Assembly: GCA_947623745.1 (NCBI GenBank) | Contig: CANQHN010000010.1 | Location: 17,576 to 81,575 of the forward strand | Direction of reading: 5' to 3' | Origin: an uncultured Oscillospiraceae bacterium | Lineage (GTDB): Bacteria > Bacillota > Clostridia > Oscillospirales > Oscillospiraceae | Length of the DNA: 64,000 bases | Shown here: one piece after another, positions 1 through 64,000 of the stretch | Position numbering within the stretch: position 1 is the stretch's first letter | How the letters are laid out: each line of letters begins with the position of its first letter | Position numbers and translations under genes: made by a program | Notes under the pieces: generated by a model | The model's database searches: none | What the model was told of the DNA's origin: nothing | Seen by the model: only the letters and a program-made list of their open reading frames with translations

Positions 1-306
1 ATGCCCACCACCAACGACGCTCTGGAGTTCCTGAAGAAGCAGGAGAACATGATCGTCGCCCCCTCCAAGGCCGTCAACGCCTGCGGCGTGGCCGTGTCCG
101 CTCTGGAGATGTCCCAGAACGCCGAGCGCCTGTACTGGACCGCCGAGGAAGTGGATGCGAAGATGCACCAGATCATGAGCGGCATCTATCACGCCTCCAA
201 GGAGGCCGCCGCCCGCTACGGCCTGGGCTACGACCTGGTGGCCGGCGCCAACATCGTGGGCTTCCAGCGCGTGGCTGACGCCATGATGGCCCAGGGTATT
301 TTCTAA
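1..306 (+). CDS. gdhA: NADP-type glutamate dehydrogenase, C-terminal fragment (5' end lies outside window)
   Basis: Protein ...YHASKEAAARYGLGYDLVAGANIVGFQRVADAMMAQGIF matches the C-terminus of bacterial GdhA; open to the window start. Confidence 0.85.
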   Translation: MPTTNDALEFLKKQENMIVAPSKAVNACGVAVSALEMSQNAERLYWTAEEVDAKMHQIMSGIYHASKEAAARYGLGYDLVAGANIVGFQRVADAMMAQGIF

Positions 307-389
307 GAAGCGTTTTCCTCAATTCCCCCCTTGTGCCGCGGCCCCTCCGGGGCCGCGGCACCCCCCTTTTACGGCGCAGAAAAAGCCGC

Positions 390-425
390 CCCGCCTCGTA
401 TGAGGCGGGGCGGCTCTGTTTTTCA
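390..425. terminator. Intrinsic terminator (GC hairpin with flanking A/T tracts)
   Basis: gccgccccgcct cgtatg aggcggggcggc ... tttttc between gdhA and the convergent SLH gene. Confidence 0.75.
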
Positions 426-433
426 GTCCCGGT

Positions 434-1228
434 TCAGCCCAGCTTGTAGAACATCTGCACCGCCATCGCCAGGGCGGCCTGGGCCTGGGTGTTGGCCTTG
501 GGGTCGAACCTGTTGTCCCCCACCCCGTTGATGATGCCGTGGCGCTCCATAAAGTAGACGCTCTCCCGGGCCCACTCGGAGATGTCTCCGTCGTCGGCGA
601 AGGGGACGGCGCCGGCGGAACCCAGCTTGCCGTTGAGCCGGTAGTAGGCGCTGCTGAGCACGTTGACCGCCTGCCGGGGGGTCAGGTCGGTGTCGTCATC
701 CACCCGGTCCTCCGGGCCGTTGGTGAGGATCCAGTCGATCCTGGACTCCGGCTGCTGGAGGAGGATCCACAGCAGATAGGCCCGTTTGTCCACATCGTTG
801 CACGCCCGGTACACCGAGTCCAGCATGATGGCGGCCTCCTCCCGGGTCACGAGGGCGTCGCCGTCGAAGGTGTCCTCACTGACGCCGGCCACCAGCCCCA
901 GGCCGTAGGCCTTGAGCACGTCGGGGTCGTCGGTGTCCGTGAAGGGGTCCTCCTGGGGGAGAGGCGCCTGCTGGTTGGACATGACCTGATACAATTGCAG
1001 GCACAGGGCGGCGAACTCCGTGCGGGTGATGTCCTCCCGCAGGTCCTTGTCCCGCAGCTTTTCGGGGATCAGGAGCAGCCGGCCGGCCCGCTCGACGTGG
1101 GTGGCGGCCCAGGTGTCCGATGGCCCGGTCTTTACTGCGGTCAGCCCCAGCCCGAGCGCCGAGGCGGGCATGGCCAGGGCGCAGGACAGCGCCGCGCCCG
1201 CCAGGAACAGGGATAGCCATCGTTTCAT
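434..1228 (-). CDS. S-layer homology (SLH) domain protein, secreted
   Basis: Signal peptide (MKRWLSLFLAGAALSCALAMPASA) and SLH-like repeats (ITRTEFAALCLQLYQ, VTREEAAIMLDSVYR, FDPKANTQAQAALAM). Confidence 0.7.
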   Translation of the reverse strand: MKRWLSLFLAGAALSCALAMPASALGLGLTAVKTGPSDTWAATHVERAGRLLLIPEKLRDKDLREDITRTEFAALCLQLYQVMSNQQAPLPQEDPFTDTDDPDVLKAYGLGLVAGVSEDTFDGDALVTREEAAIMLDSVYRACNDVDKRAYLLWILLQQPESRIDWILTNGPEDRVDDDTDLTPRQAVNVLSSAYYRLNGKLGSAGAVPFADDGDISEWARESVYFMERHGIINGVGDNRFDPKANTQAQAALAMAVQMFYKLG

Positions 1229-1418
1229 ACGCGTATGCTCCTCCTCTCCGCACGCTGTGCGGCTTCTTTGCTCCCATTCTACACGATTTTTTCACAAAAG
1301 GCAATCGCTGCCCGCCATATTTTCCTGCTATTTTTACCCAGTTCCCCGCCTGGCCCCGCCCTTGTCCTCCCCGCCCCGGGTATGCTATACTGACAGCGTG
1401 AGGAAAGGGGGCGGAGCT

Positions 1419-2459
1419 GTGAGAAGGACCAGCTTTGGGATCGCGCCCGGCGGGGAGCCGGTGTACCAGTACACCCTGGCCGGCGGCGGGCTGGAGTGCC
1501 AGGTGATCACCTTCGGCGGGGCGCTGCGCGCCCTGCGCGTCCCGGACCGGGAAGGGAAGATGGTGGACGTGGTGCTGGGGTTCGACGACCCGGAGCACTA
1601 CTTCGGGCCGCGGAACAAGTCCCTGGGGCTCCTGATCGGCAGGTACTGCAACCACATCGGCGGGGCGGGCTTTGACCTCAACGGCGTACACTACCCCCTG
1701 GCCGCCAACGACGGCCCCAACAATCTGCACAGCGGCCCGCTGGGGTTCCACCGGCAGCCCTGGAGGGTGGAGGCGGCAGGGGAGGACTTCCTCACCCTCT
1801 CCCTCACCAGCCCCGACGGGCAGAGCGGGTTCCCCGGTACGCTGACCGCCCGGGTGACCTACCGCCTGGAGGGGGGAGGCCTGACCCTCTCCTACTGGGC
1901 TCGCAGCGACAGGGACACCCTGTGCAGCCTCACCAACCACGCCTACTTCAACCTGGCCGGCCACGACAGCGGGCCGGTGCTGGACCAGCAGATCCAGATC
2001 TTTTCCGATTTTTTCACTCCCACTGGCCCGGGTTCCATCCCCACCGGCGAGATCGCCCCGGTGGAGGGCACCCCCATGGACCTGCGGCGGCCCACGGAGA
2101 TCGGGGCCCACATCGGGGAGGACCATCCCCAGCTGCGCATCGGCCGGGGCTATGACCACAACTGGGTGGTCCCGGGGCCGCCGGGGACCCTCCGGCCCGC
2201 CGCCCGGGCGTACAGCCCGAGGACCGGGATATCCTTAGAGGTGCTCACCACCCAGCCCGGCGTCCAGTTCTACACGGCCAACTACCTGGGGGACAGCCCG
2301 CCGGGGAAGGGCGGCGCGCCCTACGGCCAGCGCTGGGGGTTCTGCCTGGAGACCCAGGCCTTCCCGGACAGCCCCCACCACCCCAATTTCCCCTCCGCCG
2401 TCCTCCGGGCGGAGGAGGAGTACCGCCACACCACCATATTCCGGTTCCGGACGGAGTAA
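1419..2459 (+). CDS. galM: Aldose 1-epimerase (galactose mutarotase)
   Basis: VRRTSFGIAPGGEPVYQYTL..., LLIGRYCNHIGGAGFDLNGVHYPLAANDGPNNLHSG, YFNLAGH motifs; GTG start chosen within the longer listed ORF (1020..2459), preceded by a purine-rich SD. Confidence 0.88.
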   Translation: MRRTSFGIAPGGEPVYQYTLAGGGLECQVITFGGALRALRVPDREGKMVDVVLGFDDPEHYFGPRNKSLGLLIGRYCNHIGGAGFDLNGVHYPLAANDGPNNLHSGPLGFHRQPWRVEAAGEDFLTLSLTSPDGQSGFPGTLTARVTYRLEGGGLTLSYWARSDRDTLCSLTNHAYFNLAGHDSGPVLDQQIQIFSDFFTPTGPGSIPTGEIAPVEGTPMDLRRPTEIGAHIGEDHPQLRIGRGYDHNWVVPGPPGTLRPAARAYSPRTGISLEVLTTQPGVQFYTANYLGDSPPGKGGAPYGQRWGFCLETQAFPDSPHHPNFPSAVLRAEEEYRHTTIFRFRTE

Positions 2460-2462
2460 TAC

Positions 2463-2502
2463 AAAAGGGCGCCCGCGTTTTCCGCGGGCGCCCTTTTGTA
2501 TG
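2463..2502. terminator. Bidirectional intrinsic terminator between galM and the chorismate mutase gene
   Basis: aaaagggcgcccgcg ttttc cgcgggcgcccttttgt. Confidence 0.85.
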
Positions 2503-2505
2503 TGG

Positions 2506-2790
2506 TTACTGCTGCTGGTGGGTCTGGATCAGCGTCTGCTGCTGGCGGCGGGAGATGGCCATGATGGTCTGGAACAGCTCCGTCACGTCATCGGTCAGGG
2601 CCTTGTCGTGGAGCAGGGCGGCCTTCCCGGCCAGCACCTGCTTCTCCCGGCCGCTGTCCAGCACGGGCAGGCCCCGGCTCAGCTTGTACTGGCCCACCTT
2701 GGCGGTCACCGCCATGCGCTGCTCGAACAGCGCCACCAGTTGGGCGTCGATGCGGTCGATCTGCTCCCGCAGAGAAGTCAGTTCATCCAT
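2506..2790 (-). CDS. Chorismate mutase (AroQ type)
   Basis: MDELTSLREQIDRIDAQLVALFEQRMAVTAKVGQYK: canonical AroQ N-terminus. Confidence 0.85.
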   Translation of the reverse strand: MDELTSLREQIDRIDAQLVALFEQRMAVTAKVGQYKLSRGLPVLDSGREKQVLAGKAALLHDKALTDDVTELFQTIMAISRRQQQTLIQTHQQQ

Positions 2791-2802
2791 TCATATCCCC
2801 TC

Positions 2803-3858
2803 CTAAATCCCTAAAAGCTGGCAGACGGCCAGGGCCGCCGCCGCCTCGATTACCGGGACGGCCCGCTGGACGATGCAGGGGTCGTGCCGGCCGTGTACTG
2901 TCACCTTCGCGTTCCGCCCGGTGGACAGGTCCACCGTGTCCTGCTCCCGGCCGATGGAGGGCGTGGGCCGCAGGACCGCCCGGACCACCACCGGCATCCC
3001 GTTGGTGATGCCGCCGTTGACGCCGCCGGCGTGGTTGGTGCGGGTGCGCACCTCGCCGCCGGCGCTGTAAAATGGGTCGTTGGCCTGGGAGCCCCGCATA
3101 TCCGCCAGGGCGAAGCCCGCGCCGAATTCGATCCCCTTCACCGCCGGGACGGCGAACAGGTGCCGGGCCAGGATGCCCTCCACGTTCTCGTCCAGATCGG
3201 GGGCGCCTATCCCGGCGGGCAGGCCGCAGATCATGCACTCCACCGTACCGCCCACCGAGTCCAGCTCCGCCTTGGCCGCCAGGATGGCCGCGCGCATCTT
3301 CTCCCCCCGGGCGTCATCCAGAACGGGGAAGTCCTTGGCCGCGGCGGCGGAGAGGGCGGCGCGCTGGTCCAGGGTGGGGTCCAGGGGGACGTCGGGAATG
3401 CCGGCGACGGAGGCGATGTGGGCCCCCACAAACACCCCCTCCTGGGCCAGCAGCTGCTTGGCGACAGCCCCGGCGGCCACCAGCGGGGCCGTCAGCCGAC
3501 CGGAGAAATGTCCGCCGCCGCGGTAGTCGTTGCAGCCGTCGTAGCGCATGGCGCCGGTGTAGTCGGCGTGGCTGGGCCGGGGGAGAGTGCGCAGCTGGGC
3601 GTAGTCCCCGGAGTGCTGGTCGGTGTTGCGGATGACCATGGTCAGGGGCGCTCCGGTGGTTTTTCCCTCGAACATGCCGGAGAGGAACTCCACCGCGTCC
3701 GGCTCCCGCCGGGCGGTGGACAGGGGGCTGTTCCCCGCCGCCCGGCGCGCCAGCTCTCGCTCCAGCTCGGGGAGGTCCAGCTCCAGCCCGGCGGGCACCC
3801 CGGTGAGGGTCACGCCGATGGCGGGCCCGTGGGACTCGCCGAAGATGGTGTAGTTCAT
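2803..3858 (-). CDS. aroC: Chorismate synthase
   Basis: MNYTIFGESHGPAIGVTLTGVPAG..., RPSHADYTGAMRY; start set at 3858 inside the longer listed ORF; overlaps aroA by 4 bp (ATGA). Confidence 0.93.
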   Translation of the reverse strand: MNYTIFGESHGPAIGVTLTGVPAGLELDLPELERELARRAAGNSPLSTARREPDAVEFLSGMFEGKTTGAPLTMVIRNTDQHSGDYAQLRTLPRPSHADYTGAMRYDGCNDYRGGGHFSGRLTAPLVAAGAVAKQLLAQEGVFVGAHIASVAGIPDVPLDPTLDQRAALSAAAAKDFPVLDDARGEKMRAAILAAKAELDSVGGTVECMICGLPAGIGAPDLDENVEGILARHLFAVPAVKGIEFGAGFALADMRGSQANDPFYSAGGEVRTRTNHAGGVNGGITNGMPVVVRAVLRPTPSIGREQDTVDLSTGRNAKVTVHGRHDPCIVQRAVPVIEAAAALAVCQLLGI

Positions 3859-5042
3859 TTCATACCTCCCACGAACTGCCCGCCCAGGGCGGCGTAGTCG
3901 CCCCAGAAATCGGGGTAGGATTTGTTTACGCTCTCCGCGCCGGAGAGGACCACCTTCCCGGAGGCCCTGGTGGCGGCGATGGCCAGCATCATGGCGATGC
4001 GGTGGTCGTTGTGGGCGTCCGCCCGGCCGCCCCGGAGGGACTCCACCCCCCGGATGACCAGGAAGTCGGGCCCCTCCTCCACCTGGGCGCCCAGGGCGTT
4101 GAGCTCCGCCGTGACCGCCGCCAGCCGGTCGCTCTCCTTGGCGCGCAGCCGGGCGGCGTTGACGATGCGGGTGGTCTGCCCGTCCCGCAGGGCGGCCATG
4201 AGCGCCAGGGCGGGCACCAGGTCGGGGCACTGGGACACGTCGATCTCCGCCTCCCCCGGCCGGGACAGCCGGGCGAAGTGGGCGGCGATGACCATGTCCC
4301 CCTGGGTGGAAAACGGGTTCAGCCCCTCGATCTTGATATCGCCCCCGAGGAGGAGGGCGGCGTACCAGAAGGCCGCCTGGGACCAGTCGGCCTCGATGGT
4401 GAAGTCCCGGGCCTGGAAGCTCTGGTTCCCGGGCACCAGGAAGCGCTCGTAGTTCCGGTTCTCCGCCGTCACGCCGAACTGCTCCAGCACCTCCAGGGTC
4501 ATGTCCACGTACCCCCGGCTCTCCAGGGGGGAGGTGAGGACGATCTGGCTGTCCCCGTCCAGCAGGGGCAGGGCGTACAGCAGGCCGGTGACGAACTGGC
4601 TGGACACGTTGCCGGGCAGGCGGTACTCGCCGGGGGGCAGGGTCCCCCGGACCGTCAGCGTGTTTTCAGCGCGCTCCCAGGAGATGCCCTTCTCCCGGAA
4701 GATGTCGAAGTAGGGCTCCTGGGGCCGCTCCATAAGCCGGCCCTTGCCCGTGAAGTGTCCGCCCCCCCGCACGGCCAGGGCCACGGGGATGAGGAAACGC
4801 AGAGTGGAGCCGCTCTCCCGGCAGTCCAGCAGGGGCAGGCCGTCCGCCCCGGCGGACCGGGCGCTCTTCAGGGCGGCGACACAGCCGCGGGTGGCCAGGA
4901 TGTCCTGGGAGAGGGAGAGGTTGTGCAGCGTTCCGTGCCCCCCGGACAGAGCCAGGGCCAGCACGGCCCGGTGGGCCTGAGATTTGGAGGGCGGGGGAGT
5001 GATGGCCCCCGCCAGCCGGGCGGGGGTGATGGTAAGGATCAT
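3855..5042 (-). CDS. aroA: 3-phosphoshikimate 1-carboxyvinyltransferase (EPSP synthase)
   Basis: MILTITPARLAGAITPPPSKSQAHRAVLALALSGG; ESGSTLRFLIPVAL; DHRIAMMLAI. Confidence 0.93.
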   Translation of the reverse strand: MILTITPARLAGAITPPPSKSQAHRAVLALALSGGHGTLHNLSLSQDILATRGCVAALKSARSAGADGLPLLDCRESGSTLRFLIPVALAVRGGGHFTGKGRLMERPQEPYFDIFREKGISWERAENTLTVRGTLPPGEYRLPGNVSSQFVTGLLYALPLLDGDSQIVLTSPLESRGYVDMTLEVLEQFGVTAENRNYERFLVPGNQSFQARDFTIEADWSQAAFWYAALLLGGDIKIEGLNPFSTQGDMVIAAHFARLSRPGEAEIDVSQCPDLVPALALMAALRDGQTTRIVNAARLRAKESDRLAAVTAELNALGAQVEEGPDFLVIRGVESLRGGRADAHNDHRIAMMLAIAATRASGKVVLSGAESVNKSYPDFWGDYAALGGQFVGGMK

Positions 5043-5169
5043 GATTGCCTCCGTTTTCCCGCGCCGGGCGGGAGGGTAACAGATGTAAACGGCGCCGCGC
5101 CGCATGGATAGACCCTATTCTACCGTGTTCTGCCGGGAAATTCAACCCCCCCGGCGCCCCTGCGGGGAA

Positions 5170-5206
5170 AGGAACCGGCCCGCTCCCTCCGGGGAGCGGG
5201 CCGGAC
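5170..5206 (-). terminator. Likely terminator of the response regulator gene
   Basis: ccggcccgctccc tcc ggggagcgggccgg hairpin followed by a weak T-rich tract on the minus strand. Confidence 0.5.
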
Positions 5207-5227
5207 GATCTTCTATTTGGGCAGATT

Positions 5228-5896
5228 TTACTCGAACCGGTAGCCTACGCCGCGCAGGGTGATGATGCGCTCGCTGTACGGCGAGATGGCGTGGCGGATC
5301 TGCTTGATGTGGGTGTCCAGAGTGCGGGTGTCGCCGGACAGCTCCCCGCCCCAGACAATGTCCAGCAGCTGCTTGCGGGAGAAAGCCACGTCCGGCTGCC
5401 CCACCAGCAGGGCCAGCAGGTCGAACTCCTTGGGGGTCAGGCTGATGCGCTCCCCGTCCACAAAGACCCGGCGGGCGGTCAGGTCGATGGTGATGCCGCC
5501 GTTGCTCAGGGTCTTGGGGGAGGCGTTCTCTTGGGCGGGGCCGCGCTTGAGGATGGCGGCGATGCGCAGCATCAGCTCCTTGCTGGAGAAGGGCTTTGCC
5601 ATATAGTCGTCCGCCCCCAGCTCCAGGCCGCGGATGCGGTCGGCCTCGCTGCACTGGGAGGAGAGGATCAGCACCGGGATCTGGGAGAAGGTCCGCACCG
5701 TCTGAAGGGCGGAGAATCCGTCAAGTCCGGGGACAGTCACCTCCAGGATCATCAGGTCGAAGGGGGTCTGGCGGCAGAGGGAGATCGCGGTCTCGGCGTC
5801 GCTGGACTCGGTGGCGGTGTATCCTTCCAGACGGACATATTTTGCGATCTGCGCGCGAATCTCCTTGTCGCTGTCCACGATCAAAATATGTCTCAC
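5228..5896 (-). CDS. OmpR/PhoB-family response regulator with atypical receiver (phospho-acceptor Asp replaced by Glu)
   Basis: Receiver RHILIVDSDKE...DLMILEVTVPG...GADDYMAKPF plus winged-helix DNA-binding domain; GTG start at 5896 with AAGGAGGATCC SD; no adjacent kinase. Confidence 0.85.
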   Translation of the reverse strand: MRHILIVDSDKEIRAQIAKYVRLEGYTATESSDAETAISLCRQTPFDLMILEVTVPGLDGFSALQTVRTFSQIPVLILSSQCSEADRIRGLELGADDYMAKPFSSKELMLRIAAILKRGPAQENASPKTLSNGGITIDLTARRVFVDGERISLTPKEFDLLALLVGQPDVAFSRKQLLDIVWGGELSGDTRTLDTHIKQIRHAISPYSERIITLRGVGYRFE

Positions 5897-5960
5897 AGGG
5901 ATCCTCCTTTCATAATGGGATCGCACGAGGGTGCGGAGCGGCCGGACGGGCCGGCCCAGG

Positions 5961-6944
5961 TCAGTAGAGCGCGGACACGGCGGACAGCTTTTCCCGGTAG
6001 GCGTCCGCTGCCCACTGGGGCGCTGTGAGGACCACGTTGTCCTCCAGACCGAACAGCCAGCCGTAGAACTGGGGGCTGAGCACTACGGGCAGGGTGACGG
6101 TGAAGTGGTCCTCGTCCTGGGGGACCAGGATGATGTCCTGGCCGAACCGGTCCATCACGATGCCGGCCATGGAGCTGCGGCAGCGCAGGGTGACGGTGGC
6201 CTCCTGCCCACTGAACATGCCGAAGTGCTTCTGTCCATAGACGGCCAGGTCGAAGCTGGGGTACAGGTCCTCCCCCTCCCGCTTCAGGCTGGTGACGACG
6301 ATGTCGGACATCTTATCCACCCGGTAGTGGCGCATCTGCCGGTTGGAGCTGTCGTAGGCGACCAGGTAGTAGTACTCGCTGTTCCAGATCAGGCCGTAGG
6401 GGGAGACGGTGTAGCGCCCGCCGCCGCGGCGAAAGACCTTCTCCTTATGTACGTTGTAGTCGAAGTAGCGGAAGGTGATGGCCAGGCGGGCGGCGATGGC
6501 GGTATGGAGCTTGTCCACGTTGTAGTAGATGCTCTCGTTCATCACCTTGATGCGCCCGCTGACGTAGACCTGACGCTGGAGCTGGCGGGCCTGATGGACG
6601 CTGGCCAGGCGCTCCAGCTTGCGGATGAGGGCGTCGCTTTTGCGCTGGGTGATGAAGCGGGAGGACTGCACCGCGTCCACCAGCAGCTTCAGCTCCGCCA
6701 GTTCGAAGGTGCGCGCCCCGATGAACCACCCCGGGGTGCTGCCCTTTCGGTTTTGTACGTCCAGCCCGAAGGTGCGCAGGGCCTCCAGGTCGTCGTAGAT
6801 GCTCTTGCGCTCCGCCTTGATATCCTGCCGGGCCAGCTGGGTGATCAGCTCCTGGACGGTGATGGGGTGCTCCTCGTCGCTGCGCTGCTCCAGGATCTGG
6901 CGCAGGCAGAGCAGTTTCAGCTTTTGATTTGCGCTTTTTGCCAC
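5961..6944 (-). CDS. HTH + WYL-domain transcriptional regulator
   Basis: N-terminal HTH; YTVSPYGLIWNSEYYYLVAYDSSNRQMRHYRVDKM WYL signature. Confidence 0.85.
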   Translation of the reverse strand: MAKSANQKLKLLCLRQILEQRSDEEHPITVQELITQLARQDIKAERKSIYDDLEALRTFGLDVQNRKGSTPGWFIGARTFELAELKLLVDAVQSSRFITQRKSDALIRKLERLASVHQARQLQRQVYVSGRIKVMNESIYYNVDKLHTAIAARLAITFRYFDYNVHKEKVFRRGGGRYTVSPYGLIWNSEYYYLVAYDSSNRQMRHYRVDKMSDIVVTSLKREGEDLYPSFDLAVYGQKHFGMFSGQEATVTLRCRSSMAGIVMDRFGQDIILVPQDEDHFTVTLPVVLSPQFYGWLFGLEDNVVLTAPQWAADAYREKLSAVSALY

Positions 6945-7013
6945 AGGCGTTCCCTCCCAGTTTCATGATACCCCTATCTTAGCGGATACCATGTCCGTTA
7001 AATGGGACTTTCT

Positions 7014-7352
7014 TCACGCCTGGAGCCAAGTCTGCCACACCTCGGGGCAGTAGCCCACGGTGGCCTGTCTGCCGTTGCGGACGATGGGGGTGCGCAGCAG
7101 GGTCGGGTCCTCATACAGCTTGTCCAGCTTGTCCTGGTCGTAGGCCAGATACTCCAGCAGCGCGCTGTCGGGATGGGCGGGGTCGATCATGGCGGCCAGC
7201 CCCACCGCGTTTTTCACGCTGGCCAGCTCGCCCCGGCTCATGCCGTATTTTTTCAGGTCCACGTCCTGGACCTTGATGCGCCGCTCCTTGAACCAGCGCT
7301 GGGCCTTCCTGGTGTCGAAGCACTTGGACTTGCCGAAGATCTGGATATTCAC
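7014..7352 (-). CDS. ArsC/Spx-family thioredoxin-fold protein
   Basis: VNIQIFGKSKCFDTRKAQRWFKERRIKVQDVDLKKYGMSRGEL...LLRTPIVRNGRQATVGY; GTG start. Confidence 0.82.
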   Translation of the reverse strand: MNIQIFGKSKCFDTRKAQRWFKERRIKVQDVDLKKYGMSRGELASVKNAVGLAAMIDPAHPDSALLEYLAYDQDKLDKLYEDPTLLRTPIVRNGRQATVGYCPEVWQTWLQA

Positions 7353-7588
7353 GGCTGGACCTCCAGAGGCACAAAGCGGGGGCCGCGGTAGCCGTCCCGG
7401 TCCACCGTCTCGCTCCACATGGCGGCGGGACGGACCCACAGGCCGCCCTCCCCGTACAGGGCGCGGTAGACCACCAGCTCCTCACCGGTCTCCGAGTGCC
7501 GGGCCACACCCAGGACCTGATATTCCCCGCCCTTGAAGTGGCGGTATTTTCCCGGTCTGATCTGCATCTGCACACCCCGCTGTGTCAA
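7349..7588 (-). CDS. DUF1653 family protein
   Basis: MQIRPGKYRHFKGGEYQVLGVARHSETGEELVVYRALYGEGGLWVRP; start may be the internal Met near 7567; 4-bp overlap with downstream spx-like gene. Confidence 0.8.
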   Translation of the reverse strand: MTQRGVQMQIRPGKYRHFKGGEYQVLGVARHSETGEELVVYRALYGEGGLWVRPAAMWSETVDRDGYRGPRFVPLEVQP

Positions 7589-7608
7589 CTGTTAAAATCT
7601 GTATATGG

Positions 7609-7637
7609 AGTATATCATATTCTTACACTATGGACAA
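7609..7637 (-). promoter_or_regulatory. Putative sigma-A promoter for the DUF1653/spx-like operon
   Basis: minus strand TTGTCC-N17-TATACT. Confidence 0.5.
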
Positions 7638-7776
7638 GAGGGCATATCTCACAAATATTGCGTTTAATTCTTGTTTTTTAGGCAATAATAAGGGGCACTT
7701 GCACAAAAACCGGCCATTCCGGGGTGGGACCGGCGGCCGGCCCTCCAGAAAAATCGGAAAAGGTGTGGACACTTTT

Positions 7777-10137
7777 ATGAAAGCTGTTATCATGGCCGGC
7801 GGGGAGGGCACCCGCCTGCGCCCCCTGTCCCTGGGGATGCCCAAGCCCATGGTGCCCCTGTTCGGCCGCCCGGTGATGGAGCACAGCATCGCCCTGCTCC
7901 GGCGGCACGGGATCACCGACATCTGCGTCACCCTGTGCTACATGCCCCAGGCGGTGAAGGACTACTTCGGGGACGGGGCGCGGCTGGGGGTCCATCTGAC
8001 CTACCTGGAGGAGGAGACCCCCCTGGGCACAGCGGGCAGCGTGAAGGCCTGTATGCCCTACCTGGGGCGGGAGGACTTCCTGGTCGTCAGCGGGGACGCG
8101 GTGTGCGACTTCGACCTGACCGCCGCCATAGAGTTCCACCGGGAGCGCCGGGCGGACGCCACCCTGCTCCTCTCCCCCCAGCCCACCCCCCTGGAGTACG
8201 GGCTGGTGCTCACGGATGAGGACAGCCGCATCATCCAGTTCATCGAGAAGCCCGCCTGGGGCCAGGTGGTGACCAACATGGTGAACACCGGCGTCTATCT
8301 CCTCTCCCCCCGGGTCATGGACCAGGTGCCGGAGGGGTGCGCCTTCGACTTTGGCAAGGACCTGTTCCCCAAGCTGCTGCGGGGCGGGGCCGGGCTCTAC
8401 GGCTGCCCCGGCGCGGGCTACTGGTGCGACATGGGGGACTGCCGGGCCTACCTGACCTGCGTGGCCGACGCGCTGAGCGGGAAGTACCACATCGACCTGG
8501 CCCTGCCCCAGCGCACCCCCGGGGTCTGGAGCGCCCAGGACGTGCCGGAGGGGGCCACCGTGGTGCCCCCCTGCTGGATCGGGGAGGGGGCCCGGCTGGA
8601 GCCAGGGTGCCTGATAGGGCCCCACGCGGTGCTGGAGGCCGGGGCTGTGGCCGGCAGGGCCAGCCTGATCCAGCGCTCCGTGCTCCTGCCCGGCGCCCGG
8701 GCGGAGGAGAGGACCACCCTGTACGGGGCCATCCTGTGCCGGGGGGCCGCTGCCCAGCGGCAGGCCGTTTTGAACGAGGGCGCGGTGCTGGGGGAGAACG
8801 CCGTCGCCCAGGAGAACAGCATTTTGCTGGAGGGGGTGCGGCTGTGGCCGGGCCGGGTGGCCCCCAGGGGCGGCCGTCTGGCCCGCTCCATCACCACCCA
8901 GGCCCAGCGGGGGACGGTGCGCTTCGGGGATGGCGGCGTCATCCGCGGGGTGCTGGGGCAGGACATCGGGCCGGAGGCCATGGTGTCCATCGGCAGCGCC
9001 CTGGGCACCGGGGGCCGGGTGGGCCTGGGCCACTGCGGCGGAGCCGGGGCCCGGATGCTGGCCCAGGCCGCGGCCAGCGGGGCCTGCGCCGCCGGGGCCG
9101 GTGTGCTCATCCACGATATGCAGTGTGCCGCCCAGGCCGCCTGGCTGGCCGGCCGGTGCAGGCTGGACGCCTCCCTGTTCGCAGAGCAGGAGGGGGAGCG
9201 GATCTACCTCCACTTCTTCGACCGGGACGGCCTGACCCTGGGCCGGGCCCGGGAGCGAAAGCTGGAGAACGCCCTGCTCCAGGGGGAGTGCCAGCGGGTG
9301 AACGCCGGGCGGATGGGGGAGGCGGAGCACATCCACATCACCCCCAACGACTACGCCGACGACGCAGCCCGGGCCGCCGCGATCCGGAAGGTGCTCCCCC
9401 GCGCCCTCACCGTGGCGGTGCCGGGGGACAGCCCGGCGGAGCGGAGCCTGCGGTGGTGCCTGGAGCGGCTGGGCTGCACCGTCACCGACTGCTGGAAGCG
9501 GGGCATCCCCGCCTTCGGCGCGGAGCACGGCGGGTTCTACCTCACCGCCCAGGACGAGCGGGGGGCCATGCTGGAGCCGGAGCAGCTGCTGACCCTGCTG
9601 TGCCTCATCGAGATGGAGAACGGCTGCGGCAGGGTGGCCGTCCCCGACGGGGCCAGCGCGGCGGTGGACCTGGTGGCCGCGGGGCTGAACGGCCAGGCCC
9701 TGCGGCTGGGCCGGGACGGGGAGCGGGCCCGGGAGCTGTACGCCCGGCTGCCCTGGCTGCGGGACGCGGCCTTCGCCGCCGCGCGCATCTGCTCCCGCAT
9801 GGCCGCCGGCGGGGAGAGCCTGGAGGCCCTGATGGCCAAGACGCCCCGGTTCTCCGCCCGGAAGCGGGAGGTGCCCCTGTCCGCCGACCGGGGCCGGGTG
9901 ATGCAGGAGCTGTCCAAGCAGTACGGCCGGGACGCCGGCGGCGAGGGGGTGCGCATCCGCACGGGCAACGGCTGGGTGTATCTGGTGCCCCTGGCCCGGC
10001 GGCACGCCCTGCGGGTGGTGGCGGAGAGCCCGGACATGGAGCTGGCCGCCGAGCTGTGCGACCTGTACGCCGGCCGCTGTGCCCGCACCGATCGGGAGCT
10101 GTTCCGTCAGGATGCCCAAGAGGAGCGAAAAAATTGA
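7777..10137 (+). CDS. Sugar nucleotidyltransferase fused to left-handed beta-helix and degenerate phosphomannomutase-like domain
   Basis: MKAVIMAGGEGTRLRPLSLGMPKPMVPLFGRPVMEH; hexapeptide-like repeats; C-terminal PMM/PGM-like region without TASHNP. Confidence 0.82.
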   Translation: MKAVIMAGGEGTRLRPLSLGMPKPMVPLFGRPVMEHSIALLRRHGITDICVTLCYMPQAVKDYFGDGARLGVHLTYLEEETPLGTAGSVKACMPYLGREDFLVVSGDAVCDFDLTAAIEFHRERRADATLLLSPQPTPLEYGLVLTDEDSRIIQFIEKPAWGQVVTNMVNTGVYLLSPRVMDQVPEGCAFDFGKDLFPKLLRGGAGLYGCPGAGYWCDMGDCRAYLTCVADALSGKYHIDLALPQRTPGVWSAQDVPEGATVVPPCWIGEGARLEPGCLIGPHAVLEAGAVAGRASLIQRSVLLPGARAEERTTLYGAILCRGAAAQRQAVLNEGAVLGENAVAQENSILLEGVRLWPGRVAPRGGRLARSITTQAQRGTVRFGDGGVIRGVLGQDIGPEAMVSIGSALGTGGRVGLGHCGGAGARMLAQAAASGACAAGAGVLIHDMQCAAQAAWLAGRCRLDASLFAEQEGERIYLHFFDRDGLTLGRARERKLENALLQGECQRVNAGRMGEAEHIHITPNDYADDAARAAAIRKVLPRALTVAVPGDSPAERSLRWCLERLGCTVTDCWKRGIPAFGAEHGGFYLTAQDERGAMLEPEQLLTLLCLIEMENGCGRVAVPDGASAAVDLVAAGLNGQALRLGRDGERARELYARLPWLRDAAFAAARICSRMAAGGESLEALMAKTPRFSARKREVPLSADRGRVMQELSKQYGRDAGGEGVRIRTGNGWVYLVPLARRHALRVVAESPDMELAAELCDLYAGRCARTDRELFRQDAQEERKN

Positions 10138-10471
10138 GGGTGTACTTTGACAGCAGGATGTGGTATCCTTAACTATACCACCCCCGGGGGCCGAGCGCGC
10201 CCCCGCCGGGAAAGGCACGGATTTATGCGCAGACACCGGGCGATGCGGGCCCGGGACGCGCCTAAATATATCCACAGGAGGTCCGCGCATACAGGCGCGG
10301 GACCGCCCTGCGGGCACAAAAGGAGACAGCGCGGCAAAAGGCGAAGGGCCGTTTGCGCTGGCCGGCGAGGCAGGGCCGGACAGCGCAGCCCCCTCCGCCT
10401 GATAGCCCTGCGCCGCCTGGCTCCCATACATAGCAGTTGATTTCCCTGTTATCACATGTAAAGGAGTATTT

Positions 10472-12130
10472 ATGGCAGAAAAACTGAAAATCATCTCTCT
10501 GGGCGGTCTGGATGAGATCGGCAAGAACCTGACGGTCTACGAGTACGGCAATGACATCGTGGTGGTGGACTGCGGCATGGGGTTCCCCGACGACGACATG
10601 TACGGCATCGACGTGGTGATCCCCGATGTGAGCTACCTCATCAAGAACCAGAACAAGATCCGGGGCATCTTCATTACCCACGGCCACGAGGACCACATCG
10701 GGGCGCTGCCCTACGTGCTGCGCTCCGTCAACGCTCCCATCTACGCCACCCGCATGAGCGCGGGGCTGATCCGCCTGAAGCTGGAGGAGCACCACCTGCT
10801 GGACAAGACCAGGATCATCACCTGCGAGGCGGGGGATGTGGTTGCCGCGGGCAGGTTCTCCGTGGAGTTCATCCACGTCAACCACTCCATCGCCGACGCG
10901 GTGGCCTTCGCCATCAAGTGCCCGGTGGGCACCTGCGTCCACACCGGAGACTTCAAGATCGACACCACCCCCATCCAGGGCGGCATGATCGACCTGGCCC
11001 GGCTGGGCCAGCTGGGCAACGAGGGAGTGCTGGCCCTGCTGTGCGACTCCACCAATGTGGAGCGGCCCGGCTACACCCGCTCCGAGCGCAGCGTGGGGGC
11101 CAGCTTTGACGGCCTGTTCCGGGGCTGCACCCAGCGCATCATCGTCACCACCTTCGCCAGCAACGTGGACCGGCTCCAGCAGATCATCGACGTGGCCGCC
11201 CGCTACGGCCGCCGGGTGGCGGTCACCGGGCGGAGCATGGAGAACGCCATGAAGGTGTCCATGGAGCTGGGGTATATGAACGTCCCCGACGGGGTGCTCA
11301 TGGACCTGAACCACATCAAGTCCCTGCCCAAGGACAAGGTGTGCATCATCACCACCGGCAGCCAGGGGGAGGCCATGTCCGCCCTGAGCCGGATGGCCTT
11401 CTCCACCCACCGGCAGGTGGACATCATGCCCGGGGACCGGATCATCATCTCCGCCAGCACCATCCCCGGCAACGAGCACGCCATGGGCAACGTGGTCAAC
11501 GAGCTCTACCGAAAGGGGGCCGAGGTGCTCAACGAGCGGGAGCTGGCCCTGCACGTGTCCGGCCACGCCTGCCAGGAGGAGCTGAAGATCATCCACGCCC
11601 TGGTCAAGCCCAAATTCTTCATCCCCGTCCACGGCGAGCAGCGGATGCTCCAGCTCCACGCCCGGCTGGCCCGGGAGATGGGCATGGACTCCGACCGCAT
11701 CCTCATCAGCGAGATCGGCCGGGTCATTGAGCTCACCGCCAACTCCGCCCGGCTCAACGGCGCCGTCACCGCCGGGCAGGTGTTCGTGGACGGCTACGGC
11801 GTGGGCGACGTGGGCAGTGTGGTGCTCCGGGACCGGCGGCATCTGGCCCAGGACGGCATGATCGTGGTGGTCATGTCCATGTCCGGGGAGGACGGCAGCC
11901 TGGTCTCCGGCCCGGACCTCATCACCCGGGGGTTCGTGTACGTGAAGGAGTCCGAGGGGCTGATGGATGAGCTGCGCCAGGTGGCCCTGGAGGCCATCGA
12001 CTCGGTGGAGACCCGCTACGCCACCGACTGGTCGGCCATCAAGGGCGAGGTCAAGGCTGACCTGTCCGCCTACCTCTACAAAAAGACCAAGCGCTCCCCC
12101 ATGATCCTGCCTGTCATCATGGAGGTGTGA
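10472..12130 (+). CDS. rnj: Ribonuclease J
   Basis: MAEKLKIISLGGLDEIGKNLTVYEYGNDIVVVDCGMGFP, FITHGHEDHIGALPYVL, PVHGEQRMLQLHARLA. Confidence 0.95.
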   Translation: MAEKLKIISLGGLDEIGKNLTVYEYGNDIVVVDCGMGFPDDDMYGIDVVIPDVSYLIKNQNKIRGIFITHGHEDHIGALPYVLRSVNAPIYATRMSAGLIRLKLEEHHLLDKTRIITCEAGDVVAAGRFSVEFIHVNHSIADAVAFAIKCPVGTCVHTGDFKIDTTPIQGGMIDLARLGQLGNEGVLALLCDSTNVERPGYTRSERSVGASFDGLFRGCTQRIIVTTFASNVDRLQQIIDVAARYGRRVAVTGRSMENAMKVSMELGYMNVPDGVLMDLNHIKSLPKDKVCIITTGSQGEAMSALSRMAFSTHRQVDIMPGDRIIISASTIPGNEHAMGNVVNELYRKGAEVLNERELALHVSGHACQEELKIIHALVKPKFFIPVHGEQRMLQLHARLAREMGMDSDRILISEIGRVIELTANSARLNGAVTAGQVFVDGYGVGDVGSVVLRDRRHLAQDGMIVVVMSMSGEDGSLVSGPDLITRGFVYVKESEGLMDELRQVALEAIDSVETRYATDWSAIKGEVKADLSAYLYKKTKRSPMILPVIMEV

Positions 12131-12135
12131 ATGAT

Positions 12136-12170
12136 CGTCTCCCGCCCCCGCCGGGGGCGGGAGACGATTC
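12136..12170 (+). terminator. Hairpin downstream of rnj, possible terminator
   Basis: gtctcccgccccc gcc gggggcgggagac; no strong T-tract. Confidence 0.45.
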
Positions 12171-12305
12171 GCATTTCGCCCCGCCGCCGCGGGCCGGGCG
12201 CTTTTCCGGGGGAGCGCCCGGTGGACATTTGGCAGACTTTTGGGCGGGCGGCGGGCCCGGAATCGAGCGTTTTGCAAGAAAAATGCGCCAGTTGGCAAAA
12301 AGCGA

Positions 12306-12334
12306 TTGACAAATTCGGAGCGGTGCGGTAACAT
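12306..12334 (+). promoter_or_regulatory. Putative sigma-A promoter for the ilv operon
   Basis: TTGACA-N17-TAACAT upstream of the T-box leader. Confidence 0.6.
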
Positions 12335-12369
12335 AAATCATACTTATAAAGGGGATTGTCCCCTGTGAA

Positions 12370-12623
12370 CTGAGCGATGATTGGACAAGTAGGCAGGTCG
12401 CCGACGTACAGAGAGGGAGCGGGTGCTGCAAGCTCCTCCGAAGCGGCCAGGGCTGAACATCACCCATGAGCTGTCCCGCTGAACCGGCCAGGGCCCAAGT
12501 AGGCAGGAACGGTCCCCCCGCCGTTACCGGGGCTGAAAGCGCGCGGGCGGCCTGCCCGCGAATTTAGGTGGTACCACGGAGCAGCGGCTTCGTCCTAGAG
12601 ACAGGACGAGGCCTTTATTTTTA
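12370..12623 (+). promoter_or_regulatory. T-box leader (tRNA-sensing riboswitch) of the ilv operon, probable Ile (AUC) specifier
   Basis: AATTTAGGTGGTACCACGG antiterminator bulge sequence, AGAGAG-like element, GAAC-ATC-ACC specifier context (ATC at 12459-12461), terminator tcgtcct-agagac-aggacga + T-rich. Confidence 0.9.
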
Positions 12624-12659
12624 CTCCCCGGAGCGGGAAATACCAATGGAGGGAATACC

Positions 12660-14288
12660 ATGACAGGAGCACAGGCCCTGATCCAAAGCCTGCTGTGCGA
12701 GCAGGTGGACCACATCTTCGGCTACGCCGGGGCGACGATATGCCCGGCGGTGGACGCGCTGAAGGAGCACCCGGAGATCGGCTACACCCTGGTGCGCACC
12801 GAGCAGAATGCCGGCCACATGGCCTCGGGCTACGCCCGCATCTCCGGCAAGGTGGGGGTGTGCATGGTGACCAGCGGCCCGGGGGCCACCAACCTCATCA
12901 CCGGCATCGCCACCGCCTTCATGGACTCCATCCCCATGGTGGCCATCACCGGCCAGGTGCCCAGCCACCTGCTGGGCCGGGATATCTTCCAGGAGGTGGA
13001 CATCACTGGCGCTGTGGCCCCCTTCTCCAAGCACAGCTACCTGGTCAAGGACGCCAACGACATCCCCCGCGTCGTGAAGGAGTCCTTCCACATCGCCGCC
13101 ACCGGGCGGCCCGGGCCGGTGCTCATCGACGTGCCCATCGACGTGCAAAACCAGGAGCTCAAGCGCTTTGAGTACCCGGAGACGGTGAACATCCGGGGCT
13201 ACAAGCCCAGCGTGAAGGGCAACGAGCTGCAGATCAAGCGGGTCATCGAGGCCATCTCCAACGCCAAACAGCCCCTCATCTGCGCCGGCGGCGGCGTGTG
13301 GCTGGCCGGGGCCCAGGCGGAGCTGCTGGAGCTGGCCGAGCGGTGCGCCATCCCCGTGGTCAAGACCATGATGGGCATCTCCCTCATGCCCACCGACCAC
13401 CCCCTGAACATGGGCATGATCGGCGCCCACGGCAACGCCTGCGCCAACAAGGCCCTGGTCAAGTCCGACCTGCTCATCATGGTGGGCGCCCGGGCGGCCG
13501 ACCGCGCCATCATCAACCCTGCCGAGATCCAGCGCCGGATGCCCATGATCCACATCGACGTGGACCCGGCGGAGATCGGCAAGAACATGCAGGCCCAGAT
13601 CCCCCTGGTGGGCAACGTGAAGGTCATCCTGCGCCAGATGCTGGACAAGGACCCGCCGGTGGCCGACTCCGCCGAGTGGCTGGACTTTTTGGGGGACTAC
13701 CGCCGGGCCGAGCTGAACCGCCAGTTCCCCCGCCGGGAGGGCTATGTATTCCCCGGCACCGTCCTGCGCAGGCTGGGCCGGAAGCTGGACGAGGACGCCA
13801 TCGTCAGCGTGGACGTGGGCCAGAACCAGATCTTCACCTGCAAATACCTGCCTCAGAAGCACGGACGCCTGCTCACCAGCGGCGGCCTGGGCACCATGGG
13901 ATACGCCCTGCCCGCCGCCATTGGCGCCAAGGTGGCCGCCCCGGACAAGCAGAACATCGTGGTCTGCGGCGACGGGTCCTTCCAGATGGACATGAACGAG
14001 CTGGCCGCTGTGAGGCACGCCGGCATGGACATCAAGATCGTGCTGTTCCGCAACCGGGTGCTGGGCCTGGTCAACCAGATCCAGCGCGCCGCCCCCTACC
14101 ACGGCCCCTTCGGGGTGGACCTGGACGGCTCCCCCGACTTCGCCGCCATCGCCGCCGCCTACGGCATCCCCAGCCTGACGGCCGACGACGAGGACAGCCT
14201 GGACGGTGTGCTGGACCAGTTCCTGGCGCATGAGGGCAGCTGCCTGCTCATCTGCGAGGTACATCCCGACGTGAACACCACGGATTAA
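12660..14288 (+). CDS. ilvB: Acetolactate synthase large-subunit paralog (first copy, divergent active site)
   Basis: TPP enzyme: RTEQNAGHMASGYARISGKVG, GDGSFQMDMNELAA; lacks the usual GMVRQWQ (has LGLVNQIQ). Confidence 0.88.
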   Translation: MTGAQALIQSLLCEQVDHIFGYAGATICPAVDALKEHPEIGYTLVRTEQNAGHMASGYARISGKVGVCMVTSGPGATNLITGIATAFMDSIPMVAITGQVPSHLLGRDIFQEVDITGAVAPFSKHSYLVKDANDIPRVVKESFHIAATGRPGPVLIDVPIDVQNQELKRFEYPETVNIRGYKPSVKGNELQIKRVIEAISNAKQPLICAGGGVWLAGAQAELLELAERCAIPVVKTMMGISLMPTDHPLNMGMIGAHGNACANKALVKSDLLIMVGARAADRAIINPAEIQRRMPMIHIDVDPAEIGKNMQAQIPLVGNVKVILRQMLDKDPPVADSAEWLDFLGDYRRAELNRQFPRREGYVFPGTVLRRLGRKLDEDAIVSVDVGQNQIFTCKYLPQKHGRLLTSGGLGTMGYALPAAIGAKVAAPDKQNIVVCGDGSFQMDMNELAAVRHAGMDIKIVLFRNRVLGLVNQIQRAAPYHGPFGVDLDGSPDFAAIAAAYGIPSLTADDEDSLDGVLDQFLAHEGSCLLICEVHPDVNTTD

Positions 14289-14300
14289 GGAGGGGGAGAG

Positions 14301-14786
14301 ATGAAACAGACCATTTCCGTCCTGGTGGAGAACCGGGCCGGCGTGCTCAACCGCATCACCAACCTGTTCTCTCGCCGGGCCTTCAACATCGAGTCCCTGG
14401 CCGTGGGCACCACCGACGACCCCACCATCTCCCGCATCACCATCATCGTGGACAGCGGCAACAGCGTGGTGGAGCAGGTGGAGAAGCAGCTCAACAAGCT
14501 GGTGGATGTCATCAAGGTCCGCACCCTGGACGAGAACAGCCTGATCGGCCGGGAGCTGGTGCTCATCAAGGTCAACGCCACCCCCAAGACCCGGCAGGAC
14601 ATCATGACCATCTGCGAGCTGATGGGGGCCAGGGTGGCCGATATCTCCCCCACCTCCCTCACCCTGGAGCTGTCCGACACCCCCGACCGCATCGAGGTGT
14701 TCGAGGACATGCTGCGCCCCTTCTCCATCAAGGCCCTGGCGAGGACGGGCGTCATTGCCCTGCAAAAGGGGAGCGGAAATATTTAA
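14301..14786 (+). CDS. ilvN: Acetolactate synthase small subunit (first copy)
   Basis: KQTISVLVENRAGVLNRITNLFSRRAFNIESLAVGTTDDPTISRITI: ACT domain. Confidence 0.92.
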   Translation: MKQTISVLVENRAGVLNRITNLFSRRAFNIESLAVGTTDDPTISRITIIVDSGNSVVEQVEKQLNKLVDVIKVRTLDENSLIGRELVLIKVNATPKTRQDIMTICELMGARVADISPTSLTLELSDTPDRIEVFEDMLRPFSIKALARTGVIALQKGSGNI

Positions 14787-15084
14787 TCAAACAAGTGGCG
14801 GAGCCACTTGTTTGAAAAGACTGCGGCCCGCGGCAGCGCGCGTCGTCGCAAGCTCTATATCCTTCGCTTCCGCCTGCGGCGAAAGCTCACTCATTACGCT
14901 GCTCCTCCTTTCCCAGCCGAACCCGCTGCGCTGGGCTTCGGCCGGGACCCATTTCGCTCGCACGTTTGCGGGCCGAGAGGTATTTTTCCCGACGTGCGCG
15001 CCACCGGGAAAAATAAATGAAAATTCTTCGCGCCTGCGGGCGCGAACTCTGCGAGGCTTTGCCCAGAAACTGGAGTTGAAAACA
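14787..15084. repeat. Hairpin-dense intergenic element between ilvN(1) and ilvB(2), candidate dispersed repeat/MITE-like element
   Basis: 13-bp perfect stem tcaaacaagtggc-gga-gccacttgtttga directly after the ilvN stop; 11-bp perfect arms tatttttcccg-N13-cgggaaaaata at 14981-15015; cgcgcc-tgcg-ggcgcg; composition differs from flanking genes. Confidence 0.5.
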
Positions 15085-16788
15085 ATGAAGATTCGAGCAA
15101 CCCAGGCCATCATGGAGTGCCTGCTGGAGCAGGAGGTGGACACCGTTTTCGGCTATCCCGGCGGTTCCATCCTGAACGTCTATGATGAGCTGTACAACTA
15201 CCGGGACAAGATCACCCACATCCTGACCGCCCACGAGCAGGGGGCGGCCCACGCCGCCGACGGCTACGCCCGGTCCACCGGCAAGGTGGGGGTGTGCTTC
15301 GCCACCAGCGGCCCCGGGGCCACCAACCTGACCACCGGCATCGCTACCGCCTACATGGACTCCTCCCCCGTGGTCTTTCTGACCTGCAACGTGGCCGAGC
15401 CCTATCTGGGCAAGGACTCCTTCCAGGAGGTGGACATCACCGGCATCGCCATGCCCATCACCAAGGCCACCTACCTGGTGCGGGACGCCCAGACCATCCC
15501 CGACGTGATGCGGGAGGCCTTCGCCGTGGCCGCCACCGGCCGGCCGGGCCCCGTTCTGATCGACTTCCTGAAAAACGTCACCGCCCCCAGCGTGGAGATC
15601 GACTACGAGTTCGTCCCCTGGACCCAGAACCGCCGCCTGGGCAGCATCAAGGCCCTGGCCGACGCCCACGAGCTCAAGGCCCCCGAGCCCAATTCCGACG
15701 ACATCGACATCCTGGCCGACATGATCGCCCAGTCGGAGAAGCCCCTGCTCATCTGCGGCGGCGGCGTGGTCCGCGCCCGGGCGGACAAGGAGTTCCGGGA
15801 GCTGGCCGAGAAGCTGGACGCCCCGGTGGCCATCACCGTCATGGGCGGCGGCGGGTTCCCCGGCGGACACCCCCTCACCGCCGGCATGATCGGGATGCAC
15901 GGCTCCCAGGCCAGCAATGTGGCCTGCAACGAGTGTGACCTGCTCATCGCCGTGGGCTGCCGGTTCTCCGACCGGGTGGCCCTCCAGCCCGAGACTTTCG
16001 CCAGCCAGGCCAAGATCGTCCAGATCGACATCGACCGCTCCGAGATCGACAAGAACGTGCTCACCGACCACCACATCGTGGGCAACGCCAAGCGGGTGCT
16101 GGAGCTGCTCAACCAGCGGCTGGGCCAGTACAGCCACCCGGAGTGGAAGGAGCACATCCTGCCCCTGCGCCAGCCCTCCATCCCCCGGGTCAGCGAGCAG
16201 CTCACCCCCAAGCAGGTGCTGGAGACCATCCGCCGCCTGGCCCCCCAGGACACCATCGTGGCCACCGACGTGGGCCAGCACCAGATGTGGTCCATCCAGC
16301 ATTTCCACTTCGACTACCCCGGTCAGCTTCTGACCTCCGGCGGCTTCGGCACCATGGGCTTCGGCCTGGGCGCCGCCATCGGGGCCAAGATGGGCAACCC
16401 GGACAAGGTGGTGGTCCACACCACCGGCGACGGCTGCTTCCGCATGAACTGCAACGAGCTGGCCACCGTGGAGCACTATAAGCTGCCCATCATCACCGTG
16501 GTGTTCAACAACGGCACCCTGGGCATGGTCCGCCAGTGGCAGCACCTGATCTATCACGAGCGCTACTCCGAGACCACCCTGGACCGGGGCCCCGACTTCG
16601 TCAAGCTGGCCGAGGCTTACGGCCTCAAGGGCTTCCGGGTGACCACCCAGGCGGAGATGGAGAAGGCCTTCCGGGAGGCACTCTCCGCCGGCTGTGGCTG
16701 CGTCATCGACTGTATGCTGGATATGGACGAGATGGTCCGGCCCATGGTGGCCGGCGGCGCCCACATCACCGACTTCCTGCTGCACTAA
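15085..16788 (+). CDS. ilvB: Acetolactate synthase large subunit (second copy, canonical)
   Basis: MKIRATQAIMECLLEQEVDTVFGYPGGSILNVYDELY; NNGTLGMVRQWQ; start placed at 15085, the long N-terminal extension in the ORF list rejected. Confidence 0.93.
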   Translation: MKIRATQAIMECLLEQEVDTVFGYPGGSILNVYDELYNYRDKITHILTAHEQGAAHAADGYARSTGKVGVCFATSGPGATNLTTGIATAYMDSSPVVFLTCNVAEPYLGKDSFQEVDITGIAMPITKATYLVRDAQTIPDVMREAFAVAATGRPGPVLIDFLKNVTAPSVEIDYEFVPWTQNRRLGSIKALADAHELKAPEPNSDDIDILADMIAQSEKPLLICGGGVVRARADKEFRELAEKLDAPVAITVMGGGGFPGGHPLTAGMIGMHGSQASNVACNECDLLIAVGCRFSDRVALQPETFASQAKIVQIDIDRSEIDKNVLTDHHIVGNAKRVLELLNQRLGQYSHPEWKEHILPLRQPSIPRVSEQLTPKQVLETIRRLAPQDTIVATDVGQHQMWSIQHFHFDYPGQLLTSGGFGTMGFGLGAAIGAKMGNPDKVVVHTTGDGCFRMNCNELATVEHYKLPIITVVFNNGTLGMVRQWQHLIYHERYSETTLDRGPDFVKLAEAYGLKGFRVTTQAEMEKAFREALSAGCGCVIDCMLDMDEMVRPMVAGGAHITDFLLH

Positions 16789-16801
16789 GGGGGTGGACGG
16801 C

Positions 16802-17368
16802 GTGAAGAAAGAGTTTGATATGACCAGGAAGGCCTACACCCTGTCCATCCTGGTGCGGGACGTCCCCGGCGTTTTGAGCCAGGTGGCCCGGCTGTTCTCC
16901 CGGAAGGGCTACAACATCGAGTCCATCGTCTCCGGTGAGACCGACCGGCCCGGCGTCACCCGGATCACCATCGTGGTCCACGGGGACGAGGTGATGATCT
17001 CCCAGCTGGCCGCCCAGTGCCGCAAGCTCATCCCCGTGCTGGCGGTGAAGCTGCTGGACGAGAAGAGCTCCATCCAGCGGGAGTTTGCCCTCATCAAGGT
17101 GCAGGCGGCCGACCGAAACGCCCGGGACGAGGTCATCCAGATGGCCAACATCTTCCGGGCCAAGATCATCGACGTCAGCCACGAGACCCTCACCGTGGCC
17201 ATCTTCGGGGAGCGGGAAAAGACCGACGCCCTGACCCGGCTGCTGGAGGACTACGGCGTGCTGGAGATTGCAAAGACGGGTACTATCGCCATCGAAAGAG
17301 GACGTAGCACTATATATGACGACAATAAAATCAAGGAGGAATACAACTATGGCAAAAATGTACTATGA
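16802..17368 (+). CDS. ilvN: Acetolactate synthase small subunit (second copy)
   Basis: [57 protein letters not shown] start; 3' end overlaps ilvC by 20 nt. Confidence 0.9.
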
Positions 17369-18371
17369 GAAGGACTGCGACATCAACTACCTCAACGGCA
17401 AGAAGATCGCGATCATCGGCTACGGCTCCCAGGGTCACGCCCACGCGCTGAACCTGAAGGACTCCGGCTGCGACGTGTGCGTGGGCCTGCGTCCCGGCTC
17501 CAAGAACTGGGCCAACGCAGAGAAGGCCGGCCTGAAGGTCATGACCGTGCCCGAGGCCGCCAAGTGGGGCGACATCGTGATGATGCTCATCAACGACGAG
17601 GTCCAGGCCGACGTGTACAAGAAGGACATCGCCCCCAACCTGGAGGAGGGCAACGCCCTGGCCTTCGCCCACGGCTTCAACATCCGCTATCAGCAGATCG
17701 TGCCCCCCAAGGGCGTGGACGTGTTCATGGCCGCCCCCAAGGGTCCCGGCCACACCGTCCGCTCCACCTATGTCAACGGCAAGGGCGTGCCCTGCCTGGT
17801 GGCCGTGGAGCAGAACGCCACCGGCGACGCCTATAAGATCGCCCTGGCCTATATCGCCGGCATCGGCGGCGCCCGCGCCGGCGTGATGGAGACCACCTTC
17901 CACGACGAGACCGAGACCGACCTGTTCGGCGAGCAGACCGTGCTGTGCGGCGGCGTGGTGGATCTGATGCAGTGCGGCTTCGAGACCCTGGTGGAGGCCG
18001 GCTACGCCCCCGAGAACGCCTACTTCGAGTGCATCCACGAGATGAAGCTGATCGTTGACCTGATCAACAAGGGCGGCATCGCGGCCATGAACTACTCCAT
18101 CTCCGATACCGCTGAGTTCGGCGAGTACGTCTCCGGCCCCCGCGTCCTGCCTCACGACGAGATCAAGGCCCACATGAAGGCTGTCCTCAAGGACATCCAG
18201 GACGGCACCTTCGCCGGCCGCTGGATCGCCGAGAACAAGAGCAACGGCCGCACCTTCTTCAACTCCAAGCGCGCCCAGCTCAAGAAGCACCAGATGGAGA
18301 TCGTGGGCGAGGAGCTGCGCAAGAACATGATCTGGGGCGGCGACACCGACCTGGACACCGCGTCCAACTAA
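17349..18371 (+). CDS. ilvC: Ketol-acid reductoisomerase
   Basis: [52 protein letters not shown]. Confidence 0.95.
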
Positions 18372-18434
18372 ACCGGCAAAAGGCCCCCGGCTCATGCCGG
18401 GGGCTTTCCCCCATTTTTGACAGGAGGCTATGCT

Positions 18435-20096
18435 ATGCGCTCTGACGTTGTGAAAAAAGGTATCCCCGCCGCCCCCAACCGCTCCCTGCTGTACGCCCTG
18501 GGCTACACCAAGGAGGAGCTGGAGCGCCCCCTCATCGGCGTGGTGTGCTCCTACAATGAGATCGTCCCCGGCCATATGAACCTGGACAAGATCGCCGAGG
18601 CGGTCAAGGCCGGCGTCCGGGCCGCCGGCGGCACCCCCGTGGAGTTCCCCGCCATCGCCGTGTGTGACGGCATCGCCATGGGCCACGTGGGCATGAAGTA
18701 CTCCCTGGTCACCCGGGACCTGATCGCCGACTCCACCGAGGCCATGGCCATCGCCCACCAGTTCGACGGCCTGGTGATGATCCCCAACTGCGACAAGAAC
18801 GTCCCCGGCCTGCTCATGGCCGCCGCCCGGGTGAATGTGCCCACCATCTTCGTCTCCGGCGGCCCCATGCTGGCCGGCACCCTGAACGACGGCCGGCGCA
18901 CCTGCCTGTCCCACATGTTCGAGGCCGTGGGCGCCTACTACGCCGGCAAGCTGGACGAGCAGGGCGTGGAGGAGTATGAGGAGAACGCCTGCCCCACCTG
19001 CGGCTCCTGCTCCGGCATGTACACCGCCAACTCCATGAACTGTCTCACCGAGGCCATCGGCATGGCCCTGCGGGGCAACGGCACCATCCCCGCCGTGTGG
19101 TCCGCCCGGCTCCGCCTGGCCAAGCACGCGGGCATGAAGATCATGGAGCTGGTGGAGAAGGACATCCGGCCCCGGGACATCATGACCGAGGCGGCCTTCC
19201 ACAATGCCGAGACGGTGGACATGGCCCTGGGCTGCTCCACCAATACCATGCTCCACCTGCCCGCCATCGCCCACGAGTGCGGCGTGGAGATCTCCTTCGA
19301 CATGGCCAACGAGATCTCCGCCAAGACCCCCAACCTGTGCCACCTGGCCCCGGCGGGCTTCACCTACATGGAGGACCTGGAGCGGGCCGGCGGCGTGTAC
19401 GCCGTCATGAAGGAGCTGACCAAGAAGGGCCTGCTGGACACCTCCCTCATCACCTGCACCGGAAAGACCATCGCCGAGAACCTGGAGGGCGTGGTGAACC
19501 GCGACCCCGAGCTCATCCGGCCCATCGACAACCCCTTCAGCCCCACCGGCGGCATCGCCGTGCTCAAGGGCAACCTGGCCCCCGACGGCTGCGTGGTCAA
19601 GCAGTCCGCTGTGGCCCCCGAGATGATGGTCCACGAGGGCCCCGCCCGGGTGTTCAACTCCGAGGAGGAGGCCATCGAGGCCATCTACGCCGGGAAGATC
19701 GTCTCCGGCGACGTGGTGGTCATCCGCTATGAGGGCCCCAAGGGCGGCCCCGGTATGCGGGAGATGCTCAACCCCACCTCTGCCATCGCGGGCATGGGTC
19801 TGGACAAGGAGGTGGCCCTCATCACCGACGGCCGCTTCTCCGGCGCCACCCGGGGAGCGTCCATCGGCCACGTGAGCCCCGAGGCCGCCTCCGGCGGCCC
19901 CATCGGCCTGGTGGAGGAGGGCGATATCATCGCCATCGACATCCCCGGCAAGTCCATCCAGCTGAAGGTGGACGAGGCCGTCCTGGCCGCCCGGAAGGCC
20001 GCCTGGGTGTGCCCCGAGCCCAAGATCAAGACCGGCTACCTGGCCCGGTACGCCAAGCTGGTGTCCTCCGCCGACAAGGGCGCCATCCTGGGATAA
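18435..20096 (+). CDS. ilvD: Dihydroxy-acid dehydratase
   Basis: [54 protein letters not shown]. Confidence 0.95.
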
Positions 20097-20100
20097 ATAA

Positions 20101-20142
20101 GCAAAAAAATACCCCTCAGCCGAGCTGAGGGGTATTTTTTTG
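20101..20142. terminator. Bidirectional intrinsic terminator ilvD / rpiB
   Basis: aaaaaaatacccctcagc cga gctgaggggtattttttt. Confidence 0.9.
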
Positions 20143-20143
20143 C

Positions 20144-20578
20144 TTATTTTTCGATGTCCATGATCTCGCCCACCCGCCGGGCGTGGCGGCCGCCCTCAAA
20201 CTGGGTGGACAGGAACACGTCCACGATCCGCTGGGCCAGGCCCGGGCCGATGATGGCCCCGCCCATGGCCAGCACGTTGGCGTCGTTGTGGCGGCGGGTC
20301 ATCTCAGCGGTGTAGGAGTCGGCACACAGGGCGCAGCGGATGCCCCTGACCTTGTTGGCGGCCATGGAGATGCCCACGCCGGTGGTGCAGATGACGATTC
20401 CCTTCTCACACTCGCCGCTGGCCACGGCCTCGCCCACCGCCTTGCCGAAGATGGGGTAGTCGCAGCTCTCCGTGCTGTAGCAGCCCACGTCCTTGCAGGA
20501 GATGCCCTTGCCCTCCAGATAGGCCTTGATGTGCTCCTTGAGCGGGTAGCCTCCGTGGTCGGAACCGATTGCGATCAT
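20144..20578 (-). CDS. rpiB: Ribose-5-phosphate isomerase B
   Basis: MIAIGSDHGGYPLKEHIKAYLEGKG...CTTGVGISMAANKVRGIRCALC. Confidence 0.93.
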   Translation of the reverse strand: MIAIGSDHGGYPLKEHIKAYLEGKGISCKDVGCYSTESCDYPIFGKAVGEAVASGECEKGIVICTTGVGISMAANKVRGIRCALCADSYTAEMTRRHNDANVLAMGGAIIGPGLAQRIVDVFLSTQFEGGRHARRVGEIMDIEK

Positions 20579-20606
20579 AATGAAAAACCTCCTTCAATGA
20601 TAGCCC

Positions 20607-21413
20607 TTACAGGCGGATGAACTGGGGGATGCGGCGGCAGAACACCGCCTGGTAGCGGAACCCGGCCTGCCTGAGCAGGGCCTGGGCCTCCTGGATGCCC
20701 TTCCCGATGTCCTGGGCGGTGTGGGCGTCGGTGCCCACGGTGACGATCTCCCCGCCGCAGGCCCGGTAGAGCTCCAGCACCGGCAGCCACTCGTCCAGGG
20801 TCTGCCCCCGGCAGGTGTTCACCTCGATGCCCCGCCCGGCCTGGGCGGCGGCGGTGAACAGGGCGCGCAGCTGGTCCTGGTAGCGGTCCAGGGTGACGGG
20901 ACCGTTGGACGCGCCGGACATGTACCGCAGGGGGTAGATCACGTGCCCCAGCACGTCGTAGGTGTCGGTCAGCTTCACCAGCTCCAGGAGAGAGGCGAAG
21001 TAGTCGTCCAGCACGGCGTAGCAGGCCGCGGCGTCGGTGAGGGGCAGATAGTAGAAGTCCTCCCCCCCGGCCCGGGGGCTCATGTTGTGGATGGAGCCGA
21101 TGACGAAGTCCAGCGGCGCGCCGGCCAGGATACCCCGGGCGAGCTCCGGGTCCACCGGTGCCTCGCCCAGCTCCAGGCCCAGACGCAGCTTCAGCCGCCC
21201 CTCAAAGGCCGCGGCGGCCTGGGCGTACTGCTCCAGGATGGGGGCCCAGTCCAGGCCGGCCACCCGGCCGCCGTGCTCGTCCAGCAGATCGCAGTGGTCG
21301 GTGGTGCACAGCTCCTTCAGCCCCAGGGAGAGGGCCTGGGCGGCCTCGTCCAGCAGGGCGGCCTGGCTGTCGAAGGAGCAGCGGGTGTGGGTGTGGTAGT
21401 CGGCAAGGTACAT
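20607..21413 (-). CDS. PHP-domain histidinol-phosphatase family protein
   Basis: MYLADYHTHTRCSFDS...CTTDHCD...FVIGSIHNM...GTDAHTAQDIGKG. Confidence 0.85.
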   Translation of the reverse strand: MYLADYHTHTRCSFDSQAALLDEAAQALSLGLKELCTTDHCDLLDEHGGRVAGLDWAPILEQYAQAAAAFEGRLKLRLGLELGEAPVDPELARGILAGAPLDFVIGSIHNMSPRAGGEDFYYLPLTDAAACYAVLDDYFASLLELVKLTDTYDVLGHVIYPLRYMSGASNGPVTLDRYQDQLRALFTAAAQAGRGIEVNTCRGQTLDEWLPVLELYRACGGEIVTVGTDAHTAQDIGKGIQEAQALLRQAGFRYQAVFCRRIPQFIRL

Positions 21414-21481
21414 GGTTCAGGCCTCCGGGAAGTGATCTCCAGGTCGATTATAAATGGTTTCCCGCCGTTTTGCAAGAGAGG

Positions 21482-21510
21482 GTGACATTTCCGGAAAACT
21501 ATGCTACAAT
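21482..21510 (+). promoter_or_regulatory. Putative sigma-A promoter for the acyltransferase/amidohydrolase pair
   Basis: GTGACA-N17-TACAAT. Confidence 0.55.
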
Positions 21511-21570
21511 AATTCTAACCTGGGACAGTATTTTCCAGCCATCCCCACGCCGCCGCGAGAGGAGGACGCC

Positions 21571-22602
21571 ATGAGGAGAAGGAGAAGGCCGGGCCGCAAC
21601 CGGCGCATGGACTTGTACCGGGGCGTCGCCATCTACGCGGTGATCTCCATCCACGTCCTGTTCCCGGGGCCGGTGGGCATCGCGGTGCGGGCGCTGGCCC
21701 GGTTCGCCGTGCCCTTTTTCTTCCTGACCGCCGGGTATTTCAGCCTGAACGCCCCGGCCTGGGCCCTGTGGCGCCGGGCGGTGCGGACGCTGGAGTACCT
21801 GTGCGTGGTCTGCGTGCCCTACTTCTTCCTGGACCTGTGGCTGACCGTCCGCCGGGGCAGGCCGGTGCTGGAGTGGCTGTCCAGCGTGTTCAACTGGGAG
21901 CAGCTGGTGCGCTTCCTGGGCTGTCAGACCGTCCCGCTGTCCTACGGCTGGCAGCTGTGGTTCTTGGGGGCGCTGGCGGTGGTGTACCTGTGGTGGTGGA
22001 TGCTGACCCTGCTCTGCCGCAGCGCCGGGCGGAAGCTGCCCTACGGGGCCTGCGCCATTTTGGGCCTGGTCCTGCTGGCAGTCCACCTGTACATGGGGGA
22101 GCTGGGCGGCCTGCTGGGCTGGTACGCGGACAACCTGGTGCTGCACAGCGCCCTGCTGGACGGCCTGCCCTTCTTCGCCCTGGGGGCCTGGTGCGCCAAG
22201 CGGCGCAGGGAGCTCAAGCGCCTGGACGTGCCGTGGCACATCCTCATCGCCGCCGGGGCGGGGATGAGCCTGCTGGAGGCCTGGCTGGCCGGGCGGCAGG
22301 AGATCTATCTGGGCACCCTGGTCCTGCTGGCCGGGCTGATGGGCCGCTGTCTGCGTTACCGCCGGGCCCCGGAAGGGACAGTGTACGACTTTTTACAGCT
22401 TTGCGGGCGCAAGCTGACCCTGGGGATCTACGCGATCCATCTGCTGGTGCTGGCCCTCATCCGGGAGGTGCCCGCGCTGAGCCCGCTGACCGGGCTAGAG
22501 TGGCTGATGCCCGCCATCGTGGCCATCCCGTCCACCCTGCTGGCCCTGGCCATCGCCTGGGGCAGGGAGGTCCGGTCACAGAAGAGGGGGAGTGCAAAAT
22601 GA
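21571..22602 (+). CDS. Acyltransferase-3 family membrane protein
   Basis: NRRMDLYRGVAIYAVISIHVLF...FFFLTAGYF; multiple TM segments; SD gagaggagg. Confidence 0.75.
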   Translation: MRRRRRPGRNRRMDLYRGVAIYAVISIHVLFPGPVGIAVRALARFAVPFFFLTAGYFSLNAPAWALWRRAVRTLEYLCVVCVPYFFLDLWLTVRRGRPVLEWLSSVFNWEQLVRFLGCQTVPLSYGWQLWFLGALAVVYLWWWMLTLLCRSAGRKLPYGACAILGLVLLAVHLYMGELGGLLGWYADNLVLHSALLDGLPFFALGAWCAKRRRELKRLDVPWHILIAAGAGMSLLEAWLAGRQEIYLGTLVLLAGLMGRCLRYRRAPEGTVYDFLQLCGRKLTLGIYAIHLLVLALIREVPALSPLTGLEWLMPAIVAIPSTLLALAIAWGREVRSQKRGSAK

Positions 22603-23420
22603 AGATCATCGACGCCCACCTGCACCTGTTCCCGTCCGACCCGCGGCAGGACGAGGAGTTCGCGGCGGTGGGCCATGTGAATTCGGTGGAGCACCTGCGG
22701 GAGGTCTACGGCCAGCTGGGCATGGTCCACGGCGTGGTCATGGGCAACCGCAGCCTGGAGACGGGCTACCACAGCTACCCCGCCGACCTGTTCCACTACT
22801 GCGTGGGGCTGGACAGCCTGGTGCTCCGGCGGGGCAGCTTCATCCCCGAGGACCTGCCCGACCAGGTGGAGGAGCACCTGAAGCGGGAGAACTGCTGCGG
22901 TGTCAAGCTCTACCCCGGCTACAACACCATCTGGCTGGACGACCCGGTGTACAAGCCGGTGTACCAGCTGGCGGCCCGGTACGACAAGCCGGTGGCCGTC
23001 CACATGGGCCAGACCGCCTTTTCCCGGGCCCACCTGAAGTACAGCCACCCCCTGGCCCTGGACGACGCGGCGGCGGAGAACCCCCGCACCCGGTTCATCA
23101 TGTGCCACTACGGCAACCCCTTCCTGGAGGCGGCCGCGGCGGTGGTGGAGAAGAACCCCAACGTGTGTACCGACCTGTCCGGCCTGCTGGAGGGGCGCAT
23201 CCAGCTGGACGCCTATTTCCAGAAGCAGGCGGGGTATGTGGCCATGCTGCGGGGCTGGCTGGAGTACATGGAGGCCTGGGACCGGGTGCTGTACGGCACC
23301 GACTGGCCCATCGTGAACCTGGGGGAGTATATCGCCTTCATCGCCCGGCTGACCCCGGAGGAGCACCACGAGAAGATCTTCTTTGAAAATGCCAACCGGG
23401 TCTACGGCCTGGGCCTGTGA
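22599..23420 (+). CDS. Amidohydrolase (amidohydrolase_2-like)
   Basis: MKIIDAHLHLFPSD...GVKLYPGY...YGTDWPIVNLGEY; ATGA overlap with upstream acyltransferase. Confidence 0.75.
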   Translation: MKIIDAHLHLFPSDPRQDEEFAAVGHVNSVEHLREVYGQLGMVHGVVMGNRSLETGYHSYPADLFHYCVGLDSLVLRRGSFIPEDLPDQVEEHLKRENCCGVKLYPGYNTIWLDDPVYKPVYQLAARYDKPVAVHMGQTAFSRAHLKYSHPLALDDAAAENPRTRFIMCHYGNPFLEAAAAVVEKNPNVCTDLSGLLEGRIQLDAYFQKQAGYVAMLRGWLEYMEAWDRVLYGTDWPIVNLGEYIAFIARLTPEEHHEKIFFENANRVYGLGL

Positions 23421-23428
23421 GTAAAATG

Positions 23429-23467
23429 AGCAAAAAAATCCCGCCGGAGGCCCGGCGGGATTTTTTC
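23429..23467. terminator. Intrinsic terminator
   Basis: aaaaaaatcccgccggaggcccggcgggatttttt. Confidence 0.85.
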
Positions 23468-23705
23468 AGCCCTCCCCCAGCGTCTGGTTGAGCAGGTTGC
23501 GCAGGGACAGGGCGGTCTGGCGGTTCATGACGATGGAGGCCACCAGCTCGGCGGCGGGGGTGGAGATGTTCTCCAGCCCCTTGGAGGTGACGGTGACCGA
23601 CGTCTCCATATACTTGTGGCTGGCGTCCAGGGTGACCTCCAAAATTTCCCCGGTGGGACTGCTGACCTTGCGCAGACCAAAGGTATTCACATACTCAGGC
23701 TTCAT
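23466..23705 (-). CDS. Hypothetical protein, 79 aa
   Basis: MKPEYVNTFGLRKVSSPTGEILEVTLDASHKYMETSV...; ATGA-type overlap with upstream NUDIX gene. Confidence 0.65.
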   Translation of the reverse strand: MKPEYVNTFGLRKVSSPTGEILEVTLDASHKYMETSVTVTSKGLENISTPAAELVASIVMNRQTALSLRNLLNQTLGEG

Positions 23706-24181
23706 GTTGACTCCTCCTTTATGGTTTTTCCATCCAGTACGGCGCGGACCAGGGTCTCCCCCCGGTAGCACAGCTTCAGGGAGAAGAAGGGGACGTCCCG
23801 GCCGATCAGGTCCAGGAAGATGGCGTCCCCCTCCCAGTGGGGCAGCTCCAGCAGACGGGGCCAGGGGACCCACTCCAGCACCCCCTCGTCGCACTCCCGG
23901 GGCTCCCCGGTGAAGCCGTCGGCGGTGAACAGGTGCATATACTCGGTCTCCCACTGGTCAGACACGAAGGTGACCAGCCCCCGGTAGCGGTAGCTGGTGA
24001 GCTCCAGCCCCGTCTCCTCCCGGACCTCCCGCAGCAGGCAGTCCTCCGGGCTCTCCTTGTCCTCGAACTTGCCGCCCACGCCGATCCACTTGTCCCGGTT
24101 GAGGTCGTTCTCCTTCTTGACCCGGTGGAGCATCAGGCAGTCCCCGCCCCGCCGGATGTAGCACAGTGTGGTGTTGCGCAT
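23702..24181 (-). CDS. NUDIX hydrolase (8-oxo-dGTP diphosphatase-like)
   Basis: GVGGKFEDKESPEDCLLREVREETGLEL = Nudix box GX5EX7REUXEEXGU. Confidence 0.9.
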   Translation of the reverse strand: MRNTTLCYIRRGGDCLMLHRVKKENDLNRDKWIGVGGKFEDKESPEDCLLREVREETGLELTSYRYRGLVTFVSDQWETEYMHLFTADGFTGEPRECDEGVLEWVPWPRLLELPHWEGDAIFLDLIGRDVPFFSLKLCYRGETLVRAVLDGKTIKEEST

Positions 24182-24297
24182 GGCCGCGCCGCCCTTCCGC
24201 AGTTTTCTCCAGTATAGCACGGACGGCCCAAAAGGGCAAGCGCCCGGCGGGCGGGAACGGTTTCCGTTGACAGGGCGGGGGAACTGTGCTACCTTAT

Positions 24298-24317
24298 ATT
24301 TAACCAAAAAGTTAAAT
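24298..24317. promoter_or_regulatory. Putative SdpR-type operator
   Basis: perfect inverted repeat ATTTAAC-N6-GTTAAAT just upstream of the ArsR-type regulator start. Confidence 0.65.
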
Positions 24318-24332
24318 GGGAGAGAGGACACG

Positions 24333-24602
24333 TTGGGTCTGCAAAACACGCTGAAAGCTCTGTCCGACCCCACCCGGCGGGAGATTTTGAACCTCTTGAA
24401 AGGCGGCCCCCTGCCGGCGGGGGAGCTGGCGGGCCGGTTCGAGATGTCTGGGGCGGCGGTGTCCAAGCACTTGTCGGTGCTGAGAGAGGCGGGGCTGGTC
24501 CGGGACCGGCGGGAGGGCCGGTCCATTATCTACGAGCTGAACGCCTCGGTGCTGGAGGAGGTCATGCTGTGGCTGCGCGATCTGAGGGGGGACGGAACAT
24601 GA
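24333..24602 (+). CDS. ArsR-family repressor (SdpR-like)
   Basis: TTG start; LKALSDPTRREILNLLKGGPLPAGELAGRFEMSGAAVSKHLSVLREAGLVRDRREGRSIIYEL. Confidence 0.85.
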   Translation: MGLQNTLKALSDPTRREILNLLKGGPLPAGELAGRFEMSGAAVSKHLSVLREAGLVRDRREGRSIIYELNASVLEEVMLWLRDLRGDGT

Positions 24603-25270
24603 AGAAGTATTATATCATCGCCGGAATTTTGACCGCTGTGGGGCTGATCGGCACGTTCATCGGCCTGTCCCTCCTGCCAGACATGGTGCCCGTCCACTAT
24701 AATTTTGCCGGCGAGGTGGACCGGATGGGCAGCAAGTATGAGATGCTGATCTCTCCCGCCATAGCGATCCTGTTCTGCAGCGTTTTCCTGCTGGTGGCCC
24801 GGTTCTCCAAGGATACCAAGGACGGGCGGCTCCAGCGGAAGATTTTCGCTGTTACGGGGATTTTTGAGCTGGCGCTGTTTTTCGGCATGGGGTTCTGGTT
24901 CCTGTATCTGGCCGGCCGGGCGGACCCCTCCGCCCCCGCTGTGGACGCCGGGGTGCTGCTCAAGGGCTGCGGCATGTTCCTCGGGCTGATGCTCATCATC
25001 CTGGGGAACTTCATGCCCAAGGCCCGGCGCAACGCCTTTTACGGCCTGCGGGTGCTCTGGACCATGGACAGCGAGGCGGTGTGGCAGCGCAGCCAGCGGT
25101 TCTCCGGCATCGCCGCCGTGGCGGCCGGGATATTGACCGTCGCGCTGTCCCTCGTCCTGCCGGGGATGTGGGCCGTGGCCGGGGTGATCGGCGTGCCTCT
25201 GGTGTGGGTGGTCGTGTCGCTGGCGGTGTCCTGGCGGTACGCCCGGAAGGAGAAGACTGGGCGGAGGTAG
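24599..25270 (+). CDS. SdpI-family membrane protein (DUF1648/SdpI)
   Basis: MKKYYIIAGILTAVGLIGTFIGLSLLPDMVPVHYNFAGEVDRMGSK; PKARRNAFYGLRVLWTMDSEAVW; ATGA overlap with sdpR-like gene. Confidence 0.85.
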   Translation: MKKYYIIAGILTAVGLIGTFIGLSLLPDMVPVHYNFAGEVDRMGSKYEMLISPAIAILFCSVFLLVARFSKDTKDGRLQRKIFAVTGIFELALFFGMGFWFLYLAGRADPSAPAVDAGVLLKGCGMFLGLMLIILGNFMPKARRNAFYGLRVLWTMDSEAVWQRSQRFSGIAAVAAGILTVALSLVLPGMWAVAGVIGVPLVWVVVSLAVSWRYARKEKTGRR

Positions 25271-25392
25271 CCGCCCGGGCCGAAAAAGGAAGAGAGGAAG
25301 TTTTTTCAAGGCTGGGTGTACGCGGCCGTGCACATCTTTGGGGGCAAAGCACATATACTGGTATGTGCGACAAAAACCAGAGGAGGTGCGCC

Positions 25393-25503
25393 ATGGACGA
25401 TACGCGGAACATCCAACTCCCGCGGCCGCCGGAGCCGCCGCCGACGGAGGACCTGGACGACTGGATCTTCCGGGGAGAGGGCTGGCTGGCCAGCGACCGA
25501 TAG
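25393..25503 (+). CDS. Putative 36-aa small protein MDDTRNIQLPRPPEPPPTEDLDDWIFRGEGWLASDR
   Basis: Strong SD (aggaggtgcgcc ATG), immediately followed by an intrinsic terminator. Confidence 0.5.
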   Translation: MDDTRNIQLPRPPEPPPTEDLDDWIFRGEGWLASDR

Positions 25504-25505
25504 AG

Positions 25506-25534
25506 GCTGTCTCGCTTGCGGGGCAGCTTTTTTG
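25506..25534 (+). terminator. Intrinsic terminator after the micro-ORF
   Basis: gctgtctc-gcttgc-ggggcagc-ttttttt (with G-U pairs). Confidence 0.65.
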
Positions 25535-25619
25535 TTCCACCGGGCGGGTTTTCCTTTACTTTTTTCCTGGCCTCGGATATAATAAAAAAACAAAACGGAT
25601 ATGAAGGAGTTTACCGCAC

Positions 25620-26741
25620 ATGCTCCAGTTTGACGAGTACAAAGTGAAGCTGAACAATCTCTCCCCCGCGCTGGAGGACCTGGCCCGGGCCCTGGATCTG
25701 GAGGGGGCGGAGCGGGAGCTGGACATGCTCCAGGCCGAGTCCGCCGCCGACGGGTTCTGGGACAACCTGGACAAGGCACAGAAGGTGCAGCAGCGCATCC
25801 GGAACCTCCAGGGCAAGGTGGACAGCCAGAAGAAGCGCCAGAGCCAGTGGGACGACCTGATGGCCCTGTGCGAGATGGGCAACGAGTTCGAGGACGAGTC
25901 TCTCATCCCGGAGCTGGAGGAGGGCTACGCCAAGCTGGAGGAGGAGATGGAGAGCGCCCGGCTCCAGACCCTGCTCACCGGGGAGTACGACGCCTCCAAC
26001 GTCATCCTCACCATCCACCCCGGCGCCGGCGGCACCGAGGCCCAGGACTGGGCCCAGATGCTCTACCGCATGTACACCCGCTGGACCGAGCGCCACGGCA
26101 TGACCTACCAGATCATGGACTACCAGGAGGGGGACGAGGCGGGCATCAAGTCGGCCACCATCATGATCGAGGGGGAGAACGCCTACGGCTATCTGCGGGG
26201 GGAGCACGGGGTGCACCGCTTGGTGCGGGTGTCCCCCTTCGACGCCAACGCCAGAAGGCAGACCTCCTTCGCCTCGGTGGAGGTCATGCCCGACCTGCCC
26301 GAGGACGCGGACATCGAGATCCGGCCCGAGGACATCGAGATGCAGGTCTACCGGGCCAGCGGCGCCGGCGGCCAGCACATCAACAAGACCTCCTCCGCCG
26401 TCCGCCTCATCCACAAGCCCACCGGCATCGTGGTGGCCAGCCAGCAGGAGCGCTCCCAGTTCCAGAACAAGGACAACTGTATGAAGATGCTCCGGGCCAA
26501 GCTGGTGGAGCTGCAGATGCAGGAGAAGGCGGAGAAGATCTCCGACCTGAAGGGCGTGCAGCTGAAGATCGAGTGGGGCAGCCAGATCCGCTCCTACGTC
26601 TTTATGCCCTACCAGCTGGTGAAGGACAACCGCACCGCCTATGAGACCAGCGGCATCAACGGCGTCATGGACGGCGACTTGGACGGGTTCATCAACGCAT
26701 ACCTCACCTGCGAGGCCACGGGCAACTGGGCCACAAAATAA
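25620..26741 (+). CDS. prfB: Peptide chain release factor 2 (no programmed frameshift)
   Basis: IHPGAGGTEAQDWAQML, GAGGQHINKTSSAVRLIHKPTGIV; single uninterrupted frame from ATG. Confidence 0.93.
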   Translation: MLQFDEYKVKLNNLSPALEDLARALDLEGAERELDMLQAESAADGFWDNLDKAQKVQQRIRNLQGKVDSQKKRQSQWDDLMALCEMGNEFEDESLIPELEEGYAKLEEEMESARLQTLLTGEYDASNVILTIHPGAGGTEAQDWAQMLYRMYTRWTERHGMTYQIMDYQEGDEAGIKSATIMIEGENAYGYLRGEHGVHRLVRVSPFDANARRQTSFASVEVMPDLPEDADIEIRPEDIEMQVYRASGAGGQHINKTSSAVRLIHKPTGIVVASQQERSQFQNKDNCMKMLRAKLVELQMQEKAEKISDLKGVQLKIEWGSQIRSYVFMPYQLVKDNRTAYETSGINGVMDGDLDGFINAYLTCEATGNWATK

Positions 26742-26875
26742 CAAGCAGGCGCGGGCGGCTGTGCCGTCCGCGCTTATTTTATGCCATCTGCGCCGTTTCG
26801 TTGCATTTTTGACCGTCCGGCGCTATAATTTTACTATATCCGCCCTTGAGCGGAACAGAGAAAGGTGGAGTTACA

Positions 26876-27553
26876 GTGGAATACAAAATCGTTGGCGAGC
26901 CGATGCCCGTGGTCATCTGTGACCTGGCCGGCGGGGAGTCCATGATCACCGAGAAGGGCTCCATGGTGTGGATGAGCCCCAATATGGATATGCAGACCTC
27001 CGCTGGCGGCATCGGCAAGGCCTTCGGCCGGATGTTCTCCGGCGAGGCCATGTTCCAGAATATCTATACCGCCCAGGGCGGCCCCGGCATGGTCGCCTTC
27101 GGCGCCAGCTTCCCCGGCTCCATCCGGGCCATCCAGGTCTCCCCCGACCGGCCCCTGGTGCTCCAGAAGTCCGCCTTCCTGGCCGCCGAGCAGGGGGTGG
27201 AGCTGTCCATCTTCTTCCAAAAGAAGGTGGCCGCCGGGTTCTTCGGCGGCGAGGGCTTCATCATGCAGAAGCTCACCGGCAGCGGCACCGCCTTTGTGGA
27301 GATCGACGGCTCCGCGGTGGAGTACGACCTGAAGGCCGGCGAGACCCTCATCGTGGACACCGGCAACCTGGCCATGATGGACGCCTCCTGCTCCATCGAC
27401 ATCCAGACGGTGAAGGGCGTGAAGAACAAGCTCTTCGGCGGCGAGGGGTTCTTCAACACCGTGGTCACCGGGCCCGGCCATGTGGTCCTCCAGACCATGC
27501 CGCTGAGCAGCTTTGCCGGCTCCATCGCCTCTGTGCTGCCCAGCTCGAAGTGA
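26876..27553 (+). CDS. AIM24/TIGR00266-family protein
   Basis: GTG start; VEYKIVGEPMPVVICDLAGGESMITEKGSMVWMSPNMDMQTSAGG...GEAMFQNIYTAQG. Confidence 0.82.
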   Translation: MEYKIVGEPMPVVICDLAGGESMITEKGSMVWMSPNMDMQTSAGGIGKAFGRMFSGEAMFQNIYTAQGGPGMVAFGASFPGSIRAIQVSPDRPLVLQKSAFLAAEQGVELSIFFQKKVAAGFFGGEGFIMQKLTGSGTAFVEIDGSAVEYDLKAGETLIVDTGNLAMMDASCSIDIQTVKGVKNKLFGGEGFFNTVVTGPGHVVLQTMPLSSFAGSIASVLPSSK

Positions 27554-27554
27554 G

Positions 27555-27605
27555 CAAAAAAAGCGTGAAAAAGCTCCGGGAGCATCCGCTCCCGGAGCTT
27601 TTTGC
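27555..27605. terminator. Intrinsic terminator
   Basis: aaaaagctccgggagcatccgctcccggagcttttt. Confidence 0.9.
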
Positions 27606-27619
27606 TGTCTAATGTCTAA

Positions 27620-28393
27620 TCAGATTTCCGCCTCCACAGGGTTGACGAGGGCGCCGATGCCCTCGATGCGCATCTCCATCACGTCGCCGGGCTTGACCGG
27701 GCCCACGCCGGAGGGGGTGCCGGTGAAGATCACGTCCCCCGGCTCCAGGGTCATGGCCTGGGACAGGTAGCTGACCAGGAACGGGGCGTCGAAGATCAGG
27801 TTTTTGGTGTTGGAGTGCTGCTTGCGCTCCCCATTGACATAGCTGGAGATGTTCAGCCCCGCCGCCGGGTCGATCTCCGTCTCGATCCACGGGCCCAGGG
27901 GGGAGAAGGTGTCGAAGCCCTTGCACACCCCCCACTGGCAGGTGGGGGACTGCAAATCCCGGGCTGTGACGTCGTTGCCGATGGTGTAGCCCAGGATGTA
28001 GCCGGGGGCCATCTCCCGGGAGACGTGCCGGGCCCGGCGGCCGATGACGATCACCAGCTCCGCCTCGTACTCCACCTGGTGGGTGAGAGCCTTGGGGCAT
28101 AGCACCGGCCGGCCGGGGTCGGTCAGGCTGCTGTTGGGCTTCAGGAAGATGTTGGGCTCGGTGGGGATGGGGCGGTTGAACTCCTCGGCGTGGTCCCGGT
28201 AGTTGAAGCCCATGGCCAGGATCTTGGTGGGCAGGCAGGGCGTGAGCAGCTCCAGCTCCTCCAGGTGCCTGCGCTGGCCCGTGGGGGCCCACTTGCCGAA
28301 GGGCGTGCCGGTGAGGATCTGGACGGTGGTATCGCTCTCCATCTTGCCGTAGATGGGGGCGTGTCTGCCGCGGAAACGAACAAAGCGGGCCAT
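27620..28393 (-). CDS. Fumarylacetoacetate hydrolase family protein
   Basis: KILAMGFNYRDHAEEFN...HQVEYEAELVIVIGRRARHVS...GYTIGNDVTARDLQ...FTGTPSGVGPVKPGDVMEMRIEGIG. Confidence 0.9.
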   Translation of the reverse strand: MARFVRFRGRHAPIYGKMESDTTVQILTGTPFGKWAPTGQRRHLEELELLTPCLPTKILAMGFNYRDHAEEFNRPIPTEPNIFLKPNSSLTDPGRPVLCPKALTHQVEYEAELVIVIGRRARHVSREMAPGYILGYTIGNDVTARDLQSPTCQWGVCKGFDTFSPLGPWIETEIDPAAGLNISSYVNGERKQHSNTKNLIFDAPFLVSYLSQAMTLEPGDVIFTGTPSGVGPVKPGDVMEMRIEGIGALVNPVEAEI

Positions 28394-28587
28394 AGCGATT
28401 CCTCCTTAGTGCTGTTTGTTCTAGTGTACCGCGATATGGGAGAAAAGGCAAGGACAATTTGCGGCGGGCTGTTTGGGAAAAAATCCGGACAGCCCTCCTG
28501 TTCCGACCTGGTTCTTCCAATATATGGAATATAATGGCATTCCAATCGCCCGGGACAAGCCCCGGGAGCACATAGGAGGAGAGGGTC

Positions 28588-30915
28588 ATGGCGGCCAGAG
28601 AGGATATTCAGGCAAAGCTGGGGAAACTGCGCGGGGCGGCGGTCCGGACCGGCCGGGCGGGCGCGCCGGCGGCGGGGCTGCTGGCCGAGGTGGGCATCCA
28701 CGCCCTGCTGGGCGCAGTGCTCTCCGGGGCGGTGATCTTCGGCTCCTGCGCCCCCTTCGGCGTGGCGATGGTGGCCGCGTCCGGCACCGGGCTGTGCGGG
28801 GCGGGAGCGCTGGTGGGGGCCGGATTCGGCTACTTGATGCTGCTCCGCTTTTCCGACGCGCTGCGCTACCTGTCCGCCTGCATCCTCACCTTCGCCGTGG
28901 CCTTCGCCTTTTACGACGTGAAGCTGCTACGCCGGCCCTGGAGCATGGCGGTGATCGCCGGGCTGATGGACGGCTGTACCGGCTTTGTCTACCTGGCCCA
29001 GGGGGGCTGGCGGCCCGCGGAGGTGCTGTTTTTCCTCCTGGAGCTGGCCGCCGCCGTGGGGGCGACCTACTGCTTCCGGCAGGTGCTGCTGCCTCTGCGC
29101 CAGGCCAGGGAGGACCGGGAGATGACCGACCGGCGGCGGTTCTCCCTGCTGGTGATGACCTGCTGTGTGCTGATCTCCCTGTCCGGGCTGGAGCTGGGCG
29201 GGGCCGTCTCCCTGGGGCGGGCCCTAGCCGCGGCGGCTGCTCTGGCCGGCGCGTGGAAGGGGGGACCGTCGGTGGGGGCCGTGCTGGGGCTGTACCTGGG
29301 CCTGTCCATGGATATGGCCGGGACCGGCACGCCGGTGTACGCCATGGCCTGGGGCGCAGCGGCCCTGGCTGCCGGGGCCTGCCGGAAGAAGGGGCGCCCG
29401 GCCGCTGCAGTGGCCTTCGTGTGCGCCAACGCCGCCGCCACCGCATGGACCTGGACCCAGGGGGCGCAGATGTCCATCCTGTATGAGGTGTTCCTGGGCT
29501 CCGTGGCCTTTGCGGCTGTGCCGGAGCGGCTGTGGCGGAGCGTCACCCCGCTGGTGGCGCCGGAGCGGGAAACCGGGGCCAGCGGCTACGGCCAGCGGTA
29601 CGTCCGGGAGAAGCTGGAGGCCACCGCGCTGGCCTTCCGGGCCCTGTACGAGTCCCTGCGGGGGGCCTTCCGCGCCCCACCCAACGACAACAACGTGGCG
29701 GTGGTCTTTGACCGGGCGGCCTGCCGGGTGTGCCGGAAGTGCTCCCTGCGGGACAGCTGCTGGGAGCGAGGGTACGTGAACACCTACAACGCCCTCAACG
29801 ACGCCACCGCGGCCATGCTGGAGCGGGGCCGGGGGGAGCCGGGGGACTTCCCCCGGCACTTCGCCGACCACTGCATCCACTTCGGTCCCTTCCTGGAGGC
29901 GGTCAACCAGGAGTTGTCCGCCCTGTTCACCCGGAGGCAGTACAGCGGCCGCCTGCGGGAGAGCCGCATGGCGGTGGCCAGGCAGTACGCCCAGCTGGGG
30001 GCGCTGCTGGACCGGGCGGCGGCGGAGCTGGGCCGGGAGCTGGTGCCCGACCTGCCCGGGGAGCGCCGCCTGCGCCAATACCTGGCCGCCCGGGGGCTGG
30101 AGCTGGAGGTGGCGGTGTTCCGGGACGAGTACGGCCGCCTGCGCTGCCAGCTGCGGGGCGACGGCTGGCGGGAGCTGGCACGGGAGGAGGAGCTGTCCGG
30201 CCTGGAGCGCACCCTGGGGGTCCCCCTGCGGGCGGAGGCCCGGGAGGAGGAGCTGCTGCTCATCCAGCTGGAGCCGCTGATGGCGGTGGCCGGGGTGGCC
30301 GCCCGGAAGAAGGACGGCGAGACGGTCAGCGGCGACGCGGGCACCTACTTCAAGCGGGAGGACGGCACCCTGTATGTCCTGCTGTGCGACGGGATGGGCA
30401 GCGGCCCGCTGGCCAACCGGGAGAGCAGCCTGGCCGTGCGCCTGCTGGAGCAGTTCCTCCAGGCCGGGGTGGAGACGGAGCACGCCCTGAACACCCTGAA
30501 CTCCGCCCTGGCCCTGCGGGGAGAGGAGCAGGGGGGGTTCACCACGGTGGATCTGTTGCAGGTGGACCTGTTCACCGGGGAGGGCAGCATCTACAAGCTG
30601 GGGGCCGCCCCCACCTACATCAAGCACGGGGACAGCGTGCGCAGGATCACGGGCAGCGCCCTGCCCGCCGGCCTCCAGGACCAGGACAGGGACCGCCCCG
30701 ACTGCACCCGCATCCGCCTGGAGCCGGAGGACTGCGTGCTCATGGTCAGCGACGGGGTGTCCGGCACGGGGGAGGACGACTGGGTGCGCCGCCGCCTGGC
30801 CGACTTCCGGGGGGACAGCCCCAAGGAGCTGGCCCGCAGCCTCATCACTGACAGCCCCGAGGGGGCCACCGACGACCGCACCGCCCTGGTGGTGCGCATC
30901 GCGAAGAGGGGATGA
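28588..30915 (+). CDS. spoIIE: Stage II sporulation protein E (PP2C phosphatase, multi-TM N-terminus)
   Basis: 10 or so TM segments then GDAGTYFKREDGTLYVLLCDGMGSGPLANRESSLAVRLLEQFL...VLMVSDGVSG. Confidence 0.9.
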   Translation: MAAREDIQAKLGKLRGAAVRTGRAGAPAAGLLAEVGIHALLGAVLSGAVIFGSCAPFGVAMVAASGTGLCGAGALVGAGFGYLMLLRFSDALRYLSACILTFAVAFAFYDVKLLRRPWSMAVIAGLMDGCTGFVYLAQGGWRPAEVLFFLLELAAAVGATYCFRQVLLPLRQAREDREMTDRRRFSLLVMTCCVLISLSGLELGGAVSLGRALAAAAALAGAWKGGPSVGAVLGLYLGLSMDMAGTGTPVYAMAWGAAALAAGACRKKGRPAAAVAFVCANAAATAWTWTQGAQMSILYEVFLGSVAFAAVPERLWRSVTPLVAPERETGASGYGQRYVREKLEATALAFRALYESLRGAFRAPPNDNNVAVVFDRAACRVCRKCSLRDSCWERGYVNTYNALNDATAAMLERGRGEPGDFPRHFADHCIHFGPFLEAVNQELSALFTRRQYSGRLRESRMAVARQYAQLGALLDRAAAELGRELVPDLPGERRLRQYLAARGLELEVAVFRDEYGRLRCQLRGDGWRELAREEELSGLERTLGVPLRAEAREEELLLIQLEPLMAVAGVAARKKDGETVSGDAGTYFKREDGTLYVLLCDGMGSGPLANRESSLAVRLLEQFLQAGVETEHALNTLNSALALRGEEQGGFTTVDLLQVDLFTGEGSIYKLGAAPTYIKHGDSVRRITGSALPAGLQDQDRDRPDCTRIRLEPEDCVLMVSDGVSGTGEDDWVRRRLADFRGDSPKELARSLITDSPEGATDDRTALVVRIAKRG

Positions 30916-30960
30916 ACGGAGAAGAAACGAGGGCCGCCGGCACAGCCGGCGGCCCAATTT

Positions 30961-31815
30961 TTATGCTTTGTGCCTTCGGCCCCACAGGACCTGCCACGCC
31001 GCCGCGCCCAGCAGCAGGATATTGCCGCACAGGTACAGCCACACCAGCAGGATGATCAGCGAGGCCAGGGAGCCGTAGAGCAGGGAGTAGCGGGAGGACA
31101 GGCCAATGAACCAGCCGAACAGGGCCGAGCAGCCCACCAGGGCCGCGGCGGCGAAGGCTGCGGCAAAGATCATGCCCCAGCCCCGCTGCTTTTTGGGCAG
31201 GCCCTCCCAGTAGAGGGCCAGCACGATCAGCAGCATGGCGCAGAACAGCAGCAGGTATTTCAGCCACAGCCACAGCTGGGACAGGGCGGACAGGGGGAGG
31301 GCGGCCAGCAGCGCCTGAGGCAGGTGGACCTCCAGCAGGTGGAAGAACCACTCCCCGGTGAAGATGACGATGATGGAGAGGTAGATGCCGGCCAGAAACA
31401 CCAGGGACAGGGCTATGCTCATCAGGAACCGCCCTATGTCCACTCTGGGTCTGCGGCCGCTGATCTCCTCCAGGGCGTGGAACAGGGTGCGCAGGCCCGC
31501 CGAGGCGGAGAACACGATGGCGGCTAGGGCGGCGGGGAGGACCGCCGGGGCGTAGGTGCGGGAGGCGTAGCTGAGAAAGTCCCGCATCACCCCCAGTCCC
31601 TCCCGGGGGAGCAGGCGGTCCAGACCCAGCAGGAACTGCTCCAGATTCAGGTGGAACAGGCCGATGAAGCAGTTGACGCACAGGAGCAGGGGAAAGAGGG
31701 TCAGGATCAAAAAGTAGGCCAGCGCCGCCGCGGACTGCGGCCCGCCGCACCGGCCGTAGACGTCCCACAGCTCCAGGGCGAATCGCACCGGCGGGAGTTC
31801 CAGCAGCTTTTTCAT
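30961..31815 (-). CDS. YihY/BrkB-family membrane protein
   Basis: AAALAYFLILTLFPLLLCVNCFIG...YGSLASLIILLVWLYLCGNILLLGAAAWQVL. Confidence 0.88.
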   Translation of the reverse strand: MKKLLELPPVRFALELWDVYGRCGGPQSAAALAYFLILTLFPLLLCVNCFIGLFHLNLEQFLLGLDRLLPREGLGVMRDFLSYASRTYAPAVLPAALAAIVFSASAGLRTLFHALEEISGRRPRVDIGRFLMSIALSLVFLAGIYLSIIVIFTGEWFFHLLEVHLPQALLAALPLSALSQLWLWLKYLLLFCAMLLIVLALYWEGLPKKQRGWGMIFAAAFAAAALVGCSALFGWFIGLSSRYSLLYGSLASLIILLVWLYLCGNILLLGAAAWQVLWGRRHKA

Positions 31816-31867
31816 GTCGTCACCTGCCCCCTGTAAGGATACAACGGGATGAACCGGAAATTTGCTG

Positions 31868-31910
31868 AAAAGAAAAAGACCGTCTGCCCTCAGACGGCCT
31901 TTTTACTTTG
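31868..31910 (-). terminator. Intrinsic terminator of rpsT
   Basis: ggccgtctgagggcagacggtctttttctttt on minus strand. Confidence 0.85.
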
Positions 31911-31912
31911 AC

Positions 31913-32176
31913 TTACGCCAGCTTGTTCAGCCTGATGGTCATGCCGCTCTTCTTGTTGGCGGCATTGTTTTTATGCAGCAGCCCCTTGGCAACGGCCTGA
32001 TCCACCGCCTTGACGGCTACCTTGTAAGCGACATCGGCCTCGCTGCGGTTGCCATCCGCCACCGCGGCGTCAAACTTTTTGATGTCGGTCTTCAGCGCGG
32101 ACTTCAGGGCCTTGTTCTGCATGGCCTTGGTCTTGCTGACCAGAACACGCTTCTTGGCAGACTTGATATTCGGCAA
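31913..32176 (-). CDS. rpsT: 30S ribosomal protein S20, TTG start
   Basis: LPNIKSAKKRVLVSKTKAMQNKALKSALKTDIKKFDAAV...GLLHKNNAANKKSGMTIRLNKL; SD aggaggtg 6 nt before TTG. Confidence 0.93.
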   Translation of the reverse strand: MPNIKSAKKRVLVSKTKAMQNKALKSALKTDIKKFDAAVADGNRSEADVAYKVAVKAVDQAVAKGLLHKNNAANKKSGMTIRLNKLA

Positions 32177-32373
32177 ACCAAACACCTCCTCCGATCTTGA
32201 TCTGAATTTACGCATGGTTGACCTGCGCAGGTATGTATTATAGCAACGGCTCGGAAAAAAATCAACTGTTTTTTTTGATTTTTTCAGAAAAAACGGATAG
32301 TTTTTTTGAGTGGGCAAAAAATAGTGGAAAAACGTGCCGGTGCCACAATATCTGGTGCCGGGGAGGAGGAGCT

Positions 32374-33264
32374 ATGCGCATCAGACGCACCGACCTGGCC
32401 CTGGAGGCCAGGGAACTATGGCAGGAGTCGGCGGGGGAGGCCACGGAGCTGCCCGGCGTGGAGGCCGGGGACAGTCTGCGGGAGGGGTTCCCTGTCACCA
32501 CCGTGCGCATCCTGGACCGGCGGGGGGAGCAGGCCCTGGGCAAAGCCCCGGGCAGCTACGTGACCCTGACCCTGGACGGCCTGCGGCGCCGGGAGGAGGG
32601 GGCCTTCGGCCGGGCGGTGCGGGCGGTGGCGGCGAAGCTGGGGGAGCTGCTGCCCGAGCTGACCCCGGACGCGCCGGCCCTGGTGGTGGGGCTGGGAAAC
32701 CGGTTCATCACCCCCGACGCCATTGGGCCCAAGGTCCACGACCACATTCTGGTCACCCGCCACCTGGTCGCCCAGGCCCCGGAGCACTTCGGCTCCTTCC
32801 GCCCGGTGGCCGCCCTGGCCGCCGGGGTGCTGGGCACGACGGGGGTGGAGAGCGGCGAGCTGGTGCGCAGCGTGTGCGGGACGCTCCGCCCGGCGGTGGT
32901 CATCGCGGTGGACGCCCTGGCCTCCCGCAGCGTGGAGCGGCTGTGCCGCACGGTGCAGCTGGCCGACACGGGCATCTCCCCGGGCTCCGGGGTGGGCAGC
33001 CACCGCCACGCCCTGGACCGGGACAGCCTGGGGGTGCCGGTGATCGCCGTAGGGGTGCCCACGGTGGTGGACGCGGCCACGCTGGCCGCCGACCTGACGG
33101 GGGCGGAGGAGCCCCCGGCCCTGGACCGGGGCCGGGAGATGCTGGTGACCCCCAAGGACATCGACAGCCAGGTGGACGATTTGAGCAAGGTGGTCGGCTA
33201 CGGCATCAACCTGGCCCTCCAGCCGGGGCTGGGGCTGGAGGACCTGGAGCTGCTGCTGAGCTGA
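32374..33264 (+). CDS. gpr: Germination protease GPR
   Basis: MRIRRTDLALEARELWQESAGEATELPGVEAG...VVGLGNRFITPDAIGPKVHDHILVTRHL; divergent to rpsT. Confidence 0.93.
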   Translation: MRIRRTDLALEARELWQESAGEATELPGVEAGDSLREGFPVTTVRILDRRGEQALGKAPGSYVTLTLDGLRRREEGAFGRAVRAVAAKLGELLPELTPDAPALVVGLGNRFITPDAIGPKVHDHILVTRHLVAQAPEHFGSFRPVAALAAGVLGTTGVESGELVRSVCGTLRPAVVIAVDALASRSVERLCRTVQLADTGISPGSGVGSHRHALDRDSLGVPVIAVGVPTVVDAATLAADLTGAEEPPALDRGREMLVTPKDIDSQVDDLSKVVGYGINLALQPGLGLEDLELLLS

Positions 33265-33377
33265 GATTTGCGGCACATTTAATCGATTCTTTATTTTCTT
33301 TCCGGGGGAAATGTGTTATACTGGACAGGCGCGGGGCAGTTTCCCCGCCAAAGACCAGAAAAAAGGTGGGAGACCCC

Positions 33378-34577
33378 TTGAAAAAGACATACGACGCCCT
33401 GGTAGTGGGCGCTGGATACGCCGGCGCGGTGTGCGCCCGTCAGCTGGCCGAGGGCGGCCGGAAGGTGCTGGTGCTGGAGCGCCGGGACCACGTGGGCGGA
33501 AACGCCTACGACCGGCTGGACGGCACCGGCGTGCTCATCCACCAGTACGGCCCCCACATCTTCCACACCAACAGCTACGACGTGTTCCTGTACCTGACCC
33601 GGTTCACCCGCTGGCGGGACTACCAGCACCGGGTCCTGGCCGATCTGCCCCGGGACGATTCTAAGGGGGATACCGGGCACCAGACGGCCGGCGGCCGCTT
33701 CCTGTTCCCGGTGCCCTTCAACCTCACCTCCCTGGAGAGCGCCTACGGGCCGGAGGAGGGCAAGCGGCTGGGGGAGAAGCTCATCGCCGCCTACGGCGAG
33801 GAGAAGAAGGTCACCATCCTGGAGCTGCGGCAGAGCGAGGACCCGGAGATCCGGCAGGTGGCCGACTACGTGTATGAGCACGTGTTTGTCCACTACACCA
33901 TGAAGCAGTGGGGCCAGACCCCGGAGGAGATCGACCCGGCCACCACCGCCCGGGTGCCCGTGTTCCTGTCCCGGGACGACCGGTACTTCCAGGACGAGTT
34001 CCAGGGGATGCCCCTGAAGGGCTACACCCCCATGTTCCAGGCCATGCTGGACCACCCCAACATCACTGTGGAGCTGGGGACCGAGGCCCTGGACCGGCTG
34101 GACGTGTCCGGGGAGGTCCTCAAGGTGGACGGGGAGCCCTTCGCCGGCCCAGTGGTGTTCACCGGCCAGGCGGACGAGCTGTTCGGCCGGAAGTTCGGCC
34201 CTCTCCCTTACCGGGCCCTGGACTTCGCCTTCGAGACCCTGGAGCAGGACTGGTTCCAGCCCGTGGGCACGGTGAACTACACCGTGGACCGGCCCTACAC
34301 CCGCATCACCGAGTTCAAGCACATGACCGGCCAGGACCTCCCCGGCGTGACCACCATCGTGAAGGAGTACTCCAAGGCCTACACCGGCGCCCCCGGCGAG
34401 ACGCCCTACTACGCCGTCATCAACCCGGAAAACAACGCCCTGTACGCCAAGTACAGGGCTGAGGTGGAGAAGTTCCCCAACCTGTACCTGCTGGGCCGCC
34501 TGGCGGAGTACAAGTACTACAACATGGACAAGATCGTGGAAAAGGCCCTTGCCCTGTCCGCCGAACTGCTGAAATAA
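33378..34577 (+). CDS. glf: UDP-galactopyranose mutase, TTG start
   Basis: YDALVVGAGYAGAVCARQLAEGGRKVLVLERRDHVGGNAYD...YTRITEFKHMTGQD. Confidence 0.93.
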   Translation: MKKTYDALVVGAGYAGAVCARQLAEGGRKVLVLERRDHVGGNAYDRLDGTGVLIHQYGPHIFHTNSYDVFLYLTRFTRWRDYQHRVLADLPRDDSKGDTGHQTAGGRFLFPVPFNLTSLESAYGPEEGKRLGEKLIAAYGEEKKVTILELRQSEDPEIRQVADYVYEHVFVHYTMKQWGQTPEEIDPATTARVPVFLSRDDRYFQDEFQGMPLKGYTPMFQAMLDHPNITVELGTEALDRLDVSGEVLKVDGEPFAGPVVFTGQADELFGRKFGPLPYRALDFAFETLEQDWFQPVGTVNYTVDRPYTRITEFKHMTGQDLPGVTTIVKEYSKAYTGAPGETPYYAVINPENNALYAKYRAEVEKFPNLYLLGRLAEYKYYNMDKIVEKALALSAELLK

Positions 34578-34605
34578 CATACTTCTTGATTAGGAGAGGA
34601 CATAT

Positions 34606-35634
34606 ATGGACAAGCTCATCACCTTCGCCGTGCCGTGCTACAACTCGGCGGCGTACATGGACAAGTGCATCGGCACCCTGCTCCAAGGCGGGGACGACAT
34701 CGAGATCATCCTCATCGACGACGGCTCCACTAAGGACGACACCCCCGCCATCTGCGACCGCTACGCGGCCCAGTACCCCGATATCGTCCGGGCCATCCAC
34801 CAGCCCAACGGTGGCCACGGCGAGGGGGTCAACCAGGGGATCCGGCACGCCAGCGGGATCTATTATAAGGTGGTGGACTCCGACGACTGGCTGGATGTGC
34901 CCGCCATGCACAAGGTGCTGGACAAGCTGCGCCAGTTCACCCGGGACAAAAAGCCGGTGGACCTGCTGGTGGCCAACTACGTGTATGAGCACGTGGAGGA
35001 CCACACCAGCCGGGTGATGCACTACCGCAACGTGTTCCCCCAGGGCCGGATGTTCAGCTGGGACCAGATCGGCCGGTTCCGCCCCTCCCAGTACCTGCTG
35101 ATGCACTCGGTGATCTACCGCACCCAGCTGCTGCGGGACTGCGGACTGGAGCTGCCCAAGCACACCTTCTACGTGGACAACATCTTCGTCTACCAGCCCC
35201 TGCCCTCGGTGCGCAACATCTACTATATGGATGTGGACCTGTACCGCTACTTCATCGGCCGCGCCGACCAGTCGGTGAATGAGAAGGTGATGGTGAGCCG
35301 AGTGGACCAGCAGCTGCGGGTGACCTACCAGATGATCGACTCCCACGACCTGAAGTTGATCTCCCAGCAGTCCAAAAAGCTGGGGCGGTATATGTTCAAC
35401 TACCTGTCCATGATGATGGCCATCTCCTCCATCTTCCTCACCATCGACGGGAAGCCGGAGAGCATGGGCAAGCGCACCCAGCTGTGGGAGTACCTGCGCA
35501 CGGTGGACTCCAGCATATACCACAAGATGAAGTATCGGGCGGTGTCCACCTTTACCATCTTCCCCGGCTACCAGGGCCGCAAGCTGTCGGTGCACCTGTA
35601 CCGGCTGGCCCGGAAGATCTACAAATTCAATTGA
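34606..35634 (+). CDS. Family 2 glycosyltransferase
   Basis: ITFAVPCYNSAAYMDKCIGTLLQGGDDIEIILIDDGSTKD...VVDSDDW. Confidence 0.88.
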   Translation: MDKLITFAVPCYNSAAYMDKCIGTLLQGGDDIEIILIDDGSTKDDTPAICDRYAAQYPDIVRAIHQPNGGHGEGVNQGIRHASGIYYKVVDSDDWLDVPAMHKVLDKLRQFTRDKKPVDLLVANYVYEHVEDHTSRVMHYRNVFPQGRMFSWDQIGRFRPSQYLLMHSVIYRTQLLRDCGLELPKHTFYVDNIFVYQPLPSVRNIYYMDVDLYRYFIGRADQSVNEKVMVSRVDQQLRVTYQMIDSHDLKLISQQSKKLGRYMFNYLSMMMAISSIFLTIDGKPESMGKRTQLWEYLRTVDSSIYHKMKYRAVSTFTIFPGYQGRKLSVHLYRLARKIYKFN

Positions 35635-35693
35635 ACCAGCGGCCCGCCCGTGCAGACTCATGGGCGGGCCCGTTTTTGAGAGGAGAGAGGAAC

Positions 35694-36506
35694 ATGATCC
35701 GTCTTATCGCCTTCGACCTGGACGGCACTCTGCTGGACCCCGCCGGGGAGATCACCCCAGAGACGGTGCGGGCCATCGCCCGGGCCCGGGAAAATGGGGT
35801 GCGGGTGGTGATCGCCACCGGCCGCAGCGACCGGGAGGCGGCGGATTTCGCCCGCCGGGCGGGGTGCGACGGGCTGGCCGTCTGCGTGGGCGGCGCGGTC
35901 CTGACGGACACGGCCACCCTGGAGCAGCTGCGCCGTTGGGACATGCCTTGGGAGAGCGGGAGAAGGGCCCTGGAGCTGTGCCTGGGCAGGGGGATCGAGC
36001 TGATGCTCTTCGCCGGGGACCGGATCGTGCTGGACCCCTTCTCCAGCCAGTCCCTGCGCAGGACCTTCCCCTTCCCGGTATTCCATGAGGCGGCGGTGGT
36101 GGCGGAGGACCCCATCGCCTACCTGGAGCAGAACGGCCTGCCCCTGACCAAGATCCACGCGGACCAGAAGCCGGGAGGCTACCCCCGGGAGGAGCTGGCC
36201 GCCCTGCCCGGGGTGGAGCTCACCGCCTCCAACGGCAGGGACTGCGAGGTCATCCCCGCCGGGGTGAGCAAGGGCCGCGCCCTGGCCCTGCTGGCCGCGT
36301 TATACGGCGTGCCCCTGGCCGAGTGCGCCGCGGTGGGGGACAACGAGAACGACCTATCCATGCTGGAGGCCGTGGGGACGCCCATCGCCATGGGCAACGC
36401 CACACAGGCGGTGAAGCGGGCGGCCAAATATGTCTGCGCCTCCAACGGCCAGGAGGGCGCGGCCTCCGCCATCCGGTACATCCTGGAGCAAAATGGGACG
36501 ATTTAG
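35694..36506 (+). CDS. HAD-superfamily (Cof-type) phosphatase
   Basis: MIRLIAFDLDGTLLDPAGEITPETVRAIARARENGVRVVIATGRS...VGDNENDLSMLEAVGTPIAMGNA. Confidence 0.92.
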   Translation: MIRLIAFDLDGTLLDPAGEITPETVRAIARARENGVRVVIATGRSDREAADFARRAGCDGLAVCVGGAVLTDTATLEQLRRWDMPWESGRRALELCLGRGIELMLFAGDRIVLDPFSSQSLRRTFPFPVFHEAAVVAEDPIAYLEQNGLPLTKIHADQKPGGYPREELAALPGVELTASNGRDCEVIPAGVSKGRALALLAALYGVPLAECAAVGDNENDLSMLEAVGTPIAMGNATQAVKRAAKYVCASNGQEGAASAIRYILEQNGTI

Positions 36507-36540
36507 AAAAACGGGGCAAAATGCCCCGTTTTTCTTGCGA
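36505..36540 (+). terminator. Intrinsic terminator
   Basis: aaaaacggggcaaaatgccccgtttttcttg. Confidence 0.85.
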
Positions 36541-36694
36541 TTTCCCCTTGACTTTCCCCCTGGGGGAGGGTTTATCATGACCTGCGCTGGGCAAACTGTA
36601 TCGAAATTCGCCCCGCCGCCTGGACCGCGGGAAGGGCCGCCGGGCGGATTTGGAAAAGAAATGTAAACAAATTTTGAAATCCATGCTTTCCCGC

Positions 36695-36723
36695 TTGACA
36701 GTACAGTTAGCCCCGGCTATACT
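36695..36723 (+). promoter_or_regulatory. Near-consensus sigma-A promoter of the TetR-efflux-SLH operon
   Basis: TTGACA-N17-TATACT. Confidence 0.85.
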
Positions 36724-36727
36724 CGAC

Positions 36728-36742
36728 ATGACAACTTGTCAT
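36728..36742. promoter_or_regulatory. Putative TetR operator
   Basis: ATGACAA-C-TTGTCAT perfect 7-1-7 palindrome overlapping the expected +1 region. Confidence 0.75.
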
Positions 36743-36764
36743 ATTCCCGGAGAGGAGGGGGACC

Positions 36765-37370
36765 GTGCCAAGCGATACATTTTTCCGGCTGCCGGAGGAG
36801 AAGCGCCGGCGGCTGCTGGCCGCCGCCCAGGCGGAATTTGCCCGGGTGCCCTATGACGAGACCTCCATCAACCGGATCATCCGGGAGGCCGGCATCCCCC
36901 GGGGCAGCTTCTATATGTACTTCCAGGACAAGGAGGATCTGTTCCGCTACCTGCTCAGGGACTACACCGGCTGGATCGGCCAGCAGCTGCTGGAGCTGCT
37001 GCGGCGGGAGGAGGGCGACCTGTTCGCCGCCTTCCGCGGCCTGTTCGACCGGCTCACCGGCCTGGCCGCCGGCTCGGAGGGGGAGCGGATGCGGCAGATC
37101 GCCCAGGTGCTTTGGCGCAACGCCGGGGCCCAGCAGGGGGCGCTGCTGCGCTCCATCAGCCCGCCGGCCCTGGCGGACCCCATTTTGAGCGAGATCGACG
37201 CCAGCCGCCTGTCCCTGGAGCGGGAGGAGGACCTGGAGGAGATCGTACATATCCTCTTCAGCGTGACCATCCCCACCCTGTGCGCCGCGGAGCAGGAGCC
37301 GGCGGCGCTGGTGCGGGAGCACTATCTGGCCCGGCTGGACATCCTCAGCCGGGGTATGGCGGCGCGGTGA
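36765..37370 (+). CDS. TetR-family repressor
   Basis: KRRRLLAAAQAEFARVPYDETSINRIIREAGIPRGSFYMYFQDKEDLFRYLL; GTG start. Confidence 0.88.
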   Translation: MPSDTFFRLPEEKRRRLLAAAQAEFARVPYDETSINRIIREAGIPRGSFYMYFQDKEDLFRYLLRDYTGWIGQQLLELLRREEGDLFAAFRGLFDRLTGLAAGSEGERMRQIAQVLWRNAGAQQGALLRSISPPALADPILSEIDASRLSLEREEDLEEIVHILFSVTIPTLCAAEQEPAALVREHYLARLDILSRGMAAR

Positions 37371-37403
37371 GCGCCAAGAAACGCGCAAAGGAGACTGGAA
37401 CCT

Positions 37404-39035
37404 ATGGAAACTGCACAGCTGACCAACCAGACCCCGGCCCCCCAGGCGGAGGCCCCCGTCCTGGAGGCGCCCAAGAAGAAGCGCCGCTGGCCCAAGTGGG
37501 TGCTGGTGGGCGTGATCGTCCTGGCGGTCCTGTTTTTCACGGTGATCCGCCCCATGATGGGCGCGGGCCAGAGCCTGATCGCCTCCACCTATCTGAGCCA
37601 GCAGGCCCAGATCCGGGATGTGACCGTGTCGGTGAGCAGCACCGGCACCGTGACCCCCATCGACTCCTACACCGTCAACGCCCTGGTCACCGGCGAGGTG
37701 CTGGACGCCCCCTTTGAGGAGGGCGACCGGGTGGAGAAGGGGGCCCTCCTGTACCAGATCGAGGCCGACGACGCCGAGATCGCCGTGGAGCAGGCCCGGC
37801 TCTCCGTCCGGCAGGCCCAGCTCTCCCAGCAGACAGCCAGCGAGAGCCTGAACCCCGCCGCCAACGGCGCGGGGGTGGTACAGAACCTGTACGTGAAGCG
37901 GGGGGACACGGTGAGCGCCGGCACCCCCATCGCCGACATCGCCGACAACTCCACCATGACCGTGGACGTCACCTTCCACAGCATGGACGCGGCGGCCCTG
38001 TCCGTGGGCCAGCAGGCCACGGTGACCATCGACGGCACCCTGGAGACCCTGACGGGTACCATCGAGTCCATCTCCGCCGCCGACCAGGTGGGCCCGGGCG
38101 GCACCCTGCTGCGGCAGGTGAAGGTGCGGGTGACCAACCCCGGCGCCCTCACCGCCGGCACCAGCGCCACCGTCAGCGTGGGGGACATCGACTGCGCCGG
38201 GGGCGGTACCTTCGCGGCTAACCTGAACCAGACCGTGGTGGCCATGACCAGCGGAGAGATCACGGCCCTGAACGTCTCGGTGGGCTCCCCGGTGAAGGAC
38301 GGCACAGTGCTGGCCACCATCGGCGGCACCAGCGCCAGCAGCACCCTGGAGAACGCCTCCATCTCCCTGGAGAACGCCCAGCTGGCCCTCCGGCGGGCGG
38401 AGGATGCCATGGAGAACTACACCATCACCGCGCCCATCTCCGGCACCGTCATTGAGAAGAACTTCAAGGCCGGCGACACCATCGAGAACGCCTCCCTCAC
38501 CGCCGCCGGCGGCCGCCTGGCCCTGATCTACGACATGACCACCCTCACCTTTGAGATGCGCATCGACGAGCTGGACATCAACAAGATCCAGGAGGGGCAG
38601 GAGGTGTCCATCACCTCCGACGCTGTGGAGGGGGCCACCTTCTCCGGCGTGGTGGACAAGATCAGCATCAACGGCACCACCGTCAGCGGCCGGACCACCT
38701 ACCCCATCACCGTGAACATCCTGGACCCCGGCGACCTGAAGCCCGGCATGAACGTGTCCGCCGACGTGATCGTGGAGCGGGTGGGCCAGGTGCTCACCGT
38801 CCCCGTGGAGGCGGTGAACCGGGGCAGCGAGAAGCCCTACGTCCTGGTGGCCGGCGAGGGTGCTCTGGACAAGGACGGCAATCTGTCCGACCCCAACCGC
38901 CTGGAGCGCCGGGAGGTTACCCTGGGCCGCAACGACGACAGCTTTATCGAGATCGTGGACGGCCTGTCCGAGGGGGAGCAGGTGTTCTGGCTCAACGAGG
39001 TCACCAACCCCCTCGCCGCCATGATGGGGATGTGA
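37404..39035 (+). CDS. HlyD/MacA-like efflux adaptor with extra barrel-sandwich segment
   Basis: N-terminal TM; PIDSYTVNALVTGEVLDAPFEEGDRVEKGALLYQIE; second set ITAPISGTVIEKNFKAGDTI; C-terminal YVLVAGEG..RREVTLG. Confidence 0.85.
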   Translation: METAQLTNQTPAPQAEAPVLEAPKKKRRWPKWVLVGVIVLAVLFFTVIRPMMGAGQSLIASTYLSQQAQIRDVTVSVSSTGTVTPIDSYTVNALVTGEVLDAPFEEGDRVEKGALLYQIEADDAEIAVEQARLSVRQAQLSQQTASESLNPAANGAGVVQNLYVKRGDTVSAGTPIADIADNSTMTVDVTFHSMDAAALSVGQQATVTIDGTLETLTGTIESISAADQVGPGGTLLRQVKVRVTNPGALTAGTSATVSVGDIDCAGGGTFAANLNQTVVAMTSGEITALNVSVGSPVKDGTVLATIGGTSASSTLENASISLENAQLALRRAEDAMENYTITAPISGTVIEKNFKAGDTIENASLTAAGGRLALIYDMTTLTFEMRIDELDINKIQEGQEVSITSDAVEGATFSGVVDKISINGTTVSGRTTYPITVNILDPGDLKPGMNVSADVIVERVGQVLTVPVEAVNRGSEKPYVLVAGEGALDKDGNLSDPNRLERREVTLGRNDDSFIEIVDGLSEGEQVFWLNEVTNPLAAMMGM

Positions 39036-39039
39036 GCCC

Positions 39040-39783
39040 ATGGGACACCTGATCGAATTCAGACAGGTATACAAGATATACCAGATGGGGGACACCGCCG
39101 TCCACGCCCTGGACGGGGTGGACATCACCATCGACAAGGGGGAGTTCGTGGCCATCGTGGGCCAGTCGGGCTCCGGCAAGTCCACCGCCATGAACATCAT
39201 CGGCTGCCTGGACGTGCCCACCCGGGGGCAGTACTTCCTGGGGGGCACCGACGTGTCCACCATGGACGACGACCAGCAGGCGGTCATCCGCAACAAGATG
39301 CTGGGGTTCATCTTCCAGCAGTACAACCTGATTCCCAAGCTCAACGTGCTGGAGAACGTGGAGCTGCCCCTGCTCTACGCCGGCGTGCCGGAGCGGGAGC
39401 GCCGGGAGCGGGCGCGCTCCGCGCTGGAGCGGGTGGGCCTGGCGGACAAGAGCAAAAATCTGCCCAGCCAGCTCTCCGGCGGCCAGCAGCAGCGGGTGTC
39501 CATCGCCCGGGCCCTGGCCGGCAGCCCCTCGGTCATCCTGGCCGACGAGCCCACCGGCGCCCTGGACTCCCGCACCGGCCGGGAGGTGCTCCACTTCCTC
39601 AAGCAGCTCAACCGGGAGGGGGACACGGTGGTGCTCATCACCCACGACAACTCCATCGCCGTCATGGCCGACCGGATCATCCGCCTCCAGGACGGGAAGG
39701 TCATCTACGACGGGGACGCCCACGACCCCCGGGCCGTGGTCCAGCCCCACCTGCCCGGCGAGGATGAGGAGGTGGGGGCCTGA
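39040..39783 (+). CDS. MacB/LolD-type ABC transporter ATPase
   Basis: [53 protein letters not shown]. Confidence 0.93.
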
Positions 39784-40979
39784 TGGGCATCAAGCAGTCC
39801 TTCCTGCTGGCGCTGAAATCCCTGGCGGTGAGCAAGGTGCGGGCCCTGCTGACCATGCTGGGCATCATCATCGGCGTGGCCGCCGTCATCGTCATCATCT
39901 CCCTGGGCGACGGGATGCAGAAGATGATGAACGACCAGTTCGAGTCCCTGGGCGCCAACCTGATCCAGGTGTCGGTGTGGGGCTCCGGCTCCTCCCGCAG
40001 CGTGGCCCCGGAGGACATGTACAAGCTGGTGGCCGACAACCCGGACTACCTGCGGGCGGTGAGCCCCTACGTGCAGGTCAGCGGCGTGTCGGTGCGCTCC
40101 ACCCGGGAGGCCTTCACCCCCGGCTCCATCCTGGGAGTCAGCGAGGACTACGACTCCATCCGGGGCATGACTCTGAGCCAGGGCCGCTTTTTACAGTATG
40201 TGGACGTGCTGCGCCAGCAGAAGGTGTGCGTGGTGGGGTCCTACGTGAACAAAGAGTACTTTGACGGCCAGGCCGTGGGCCAGCAGCTCAGCATCGGCGG
40301 CTACACCTATATAGTGGTGGGGGTGCTCTCCGAATCCGCCGAGTCCCGGAAGGGCACCGATGACGACCAGATTGTCCTGCCCTACACCAACGCCATGTCC
40401 CTGGCCGGCAGCCGGGTGTCCGCCTATATGTTCACCGGCGCGGACAAGGACACCGCCAGCGTCTCCCGCACCATCATTGAGAAACGGCTGGAGAAGATAT
40501 TCGGGGACGACGACTACTTCATGGTCATCACCTCCGCGGAGATGCTGGACATCATGAACACCATGATGAACACCATGATGGTGGTGCTGGTGGCCATCGC
40601 CGCCATCTCCCTGCTGGTGGGCGGCATCGGAATCATGAACATCATGCTGGTCTCGGTGTCCGAGCGCACCCGGGAGATCGGCATCCGAAAGTCCCTGGGG
40701 GCCAAGCGGCGGGACATCCGCTCCCAGTTCATCATCGAGGCGGGCACCACCTCCGCCATCGGCGGGGTCATCGGCATCGGCTTCGGCCTGCTGGCGGCAA
40801 ATGTGGCCGGGACGCTCATCTCCGGCCTGGACGGGGCGGAGGGCTTTGCCGCCGTGCCCTCCCTGGGGGCCATCGCCCTGGCCTTCGGCGTGTCGGTGGG
40901 GGTGGGGGTGCTGTTCGGCTACCTCCCCGCCAACAAGGCCGCAAAGCTCAACCCCATCGACGCGCTGCGCTATGATTGA
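39783..40979 (+). CDS. MacB/FtsX-type ABC permease
   Basis: SFLLALKSLAVSKVRALLTMLGIIIGVAAVIVIISLGDGMQ...GGIGIMNIMLVSVSERTREIGIRKSLGAKRRDI. Confidence 0.93.
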   Translation: MGIKQSFLLALKSLAVSKVRALLTMLGIIIGVAAVIVIISLGDGMQKMMNDQFESLGANLIQVSVWGSGSSRSVAPEDMYKLVADNPDYLRAVSPYVQVSGVSVRSTREAFTPGSILGVSEDYDSIRGMTLSQGRFLQYVDVLRQQKVCVVGSYVNKEYFDGQAVGQQLSIGGYTYIVVGVLSESAESRKGTDDDQIVLPYTNAMSLAGSRVSAYMFTGADKDTASVSRTIIEKRLEKIFGDDDYFMVITSAEMLDIMNTMMNTMMVVLVAIAAISLLVGGIGIMNIMLVSVSERTREIGIRKSLGAKRRDIRSQFIIEAGTTSAIGGVIGIGFGLLAANVAGTLISGLDGAEGFAAVPSLGAIALAFGVSVGVGVLFGYLPANKAAKLNPIDALRYD

Positions 40980-41028
40980 GCCCCTCCGCCTGGAGGACAA
41001 ACATCACCCAAGCAAAGGAGTAGTTGTT

Positions 41029-42891
41029 ATGAGACGACGCATCTTATCCGCTCTGCTCGCCGCCGTCATGCTCTCGGCGCTGGCCCTGCCCATCTCCGCC
41101 GCCGGGACGGCGGACCAGACAGAGGTGGCCGAGGTCATCGGGGCGCTGAACATCATGGTGGGCGACGAGACCGGCAGCCTGAACCTGGGCAAGACCGTCA
41201 CCCGGGCGGAGTTTATCACCATGGCGGTGAAGGCCACGCCCCAGGGCGACCAGGTGGGGGAGGCCTCCGTGTCCCCCTACCCCGACGTGCCCCGGAAGCA
41301 CTGGGCCGCCGGCTTTGTCCAGGCGGGGGTCCGGGCCGGGCTCATCACCGGCTACCTGGACGGCACCTTCCGGCCCAATAACCAGATCACCCTGGCCGAA
41401 GGCGTCACCATCGTTCTGAAGCTGCTGGGCTACACCAGCGCGGACTTCTCCGGGGCCTACCCCACCGCCCAGATGGCCCTGGGCGGCACCCTGGGCCTGA
41501 CGGACGGTCTGAACGCCAAAAACTCCGGCGATATCCTCACCCGGCGGGATGCCATGTACCTGTTCTACAACCTGCTCTCCGCCCGCACCACCTCCGGTCA
41601 GTACTACCTGACAACCCTGGGCTACTCCGTCACCGCCTCGGGCGAGGTGGACCGCACGGCGCTGATGGGCCAGGTGATGGACGGCCCCATCGTGGCCGGT
41701 GACGGCTGGCGGGATCAGATCCCCTTCGACATGTCCGGCGCCAGCGTGATTCGCGCCGGCCAGAGCGCCGGAGTGGGTGATATCCAGAGCGGCGATCTGA
41801 TCTACTGGAACGAGGGAATGCGCCGGCTGTGGGTGTACACCGACCGGCTCACCGGGCTGATCCAGGCCCTGTCCCCCTCCTCCGCCTCCCCCACCTCTGT
41901 GACGGTGGCGGGGCGTACTTACGCCATTGAGACCGACGCGGCCACCTACCAGCTGTCCGACATGGGCGGCCGCCGCCTGGGGGACACCGTGACCCTGGTG
42001 CTGGGCCGGAACGGCGGCGTGGCCGCCGTGGTGGACCCGGTGGTGGGCGAGCAGTCCAAGGTGGGCATGGTCACTGCGGTGAGCAGGGCCAGCTACGCCG
42101 ACGACCCGGTCAACTCCCACTATGACGACACCGTCACCGTCCTGGCCACCGACGGGAACACGTACAGCTACCAGTGGACCACCCGCTACTTTGAGGCGGG
42201 CGACCTGGTGAAAGCGGTGGTGGCGGACGACGGCACGCTGACCCTGAAGCGCCTGTCCAAGACCGGCCTGACCGGGCATGTGCCCGCCGACGGCTCCGCC
42301 GTGGGCAGCCGGCCGATGGCCGCCGATGTGGAGATCATGGACACCTACGGGGAGACGGGCATCCGCGTATTCCCCAGCCGCCTGGGCGGGGCCAGCCTGA
42401 CCAAGGAGAACGTGCTCTACTACGACACCAACCCCCAGGGCGAGATCCAGCACCTGATTTTGAAGGAGTACACCGGGGACATGCACCAGTACGGCATCAT
42501 GACCAAGGTGGTGGACATGACCGCGGGGATGAATGTGGCGGCCAGCTACACCATGGAGCTGAACGGACAGAAGGTGTCCTTCGTCTCCCAGGGGATCAAA
42601 TACGCGGTGCAGGAGGGCCCCTTCTTGCTCAAGGGGAGTGTGAGCAGTCCGGACCGCATCTACCAGCTCAAATCCTCCCCTGTGGAGCGTATCAGCGGCG
42701 GTGTGATCCAGGCGGACGGGCTGAGCTTCACCATCTTCGACACCATGCAGGTCTATGAGTACCGGGACAACGGGTACTACCTGTCCAACCTGGACCGGGT
42801 GACCCGGGAGGGCTACACCAAGCTCACCGTCTGGTATGACAAGACCCAGAGCCAGGGCGGCTGCGCCAGGATCCTGGTGGCCAAGCCCTGA
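41029..42891 (+). CDS. SLH-domain secreted protein
   Basis: Signal peptide MRRRILSALLAAVMLSALALPISAAG; SLH repeats VTRAEFITMAVKATP, FRPNNQITLAEGVTIVLKLLGY, LTRRDAMYLFYNLL. Confidence 0.82.
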   Translation: MRRRILSALLAAVMLSALALPISAAGTADQTEVAEVIGALNIMVGDETGSLNLGKTVTRAEFITMAVKATPQGDQVGEASVSPYPDVPRKHWAAGFVQAGVRAGLITGYLDGTFRPNNQITLAEGVTIVLKLLGYTSADFSGAYPTAQMALGGTLGLTDGLNAKNSGDILTRRDAMYLFYNLLSARTTSGQYYLTTLGYSVTASGEVDRTALMGQVMDGPIVAGDGWRDQIPFDMSGASVIRAGQSAGVGDIQSGDLIYWNEGMRRLWVYTDRLTGLIQALSPSSASPTSVTVAGRTYAIETDAATYQLSDMGGRRLGDTVTLVLGRNGGVAAVVDPVVGEQSKVGMVTAVSRASYADDPVNSHYDDTVTVLATDGNTYSYQWTTRYFEAGDLVKAVVADDGTLTLKRLSKTGLTGHVPADGSAVGSRPMAADVEIMDTYGETGIRVFPSRLGGASLTKENVLYYDTNPQGEIQHLILKEYTGDMHQYGIMTKVVDMTAGMNVAASYTMELNGQKVSFVSQGIKYAVQEGPFLLKGSVSSPDRIYQLKSSPVERISGGVIQADGLSFTIFDTMQVYEYRDNGYYLSNLDRVTREGYTKLTVWYDKTQSQGGCARILVAKP

Positions 42892-42909
42892 CACAGCGCA
42901 GAAAATAAG

Positions 42910-42953
42910 AGCCCCGCGGGGAACGGTTCCCCGCGGGGCTCTTTTCTTTTGCA
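42910..42953. terminator. Bidirectional intrinsic terminator
   Basis: aagagccccgcgggg aacggtt ccccgcggggctctttt. Confidence 0.9.
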
Positions 42954-42954
42954 G

Positions 42955-44373
42955 TTATGCCTGAACAGCAGGGGCCAGGCAGAGGGTGAGGTCCGCCTCG
43001 GTCACGGTGTAACCCAGCAGGTTTGCCGCATCCTCCAGCGGGACCATCAGATCCTGGCCCTGGAGGAAGCAGGCGCAGCCAAGGACCTGATCTTCGCCGT
43101 CCAGGACACAGCGGGCCTGCCGCGGGGTGAGGGCCAGGGTGCTGCCGCCGGAGGCGGCCAGGACGGCGCCGCCGTCCTCCGTCCGGGTGCAGGTCATCCC
43201 CAGCGCGCCGGCCAGATCGGAGGCGGAGAGGAAGTAGGTCCCGTCCAGGCGCAGCGGGGCGCGCTGGAGCTGTTTAGTCTGGCCCTCCACGGAGAGGGAC
43301 CGAGCCCCCTTGACCTCCCCGGTGGGCCGGGTGGCCATGTACTCGTCGTAGGTCAGGCCGCTCTCGGTGATCTCCTTGGCCAGCTCCAGGCCCACGTAGC
43401 GGTAGTGCCAGGGCTCGAAGGTGAAGCCGGTGATGGCCTTCTTCCCCTCGGGGTAGCGCAGGATGAAGCCGTACTCCCAGCAGTGGGTGGTCAGCCAGCG
43501 GTACTGGGCGGTACGCTCAAAGTGGGCGGAGATGCGGGAGACGTTGATATCCGCCGCCAAGCCGGTCTGGTGCTCGGAGAAGCCGGCCCGGGCGGAGTAG
43601 GTGTCCGCCGAGGCCCGGCCGTTGCGGCTGACGTAGCTCTGGTATAGGCTCTTCTGGTAGGAGTAGGAGCGGTAGACCGACACGGCGTACAGCCGCAGCC
43701 CGTCGGCCTTGGCGGCGTCCACCATCTGGGTGAAGTGCTCATAGGCTGTGGGTTCCATCCGCGCATTGCTGAACCCGGCATACTGGGGGGCCATTTTGAC
43801 CAGCTCCGGCTCGAAATCGCTGCTCAAAACGTGGAACTTGTTCACCAGCACGTCGGTGGCGTTGGGGTCCTGCACCTCGTCATAAGCGCTGTAAAAGGGC
43901 TGGTCCAGGCCGATATTCACATAGGTGACCACCGTCTCGGCGGACAGCTCCGGGTTGGCCTGGCCGTAGTCCAGGCAGCGCTCCAGCAGCTCGGCGCGGA
44001 AGTAGGGCAGGGAAACGTACCGGACCGCCCGGGCGTCGTAGGGGTGGTCCAGCAGCGGCTGGACGGACACCGATCCCAGGTTGGAGAAGATCTGGTCGAT
44101 CTCCGCCTGGGAGTAGCCGTGGGCCGCCAGCTTGGGGGCGTCCCGCAGGTAGACCACAGCCGGGGAGGGGCTGCTGGGGACGGCGGCGGGCTGCTGCGGA
44201 GCGGGCTCCGGAGCAGCCGGCGCGCTGGATACGGCCGCCTGGACGGCCCCGGCCTGTTCCTCCCGGACGGCGTAGGCCCGGGCCTGGAAGGCGGGGTGTA
44301 CGGCGGCCGCCGCGGCCAGGGCCAGTCCCAGGGCACAGACAGCCCCCGCGCGGGGAAGTGAAAATTTGGACAT
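42955..44373 (-). CDS. M15 (VanY-like) D-alanyl-D-alanine carboxypeptidase with C-terminal copper-amine-oxidase-N-like domain
   Basis: SVYRSYSYQKSLYQSYVSRNG..AGFSEHQTGLAADI...GFTFEPWHYRYVG; C-term DGTYFLSASDLAGALG...LMVPLEDAANLLGY. Confidence 0.85.
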   Translation of the reverse strand: MSKFSLPRAGAVCALGLALAAAAAVHPAFQARAYAVREEQAGAVQAAVSSAPAAPEPAPQQPAAVPSSPSPAVVYLRDAPKLAAHGYSQAEIDQIFSNLGSVSVQPLLDHPYDARAVRYVSLPYFRAELLERCLDYGQANPELSAETVVTYVNIGLDQPFYSAYDEVQDPNATDVLVNKFHVLSSDFEPELVKMAPQYAGFSNARMEPTAYEHFTQMVDAAKADGLRLYAVSVYRSYSYQKSLYQSYVSRNGRASADTYSARAGFSEHQTGLAADINVSRISAHFERTAQYRWLTTHCWEYGFILRYPEGKKAITGFTFEPWHYRYVGLELAKEITESGLTYDEYMATRPTGEVKGARSLSVEGQTKQLQRAPLRLDGTYFLSASDLAGALGMTCTRTEDGGAVLAASGGSTLALTPRQARCVLDGEDQVLGCACFLQGQDLMVPLEDAANLLGYTVTEADLTLCLAPAVQA

Positions 44374-44406
44374 GGACGTCTCTCCTATGTACAAAAGGGA
44401 TGGACT

Positions 44407-45075
44407 TCAGGATACGCGGCGGCACTGCTGGGCGAACCAGCGCAGGATGGGCGCGCCGTCGGCGGTGTCCGGGCGGCGGAAGTCCCCGGACATGCGCTCG
44501 GGGTGGAACTGCACCCCCAGAACAGGCAGCTCCCGGTGCTCCAGCACCTCGGGGAGACCGCCCTCGCTCCAGGCGGTGGGGACGAGGCCGGCCCCCACGC
44601 GGTCCACCGCCTGGTGGTGGGCGCTGTTGACGCAGAAGCGGGGGCCGTACAGGCGGAAGATCAGACTGCCGGGGGCGGTGCGCAGGGGGTGGACCAGGTC
44701 GTGCTCCGACCGGCCGTGAAAGGGAAGGACCTGGGGCGGCAGGTTCTGGATCAGGGTGCCGCCCAGGGAGATATTGAGCATCTGAACGCCCCGGCAGATG
44801 CCCAGAATGGGCCGCCGGGCGGCCAGAAAGGTCCGCAGCAGGGCCAGCTCCGCGGCGTCCCGGACCGGGTCAGGGGGATCGGAGCCCCGGTTTTCCTGGC
44901 CGAACAGGGCACTGTCCGGGTCGCCCCCGCCGCACAGCACAAGGCCGGCGCAGCTCAGGTCGGGAGCGGGACAATATCCCCCCGCGGGGGTCAGTCCGGC
45001 CCGGCGCAGGGCCGCCTCGTAGTTGGCCGCGCCGCCGGGGTCGCAGGAGAGCAGGACGCGGGGCGCAGGACTCAT
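44407..45075 (-). CDS. Class I glutamine amidotransferase / gamma-glutamyl hydrolase-like (peptidase C26)
   Basis: LVLCGGGDPDSALFG, RRPILGICRGVQMLNISLGGTLIQNL, GVQFHPERM. Confidence 0.87.
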   Translation of the reverse strand: MSPAPRVLLSCDPGGAANYEAALRRAGLTPAGGYCPAPDLSCAGLVLCGGGDPDSALFGQENRGSDPPDPVRDAAELALLRTFLAARRPILGICRGVQMLNISLGGTLIQNLPPQVLPFHGRSEHDLVHPLRTAPGSLIFRLYGPRFCVNSAHHQAVDRVGAGLVPTAWSEGGLPEVLEHRELPVLGVQFHPERMSGDFRRPDTADGAPILRWFAQQCRRVS

Positions 45076-45722
45076 TCAGCGCGCTCCGGGGCGGGGGCGG
45101 TCTTGTCCAGATGGGCCCGGCGCTGGAGGAGCAGGTCAGTGATCAGGTCCACCGCGCCGTCCACCCCCACGGTGGAGGAGTTGATGGTCAGGTCATACTG
45201 GCGCATGGCGCCCCAGACCCGGCCGGTGTAGTAGTTGTAGTAGTTGGCCCGGCCCCGGTCGGCCTTGTTGATGCGCTCGCTGATGCCCTCGGGGCTCAGG
45301 TGGTAGTCGTTGACGCACCGGGCGGCCCGGTCCTCCAGGTCGGCGTGGATGAACACCTTCACGCAGTCGGGGCGGTCCCCCAGCACATAGTCGCTGCAGC
45401 GGCCCACCACGATGCAGTCGCCGCTGTCGGCCAGCTCCCGGATGACCTCCGCCTGGGCGAAAAAGGCCTGGTGGCTGACGGGGACGCCGTGGCTGACGAA
45501 GCTGGGGGAACCGATGCCGGTCGGGGCGACGTTCAAATGGAAGCGGCTGCGGGCGCGCTCCTCCGCCCGGGCGATGAAGTCGGGGGAGAGGCCGCTTTTT
45601 TCCGCGGTCTTTTGGATGATGGTGCGGTCGTAGCAGGGGATCCCCAGCTTGGCCGCCAGCTTTTTGCCGATGAGGCGGCCGCCGCTGCCAAATTCACGGC
45701 TGATGGATATAACGTAACTCAT
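45072..45722 (-). CDS. Cytidylate kinase-like protein
   Basis: MSYVISISREFGSGGRLIGKKLAAKLGIPCYDR...IVVGRCSDYVLGDRPDCVKVFIHADLEDRAARC; 4-bp overlap with downstream gene. Confidence 0.87.
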   Translation of the reverse strand: MSYVISISREFGSGGRLIGKKLAAKLGIPCYDRTIIQKTAEKSGLSPDFIARAEERARSRFHLNVAPTGIGSPSFVSHGVPVSHQAFFAQAEVIRELADSGDCIVVGRCSDYVLGDRPDCVKVFIHADLEDRAARCVNDYHLSPEGISERINKADRGRANYYNYYTGRVWGAMRQYDLTINSSTVGVDGAVDLITDLLLQRRAHLDKTAPAPERAE

Positions 45723-45891
45723 GCAATCACCTGCTTTTTGAGAGCGATGGGGCCGCAAATGCGGCCGGGATGAAACGATACCAATTTCATTATAGCGCTG
45801 TCCGGCGGAAATGACAATAAAAAATTGTGTGAAAAATCCGCCGGACTGCCCCATAGGGCGGGAGAAAGTGATTTCCTTTTCCGTCCGCCTG

Positions 45892-45900
45892 TGGTATAAT
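45892..45900 (+). promoter_or_regulatory. Extended -10 promoter for MBL-fold gene
   Basis: TGGTATAAT. Confidence 0.55.
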
Positions 45901-45953
45901 ATCCTTACATTTATACTATTTGAATCATCTGAATCAATGAAACGGAGGGACTC

Positions 45954-46568
45954 ATGATGAAACTGACTTGGCATGGACACTCCTGCTTCACCCTGGAGGC
46001 GGGGGGCTGCACGGTGGCGCTGGACCCCTACGGGGACGGCTCCGTCCCCGGCTACGCCCCGCTGGCGCTGACCGCCGACGCCGTCCTGTGCAGCCATGAG
46101 CACGGGGACCACGGCGCGCGGGACAAGGTGACCCTGTCCGGGAAGGGCTGCTCCATCCCGGTGGAGGAGATCCACACCTTCCACGACCCGGAGCGGGGCG
46201 CTCTGCGGGGGCCCAATATCATCCGCATCTTCTCCGCCGAGGGGATGAAGGTGGCCCACCTGGGCGACCTGGGCTGTGAGCTGGAGCCGGAGCAGAAGGA
46301 GAAGCTCAAGGGCCTGGACGCGGTGCTCATCCCCGTGGGCGGGCACTTCACCATCGACGCCAAACAGGCCAAGGCCCTGGTGGACGAGCTCAAGCCCCGG
46401 GTGGTGGTGCCCATGCACTACCGTTGGCCGGGCCACGGCTACGGCGTGATCGGGCCGCTGGAGGACTACCTGGAGCTGTGCGGCGACGCGGTGAAGTACG
46501 AGGGGAACACCCTGGAGCTGACCAGGGACACCCCGGCGCAGACGGCGGTGCTGACCTACCTGGGCTGA
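45954..46568 (+). CDS. MBL-fold metal-dependent hydrolase (UPF0173-like)
   Basis: MKLTWHGHSCFTLEAGGCTVALDPYGDG...LCSHEHGDHGARDKV...PMHYRWPGHGY. Confidence 0.88.
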   Translation: MMKLTWHGHSCFTLEAGGCTVALDPYGDGSVPGYAPLALTADAVLCSHEHGDHGARDKVTLSGKGCSIPVEEIHTFHDPERGALRGPNIIRIFSAEGMKVAHLGDLGCELEPEQKEKLKGLDAVLIPVGGHFTIDAKQAKALVDELKPRVVVPMHYRWPGHGYGVIGPLEDYLELCGDAVKYEGNTLELTRDTPAQTAVLTYLG

Positions 46569-46589
46569 TTTGAGAGAAATGCAAAAAAG

Positions 46590-46626
46590 AGAGGGAGCCG
46601 GATATCCGGCTCCCTCTCTTTTTTGA
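46590..46626. terminator. Bidirectional intrinsic terminator
   Basis: aaaaaagagagggagccggatatccggctccctctctttttt. Confidence 0.92.
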
Positions 46627-46633
46627 GATTGGA

Positions 46634-49600
46634 TCAGACCTCGTACATCTTCTGTAGCTTGGTGAGCTTCTCGTAGCGCTTGTTGGCGGTCTCCTCGTTG
46701 AGGGCGAACAGCTCCTTGGCGCGCTCGGGGAAAGAGCGGGTCAGGCTGGAGTACCGGGCCTCGTTCATCAGGAACTCCTGATAGCCGCCGCCAGGGGCCT
46801 TGCTGTCCAGGATGAAGGGGTTCTTCCCCTCGGCCTTGAGGGCGGGGTTGAAGCGGAACAGGTTCCAGTAGCCGCACTCCACGGCCTTCTTCATCTCGGC
46901 CTGGCAGTTGGCCATGCCGCCCTTGATGGAGTGCATCTCACAGGGGGCGTAGCCGATGACCAGGGACGGGCCGTGGTAGGCCTCGGCCTCGGCGATGGCC
47001 TTCAGGGTCTGGTTGGGGTTGGCGCCCATGGCCACCTGGGCCACGTACACGTAGCCGTAGGTCATGGCAATCTCCGCCAGAGACTTCTTGGCCATCTGCT
47101 TGCCGGCCGCGGCGAACTGGGCCACCTGGCCGATGTTGGAGGCCTTGGAGGCCTGGCCGCCGGTGTTGGAGTAGACCTCAGTGTCGAACACGAAGATGTT
47201 CACGTCCTCGCCGCTGGCCAGCACGTGGTCTACGCCGCCGAAGCCGATGTCATAGGCCCAGCCGTCGCCGCCGAAGATCCAAACGGACTTCTTGGCCAGG
47301 TAGTCCTTCTCGGACAGGATCTCAGAGGCCAGGGTGCAGGCCTCGCAGGTGCAGAACTGCTTGCCCTCGGCCTTGAGTTGCTCCCCGAGGGCCTTGACAT
47401 GGGGATTGCTGCTGGCGAGCAGGTCGTCCACAGTGGCGATGTTCTCCTCCAGGGCGGCGATGTACGTCTTGGCGGCGGGGCCGTTGGCCTGGCCGTCCTC
47501 CATGGTGTCCAGCCACTTCTGGGCGGCCTCCTTCAGAGCGGGCTGGGCCCAGGGCACCGCGATGAGGGCCTCGGTCTTGGCCTTCAGGCGCTCGCGGATG
47601 GACTTCTGGCCCAGATACATGCCCAGGCCGTGCTCGGCGTTGTCCTCGAACAGAGAGTTGGCCCAGGCGGGACCCTTGCCCTCGGCGGTGGTGGTGTAGG
47701 GAGAGGTCGCGGCGGGGCCGCCCCAGATGGAGGAGCAGCCGGTGGCGTTGGACACGTACATCCGCTCACCGAACAGCTGGGTGATCAGGCGGGCATAGGC
47801 GGTCTCGGCGCAGCCGGCGCAGGAGCCGGAGAACTCCAGCAGCGGGCGCTTGAACTGGCTGCCCTTGACGGTGAAGTCGGCCACATCCTCCTTGACGGAG
47901 ACGTTGGCGACCATGTAGTTGAAGGCGTCCTGCTGGGGCAGCTCCTGCTCCTGGGGCACCATGGACAGGGCCTTGGTGGGGCACACGCCCACGCACACGC
48001 CGCAGCCCATGCAGTCCAGCGGGCTGACGGCCAGGGAGAACTTGTACACGCCCTTGCCCTTGCCGGCCTTCACGTCCACGATCTTGGCGCTCTCGGGGGC
48101 CGCGGCGGCCTCGTCGGCGGTGAGCGCGAAGGGACGGATGGTGGCGTGGGGGCAGACGTAGGAGCACTGGTTGCACTGGATGCACTTGGAGGAGTCCCAG
48201 GTGGGCACGGACACGGCCACGCCGCGCTTCTCGTAGGCGGCGGCGCCCTGCTCGAAGGTGCCGTCGGCGTGAGGCACGAAGGCGGACACAGGCAGGCTGT
48301 CGCCGTCCATGCGGTCCACGGGGTTGAGGATGGAGTCCACCATCTTGGCCAGCTTGGAGGAACCGGCGGCGTCGGCGTCCTTGGGGGCGTCCTGCGCGTC
48401 GGCCCAGGAGGCGGGCACGTCGAACTTCTTGAAGGCGGTGGCGCCGGCGTCGATGGCCCTGTGGTTCATGTCCACGATGTCCTGGCCCTTCTTCAGGTAG
48501 GAGTGGGTGGCGGCGTCCTTCATGTACTGGATGGCCTCGGCCTGGGGCATCACGTTGGCCAGGGTGAAGAAGGCGGACTGGAGGATGGTGTTGGTGCGCT
48601 TGCCCATGCCGATCTGGGCGGCCAGGTCGATGGCGTCGATGGTGTAGACCTGGACGTTGTTCTCGGCGATGTAGCGCTTGGCCACGGCGGGCATGTGCTT
48701 ATCCAGCTCCTCGGGGGACCACTGGCAGTTGATGAGGAACACGCCGCCGGGCTTCACGTCCCGGACCATGGGGAAGCCCTTGATGATGTAGGAGGGGTTG
48801 TGGCAGGCCACGAAGTCGGCCTTGTTGATGTAGTAGGGGGCGCGGATGGGCTTGTCGCCGAAGCGCAGGTGGCTGATGGTCACACCGCCGGTCTTTTTGG
48901 AGTCGTACTGGAAGTAGGCCTGCACGTACTTGTCGGTGTGGTCGCCGATGATCTTGATGGAGTTTTTGTTGGCGCCCACGGTGCCGTCGCCGCCCAGGCC
49001 CCAGAACTTGCACTCAATGGTGCCCTCGGCCGCGGTGTTGGGGGCCTTGTGTTCAGGCAGGGACAGGCCGGTCACGTCGTCCACGATGCCGATGGTGAAC
49101 TGCTTCTTGGGCTCGTCCTTGGCCAGCTCCTCGTACACGGCGAACACGGAGCGGGGCGGGGTGTCCTTGCTGCCCAGGCCGTAGCGGCCGCCGATGACGG
49201 TCTTGTCGGTGATGCCGGCGCCGGCCAGAGCAGTGATCACGTCCAGATACAGGGGGTCGCCCAGGGCGCCGGGCTCCTTGGTGCGGTCCAGGACGGCGAT
49301 CTTCTTGGCGGTGGCGGGGATGGCGGCGATGAGCTTGTCGGCGCGGAAGGGCCGGTACAGGCGGACCTTGATGAGACCCACCTTCTCGCCGTGGGCGTTG
49401 AGGTAGTCGATGACCTCCTCGGCCACGTCGCAGATGGAGCCCATGGCGATGATGACCCGGTCGGCGTCGGGAGCGCCGTAGTAGTTGAACAGCTGGTAGT
49501 TGGTGCCCAACTTGGCGTTGACCTTGCCCATGTACTCCTCGACGATCTCGGGCAGGGCCTCGTAGTACTGGTTGGAGGCCTCACGGTGCTGGAAGAAGAT

Positions 49601-50269
49601 GTCGCCGTTCTCGTGGGAGCCGCGCATGGTGGGGTGCTCGGGGTTGAGGGCCCGGGCGCGGAAAGCCTTCACGGCATCCATGTCCGCCATCTCGGCCAGA
49701 TCCTTGTAGTCCCAGATGGCGACCTTCTGGATCTCGTGGGAGGTGCGGAAGCCGTCGAAGAAGTTCAGGAAGGGGACACGGCCCTTGATGGCGGCCAGGT
49801 GGGCCACGGCGCCCAGGTCCATGACCTCCTGCACGTTGCCCTCGGCCAGCATGGCGAAGCCGGTCTGGCGGCAGGCCATGACGTCGGAGTGGTCGCCGAA
49901 GATGTTCAGCGCGTGGGACGCCACGGTGCGGGCGGAGACGTGGAACACGCCGGGCAGCAGCTCGCCGGCGATCTTATACATGTTGGGGATCATCAGCAGC
50001 AGGCCCTGGGAGGCGGTGTAGGTGGTGGTCAGGGCGCCGGCGTTCAGGGAGCCGTGCACAGTGCCCGCCGCGCCGGCCTCGGACTGCATCTCGATGACCT
50101 TGACGGTGGTGCCGAAGATGTTCTTCTGGCCCTGGGCGGCCCACTGGTCAACATAGTCGGCCATAGGGCTGGACGGCGTGATGGGGTAGATGCCCGCTAC
50201 CTCGGTAAACGCATAGCTGACGTACGCAGCCGCGTTGTTGCCGTCCATGGTCTTGAATTTTCTTGCCAT
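46634..50269 (-). CDS. nifJ: Pyruvate:ferredoxin (flavodoxin) oxidoreductase, single-chain
   Basis: MARKFKTMDGNNAAAYVSYAFTEVAGIYPITPSSPMAD; ferredoxin motifs CIQCNQCSYVCPH and CMGCGVCVGVCP; start set at 50269. Confidence 0.95.
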   Translation of the reverse strand: MARKFKTMDGNNAAAYVSYAFTEVAGIYPITPSSPMADYVDQWAAQGQKNIFGTTVKVIEMQSEAGAAGTVHGSLNAGALTTTYTASQGLLLMIPNMYKIAGELLPGVFHVSARTVASHALNIFGDHSDVMACRQTGFAMLAEGNVQEVMDLGAVAHLAAIKGRVPFLNFFDGFRTSHEIQKVAIWDYKDLAEMADMDAVKAFRARALNPEHPTMRGSHENGDIFFQHREASNQYYEALPEIVEEYMGKVNAKLGTNYQLFNYYGAPDADRVIIAMGSICDVAEEVIDYLNAHGEKVGLIKVRLYRPFRADKLIAAIPATAKKIAVLDRTKEPGALGDPLYLDVITALAGAGITDKTVIGGRYGLGSKDTPPRSVFAVYEELAKDEPKKQFTIGIVDDVTGLSLPEHKAPNTAAEGTIECKFWGLGGDGTVGANKNSIKIIGDHTDKYVQAYFQYDSKKTGGVTISHLRFGDKPIRAPYYINKADFVACHNPSYIIKGFPMVRDVKPGGVFLINCQWSPEELDKHMPAVAKRYIAENNVQVYTIDAIDLAAQIGMGKRTNTILQSAFFTLANVMPQAEAIQYMKDAATHSYLKKGQDIVDMNHRAIDAGATAFKKFDVPASWADAQDAPKDADAAGSSKLAKMVDSILNPVDRMDGDSLPVSAFVPHADGTFEQGAAAYEKRGVAVSVPTWDSSKCIQCNQCSYVCPHATIRPFALTADEAAAAPESAKIVDVKAGKGKGVYKFSLAVSPLDCMGCGVCVGVCPTKALSMVPQEQELPQQDAFNYMVANVSVKEDVADFTVKGSQFKRPLLEFSGSCAGCAETAYARLITQLFGERMYVSNATGCSSIWGGPAATSPYTTTAEGKGPAWANSLFEDNAEHGLGMYLGQKSIRERLKAKTEALIAVPWAQPALKEAAQKWLDTMEDGQANGPAAKTYIAALEENIATVDDLLASSNPHVKALGEQLKAEGKQFCTCEACTLASEILSEKDYLAKKSVWIFGGDGWAYDIGFGGVDHVLASGEDVNIFVFDTEVYSNTGGQASKASNIGQVAQFAAAGKQMAKKSLAEIAMTYGYVYVAQVAMGANPNQTLKAIAEAEAYHGPSLVIGYAPCEMHSIKGGMANCQAEMKKAVECGYWNLFRFNPALKAEGKNPFILDSKAPGGGYQEFLMNEARYSSLTRSFPERAKELFALNEETANKRYEKLTKLQKMYEV

Positions 50270-50569
50270 AGTGTTCCCTACTTTCTTCCTTATTTCGCTT
50301 GGAGGGGCCGCGCGGGGCGGACCCGCCCCAGTGGTGGCGTTGGCTGCCGGAGCGCGCCGCCTGTGGCTCCCGGCATTCGGGCGCGACAACAAAACGGAAC
50401 GGCGGGTTCCGACGAGGCTAGTTTAGCATCTTTTCCGGCGTTTGTAAATCGCTTATCCCGTAAATTTCCTTTTTTGCCGGCAAAAATTCTGATGTCCATT
50501 GAATTTTCCGGCGGGAACAGGTAAAATGGGAAAAACGCAGTCTGGACGACGAAAGGGAGGCGGAGCGCG

Positions 50570-52072
50570 ATGGTATTTCCGGTGCGTTCCCTGGGGCTCA
50601 ACGGGGTGACCGGCTACCAGGTCATGACCGAGTGCGACCTGTCCGGCGGCCTGCCGGCGTTCACGGTGGTGGGCCTGCCCGACGCGGCGGTGAACGAGGC
50701 CCGGGAGCGGGTGCGCGCGGCCATCAAAAACTGCGGCTTCACTTTCCCGGTCAGCCGCATCACAGTGAATCTGGCCCCCGCCCACGTGAAAAAGCTGGGG
50801 ACGCTGTACGACCTGCCCATGCTCATCGGCATCCTGTGCGCCGGCGGACAGCTGAAGCTGCGGGAGAAGAACTGCGCCTTTCTGGGCGAGCTGTCCCTGT
50901 CGGGGAAGCTGCGGCCCTGCGCCGGGATGCTGCCCATGGCCCTGTGCGCCAAGCGGGAGGGGATCGAGGCGCTCTACGTCCCGGAGGGCAACGCCGCCGA
51001 GGCCACCCTGGCCGACGGGCCCGTCGTCTACCCGGTGCGGGACGTGACGCAGCTGGTGCGCCACTTCACCGGGGAGGAGCCCATCGCCCCCGCCGCCCCC
51101 TGGACGCCCTCCCGGGCCCAGGCGGCCGTGCCGGACTTCGCCGAGGTGAAGGGACAGGAGAACGTGAAGCGGGCCCTGGAGATCGCCGCCGCCGGCGGCC
51201 ACAACCTGCTCATGTCCGGCCCGCCGGGGTCGGGCAAGTCCATGCTGGCCCGCCGCCTGCCCGGTATCCTGCCGGAGATGACCCGCCAGGAGGCGCTGGA
51301 GGTCACTGAGATCCACTCGGTGATGGGCCTGACCAGCGCCGAGCAGCCCCTCATCGCCCAGCGGCCCTTCCGGGCCCCCCACCACACCATCTCCCCCATG
51401 GGGATGGCCGGGGGCGGCTCCATCCCCAGGCCGGGGGAGATCTCCCTGGCCCACAACGGGGTGCTGTTCCTGGACGAGCTGCCCGAGTTCCACAAGGACG
51501 TGCTGGAGGTGCTGCGCCAGCCCCTGGAGGACGGGCAGGTGCAGATCTCCCGGACCACCGCCTCGGTGTCCTACCCCAGCCGGTTCATGCTGGTGTGCGC
51601 CATGAACCCCTGCAAGTGCGGCTGGTACGGCCACCCCTCCGGGCGGTGCCGCTGTACGGAGAATGAGGTGAAAAAGTACCTCTCCCGGCTGTCCGGCCCC
51701 CTGCTGGACCGCATCGATCTGTTCGTGGAGGTGGCCGCCCTGGAGTTCGACGAGCTGTCCCACCGCGCCGCCGCCGAGACCTCGGAGCAGATCAAGGCCC
51801 GGGTGGACGCCGCCCGCCAGGTGCAGAACGCCCGGGGCGGCGGCAACGCCAAGCTGGACCAGGAGGGGCTGGAGCGGTACTGCGCCCTGGACGAGGGGTG
51901 CCAGGCCCTGATGAAAGGGGCTTTCGAGCGCATGGGCCTCACCGCCCGCAGCTACGACCGCATCCGCCGGGTGGCCCGGACCATCGCCGACCTGGACGGC
52001 AGCGAGGAGATCCAGATGCCCCATCTGGCCGAGGCGCTGCAGTACCGGCCGCCGGAATACTTGAGAAGATAG
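50570..52072 (+). CDS. YifB/ComM-family Mg-chelatase-like AAA+ ATPase
   Basis: LNGVTGYQVMTECDLSGGLPAFTVVGLPDAAVNEARERVRAAIKN...GPPGSGKSMLARRLPGILP. Confidence 0.93.
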   Translation: MVFPVRSLGLNGVTGYQVMTECDLSGGLPAFTVVGLPDAAVNEARERVRAAIKNCGFTFPVSRITVNLAPAHVKKLGTLYDLPMLIGILCAGGQLKLREKNCAFLGELSLSGKLRPCAGMLPMALCAKREGIEALYVPEGNAAEATLADGPVVYPVRDVTQLVRHFTGEEPIAPAAPWTPSRAQAAVPDFAEVKGQENVKRALEIAAAGGHNLLMSGPPGSGKSMLARRLPGILPEMTRQEALEVTEIHSVMGLTSAEQPLIAQRPFRAPHHTISPMGMAGGGSIPRPGEISLAHNGVLFLDELPEFHKDVLEVLRQPLEDGQVQISRTTASVSYPSRFMLVCAMNPCKCGWYGHPSGRCRCTENEVKKYLSRLSGPLLDRIDLFVEVAALEFDELSHRAAAETSEQIKARVDAARQVQNARGGGNAKLDQEGLERYCALDEGCQALMKGAFERMGLTARSYDRIRRVARTIADLDGSEEIQMPHLAEALQYRPPEYLRR

Positions 52073-52087
52073 CAAAGGAGTACCCAA

Positions 52088-53257
52088 ATGAACGAGATGA
52101 TCCTGCTCAAGCTGGGGGAGATGGTCCTCAAGGGCCTGAACCGCCGCAGCTTTGAGGATAAGCTCCAGGCCAACCTCTACCGCCGCCTGCACCCCTACGG
52201 CCAGTTCCGGGTGTATACCCGGCAGTCCACCACCTACGTGGAGCCCAAGGAAGGGGCGGAGTGCGACGTGGAGGGGGCCTACGAGGCGCTGAAAAAGGTG
52301 TTCGGCGTGGTGGGCCTGTCCCTGGCCCGGCCCTGCGAGAAGGACAAGGACGCCATCCTGGCCGCCGTCCAGGAATTTTTGGGCGGCCGGCTCAGCGCCG
52401 CCCGCACCTTCAAGGTGGAGACCAAGCGGGCGGACAAGACCTTCCCCATGACCTCCATCCAGCTCAGCCAGTACGTGGGGGGCGAGCTGGACGAGCTGTA
52501 CCCCAACCTGACCGTGGACGTCCACGACCCGGAGCTGACCGTACACGTGGAGGTGCGGGACTACGCCGCCTACGTCCACGCCGACCCGGAGCCCGGGGCC
52601 GGCGGCCTGCCCGTGGGCATCAACGGCCGGGCGGTGTCCCTGTTGTCCGGGGGGATCGACTCCCCGGTGGCCTCCTGGATGATCGCCAAGCGGGGGGTGG
52701 CCCTGGAGATGGTCCATTTCTTCTCCTACCCCTACACCTCCCCGGAGGCCAAGGAGAAGGTCATCGAGCTGGCCCGCATCCTCACCCCCTGGACCGGGCG
52801 GCTCACCGTCCACGTGGTGCCCTTCACCGCCATCCAGGAGGAGCTGCGCCGATCCTGCCCGGAGGAGCTGTTCACCGTGGTCATGCGCCGGTTCATGATG
52901 CGCATCGCCCAGGAGGTGGCCCGCCGCTGCGGGGCCAAGGCCCTGGTCACCGGCGAGTGTCTGGGCCAGGTGGCCAGCCAGACCATGGAGGCCATGAACG
53001 TCACCGGCGCGGTGGCGGACCTGCCCATCCTGCGCCCGGTGGTGGGCATGGACAAGGAGGAGATCGTCCGGGTGGCCCGGAGGATCGGCACCTACGACAC
53101 GTCCATCCTCCCCTATGAGGACTGCTGCACCGTCTTTACCCCCCGGCACCCCCGGCTGCGGCCCCTCCCCGGCGAGGTGGAGTTCGCGGAGCAGAACCTG
53201 GACGTGGAGAAGATGGTGGCCGAGGCCGTGGCCGGCATCGAGCGCATCCAGGTGTGA
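52088..53257 (+). CDS. thiI: tRNA 4-thiouridine sulfurtransferase
   Basis: MNEMILLKLGEMVLKGLNRRSFEDKL...VSLLSGGIDSPVASWMIAKRGV...EDCCTVFTPRHP. Confidence 0.93.
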   Translation: MNEMILLKLGEMVLKGLNRRSFEDKLQANLYRRLHPYGQFRVYTRQSTTYVEPKEGAECDVEGAYEALKKVFGVVGLSLARPCEKDKDAILAAVQEFLGGRLSAARTFKVETKRADKTFPMTSIQLSQYVGGELDELYPNLTVDVHDPELTVHVEVRDYAAYVHADPEPGAGGLPVGINGRAVSLLSGGIDSPVASWMIAKRGVALEMVHFFSYPYTSPEAKEKVIELARILTPWTGRLTVHVVPFTAIQEELRRSCPEELFTVVMRRFMMRIAQEVARRCGAKALVTGECLGQVASQTMEAMNVTGAVADLPILRPVVGMDKEEIVRVARRIGTYDTSILPYEDCCTVFTPRHPRLRPLPGEVEFAEQNLDVEKMVAEAVAGIERIQV

Positions 53258-53287
53258 CAGAGAATCAATCAAAAACCGCGCCGCGGG

Positions 53288-54496
53288 TCATTCCTGCGGC
53301 GCGGTCTCTTTTTCATTTTCTGTCGGCCGGTACAGGGGCAGCACGAAGGTGATGCGGCTGCCCACCCCCTCCCGGGAGACCACCTCGAACCAGCCGCCGT
53401 GGCGCTCCACGATCCACCTGGCGATGGCCAGCCCCAGGCCGGTGCCGCCGGTCCTGCGGTCCCGGGACCGGTCGGCCCGGTAGAACCGCTCAAAGATGTG
53501 GGGCAGGTCCTCCTGGGAGATGCCCGCCCCCTCGTCCTGGACGGTGAGCCGGGCGTAGTCCTCCCCGCGGGACACCCGCAGCCAGATCCGCCCCTCCTCC
53601 GGGCTGTACTTGACGGCGTTGTCCACCAGGATACGGGCGGCCTGCTTGATGAGGGCGGGGTCGGCGTGGACGGGGACCTCCCCCTCCCACACCGGGAGGA
53701 AGGCCCGCCAGGGGTGGATGAGCTGCTCCTCCCGCAGCACCTCCCCGGCCAGGGCGGCCAGGTCGAAGGGCTCCGGGTTCACCGGCTGGGAGTCGTTGTC
53801 CCCCCGGGCCAGGAACAGCAGCTGCTCCACCAGCCGCTCCATGGACTCGGCCTCGGCCCGGATGGCGTCGATGGACTCCTGGAGGGCGGCGGGGTCGCTC
53901 TTGCCCCAGCGGTCCAGCAGGGCGGCGTAGCCCTGGATGACGGCGATGGGGGTGCGCAGCTCGTGGCTGGCGTCGGACACGAAGCGCATCTGGGCGGAGT
54001 AGGCGCTGTTCACCCGGTCCAGCATGGCGTTGATGGACTGGGCCAGGGAGCGCAGCTCCCTCTGGGTGCCGGACAGGTCGATGCGGCTGTCCAGCCGCCC
54101 GGCGTCGATCTGGTCCAGAGCCCCGGCCAGGTCCTCCAGCTCCCGGCGGGAGGTGTGGGCAGCGGTGTTGAGCCGGGCCGCCGCCGCGGCCAAATCCTGT
54201 ATAGGCCGCAGAATGCGGCGCACCGTCCGCTCCCCGGCGAACAGGGTGAACAGCAGGATCACCGCCTGGCCGCCCAGGAAGGCCGGGACCAGCCAGTTCA
54301 TCCGGTCGGCCAGATTGACGGCCAGGGAGGAGCCGAAGAAGAACAGCGCCAGCAGGAACAGGTCCAGCAGGACGAAGATCACCAGCTGCCGCAGGAAGAA
54401 GCTGAAATTCAGCCGGAACGCCAGGGAGGAGTCCCGGGCCGCCGCGATGGGGTCCTCCGGCGGCGGAGTGCGAAAGCGGTGTCTGTGTTTTCCCAC
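53288..54496 (-). CDS. Sensor histidine kinase (HAMP-HisKA-HATPase)
   Basis: FVSDASHELRTPIAVIQGYAALLDRWG...VDNAVKYSP...FYRADRSRDRRTGGTGLGLAIARWIVERHGG. Confidence 0.93.
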   Translation of the reverse strand: MGKHRHRFRTPPPEDPIAAARDSSLAFRLNFSFFLRQLVIFVLLDLFLLALFFFGSSLAVNLADRMNWLVPAFLGGQAVILLFTLFAGERTVRRILRPIQDLAAAAARLNTAAHTSRRELEDLAGALDQIDAGRLDSRIDLSGTQRELRSLAQSINAMLDRVNSAYSAQMRFVSDASHELRTPIAVIQGYAALLDRWGKSDPAALQESIDAIRAEAESMERLVEQLLFLARGDNDSQPVNPEPFDLAALAGEVLREEQLIHPWRAFLPVWEGEVPVHADPALIKQAARILVDNAVKYSPEEGRIWLRVSRGEDYARLTVQDEGAGISQEDLPHIFERFYRADRSRDRRTGGTGLGLAIARWIVERHGGWFEVVSREGVGSRITFVLPLYRPTENEKETAPQE

Positions 54497-54527
54497 GGTG
54501 CTCCCCCCTTCGGCGGCGGCCTTTCGA

Positions 54528-55037
54528 TCAGTTCTGCTCCCGGAGCCACCTGCGCAGGGTGTCCAGGTTCTCGTAGGCCACCCGGCTTCCCCCGTGCAGG
54601 AGCATGTCCAGGTCGGCCTGCTCGGCGGGGGTGCGCTGGCTCTTGGCCTGGAGGGCCCGGCGGGTGCCCTTGGTCACCAAGTTCACCATGCGCCGCTTCA
54701 GCCAGCCCACCTTCTCCGGGGCCCAGCCGCCCTGGAGGTAGAAGATGGGGGCGTTGGGCACGTAGTTGGCCTTGGACAGGGTCTCCAGCACCTGCCGGCC
54801 GGGGGCGGACATGCCCACACCGCAGACGGCCTTCACCTGAAAGCGCTTGACGGCCTGGTCCACCCCCTCGATGTGCCCGGCCATGAGGGGGCCCATGTAG
54901 AGGACCTGGGCGCCGGCGGGGAGGGCCCCCGACCCGTCCAGGGGGTATACCTTCAGTTTCGCGTCCTTTCCCAGCATCTGGGCGTACTGCTCCGTGAAGC
55001 CGGTGTTGGACTTGTAGACAATGGCGGTGATGGACAT
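54528..55037 (-). CDS. Flavodoxin-like domain protein
   Basis: MSITAIVYKSNTGFTEQYAQMLGKDAKLKVYPL; phosphate-loop-like SNTGFT. Confidence 0.75.
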   Translation of the reverse strand: MSITAIVYKSNTGFTEQYAQMLGKDAKLKVYPLDGSGALPAGAQVLYMGPLMAGHIEGVDQAVKRFQVKAVCGVGMSAPGRQVLETLSKANYVPNAPIFYLQGGWAPEKVGWLKRRMVNLVTKGTRRALQAKSQRTPAEQADLDMLLHGGSRVAYENLDTLRRWLREQN

Positions 55038-55056
55038 GGGTGCGCGCTCCTTTCTG

Positions 55057-55740
55057 TTATTCCCGGATGACATACCCCACGCCGCGGACGGTGTGGATGA
55101 GCTTGACGCCGAAGGCCTCGTCGATCTTGCTGCGCAGGAAGCGGATGTATACGTCCACGGAGTTGGTCTCCCCCACGAAGTCGAACCCCCAGACCTGGTC
55201 CAGCAGGGCCTCCCGGGAGAGGACCTTCCCCTTGTTCTCCAGCAGATGGCGCAGCAGGTCGAACTCCTTTTTGGTCAGCTCCACCGGTACGCCGTTCACG
55301 GTCACCTGGTGCCGCTCCACGTCCAGGGCCAGGGGGCCGGCGGTGAGGGCGCTCCCCCGGGCGTCCGGCGGGGCGGCCCGCCGGCGCATGGCCGAGCGGA
55401 TGCGGGCCAGCAGCTCCTCGATGGCGAAGGGCTTGGTCACGTAGTCGTCCGCCCCCGAGTCCAGGCCGGAGACCTTGTCCACCACGCTGTCCCGGGCGGT
55501 GAGCATGATGACGGGCAGGTCGGGGCGCTCCCGGCGGATGCGGCGGAGCACCTCCATGCCCGACATCCGGGGCAGCATGATGTCCAGCAGCACCAGGTCG
55601 CAGGCGCCGGACAGGGCCTGCTCCAGACCGCTGCGGCCGTCGAAGGCCTTGATTACCTCATACCCCTCGTAGCGCAGCTCCAGCTCCACCATCCGGGCCA
55701 GCTTTTCCTCGTCCTCCACCAGCAGGATCCTATCCGGCAT
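55057..55740 (-). CDS. OmpR-family response regulator (canonical receiver)
   Basis: RILLVEDEEKLARMV...DLVLLDIMLPRMSG...GADDYVTKPF...VRGVGYVIRE. Confidence 0.93.
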   Translation of the reverse strand: MPDRILLVEDEEKLARMVELELRYEGYEVIKAFDGRSGLEQALSGACDLVLLDIMLPRMSGMEVLRRIRRERPDLPVIMLTARDSVVDKVSGLDSGADDYVTKPFAIEELLARIRSAMRRRAAPPDARGSALTAGPLALDVERHQVTVNGVPVELTKKEFDLLRHLLENKGKVLSREALLDQVWGFDFVGETNSVDVYIRFLRSKIDEAFGVKLIHTVRGVGYVIRE

Positions 55741-55761
55741 ATCCGTCCACCTCCGGGAAAA

Positions 55762-56343
55762 TCACGGCTCCTCCTCGTCCTCGTCCCTGTCCGCTCCGCG
55801 CCTGTCCTGCTGGGAGCGCAGCTCGTCCATCACCTGGCGGCCCACGCTGTCGGCGGCGCCGGCCACCTGGTCCATCACGTCGTTCAGCGCGTCCCGGTCC
55901 AGGTCCGGGCCGGAGAAGCGGTAGCGGAACCCCAGGAACAGCCCCAGGATCAGCAGGGGGATGGTGACATAGAAGGCGAAGATCAGCAGGATCACCAGGA
56001 TCAGCACCGGCATGGCGGTCACCGGCTCCTGCCGCCGCCACACCTCCAGCTCGTTGTCCACCAGCCAGCGGCGCAGGGAGGCGAACAGGGCCCGGAAGCT
56101 GAACCGGCGGGGGCGCCGGGCCAGTCCCGCCTGCTCCGGCTCGGGCTCCGGCGGCGGGGGAGGGGTCTGCTCCCGGGTGGAGTAGTAGGCCCCGCCGGGC
56201 CGGGGGATGGCCCCCTGCTCCTCCAGGTAGATGAGCGCGTCCAGCAGGTTGCCCTGGCTGTACTCCAGGGCCTGCTTGGCCTGGGCGTAGCTGACGTCGG
56301 CTTTCTCCCGCAGGCGCTCCACCTGCTCCAGCGTGATCTCCAT
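55762..56343 (-). CDS. DUF4342-like (UBA-like N-terminus) membrane protein
   Basis: MEITLEQVERLREKADVSYAQAKQALEYSQGNLLDALIYLEEQG; one or two TM segments; acidic tail. Confidence 0.7.
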   Translation of the reverse strand: MEITLEQVERLREKADVSYAQAKQALEYSQGNLLDALIYLEEQGAIPRPGGAYYSTREQTPPPPPEPEPEQAGLARRPRRFSFRALFASLRRWLVDNELEVWRRQEPVTAMPVLILVILLIFAFYVTIPLLILGLFLGFRYRFSGPDLDRDALNDVMDQVAGAADSVGRQVMDELRSQQDRRGADRDEDEEEP

Positions 56344-56474
56344 GTCCAGCCCTCCTGTCCGGTCTCTTTGCCCATAGCTTACCACCGCCGGGTTGAACGG
56401 GGGTTTAGAGTTTCTTAAAATTCGGTTAAAATCCGTCGGGCAGGGCCTCTGCTGCCCGGCAAACGGGAAGCTGC

Positions 56475-56795
56475 CTATTTCTTCTTTTTCGGTTTTGGTG
56501 CTGGTAATTCCTCATACATGGCGTTAAATAAACCTGTCAAAAACCCTCTGTTATCAACTTCGTCCACCAACAACATCCCTTTTGCTCCCTCATAGGGTAA
56601 TTCATAGGTCGCTGTTGGCATATAGCTGATTGCTGCTTTGATTGGTTTTACAAGCAACCTGTCATCATAGATACCGCCTACGATTTTGCCACGGTAATAG
56701 ATGATAAATTCTCCCATCATAGCCCGATATGTGATTTCGTCCAATTCGGATAACTGCCCTAAAATAAAATCCAAATATTCTTTGCTTGACGCCAT
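56475..56795 (-). CDS. TfoX N-terminal domain-like protein
   Basis: ITYRAMMGEFIIYYRGKIVGGIYDDRLLVKPIKAA; AT-rich compared with neighbours. Confidence 0.75.
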   Translation of the reverse strand: MASSKEYLDFILGQLSELDEITYRAMMGEFIIYYRGKIVGGIYDDRLLVKPIKAAISYMPTATYELPYEGAKGMLLVDEVDNRGFLTGLFNAMYEELPAPKPKKKK

Positions 56796-57008
56796 GATTC
56801 CACCTCAAAAGCACCGATTTATTAGTCAGTATACCATATATTCTCGTCCCTTTCAAGGCGCGGGCCGGCGGGGCGTTTCCCTCCGGGAACGCGGGCGGAA
56901 GGGGGGCGGGATGTTTCCCTTGTGGAGCGCTTCCCTTTGTGCTATAATAATAATGAAATACTGTGATCCTGCCGGCCCGTATGCCGCGCTAAGAGAGGAG
57001 GGGACCCC

Positions 57009-58142
57009 ATGCGCCGCCGTGTTTCCGCCCTGCTGTGTGTGCTCGCCCTGTGCGCCGCCATTCAGATCCCGGGCCGCGCCGCATCCAACGGGGAGGTCTT
57101 TTTCACCGCGGTGAATATCACCGTGCTGCCCCTCACCTCCGATACCATGCCGGTGTGGTCCGGCGGCCTGCTGTACGTGCCCTACTCGGTGTTCAACACC
57201 ACCCTGCTGGGCACCAGCAGCATCTATAGCCGCAGCAACAACACCGTCAGCGTGTTCAACCTGCGCCAGATGATGGTGTTCGACCTGGACGAGGGGGTGT
57301 GCCGGGACCACCAGTCCGGCGAGGTCATCCCCGGCCAGGCCATCTTCCGCAACGGCCGGCCCTACGTGCCGGTGGAGTATGTGTGCAGCTTCTTCGGGTT
57401 CAACCCGCCCTCCTACCTGACCACCAGCTACGGCAGCCTGGTGCGCATCACCAACTTCGACCGCAGCGACCCCCACAATATGTCCGACGCCGCCTTCCTG
57501 GACGCGGGCAGCGAGACATTCCGGATGCGACTGCGGGACTATAACCAGAGCCTGCAGAGCCAAGATGAGACGAGCCAGCCCACTCAGCCCACTGAGCCAG
57601 AGCCGGAACCGGCGGAGAACCCGCTGTATGTGGCGGTGCGGTGCGGCCAGGCCGGCCGGGCGGAGGATGTGGCCGCGGCCCTGGAGAGCGCCGGAGGCGT
57701 GGGCGTGTTCTTCTTCCCGGCCCGGGAGGCCGGGGAACAGGGCGCGCTGATCCGCCGCCTGCTGGGCGCGGGGCACAGCGTGGGCCTTTTGGCCGAGGGG
57801 GAGGATACGGCGCAGACCCGGCAGCTGCTGGAGGAGGGCCAGCGGGCCCTGGAGACGGTGGCCCGCGCCAGGACCTACCTGGCCCTGGTCCCCGACGCCC
57901 AGCGGCCGGCCCTGGAGGAGGACGGCTGGGTGTGCTGGCAGACGGGGACGGACGCCGCGCCCCAGGAGGGGACGAGCTCCTACAGCACCGCCCAGAGCGC
58001 CGCCCGGGCCCTGGCCAAGAGCGATGTGCCCCACCTGACCCTGGATGACAGCGCGGGCAGCGCCGAGATCTTCGGCTACCTGCTCTCCCCGCTGGGCAGC
58101 CAGGGCTACGTGGTCACCCCGCCCAGGGAGACTCAGCTATGA
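57009..58142 (+). CDS. Secreted protein: copper-amine-oxidase-N-like domain + degenerate polysaccharide-deacetylase-like fold
   Basis: Signal peptide; GGLLYVPYSVFN...RNGRPYVPVEYVCSFFGF; VGVFFFPAREAGEQGALIRRLLGAGHSVGLLAEGE. Confidence 0.6.
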   Translation: MRRRVSALLCVLALCAAIQIPGRAASNGEVFFTAVNITVLPLTSDTMPVWSGGLLYVPYSVFNTTLLGTSSIYSRSNNTVSVFNLRQMMVFDLDEGVCRDHQSGEVIPGQAIFRNGRPYVPVEYVCSFFGFNPPSYLTTSYGSLVRITNFDRSDPHNMSDAAFLDAGSETFRMRLRDYNQSLQSQDETSQPTQPTEPEPEPAENPLYVAVRCGQAGRAEDVAAALESAGGVGVFFFPAREAGEQGALIRRLLGAGHSVGLLAEGEDTAQTRQLLEEGQRALETVARARTYLALVPDAQRPALEEDGWVCWQTGTDAAPQEGTSSYSTAQSAARALAKSDVPHLTLDDSAGSAEIFGYLLSPLGSQGYVVTPPRETQL

Positions 58143-58456
58143 GGTCGGTGTGGCTGGACCGGCCCGGCGGGGCCGCCGGAGACGCCGCCCGCCTGGCCCG
58201 GCTGACCCGCCACCTGCGGGCCCGTCTGCTGGACTTCGACCCCGGCGGGCCGGAGGTGCTGTGGGCGGACGAGGCTGCCGGCGCCGTGGCAGCCCGGTTC
58301 CCCGGATATGACGCCGGGGAGGTGCTCTCAGAGCTGGAGCGCGCGTATGGGGTGCGTGCCGCCCGGGAGGGGGAGCAGGCGGTGTTCCATTTGAGCCCCG
58401 GCACCCGGTTCGAGGATTTGGACTACCTGTGGGGCGCGCTGAACGAGATTTTATAA
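58139..58456 (+). CDS. Hypothetical protein, 105 aa
   Basis: ATGA overlap with upstream gene; MRSVWLDRPGGAAGDAARLARLTRHLRARLLD... Confidence 0.65.
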   Translation: MRSVWLDRPGGAAGDAARLARLTRHLRARLLDFDPGGPEVLWADEAAGAVAARFPGYDAGEVLSELERAYGVRAAREGEQAVFHLSPGTRFEDLDYLWGALNEIL

Positions 58457-58459
58457 AAG

Positions 58460-58500
58460 ACAAAACACGGGAGACGCTGCGGCGTCTCCCGTGTTTCTCA
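58460..58500. terminator. Bidirectional intrinsic terminator
   Basis: aaaacacgggagacgc tgc ggcgtctcccgtgttt. Confidence 0.88.
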
Positions 58501-59856
58501 TGTTTTCTGCTTGAACTGCTCCAGGGCGGCCAGCAGCTCCGGGCGGCGGTTGGGCCGGCGGCCCTCCACCACGTCGTCCAGCAGGGCGTTCAGCGACTTG
58601 CCGATCTCCGGCCCCCGCAGGCCGGCGGCCAGGGCGTCGTCCCCGTTGACGGCCAGCTGCTTCAGGCTCAGGCAGGCGTCCTGCTCCAGAATCTGCCGGG
58701 CCATGTCCCTCAACTGCCGCCAGTGCTCCTCCGGCGGGGCCTTTCCGGGACCCTTGGACAGGCCGTCCGCCCGGTCCAGCTCCATCAGGTCGAAGAACAG
58801 CTCCGGCCCCAGCCGGGACAGCCACCGGCGCACCACCCGCTCCTGGGCGGGCAGGCGCATCCCGTGGCGGCTCACCAGGGCGACCACCCGCTCCCGGGCG
58901 GCGCTGTCCAGCCGCAGGCGGCGCAGGGCAGCGTCGGCCAGCCGGGCGCTGTGCCGGGCGTGGTCGGGGAAGTGGCCCACCCCCTGCTCATCGGGGGCGA
59001 AGGCGGCGGGCTTGCCCACGTCGTGGAGCAGGGCGGCCAGGCGCAGTACCCGGTCGGGAGGCACGTTCCCCACGGCGTAAACACAGTGTGTATATACGTC
59101 GTAACAGTGGTAGGGGGTGCGCTGGTCGAAGCCCACCGCCGGACCGAGCTCCGGGATCACCTGGACCACGGCCTGCGGGTGGTCCAGCAGCACCCGGACG
59201 GCGTCCGGGGCGCACAGCAGCTTTATAAACTCCTCCGCAACCCGCTCCCGGGACACCCGGTCCAGCAGGGGGAGCTCCCGCTCCAGGGCGGCGGCGGTGT
59301 CCGGGTGGACGGCAAACCCCAGCTGGGCGGAGAAGCGCAGGCAGCGCAGCATCCGCAGGGCGTCCTCCCGGAACCGGCGCTCCGGGTCCCCCACGCAGCG
59401 CAGCAGCCCGGCACCCAGGTCCGCCCGGCCGCCAAAGGGGTCGGTCAGGCCGTCTCGCCCCCAGGACATGGCGTTGATGGTGAAGTCCCGGCGGGCCAGG
59501 TCGGCCTCCAGGTCGGAGGTGAAGGCCACGCCGTCCGGGTGGCGGTGGTCGGAGTAGGCCCCCTCGGTGCGGAAGGTGGTCACCTCGACGGGCAGGCCGC
59601 TGGAAAAGACGGTGAGGGTGCCGTGGCGCAGCCCGGTGGGGACAGTTTTCCAGCCGTCGAACACCCGGAGCATCTCCTCCGGGGCGGCGGAGGTGGCCGC
59701 GTCGTAGTCGTGGAGGGGGCGGGAGAGCAGCCAGTCCCGCACACAGCCTCCCACCAGCACCGCCCGGTATCCGGCCCGCTCCAGGGTATCCAGCACCGCC
59801 AGGGCCCTGGGGTCGAAGGCAGGGCGGGGGAGCCCCGCCGGGCTTTCCGGCGTCAA
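58498..59856 (-). CDS. cca: CCA tRNA nucleotidyltransferase
   Basis: YRAVLVGGCVRDWLLSRPLHDYDAATSAAPEEMLRVF; RRDFTINAMSWG; HDVGKP. Confidence 0.93.
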   Translation of the reverse strand: MTPESPAGLPRPAFDPRALAVLDTLERAGYRAVLVGGCVRDWLLSRPLHDYDAATSAAPEEMLRVFDGWKTVPTGLRHGTLTVFSSGLPVEVTTFRTEGAYSDHRHPDGVAFTSDLEADLARRDFTINAMSWGRDGLTDPFGGRADLGAGLLRCVGDPERRFREDALRMLRCLRFSAQLGFAVHPDTAAALERELPLLDRVSRERVAEEFIKLLCAPDAVRVLLDHPQAVVQVIPELGPAVGFDQRTPYHCYDVYTHCVYAVGNVPPDRVLRLAALLHDVGKPAAFAPDEQGVGHFPDHARHSARLADAALRRLRLDSAARERVVALVSRHGMRLPAQERVVRRWLSRLGPELFFDLMELDRADGLSKGPGKAPPEEHWRQLRDMARQILEQDACLSLKQLAVNGDDALAAGLRGPEIGKSLNALLDDVVEGRRPNRRPELLAALEQFKQKT

Positions 59857-60521
59857 AGCAGGATGGGGTTGAGGGCGGCGCCGGGGGCGAGCACCCGCAC
59901 ATAGCCGCCCAGGCGCTCCTGGAGCCCGGCGATCTCCTCCGGCGTCACGCCGGGGGCGGCGAAGAACAGGAAGGCGATGTGGGTGCTGTCCAGGCGGATG
60001 CAGGTGCGCTGGTCCGCCCCGGCGATCATGCTGAGGATGATGCCCTCATCGTCCCGGCCGCTGGGGTCGCCGGGGTAGGTGTGGACCTCCTCCCCCCGCA
60101 TGCCGGGGAAGGGCAGCTTTTCTGTCGGGCAGAACAGGACGGCCTGCCCGGAAATGCGGCCGATGTCGTGGGTGCCCATGAGGGCGCGGGTGCGCAGCTC
60201 GGCCAGGAAGGTCACCTCGTTGACGGGGTTGCCGCTGGGGAAGGGGCGGCCCTTGAGCAGGTAGGACTCCACCTGCTGGAGCACCGGGTAGGTCTTTTTA
60301 TACTTCTTGAAATAGCGGTTGTAGGGGTTCTCGCCAAAGACGGCCTTCCGGTCGTAGTTGGCCAGCTCCTGGCGCAGCAGGGCCAGCTCCCGCTCCTTCA
60401 GCTCGTCGAACGCGGCCAGGTCCCACTGCTCCTTGGGCGGGAACTGGACCTCGAGGGCGCCGAAGGGGACGCCTTTTTCCAAAAAAGAGGAGTCCGCCGT
60501 GATCTGGAACATATCGCTCAC
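59853..60521 (-). CDS. B3/4 (tRNA-binding/editing-like) domain protein, COG3382-like
   Basis: ENPYNRYFKKYKKTYPVLQQVESYLLKGRPFPSGNPVNEVTFLAELRTRALMGTHDIGRISG; 4-bp overlap with cca. Confidence 0.7.
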   Translation of the reverse strand: MSDMFQITADSSFLEKGVPFGALEVQFPPKEQWDLAAFDELKERELALLRQELANYDRKAVFGENPYNRYFKKYKKTYPVLQQVESYLLKGRPFPSGNPVNEVTFLAELRTRALMGTHDIGRISGQAVLFCPTEKLPFPGMRGEEVHTYPGDPSGRDDEGIILSMIAGADQRTCIRLDSTHIAFLFFAAPGVTPEEIAGLQERLGGYVRVLAPGAALNPILL

Positions 60522-60644
60522 CTGTCTTTCTCATCTCTGCCGCCCGGAGGGGCGGAAAATTGGCTGTTCCCAGTATAACCCATTTCCGCCCCGGGGGCAA
60601 GGGAGAGCCGGCGCGGGCGGCGGCGAAATTTTTTGCGAAACCCC

Positions 60645-60672
60645 TTGACGGCGGACCGCCGCCGGCTATTAT
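60645..60672 (+). promoter_or_regulatory. Putative sigma-A promoter of the Fe-ADH gene
   Basis: TTGACG-N16-TATTAT. Confidence 0.6.
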
Positions 60673-60711
60673 AGTTATTATATAGGATAAAATGGAGAAG
60701 GAGGCAGTTTT

Positions 60712-61857
60712 ATGGAGCGATTCACCTACACCTACCCCACCAAGGTCTACTTCGGACAGGGCGCGGCGGCGGAGCACCTGCCGGCGGAGCTGGAGCGCTT
60801 CGGCAAAACCGTGATGCTGGCCTACGGCGGCGGCTCTATCCGAAAAAACGGCATCTACGACGAGATGAAGGACCTTCTGACGCGAGCGGGCAAGGAGATC
60901 GTGGAGTTCTCCGGTATCATGCCCAACCCCACCTACGCCAAGGCCCTGGAGGGGGCGGCCCTCGCCCGGGAGCGGGGGGTGGACTTCATCCTGGCCGTGG
61001 GCGGCGGCAGCGTGATCGACTGCTGCAAGGTGATCTCCGCCCAGGCCCACTTGGGGGAGGACATCTGGGAGCTGGAGTATCTGAAAAACGACCTCCCGCC
61101 CCAGGGCATCCCCATGGGCGCGGTGGTCACCGCCTCGGGCACCGGTGCGGAGGTCAACTCCGAGGCCGTCATCACCTATGAGGAGAAGCTGTGGAAGGGC
61201 TCCGTCTACGGCACCTTCCCCTCCTTCGCCGTCCTGGACCCCAATTACACCCTGTCCGTGCCCAGGATGCAGGCCCTGTCCGGGGCCTTCGACTCCCTGA
61301 GCCACGCCATGGAGATCTACCTGGGCCACTCCGACGCGGACAACCTATCCGACGACCTGGCCCTGGCGGTGATCCAAAACACCGTGGTCAATATGCGCCG
61401 GATGCTGGCGGACATGGGGGATATCCAGGCCCGGGGCAACCTGATGTGGGACTCCACCCTCACCGAGACGGGAATTTTCAAGGTGGGCCGCTCCACCGAC
61501 TTCCAGGCCCACCACATCGAGCACCAGCTGGGGGCCTACACCGACTGCAGCCACGGCCAGGGCCTGGCGGTGATCCACCCGGCCTACTACCGGCACATCC
61601 TGAAAGACGCGGAGGAAAAATTCGCCAGGCTGGGCAGGGCGGCCTTCGGCACGGACGGCGCTCAGGCGGCGGTGGAGGCACTGGCGGACTTTATCAAAGC
61701 CTGCGGCCTGCCCACCCGGATGGGCCAGCTCAGGTCCCGGGTGGAGATCACCCCGCAGGTGCTGCGGCAGGTGGCGGATACCTGCAATCTCGTTGAGACC
61801 GGGCCGCGCACCCTGAGCCGGGACGAGATATACGAGATTTTGATGGAGTGTATGTGA
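60712..61857 (+). CDS. Iron-containing alcohol dehydrogenase (butanol dehydrogenase-like)
   Basis: FTYTYPTKVYFGQGAAAEHLPAELERFGKTVMLAYGGGSIRKNGIYDEM...AVGGGSVIDCCKVISA...HHIEHQLGAYTDCSHGQGLAV. Confidence 0.92.
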   Translation: MERFTYTYPTKVYFGQGAAAEHLPAELERFGKTVMLAYGGGSIRKNGIYDEMKDLLTRAGKEIVEFSGIMPNPTYAKALEGAALARERGVDFILAVGGGSVIDCCKVISAQAHLGEDIWELEYLKNDLPPQGIPMGAVVTASGTGAEVNSEAVITYEEKLWKGSVYGTFPSFAVLDPNYTLSVPRMQALSGAFDSLSHAMEIYLGHSDADNLSDDLALAVIQNTVVNMRRMLADMGDIQARGNLMWDSTLTETGIFKVGRSTDFQAHHIEHQLGAYTDCSHGQGLAVIHPAYYRHILKDAEEKFARLGRAAFGTDGAQAAVEALADFIKACGLPTRMGQLRSRVEITPQVLRQVADTCNLVETGPRTLSRDEIYEILMECM

Positions 61858-61963
61858 GAATAATAAAAAAAGCGCCGGAGGGAATGACGGGTGCCCGTAA
61901 GAAAGTTTTGAGGCCAAAATTATAATTACGGCATCTGTCAGGCTGGATTGGGGCAAACAAAAA

Positions 61964-62006
61964 GCACGAAGTATGGGGAGCAATCCCTGCACTTCGTGCT
62001 TTTTGG
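61964..62006. terminator. Intrinsic terminator at the end of the restriction-system operon
   Basis: aaaaagcacgaagt ... acttcgtgctttttgg, 14-bp perfect arms. Confidence 0.85.
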
Positions 62007-62390
62007 TTATTTGTCTATACCTTTGTCCTTGTCTTGTTGTTTTTTCCATTCCTCAAATTCACGACGGTTTTCTTCATGGGAATAAAATTCCTCAATGTCA
62101 GGGAGAATTTGTCTGGCAAAACTCTCAATAGCATGTTTTGGCGGAAAGTAATGCTCCATGTTATATTTGCAAAGCGTTTTTTCACTTTCCATGTCAACTA
62201 CTACTGTTCCATAGCCATCTAAGACTTTTTGCCGCTCTGTCTCTGACATTTTTTCAAATATCTGCCGCTGAAATTCGCTCATTTTTTCCGGCGAAACCGG
62301 TTTGGATTTCTTCAAGTCTGTCTCAAGGAATATCACCATAGTTCCTTGCGGATTCTTTTGCCGTTTCATCAGTTCCACATCCTTCTTCAT
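62007..62390 (-). CDS. Hypothetical protein downstream of hsdR
   Basis: MKKDVELMKRQKNPQGTMVIFLETDLKKSKPVSPEKMSEFQRQ...; AT-rich; overlaps preceding ORF by ~68 nt; longer start at 62504 possible. Confidence 0.5.
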   Translation of the reverse strand: MKKDVELMKRQKNPQGTMVIFLETDLKKSKPVSPEKMSEFQRQIFEKMSETERQKVLDGYGTVVVDMESEKTLCKYNMEHYFPPKHAIESFARQILPDIEEFYSHEENRREFEEWKKQQDKDKGIDK

Positions 62391-62658
62391 ATTGCGAACG
62401 ATAAAGAGTGATATAGTCGGTGACAAGGTGCAGATAGTGACAATAAGCATAGCGACACAGCTTTTTGAAAAGCTCCAGAAAACGGACATCCCCACAGAAA
62501 TCAAGCAACTGATCTAAAAGATGCTCAATCTGTTGTTCACTCGGTTGTGAGCTTTGAATCATAGAATCGACATCATCCCTATAAAGTCGATATACTCTGT
62601 CGCGTATTTTTTGTACCTTGTCCACGATGTCAGCAAAATTCTTATTTGCTTCGCTCAT
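62323..62658 (-). CDS. Hypothetical protein downstream of hsdR
   Basis: MSEANKNFADIVDKVQKIRDRVYRLYRDDVDSMIQSSQ...; AT-rich, same strand as hsdR. Confidence 0.55.
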   Translation of the reverse strand: MSEANKNFADIVDKVQKIRDRVYRLYRDDVDSMIQSSQPSEQQIEHLLDQLLDFCGDVRFLELFKKLCRYAYCHYLHLVTDYITLYRSQYEEGCGTDETAKESARNYGDIP

Positions 62659-62686
62659 GCGTTCAGCCTCACGCTTTCAAAAAGAT

Positions 62687-64000
62687 TTATGCTTCCCGCA
62701 AGCTCTTATAAATCTCCTCTGTGAAAATCCCCAGCACCTGCTTCTTAACATCATCGTTGCTGAGCAGCATGGAAAAGAAATCCTGATTCTGCGAAAGACC
62801 CTCGATTAGCGCATCGTCGATGTCGTCAAAATAGGAAAACTCAAAATCTTTGACTGTATTGTTCTTTGCGCTGGTTTTCAGCCTTTCGGACTTCAACAAA
62901 ATGTCCCGAATCTGGAGCATCGCTTTAACCGCTACATCGTTATCATAGCTCTTTCCCATGCGGCTGTTGATTTCGGCTATGATTTCCGACAGCCGTTCTT
63001 CTTTTGCCGGTGTCAAGCCAAAGCTCTCCGCAGTCGGGAGCTTGACGACCGGCTGTGCCACAAAGTCGGATTTGGTATGCTCGTCCGCTTTCTTTTGCAC
63101 AAAGTTAGTCGCCTTGATTTTGCCATCGAGATTGTATCCCCCGCCGGGATGCTTGATATTGATGTACGCCATCAGGTAGGTCATAAAATTGTATTTCTTG
63201 TGCAGTTCCACGTCCTCAAAGCAAGAGACTTGAAGCAGGAACTCATAGAACCGAATGAAGTGGCGCATGAGAGCGACGATCTCATGTTGCTTCAAAAGGT
63301 CATATGCCTCTATCATGTTCTTTGTGCGTTTGAAATAGAACGTGAGCTTCTGCTTATCCTTGGCGTCGATCTTTTCCTTGTACAGCAGGGTATTTGCCTT
63401 TTCAATGTCGTCAGGGTCAAGAATCGTGTATGCATCTATTTTTGCTTCAAGGTCATAAATCGCCGTGGGCGTTACGGAATTGGACAGCAGCGTGGTGGTG
63501 TAATACGGTGCAAAGGCGTCCGTAATGTCCTCGTAGCTGTTCACAAAATCCAGCACAAAGGTCTTTTTCTCAAAGGGCGGGCAGATACGGTTGAGCCGGG
63601 AAAGCGTCTGTACAGCAGACACGCCCTTCAGCTTTTTCAGCACATACATGGCGCAGAGCTTCGGCTGGTCAAACCCTGTCTGATACTTATTTGCCACAAG
63701 CAAAACCTGATAATCGTCCTTGTCAAATTCCTTTGTAAGCCGATCCTCCGGGAAACCGTTCATGGACGCCTCGGTGTACTCCATATCGTCGTCGGGCAGC
63801 TTCACCTTGCCCGAAAAAGCCACAAGCGCTTTGATGTCCGTATAGCCCTTTTTCTTTGTGTAGTCCTCAAACGCCTGACGGTACTTGACCGCACCCTGAC
63901 GGGAGGCAGTGATAACCATCGCTTTTGCCATGCCGCCAAGCTCCGGCATAACGGACGTGCGGAAATGCTCTACGATTACCTCCACCCGCTGGGAGATGTT
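62687..64000 (-). CDS. hsdR: Type I restriction endonuclease subunit R, C-terminal portion (continues beyond window)
   Basis: AMVITASRQGAVKYRQAFEDY...LLVANKYQTGFDQPKLCAMYVLKKLKGVSAVQTLSRLNRICPPFEKKTFVLDFVN: HsdR helicase motifs V-VI; frame open to the window end. Confidence 0.9.
   Translation of the reverse strand, partial: NISQRVEVIVEHFRTSVMPELGGMAKAMVITASRQGAVKYRQAFEDYTKKKGYTDIKALVAFSGKVKLPDDDMEYTEASMNGFPEDRLTKEFDKDDYQVLLVANKYQTGFDQPKLCAMYVLKKLKGVSAVQTLSRLNRICPPFEKKTFVLDFVNSYEDITDAFAPYYTTTLLSNSVTPTAIYDLEAKIDAYTILDPDDIEKANTLLYKEKIDAKDKQKLTFYFKRTKNMIEAYDLLKQHEIVALMRHFIRFYEFLLQVSCFEDVELHKKYNFMTYLMAYINIKHPGGGYNLDGKIKATNFVQKKADEHTKSDFVAQPVVKLPTAESFGLTPAKEERLSEIIAEINSRMGKSYDNDVAVKAMLQIRDILLKSERLKTSAKNNTVKDFEFSYFDDIDDALIEGLSQNQDFFSMLLSNDDVKKQVLGIFTEEIYKSLREA

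Follow-up and report, generated by a model that had tools for sequence, protein, structure and literature searches.

One T-box-led operon in the window (the whole 64,000-nucleotide stretch of DNA analyzed here) carries ilvBN twice, as two complete acetolactate synthase pairs, together with ilvC and ilvD (12660-20096), and the question raised by this locus is what the hairpin-dense sequence between the two pairs represents. The original prediction, made from the letters alone, offered two answers: a dispersed non-autonomous element, or an RNA regulating the distal genes. As it had described, the stretch (14787-15084) begins just past the ilvN1 stop codon (14784-14786) and ends shortly before the ilvB2 coding region, whose ATG starts at 15085. 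The three hairpins were also found where they had been placed, i.e. a perfect 13-bp stem with the loop GGA (14787-14799/14803-14815), a perfect 11-bp stem with a loop of 13 nt (14981-14991/15005-15015) and a GC hairpin (15027-15034/15039-15046). Predicted folding of the + strand was stronger than that of 200/200 dinucleotide shuffles (z -4.2) and folding of the - strand stronger than that of 198/200 (z -2.8). We found no terminator-like site on the + strand within the stretch, and 14787-15084 gave no Rfam match at either gathering or relaxed thresholds. A reading frame was said to stay open across the stretch and in frame with ilvB2. Such a frame exists (ORF 14755-16788), but it begins inside ilvN1 and out of the ilvN1 frame; the given frame stays open in about 4% of shuffled versions of the stretch, and in G019 and G060, two genomes of the genus with the same element at the same junction, the corresponding frame stops 12 nt before ilvB2. 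The open frame is a coincidence.

A search of the same genome had been proposed as the way to recognize a repeat, and it showed that the sequence is far from single-copy. With 14787-15084 as query, 75 candidate places, full and partial, were found in the host genome, the long matches having 81-94% identity. About 30 of the host sequences are copies of one unit, here called element A, and relatives occur in many Oscillospiraceae/Flavonifractor genomes. The comparison set comprised 92 copies in which both ends could be located, taken from the host, from its genus and from named genomes of Oscillospiraceae, including Flavonifractor plautii, Papillibacter, and Dysosmobacter and Oscillibacter MAGs. 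The unit is about 180-200 bp long (about 180-340 bp over all copies) and outside the host genome its length is nearly constant, most copies measuring about 198-200 bp. Nesting of a second repeat, B, accounts for the greater length of the ilv copy. A is bounded by the inverted repeats GAGACTGTCRAAAAAG / CAGCTTGTCRAAAAAG and its parts follow in the order left palindrome TGTCAAAAAAGGCC-N-GGCCTTTTTTGACA, central hairpin, TATTTTTCCCG..CGGGAAAAATA, TTCGCGCC..GGCGCGAA and right end GAGGCTTTTTCGACAAGCTG. No conserved ORF was found in A, which is non-coding and has no transposase gene. The corresponding parts of the ilv copy are given in Table 1.

Table 1. Features of the ilv copy of element A and its surroundings (positions in the window; a dot means no strand assigned).
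Feature	Positions	Strand	Basis or remark
T-box leader	12368..12600	+	Upstream of ilvB1; the sole Rfam match in the window
Element A, ilv copy of the probable IS1182-type MITE, with nested repeat B	14784..15072	+	blastn against own genome; end-anchored 92-copy collection
Left-end palindrome, terminal repeat then its own reverse complement, TCAAACAAGTGGC-GGA-GCCACTTGTTTGA	14787..14815	.	Counterpart elsewhere TGTCAAAAAAGGCC-N-GGCCTTTTTTGACA
Left arm CGGCCCGC of long-range pair	14824..14831	.	Closes the central hairpin of A; encloses B in the ilv copy
Nested repeat B, on the - strand reads AGGAGGAGCAGCG..ATGAGTGAGCTTTCGCC..GGCGGAAGCGAAGGATATAGAGCTTGCGACGACG	14839..14955	-	Approximate bounds, judged by how long A copies differ from short ones
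Right arm GCGGGCCG of central pair	14968..14975	.	Pair listing
Palindrome TATTTTTCCCG-N13-CGGGAAAAATA	14981..15015	.	Arms differ between species, complementarity kept
Palindrome TTCGCGCC-TGCG-GGCGCGAA	15027..15046	.	Covaries too
Right terminal repeat, eroded in the ilv copy: CGAGGCTTTGCCCAGAAACTG; elsewhere CGAGGCTTTTTCGACAAGCTG	15052..15072	.	Copy comparison
Host flank with presumed ilvB2 ribosome-binding site GGAGTTGAAAACA	15072..15084	+	GGAGTTGAA common to G019 and G060

Most copies of A have the same GC-rich hairpin on either side. A direct repeat (mean 28.9 bp) flanked 66 of the 90 copies with usable flanks, the cut-off lying above the 99% level of shuffled pairings, and in 59 of the 66 the duplicated flank folded into a hairpin whose stability exceeded that of 99% of nearby windows. 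Immediately outside the hairpins, the sequence was A-rich on the left in 40/66 and T-rich on the right in 41/66, against a background of about 9%, as is expected of intrinsic terminators. By a crude gene call (n = 75) the copies lay between convergent genes in 38 cases, between tandem genes in 19 and 13 (the two orientations) and between divergent genes in 3, one of which is the ilv copy, miscalled by the gene picker; the presence of both tandem orientations fits insertion at the DNA level. Since the whole hairpin is copied to both sides, A would spread without abolishing transcription stops. In two copies, L007 and L036, the loops of the two flanking hairpins are reverse complements of each other, exactly in L007 and approximately in L036, as would follow from a flip of the duplicated palindrome. 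No terminator site was seen both unoccupied in one strain and occupied in another; around one terminator copy (L025) the flanking genes were not syntenic in relatives, and cross-comparison of the flanks of the fetched loci gave no orthologous pairs.

The ends of A point to a particular transposon family. In a sister species (G006) there is a complete IS, about 1.59 kb long, whose ends read CAGC[CT]TGTCGAAAAA, and its transposase belongs to the IS1182 family (NF033551, 389 bits; Pfam DDE_Tnp_1_6). Around 17 of 24 distinct copies of this IS a whole hairpin of 18-36 bp was duplicated, exactly or nearly so and with no offset on either side; each copy was counted once (the symmetric ends list most of them twice) and two below the conservative threshold of the script are included. 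Matching flanking hairpins were absent from the remaining 7/24 IS copies, as they were from 24/90 copies of A, which we assume to reflect recombination or decay. A second IS1182 element, in G010, with the ends CAGCTTGTCAAAAAA, had hairpin duplications of 34-37 bp at the three copies with both ends resolved, and an IS1182 element in G096 had one copy with a 25-bp duplication. The right end of A (CAGCTTGTCAAAAAAG / CAGCTTGTCAAAAAAGCCTCGCAGAG), although eroded in the ilv copy, matches the IS1182 ends of G006 and G010, and in the IS, as in A, a palindrome adjoins the inner side of the terminal repeat. The choice of target, palindromes and terminators, is also the same. Beyond terminal repeat, end-hairpin layout and target, A and the IS have little in common, so that the comparison establishes shared ends and target and not a derivation of A by simple internal deletion. 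We looked for an IS1182 IS with matching ends in the host assembly, a 76-contig draft, by pattern, Pfam family and protein, and found none; as only one distant, broken IS1182 relative is present there (contig C53), the partner is absent, lost or unassembled in the host. In most of the G010 copies (L115, L124, L133) the transposase frame is interrupted by one or more in-frame stops, in many cases by just one TGA, and a long copy without any lies at G010:C1:2452807-2454153. Another small element with similar ends and TIR palindrome (L069/L080, G021 contig C50) apparently has a GTATAC target duplication in place of a terminator.

Taken together, A is short, multicopy and without a transposase gene, it shares its terminal inverted repeats with an IS and it is bordered by target site duplications, all of which are traits of a MITE. 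Judged from these comparisons, the stretch is very probably an old copy of an IS1182-family MITE (A) with B nested in it, where both the IS and A lie in duplicated terminator hairpins and A would be mobilized in trans. The first of the two original readings, the dispersed non-autonomous element, is thereby upheld: copies are many, their ends are inverted repeats, their targets are duplicated and sister species carry a related IS1182 IS that is autonomous. Its label "REP/MITE-like" was half right: MITE is apt and REP is not, because the ends and the partner belong to a DDE transposon with long target duplications.

For the two right-hand palindromes of A, in 57 aligned copies, double compensatory changes were seen at 13/17 pairs and 96% of the cells were paired, vs 76% after shuffling, with 166 double-change cells vs 2 one-sided (G-U) cells. 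RNAalifold resolved these two right-hand hairpins and no others, since the left half of A aligns poorly between subfamilies. Structured RNAs normally evolve through G-U intermediates, and the scarcity of such intermediates here leads us to read the palindromes as features of the DNA. The flanking hairpins, presumed RNA terminators, are also poor in G-T pairs, at 1.6% compared with 0.4% in the left-end hairpin, which has to be kept in mind in this reading. We infer that the perfect internal palindromes would be maintained at the DNA level, either because transposition selects for them or through hairpin-templated correction. That the covarying stems, taken by themselves, arose from repeated correction by intrastrand template switching and not from selection for structure is rather unlikely in our view; double changes nearly without one-sided intermediates would be its outcome, and the difference in G-T pairs (0.4% vs 1.6%) agrees with it, but the loops between the arms are conserved too, which correction alone would not require.

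Could the same stems instead belong to a regulatory RNA (riboswitch, attenuator or 5' leader) with ilvB2 and the distal ilv genes under its control, as the second of the original readings held? Strong folding, covarying stems, a position between two AHAS gene pairs and the recurrence of A in G019 and G060 at this point of the operon speak for it. The copies, however, are dispersed, mostly 3' of unrelated genes and next to terminators in both orientations; G-U intermediates are almost absent; no Rfam family matches; the stretch has no + strand terminator; and the operon is already T-box-led. A is also missing in species with the same operon, so its position is not conserved (3/30 genomes), and we regard regulation of the distal genes by such an RNA as quite improbable. 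Copies at unrelated genes without orientation bias equally weaken the idea of a domesticated module, in which the host would have selected A as a structured 3'-UTR or insulator between two terminators and A would not be selfish. The near-constant length, the palindrome layout conserved across species and the terminators retained at both edges could be understood in that way, but an IS with its own transposase inserts in the same pattern and relatives lack A at this place in the operon, making host selection a very unlikely origin.

High copy number and an extragenic, palindromic nature also call to mind REP/BIME-type repeats spread by a Y1 (HUH) REP transposase acting on single-stranded hairpins. 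Single-strand HUH transposition makes no long target duplications, unlike what surrounds A. The ends of A, moreover, are those of an IS1182 DDE element that is bordered by duplications of the same kind, and a unit of about 200 bp with inverted-repeat ends and duplications of about 29 bp differs from REP units of 20-40 bp; this explanation can be given hardly any credence. A resembles REP/BIME with their REP-associated tyrosine transposases (PMC2817692) in being extragenic, palindromic and of high copy, but differs in its IS1182-type ends, in transposase class and in its target duplication, which is not expected of REP/BIME. The pneumococcal BOX, RUP and SPRITE repeats (PMC3049150, PMC10969869) are likewise small structured intergenic repeats, some terminator-like and sometimes nested; by description A is set apart, as SPRITE itself is terminator-like whereas A sits between two host terminators and has no + strand terminator.

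IS1182-family MITEs are known from Methanosarcina acetivorans, where the ISMac2-associated ones are likewise small and non-coding, share their terminal inverted repeats with an IS1182 IS and are listed with direct repeats of 4 or 0 bp (PMC3852290). A differs from these in the covarying palindromes inside it and in its duplication of entire terminator hairpins, about 20-40 bp long. IS1272 and TnSha1, IS1182-family elements of Staphylococcus, also use inverted-repeat targets, often intrinsic terminators, and follow structure over sequence; they delete or replace the target stem-loop and give no target duplication (PMC5678879, PMC4923244), unlike most copies of A and the IS, where the whole hairpin stands on both sides. 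Stem-loop duplication was drawn only as a hypothetical 'pathway b' in the 2017 IS1272 paper (PMC5678879), and a survey found IS1182 over-represented between convergent genes (PMC9208149). Among the freely readable papers that our literature search covered, there was no account of A or of hairpin duplication by IS1182 elements.

A likely pathway is that an IS1182-type transposase acts in trans on A and cuts each target strand at an outer foot of the terminator palindrome, whereupon gap repair would duplicate the entire hairpin and leave one terminator at each edge of the inserted element. We tentatively suggest, at somewhat less than even odds, that this is structure-guided DDE transposition, natural and in high copy: the transposase would read the terminator as a cruciform and join both ends at its outer feet, so that the full terminator is duplicated and termination kept on both sides, and the covarying palindromes of the MITE would be DNA signals of the same transposase. 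Across a whole clade of gut bacteria, an IS1182-family IS and a MITE family duplicate hairpins, whereas the staphylococcal cases studied destroy them, and there are many natural examples of an outcome so far drawn only as a hypothetical pathway. This suggests a transposon route for spreading through gene ends at little cost, and offers a tractable system for how a DDE transposase recognizes a structured target. It is also a warning that intergenic sequence of Oscillospiraceae that is dense in hairpins and covaries may belong to a mobile element and not to a riboswitch.

The ilv copy of A is an ordinary member of this newly delimited family of MITEs, but its location is unusual. The junction between the two ilvBN pairs holds many different spacers across the genus. 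A was present there in 3/30 genus genomes examined, G019 and G060 among them; in five species ilvN1 and ilvB2 overlap by 4 bp, and others have an unrelated spacer there or, in the stretch fetched, no ilvN1 immediately before ilvB2. The copies in G019 and G060 are clearly orthologous. The host copy has the flank GGAGTTGAA in common with both and the unusual left arm TCAAACAAGTG in common with G019; overall it is nearer to other host copies than to either. On these sequence similarities one ancient insertion is likely behind all three. Comparison of orthologous operons, which had been proposed for presence or absence and target-site duplications, thus did find species with and without A at this junction, but no target duplication was detected around the ilv copy. 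The copy is atypical in having neither terminator nor target duplication and in its eroded right end; its left tip is degenerate and runs into the ilvN1 stop codon, and its right tip is the CTG at 15070-15072. The copy is very probably old and has since lost its target duplication and right repeat. Because it contains no + strand terminator, transcription should continue through it into ilvB2, and the copy is probably only a transcribed spacer, ilvB2 using the GGAG site just outside A.

Repeat B, about 115 bp, is found in the central hairpin of the 'long' A copies, the ilv copy included, and elsewhere in the host genome without A. Besides 14839-14955 of the window, B was noted in L027-L030, L032-L035, L040, L041 and L016:2970-3084. 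It has a conserved core, GGAGGAGCAGCG..GAGCTTTCGCC..GGCGGAAGCGAAGGATA..GGAGCTTGCGACGACG, with a variable hairpin before the core, and belongs to no Rfam family; viral contigs, searched for the pattern of B, did not contain it. In L034 (about 1501-1613, host contig C28), B lies just past the apparent 3' end of pgk and is flanked by a repeat of about 30 bp, CCCGGCGTTGCCTGCCTG.TGGACAAGTAA, that covers the last codons, and therefore B too may duplicate its target. One free copy of B overlaps the 3' part of a sub-threshold match to the xerDC RNA (L032:1546-1673, - strand, 53.9 bits, E 5e-7), and on host contig C7 (80672-81056) four B units of about 104 bp each stand in tandem.
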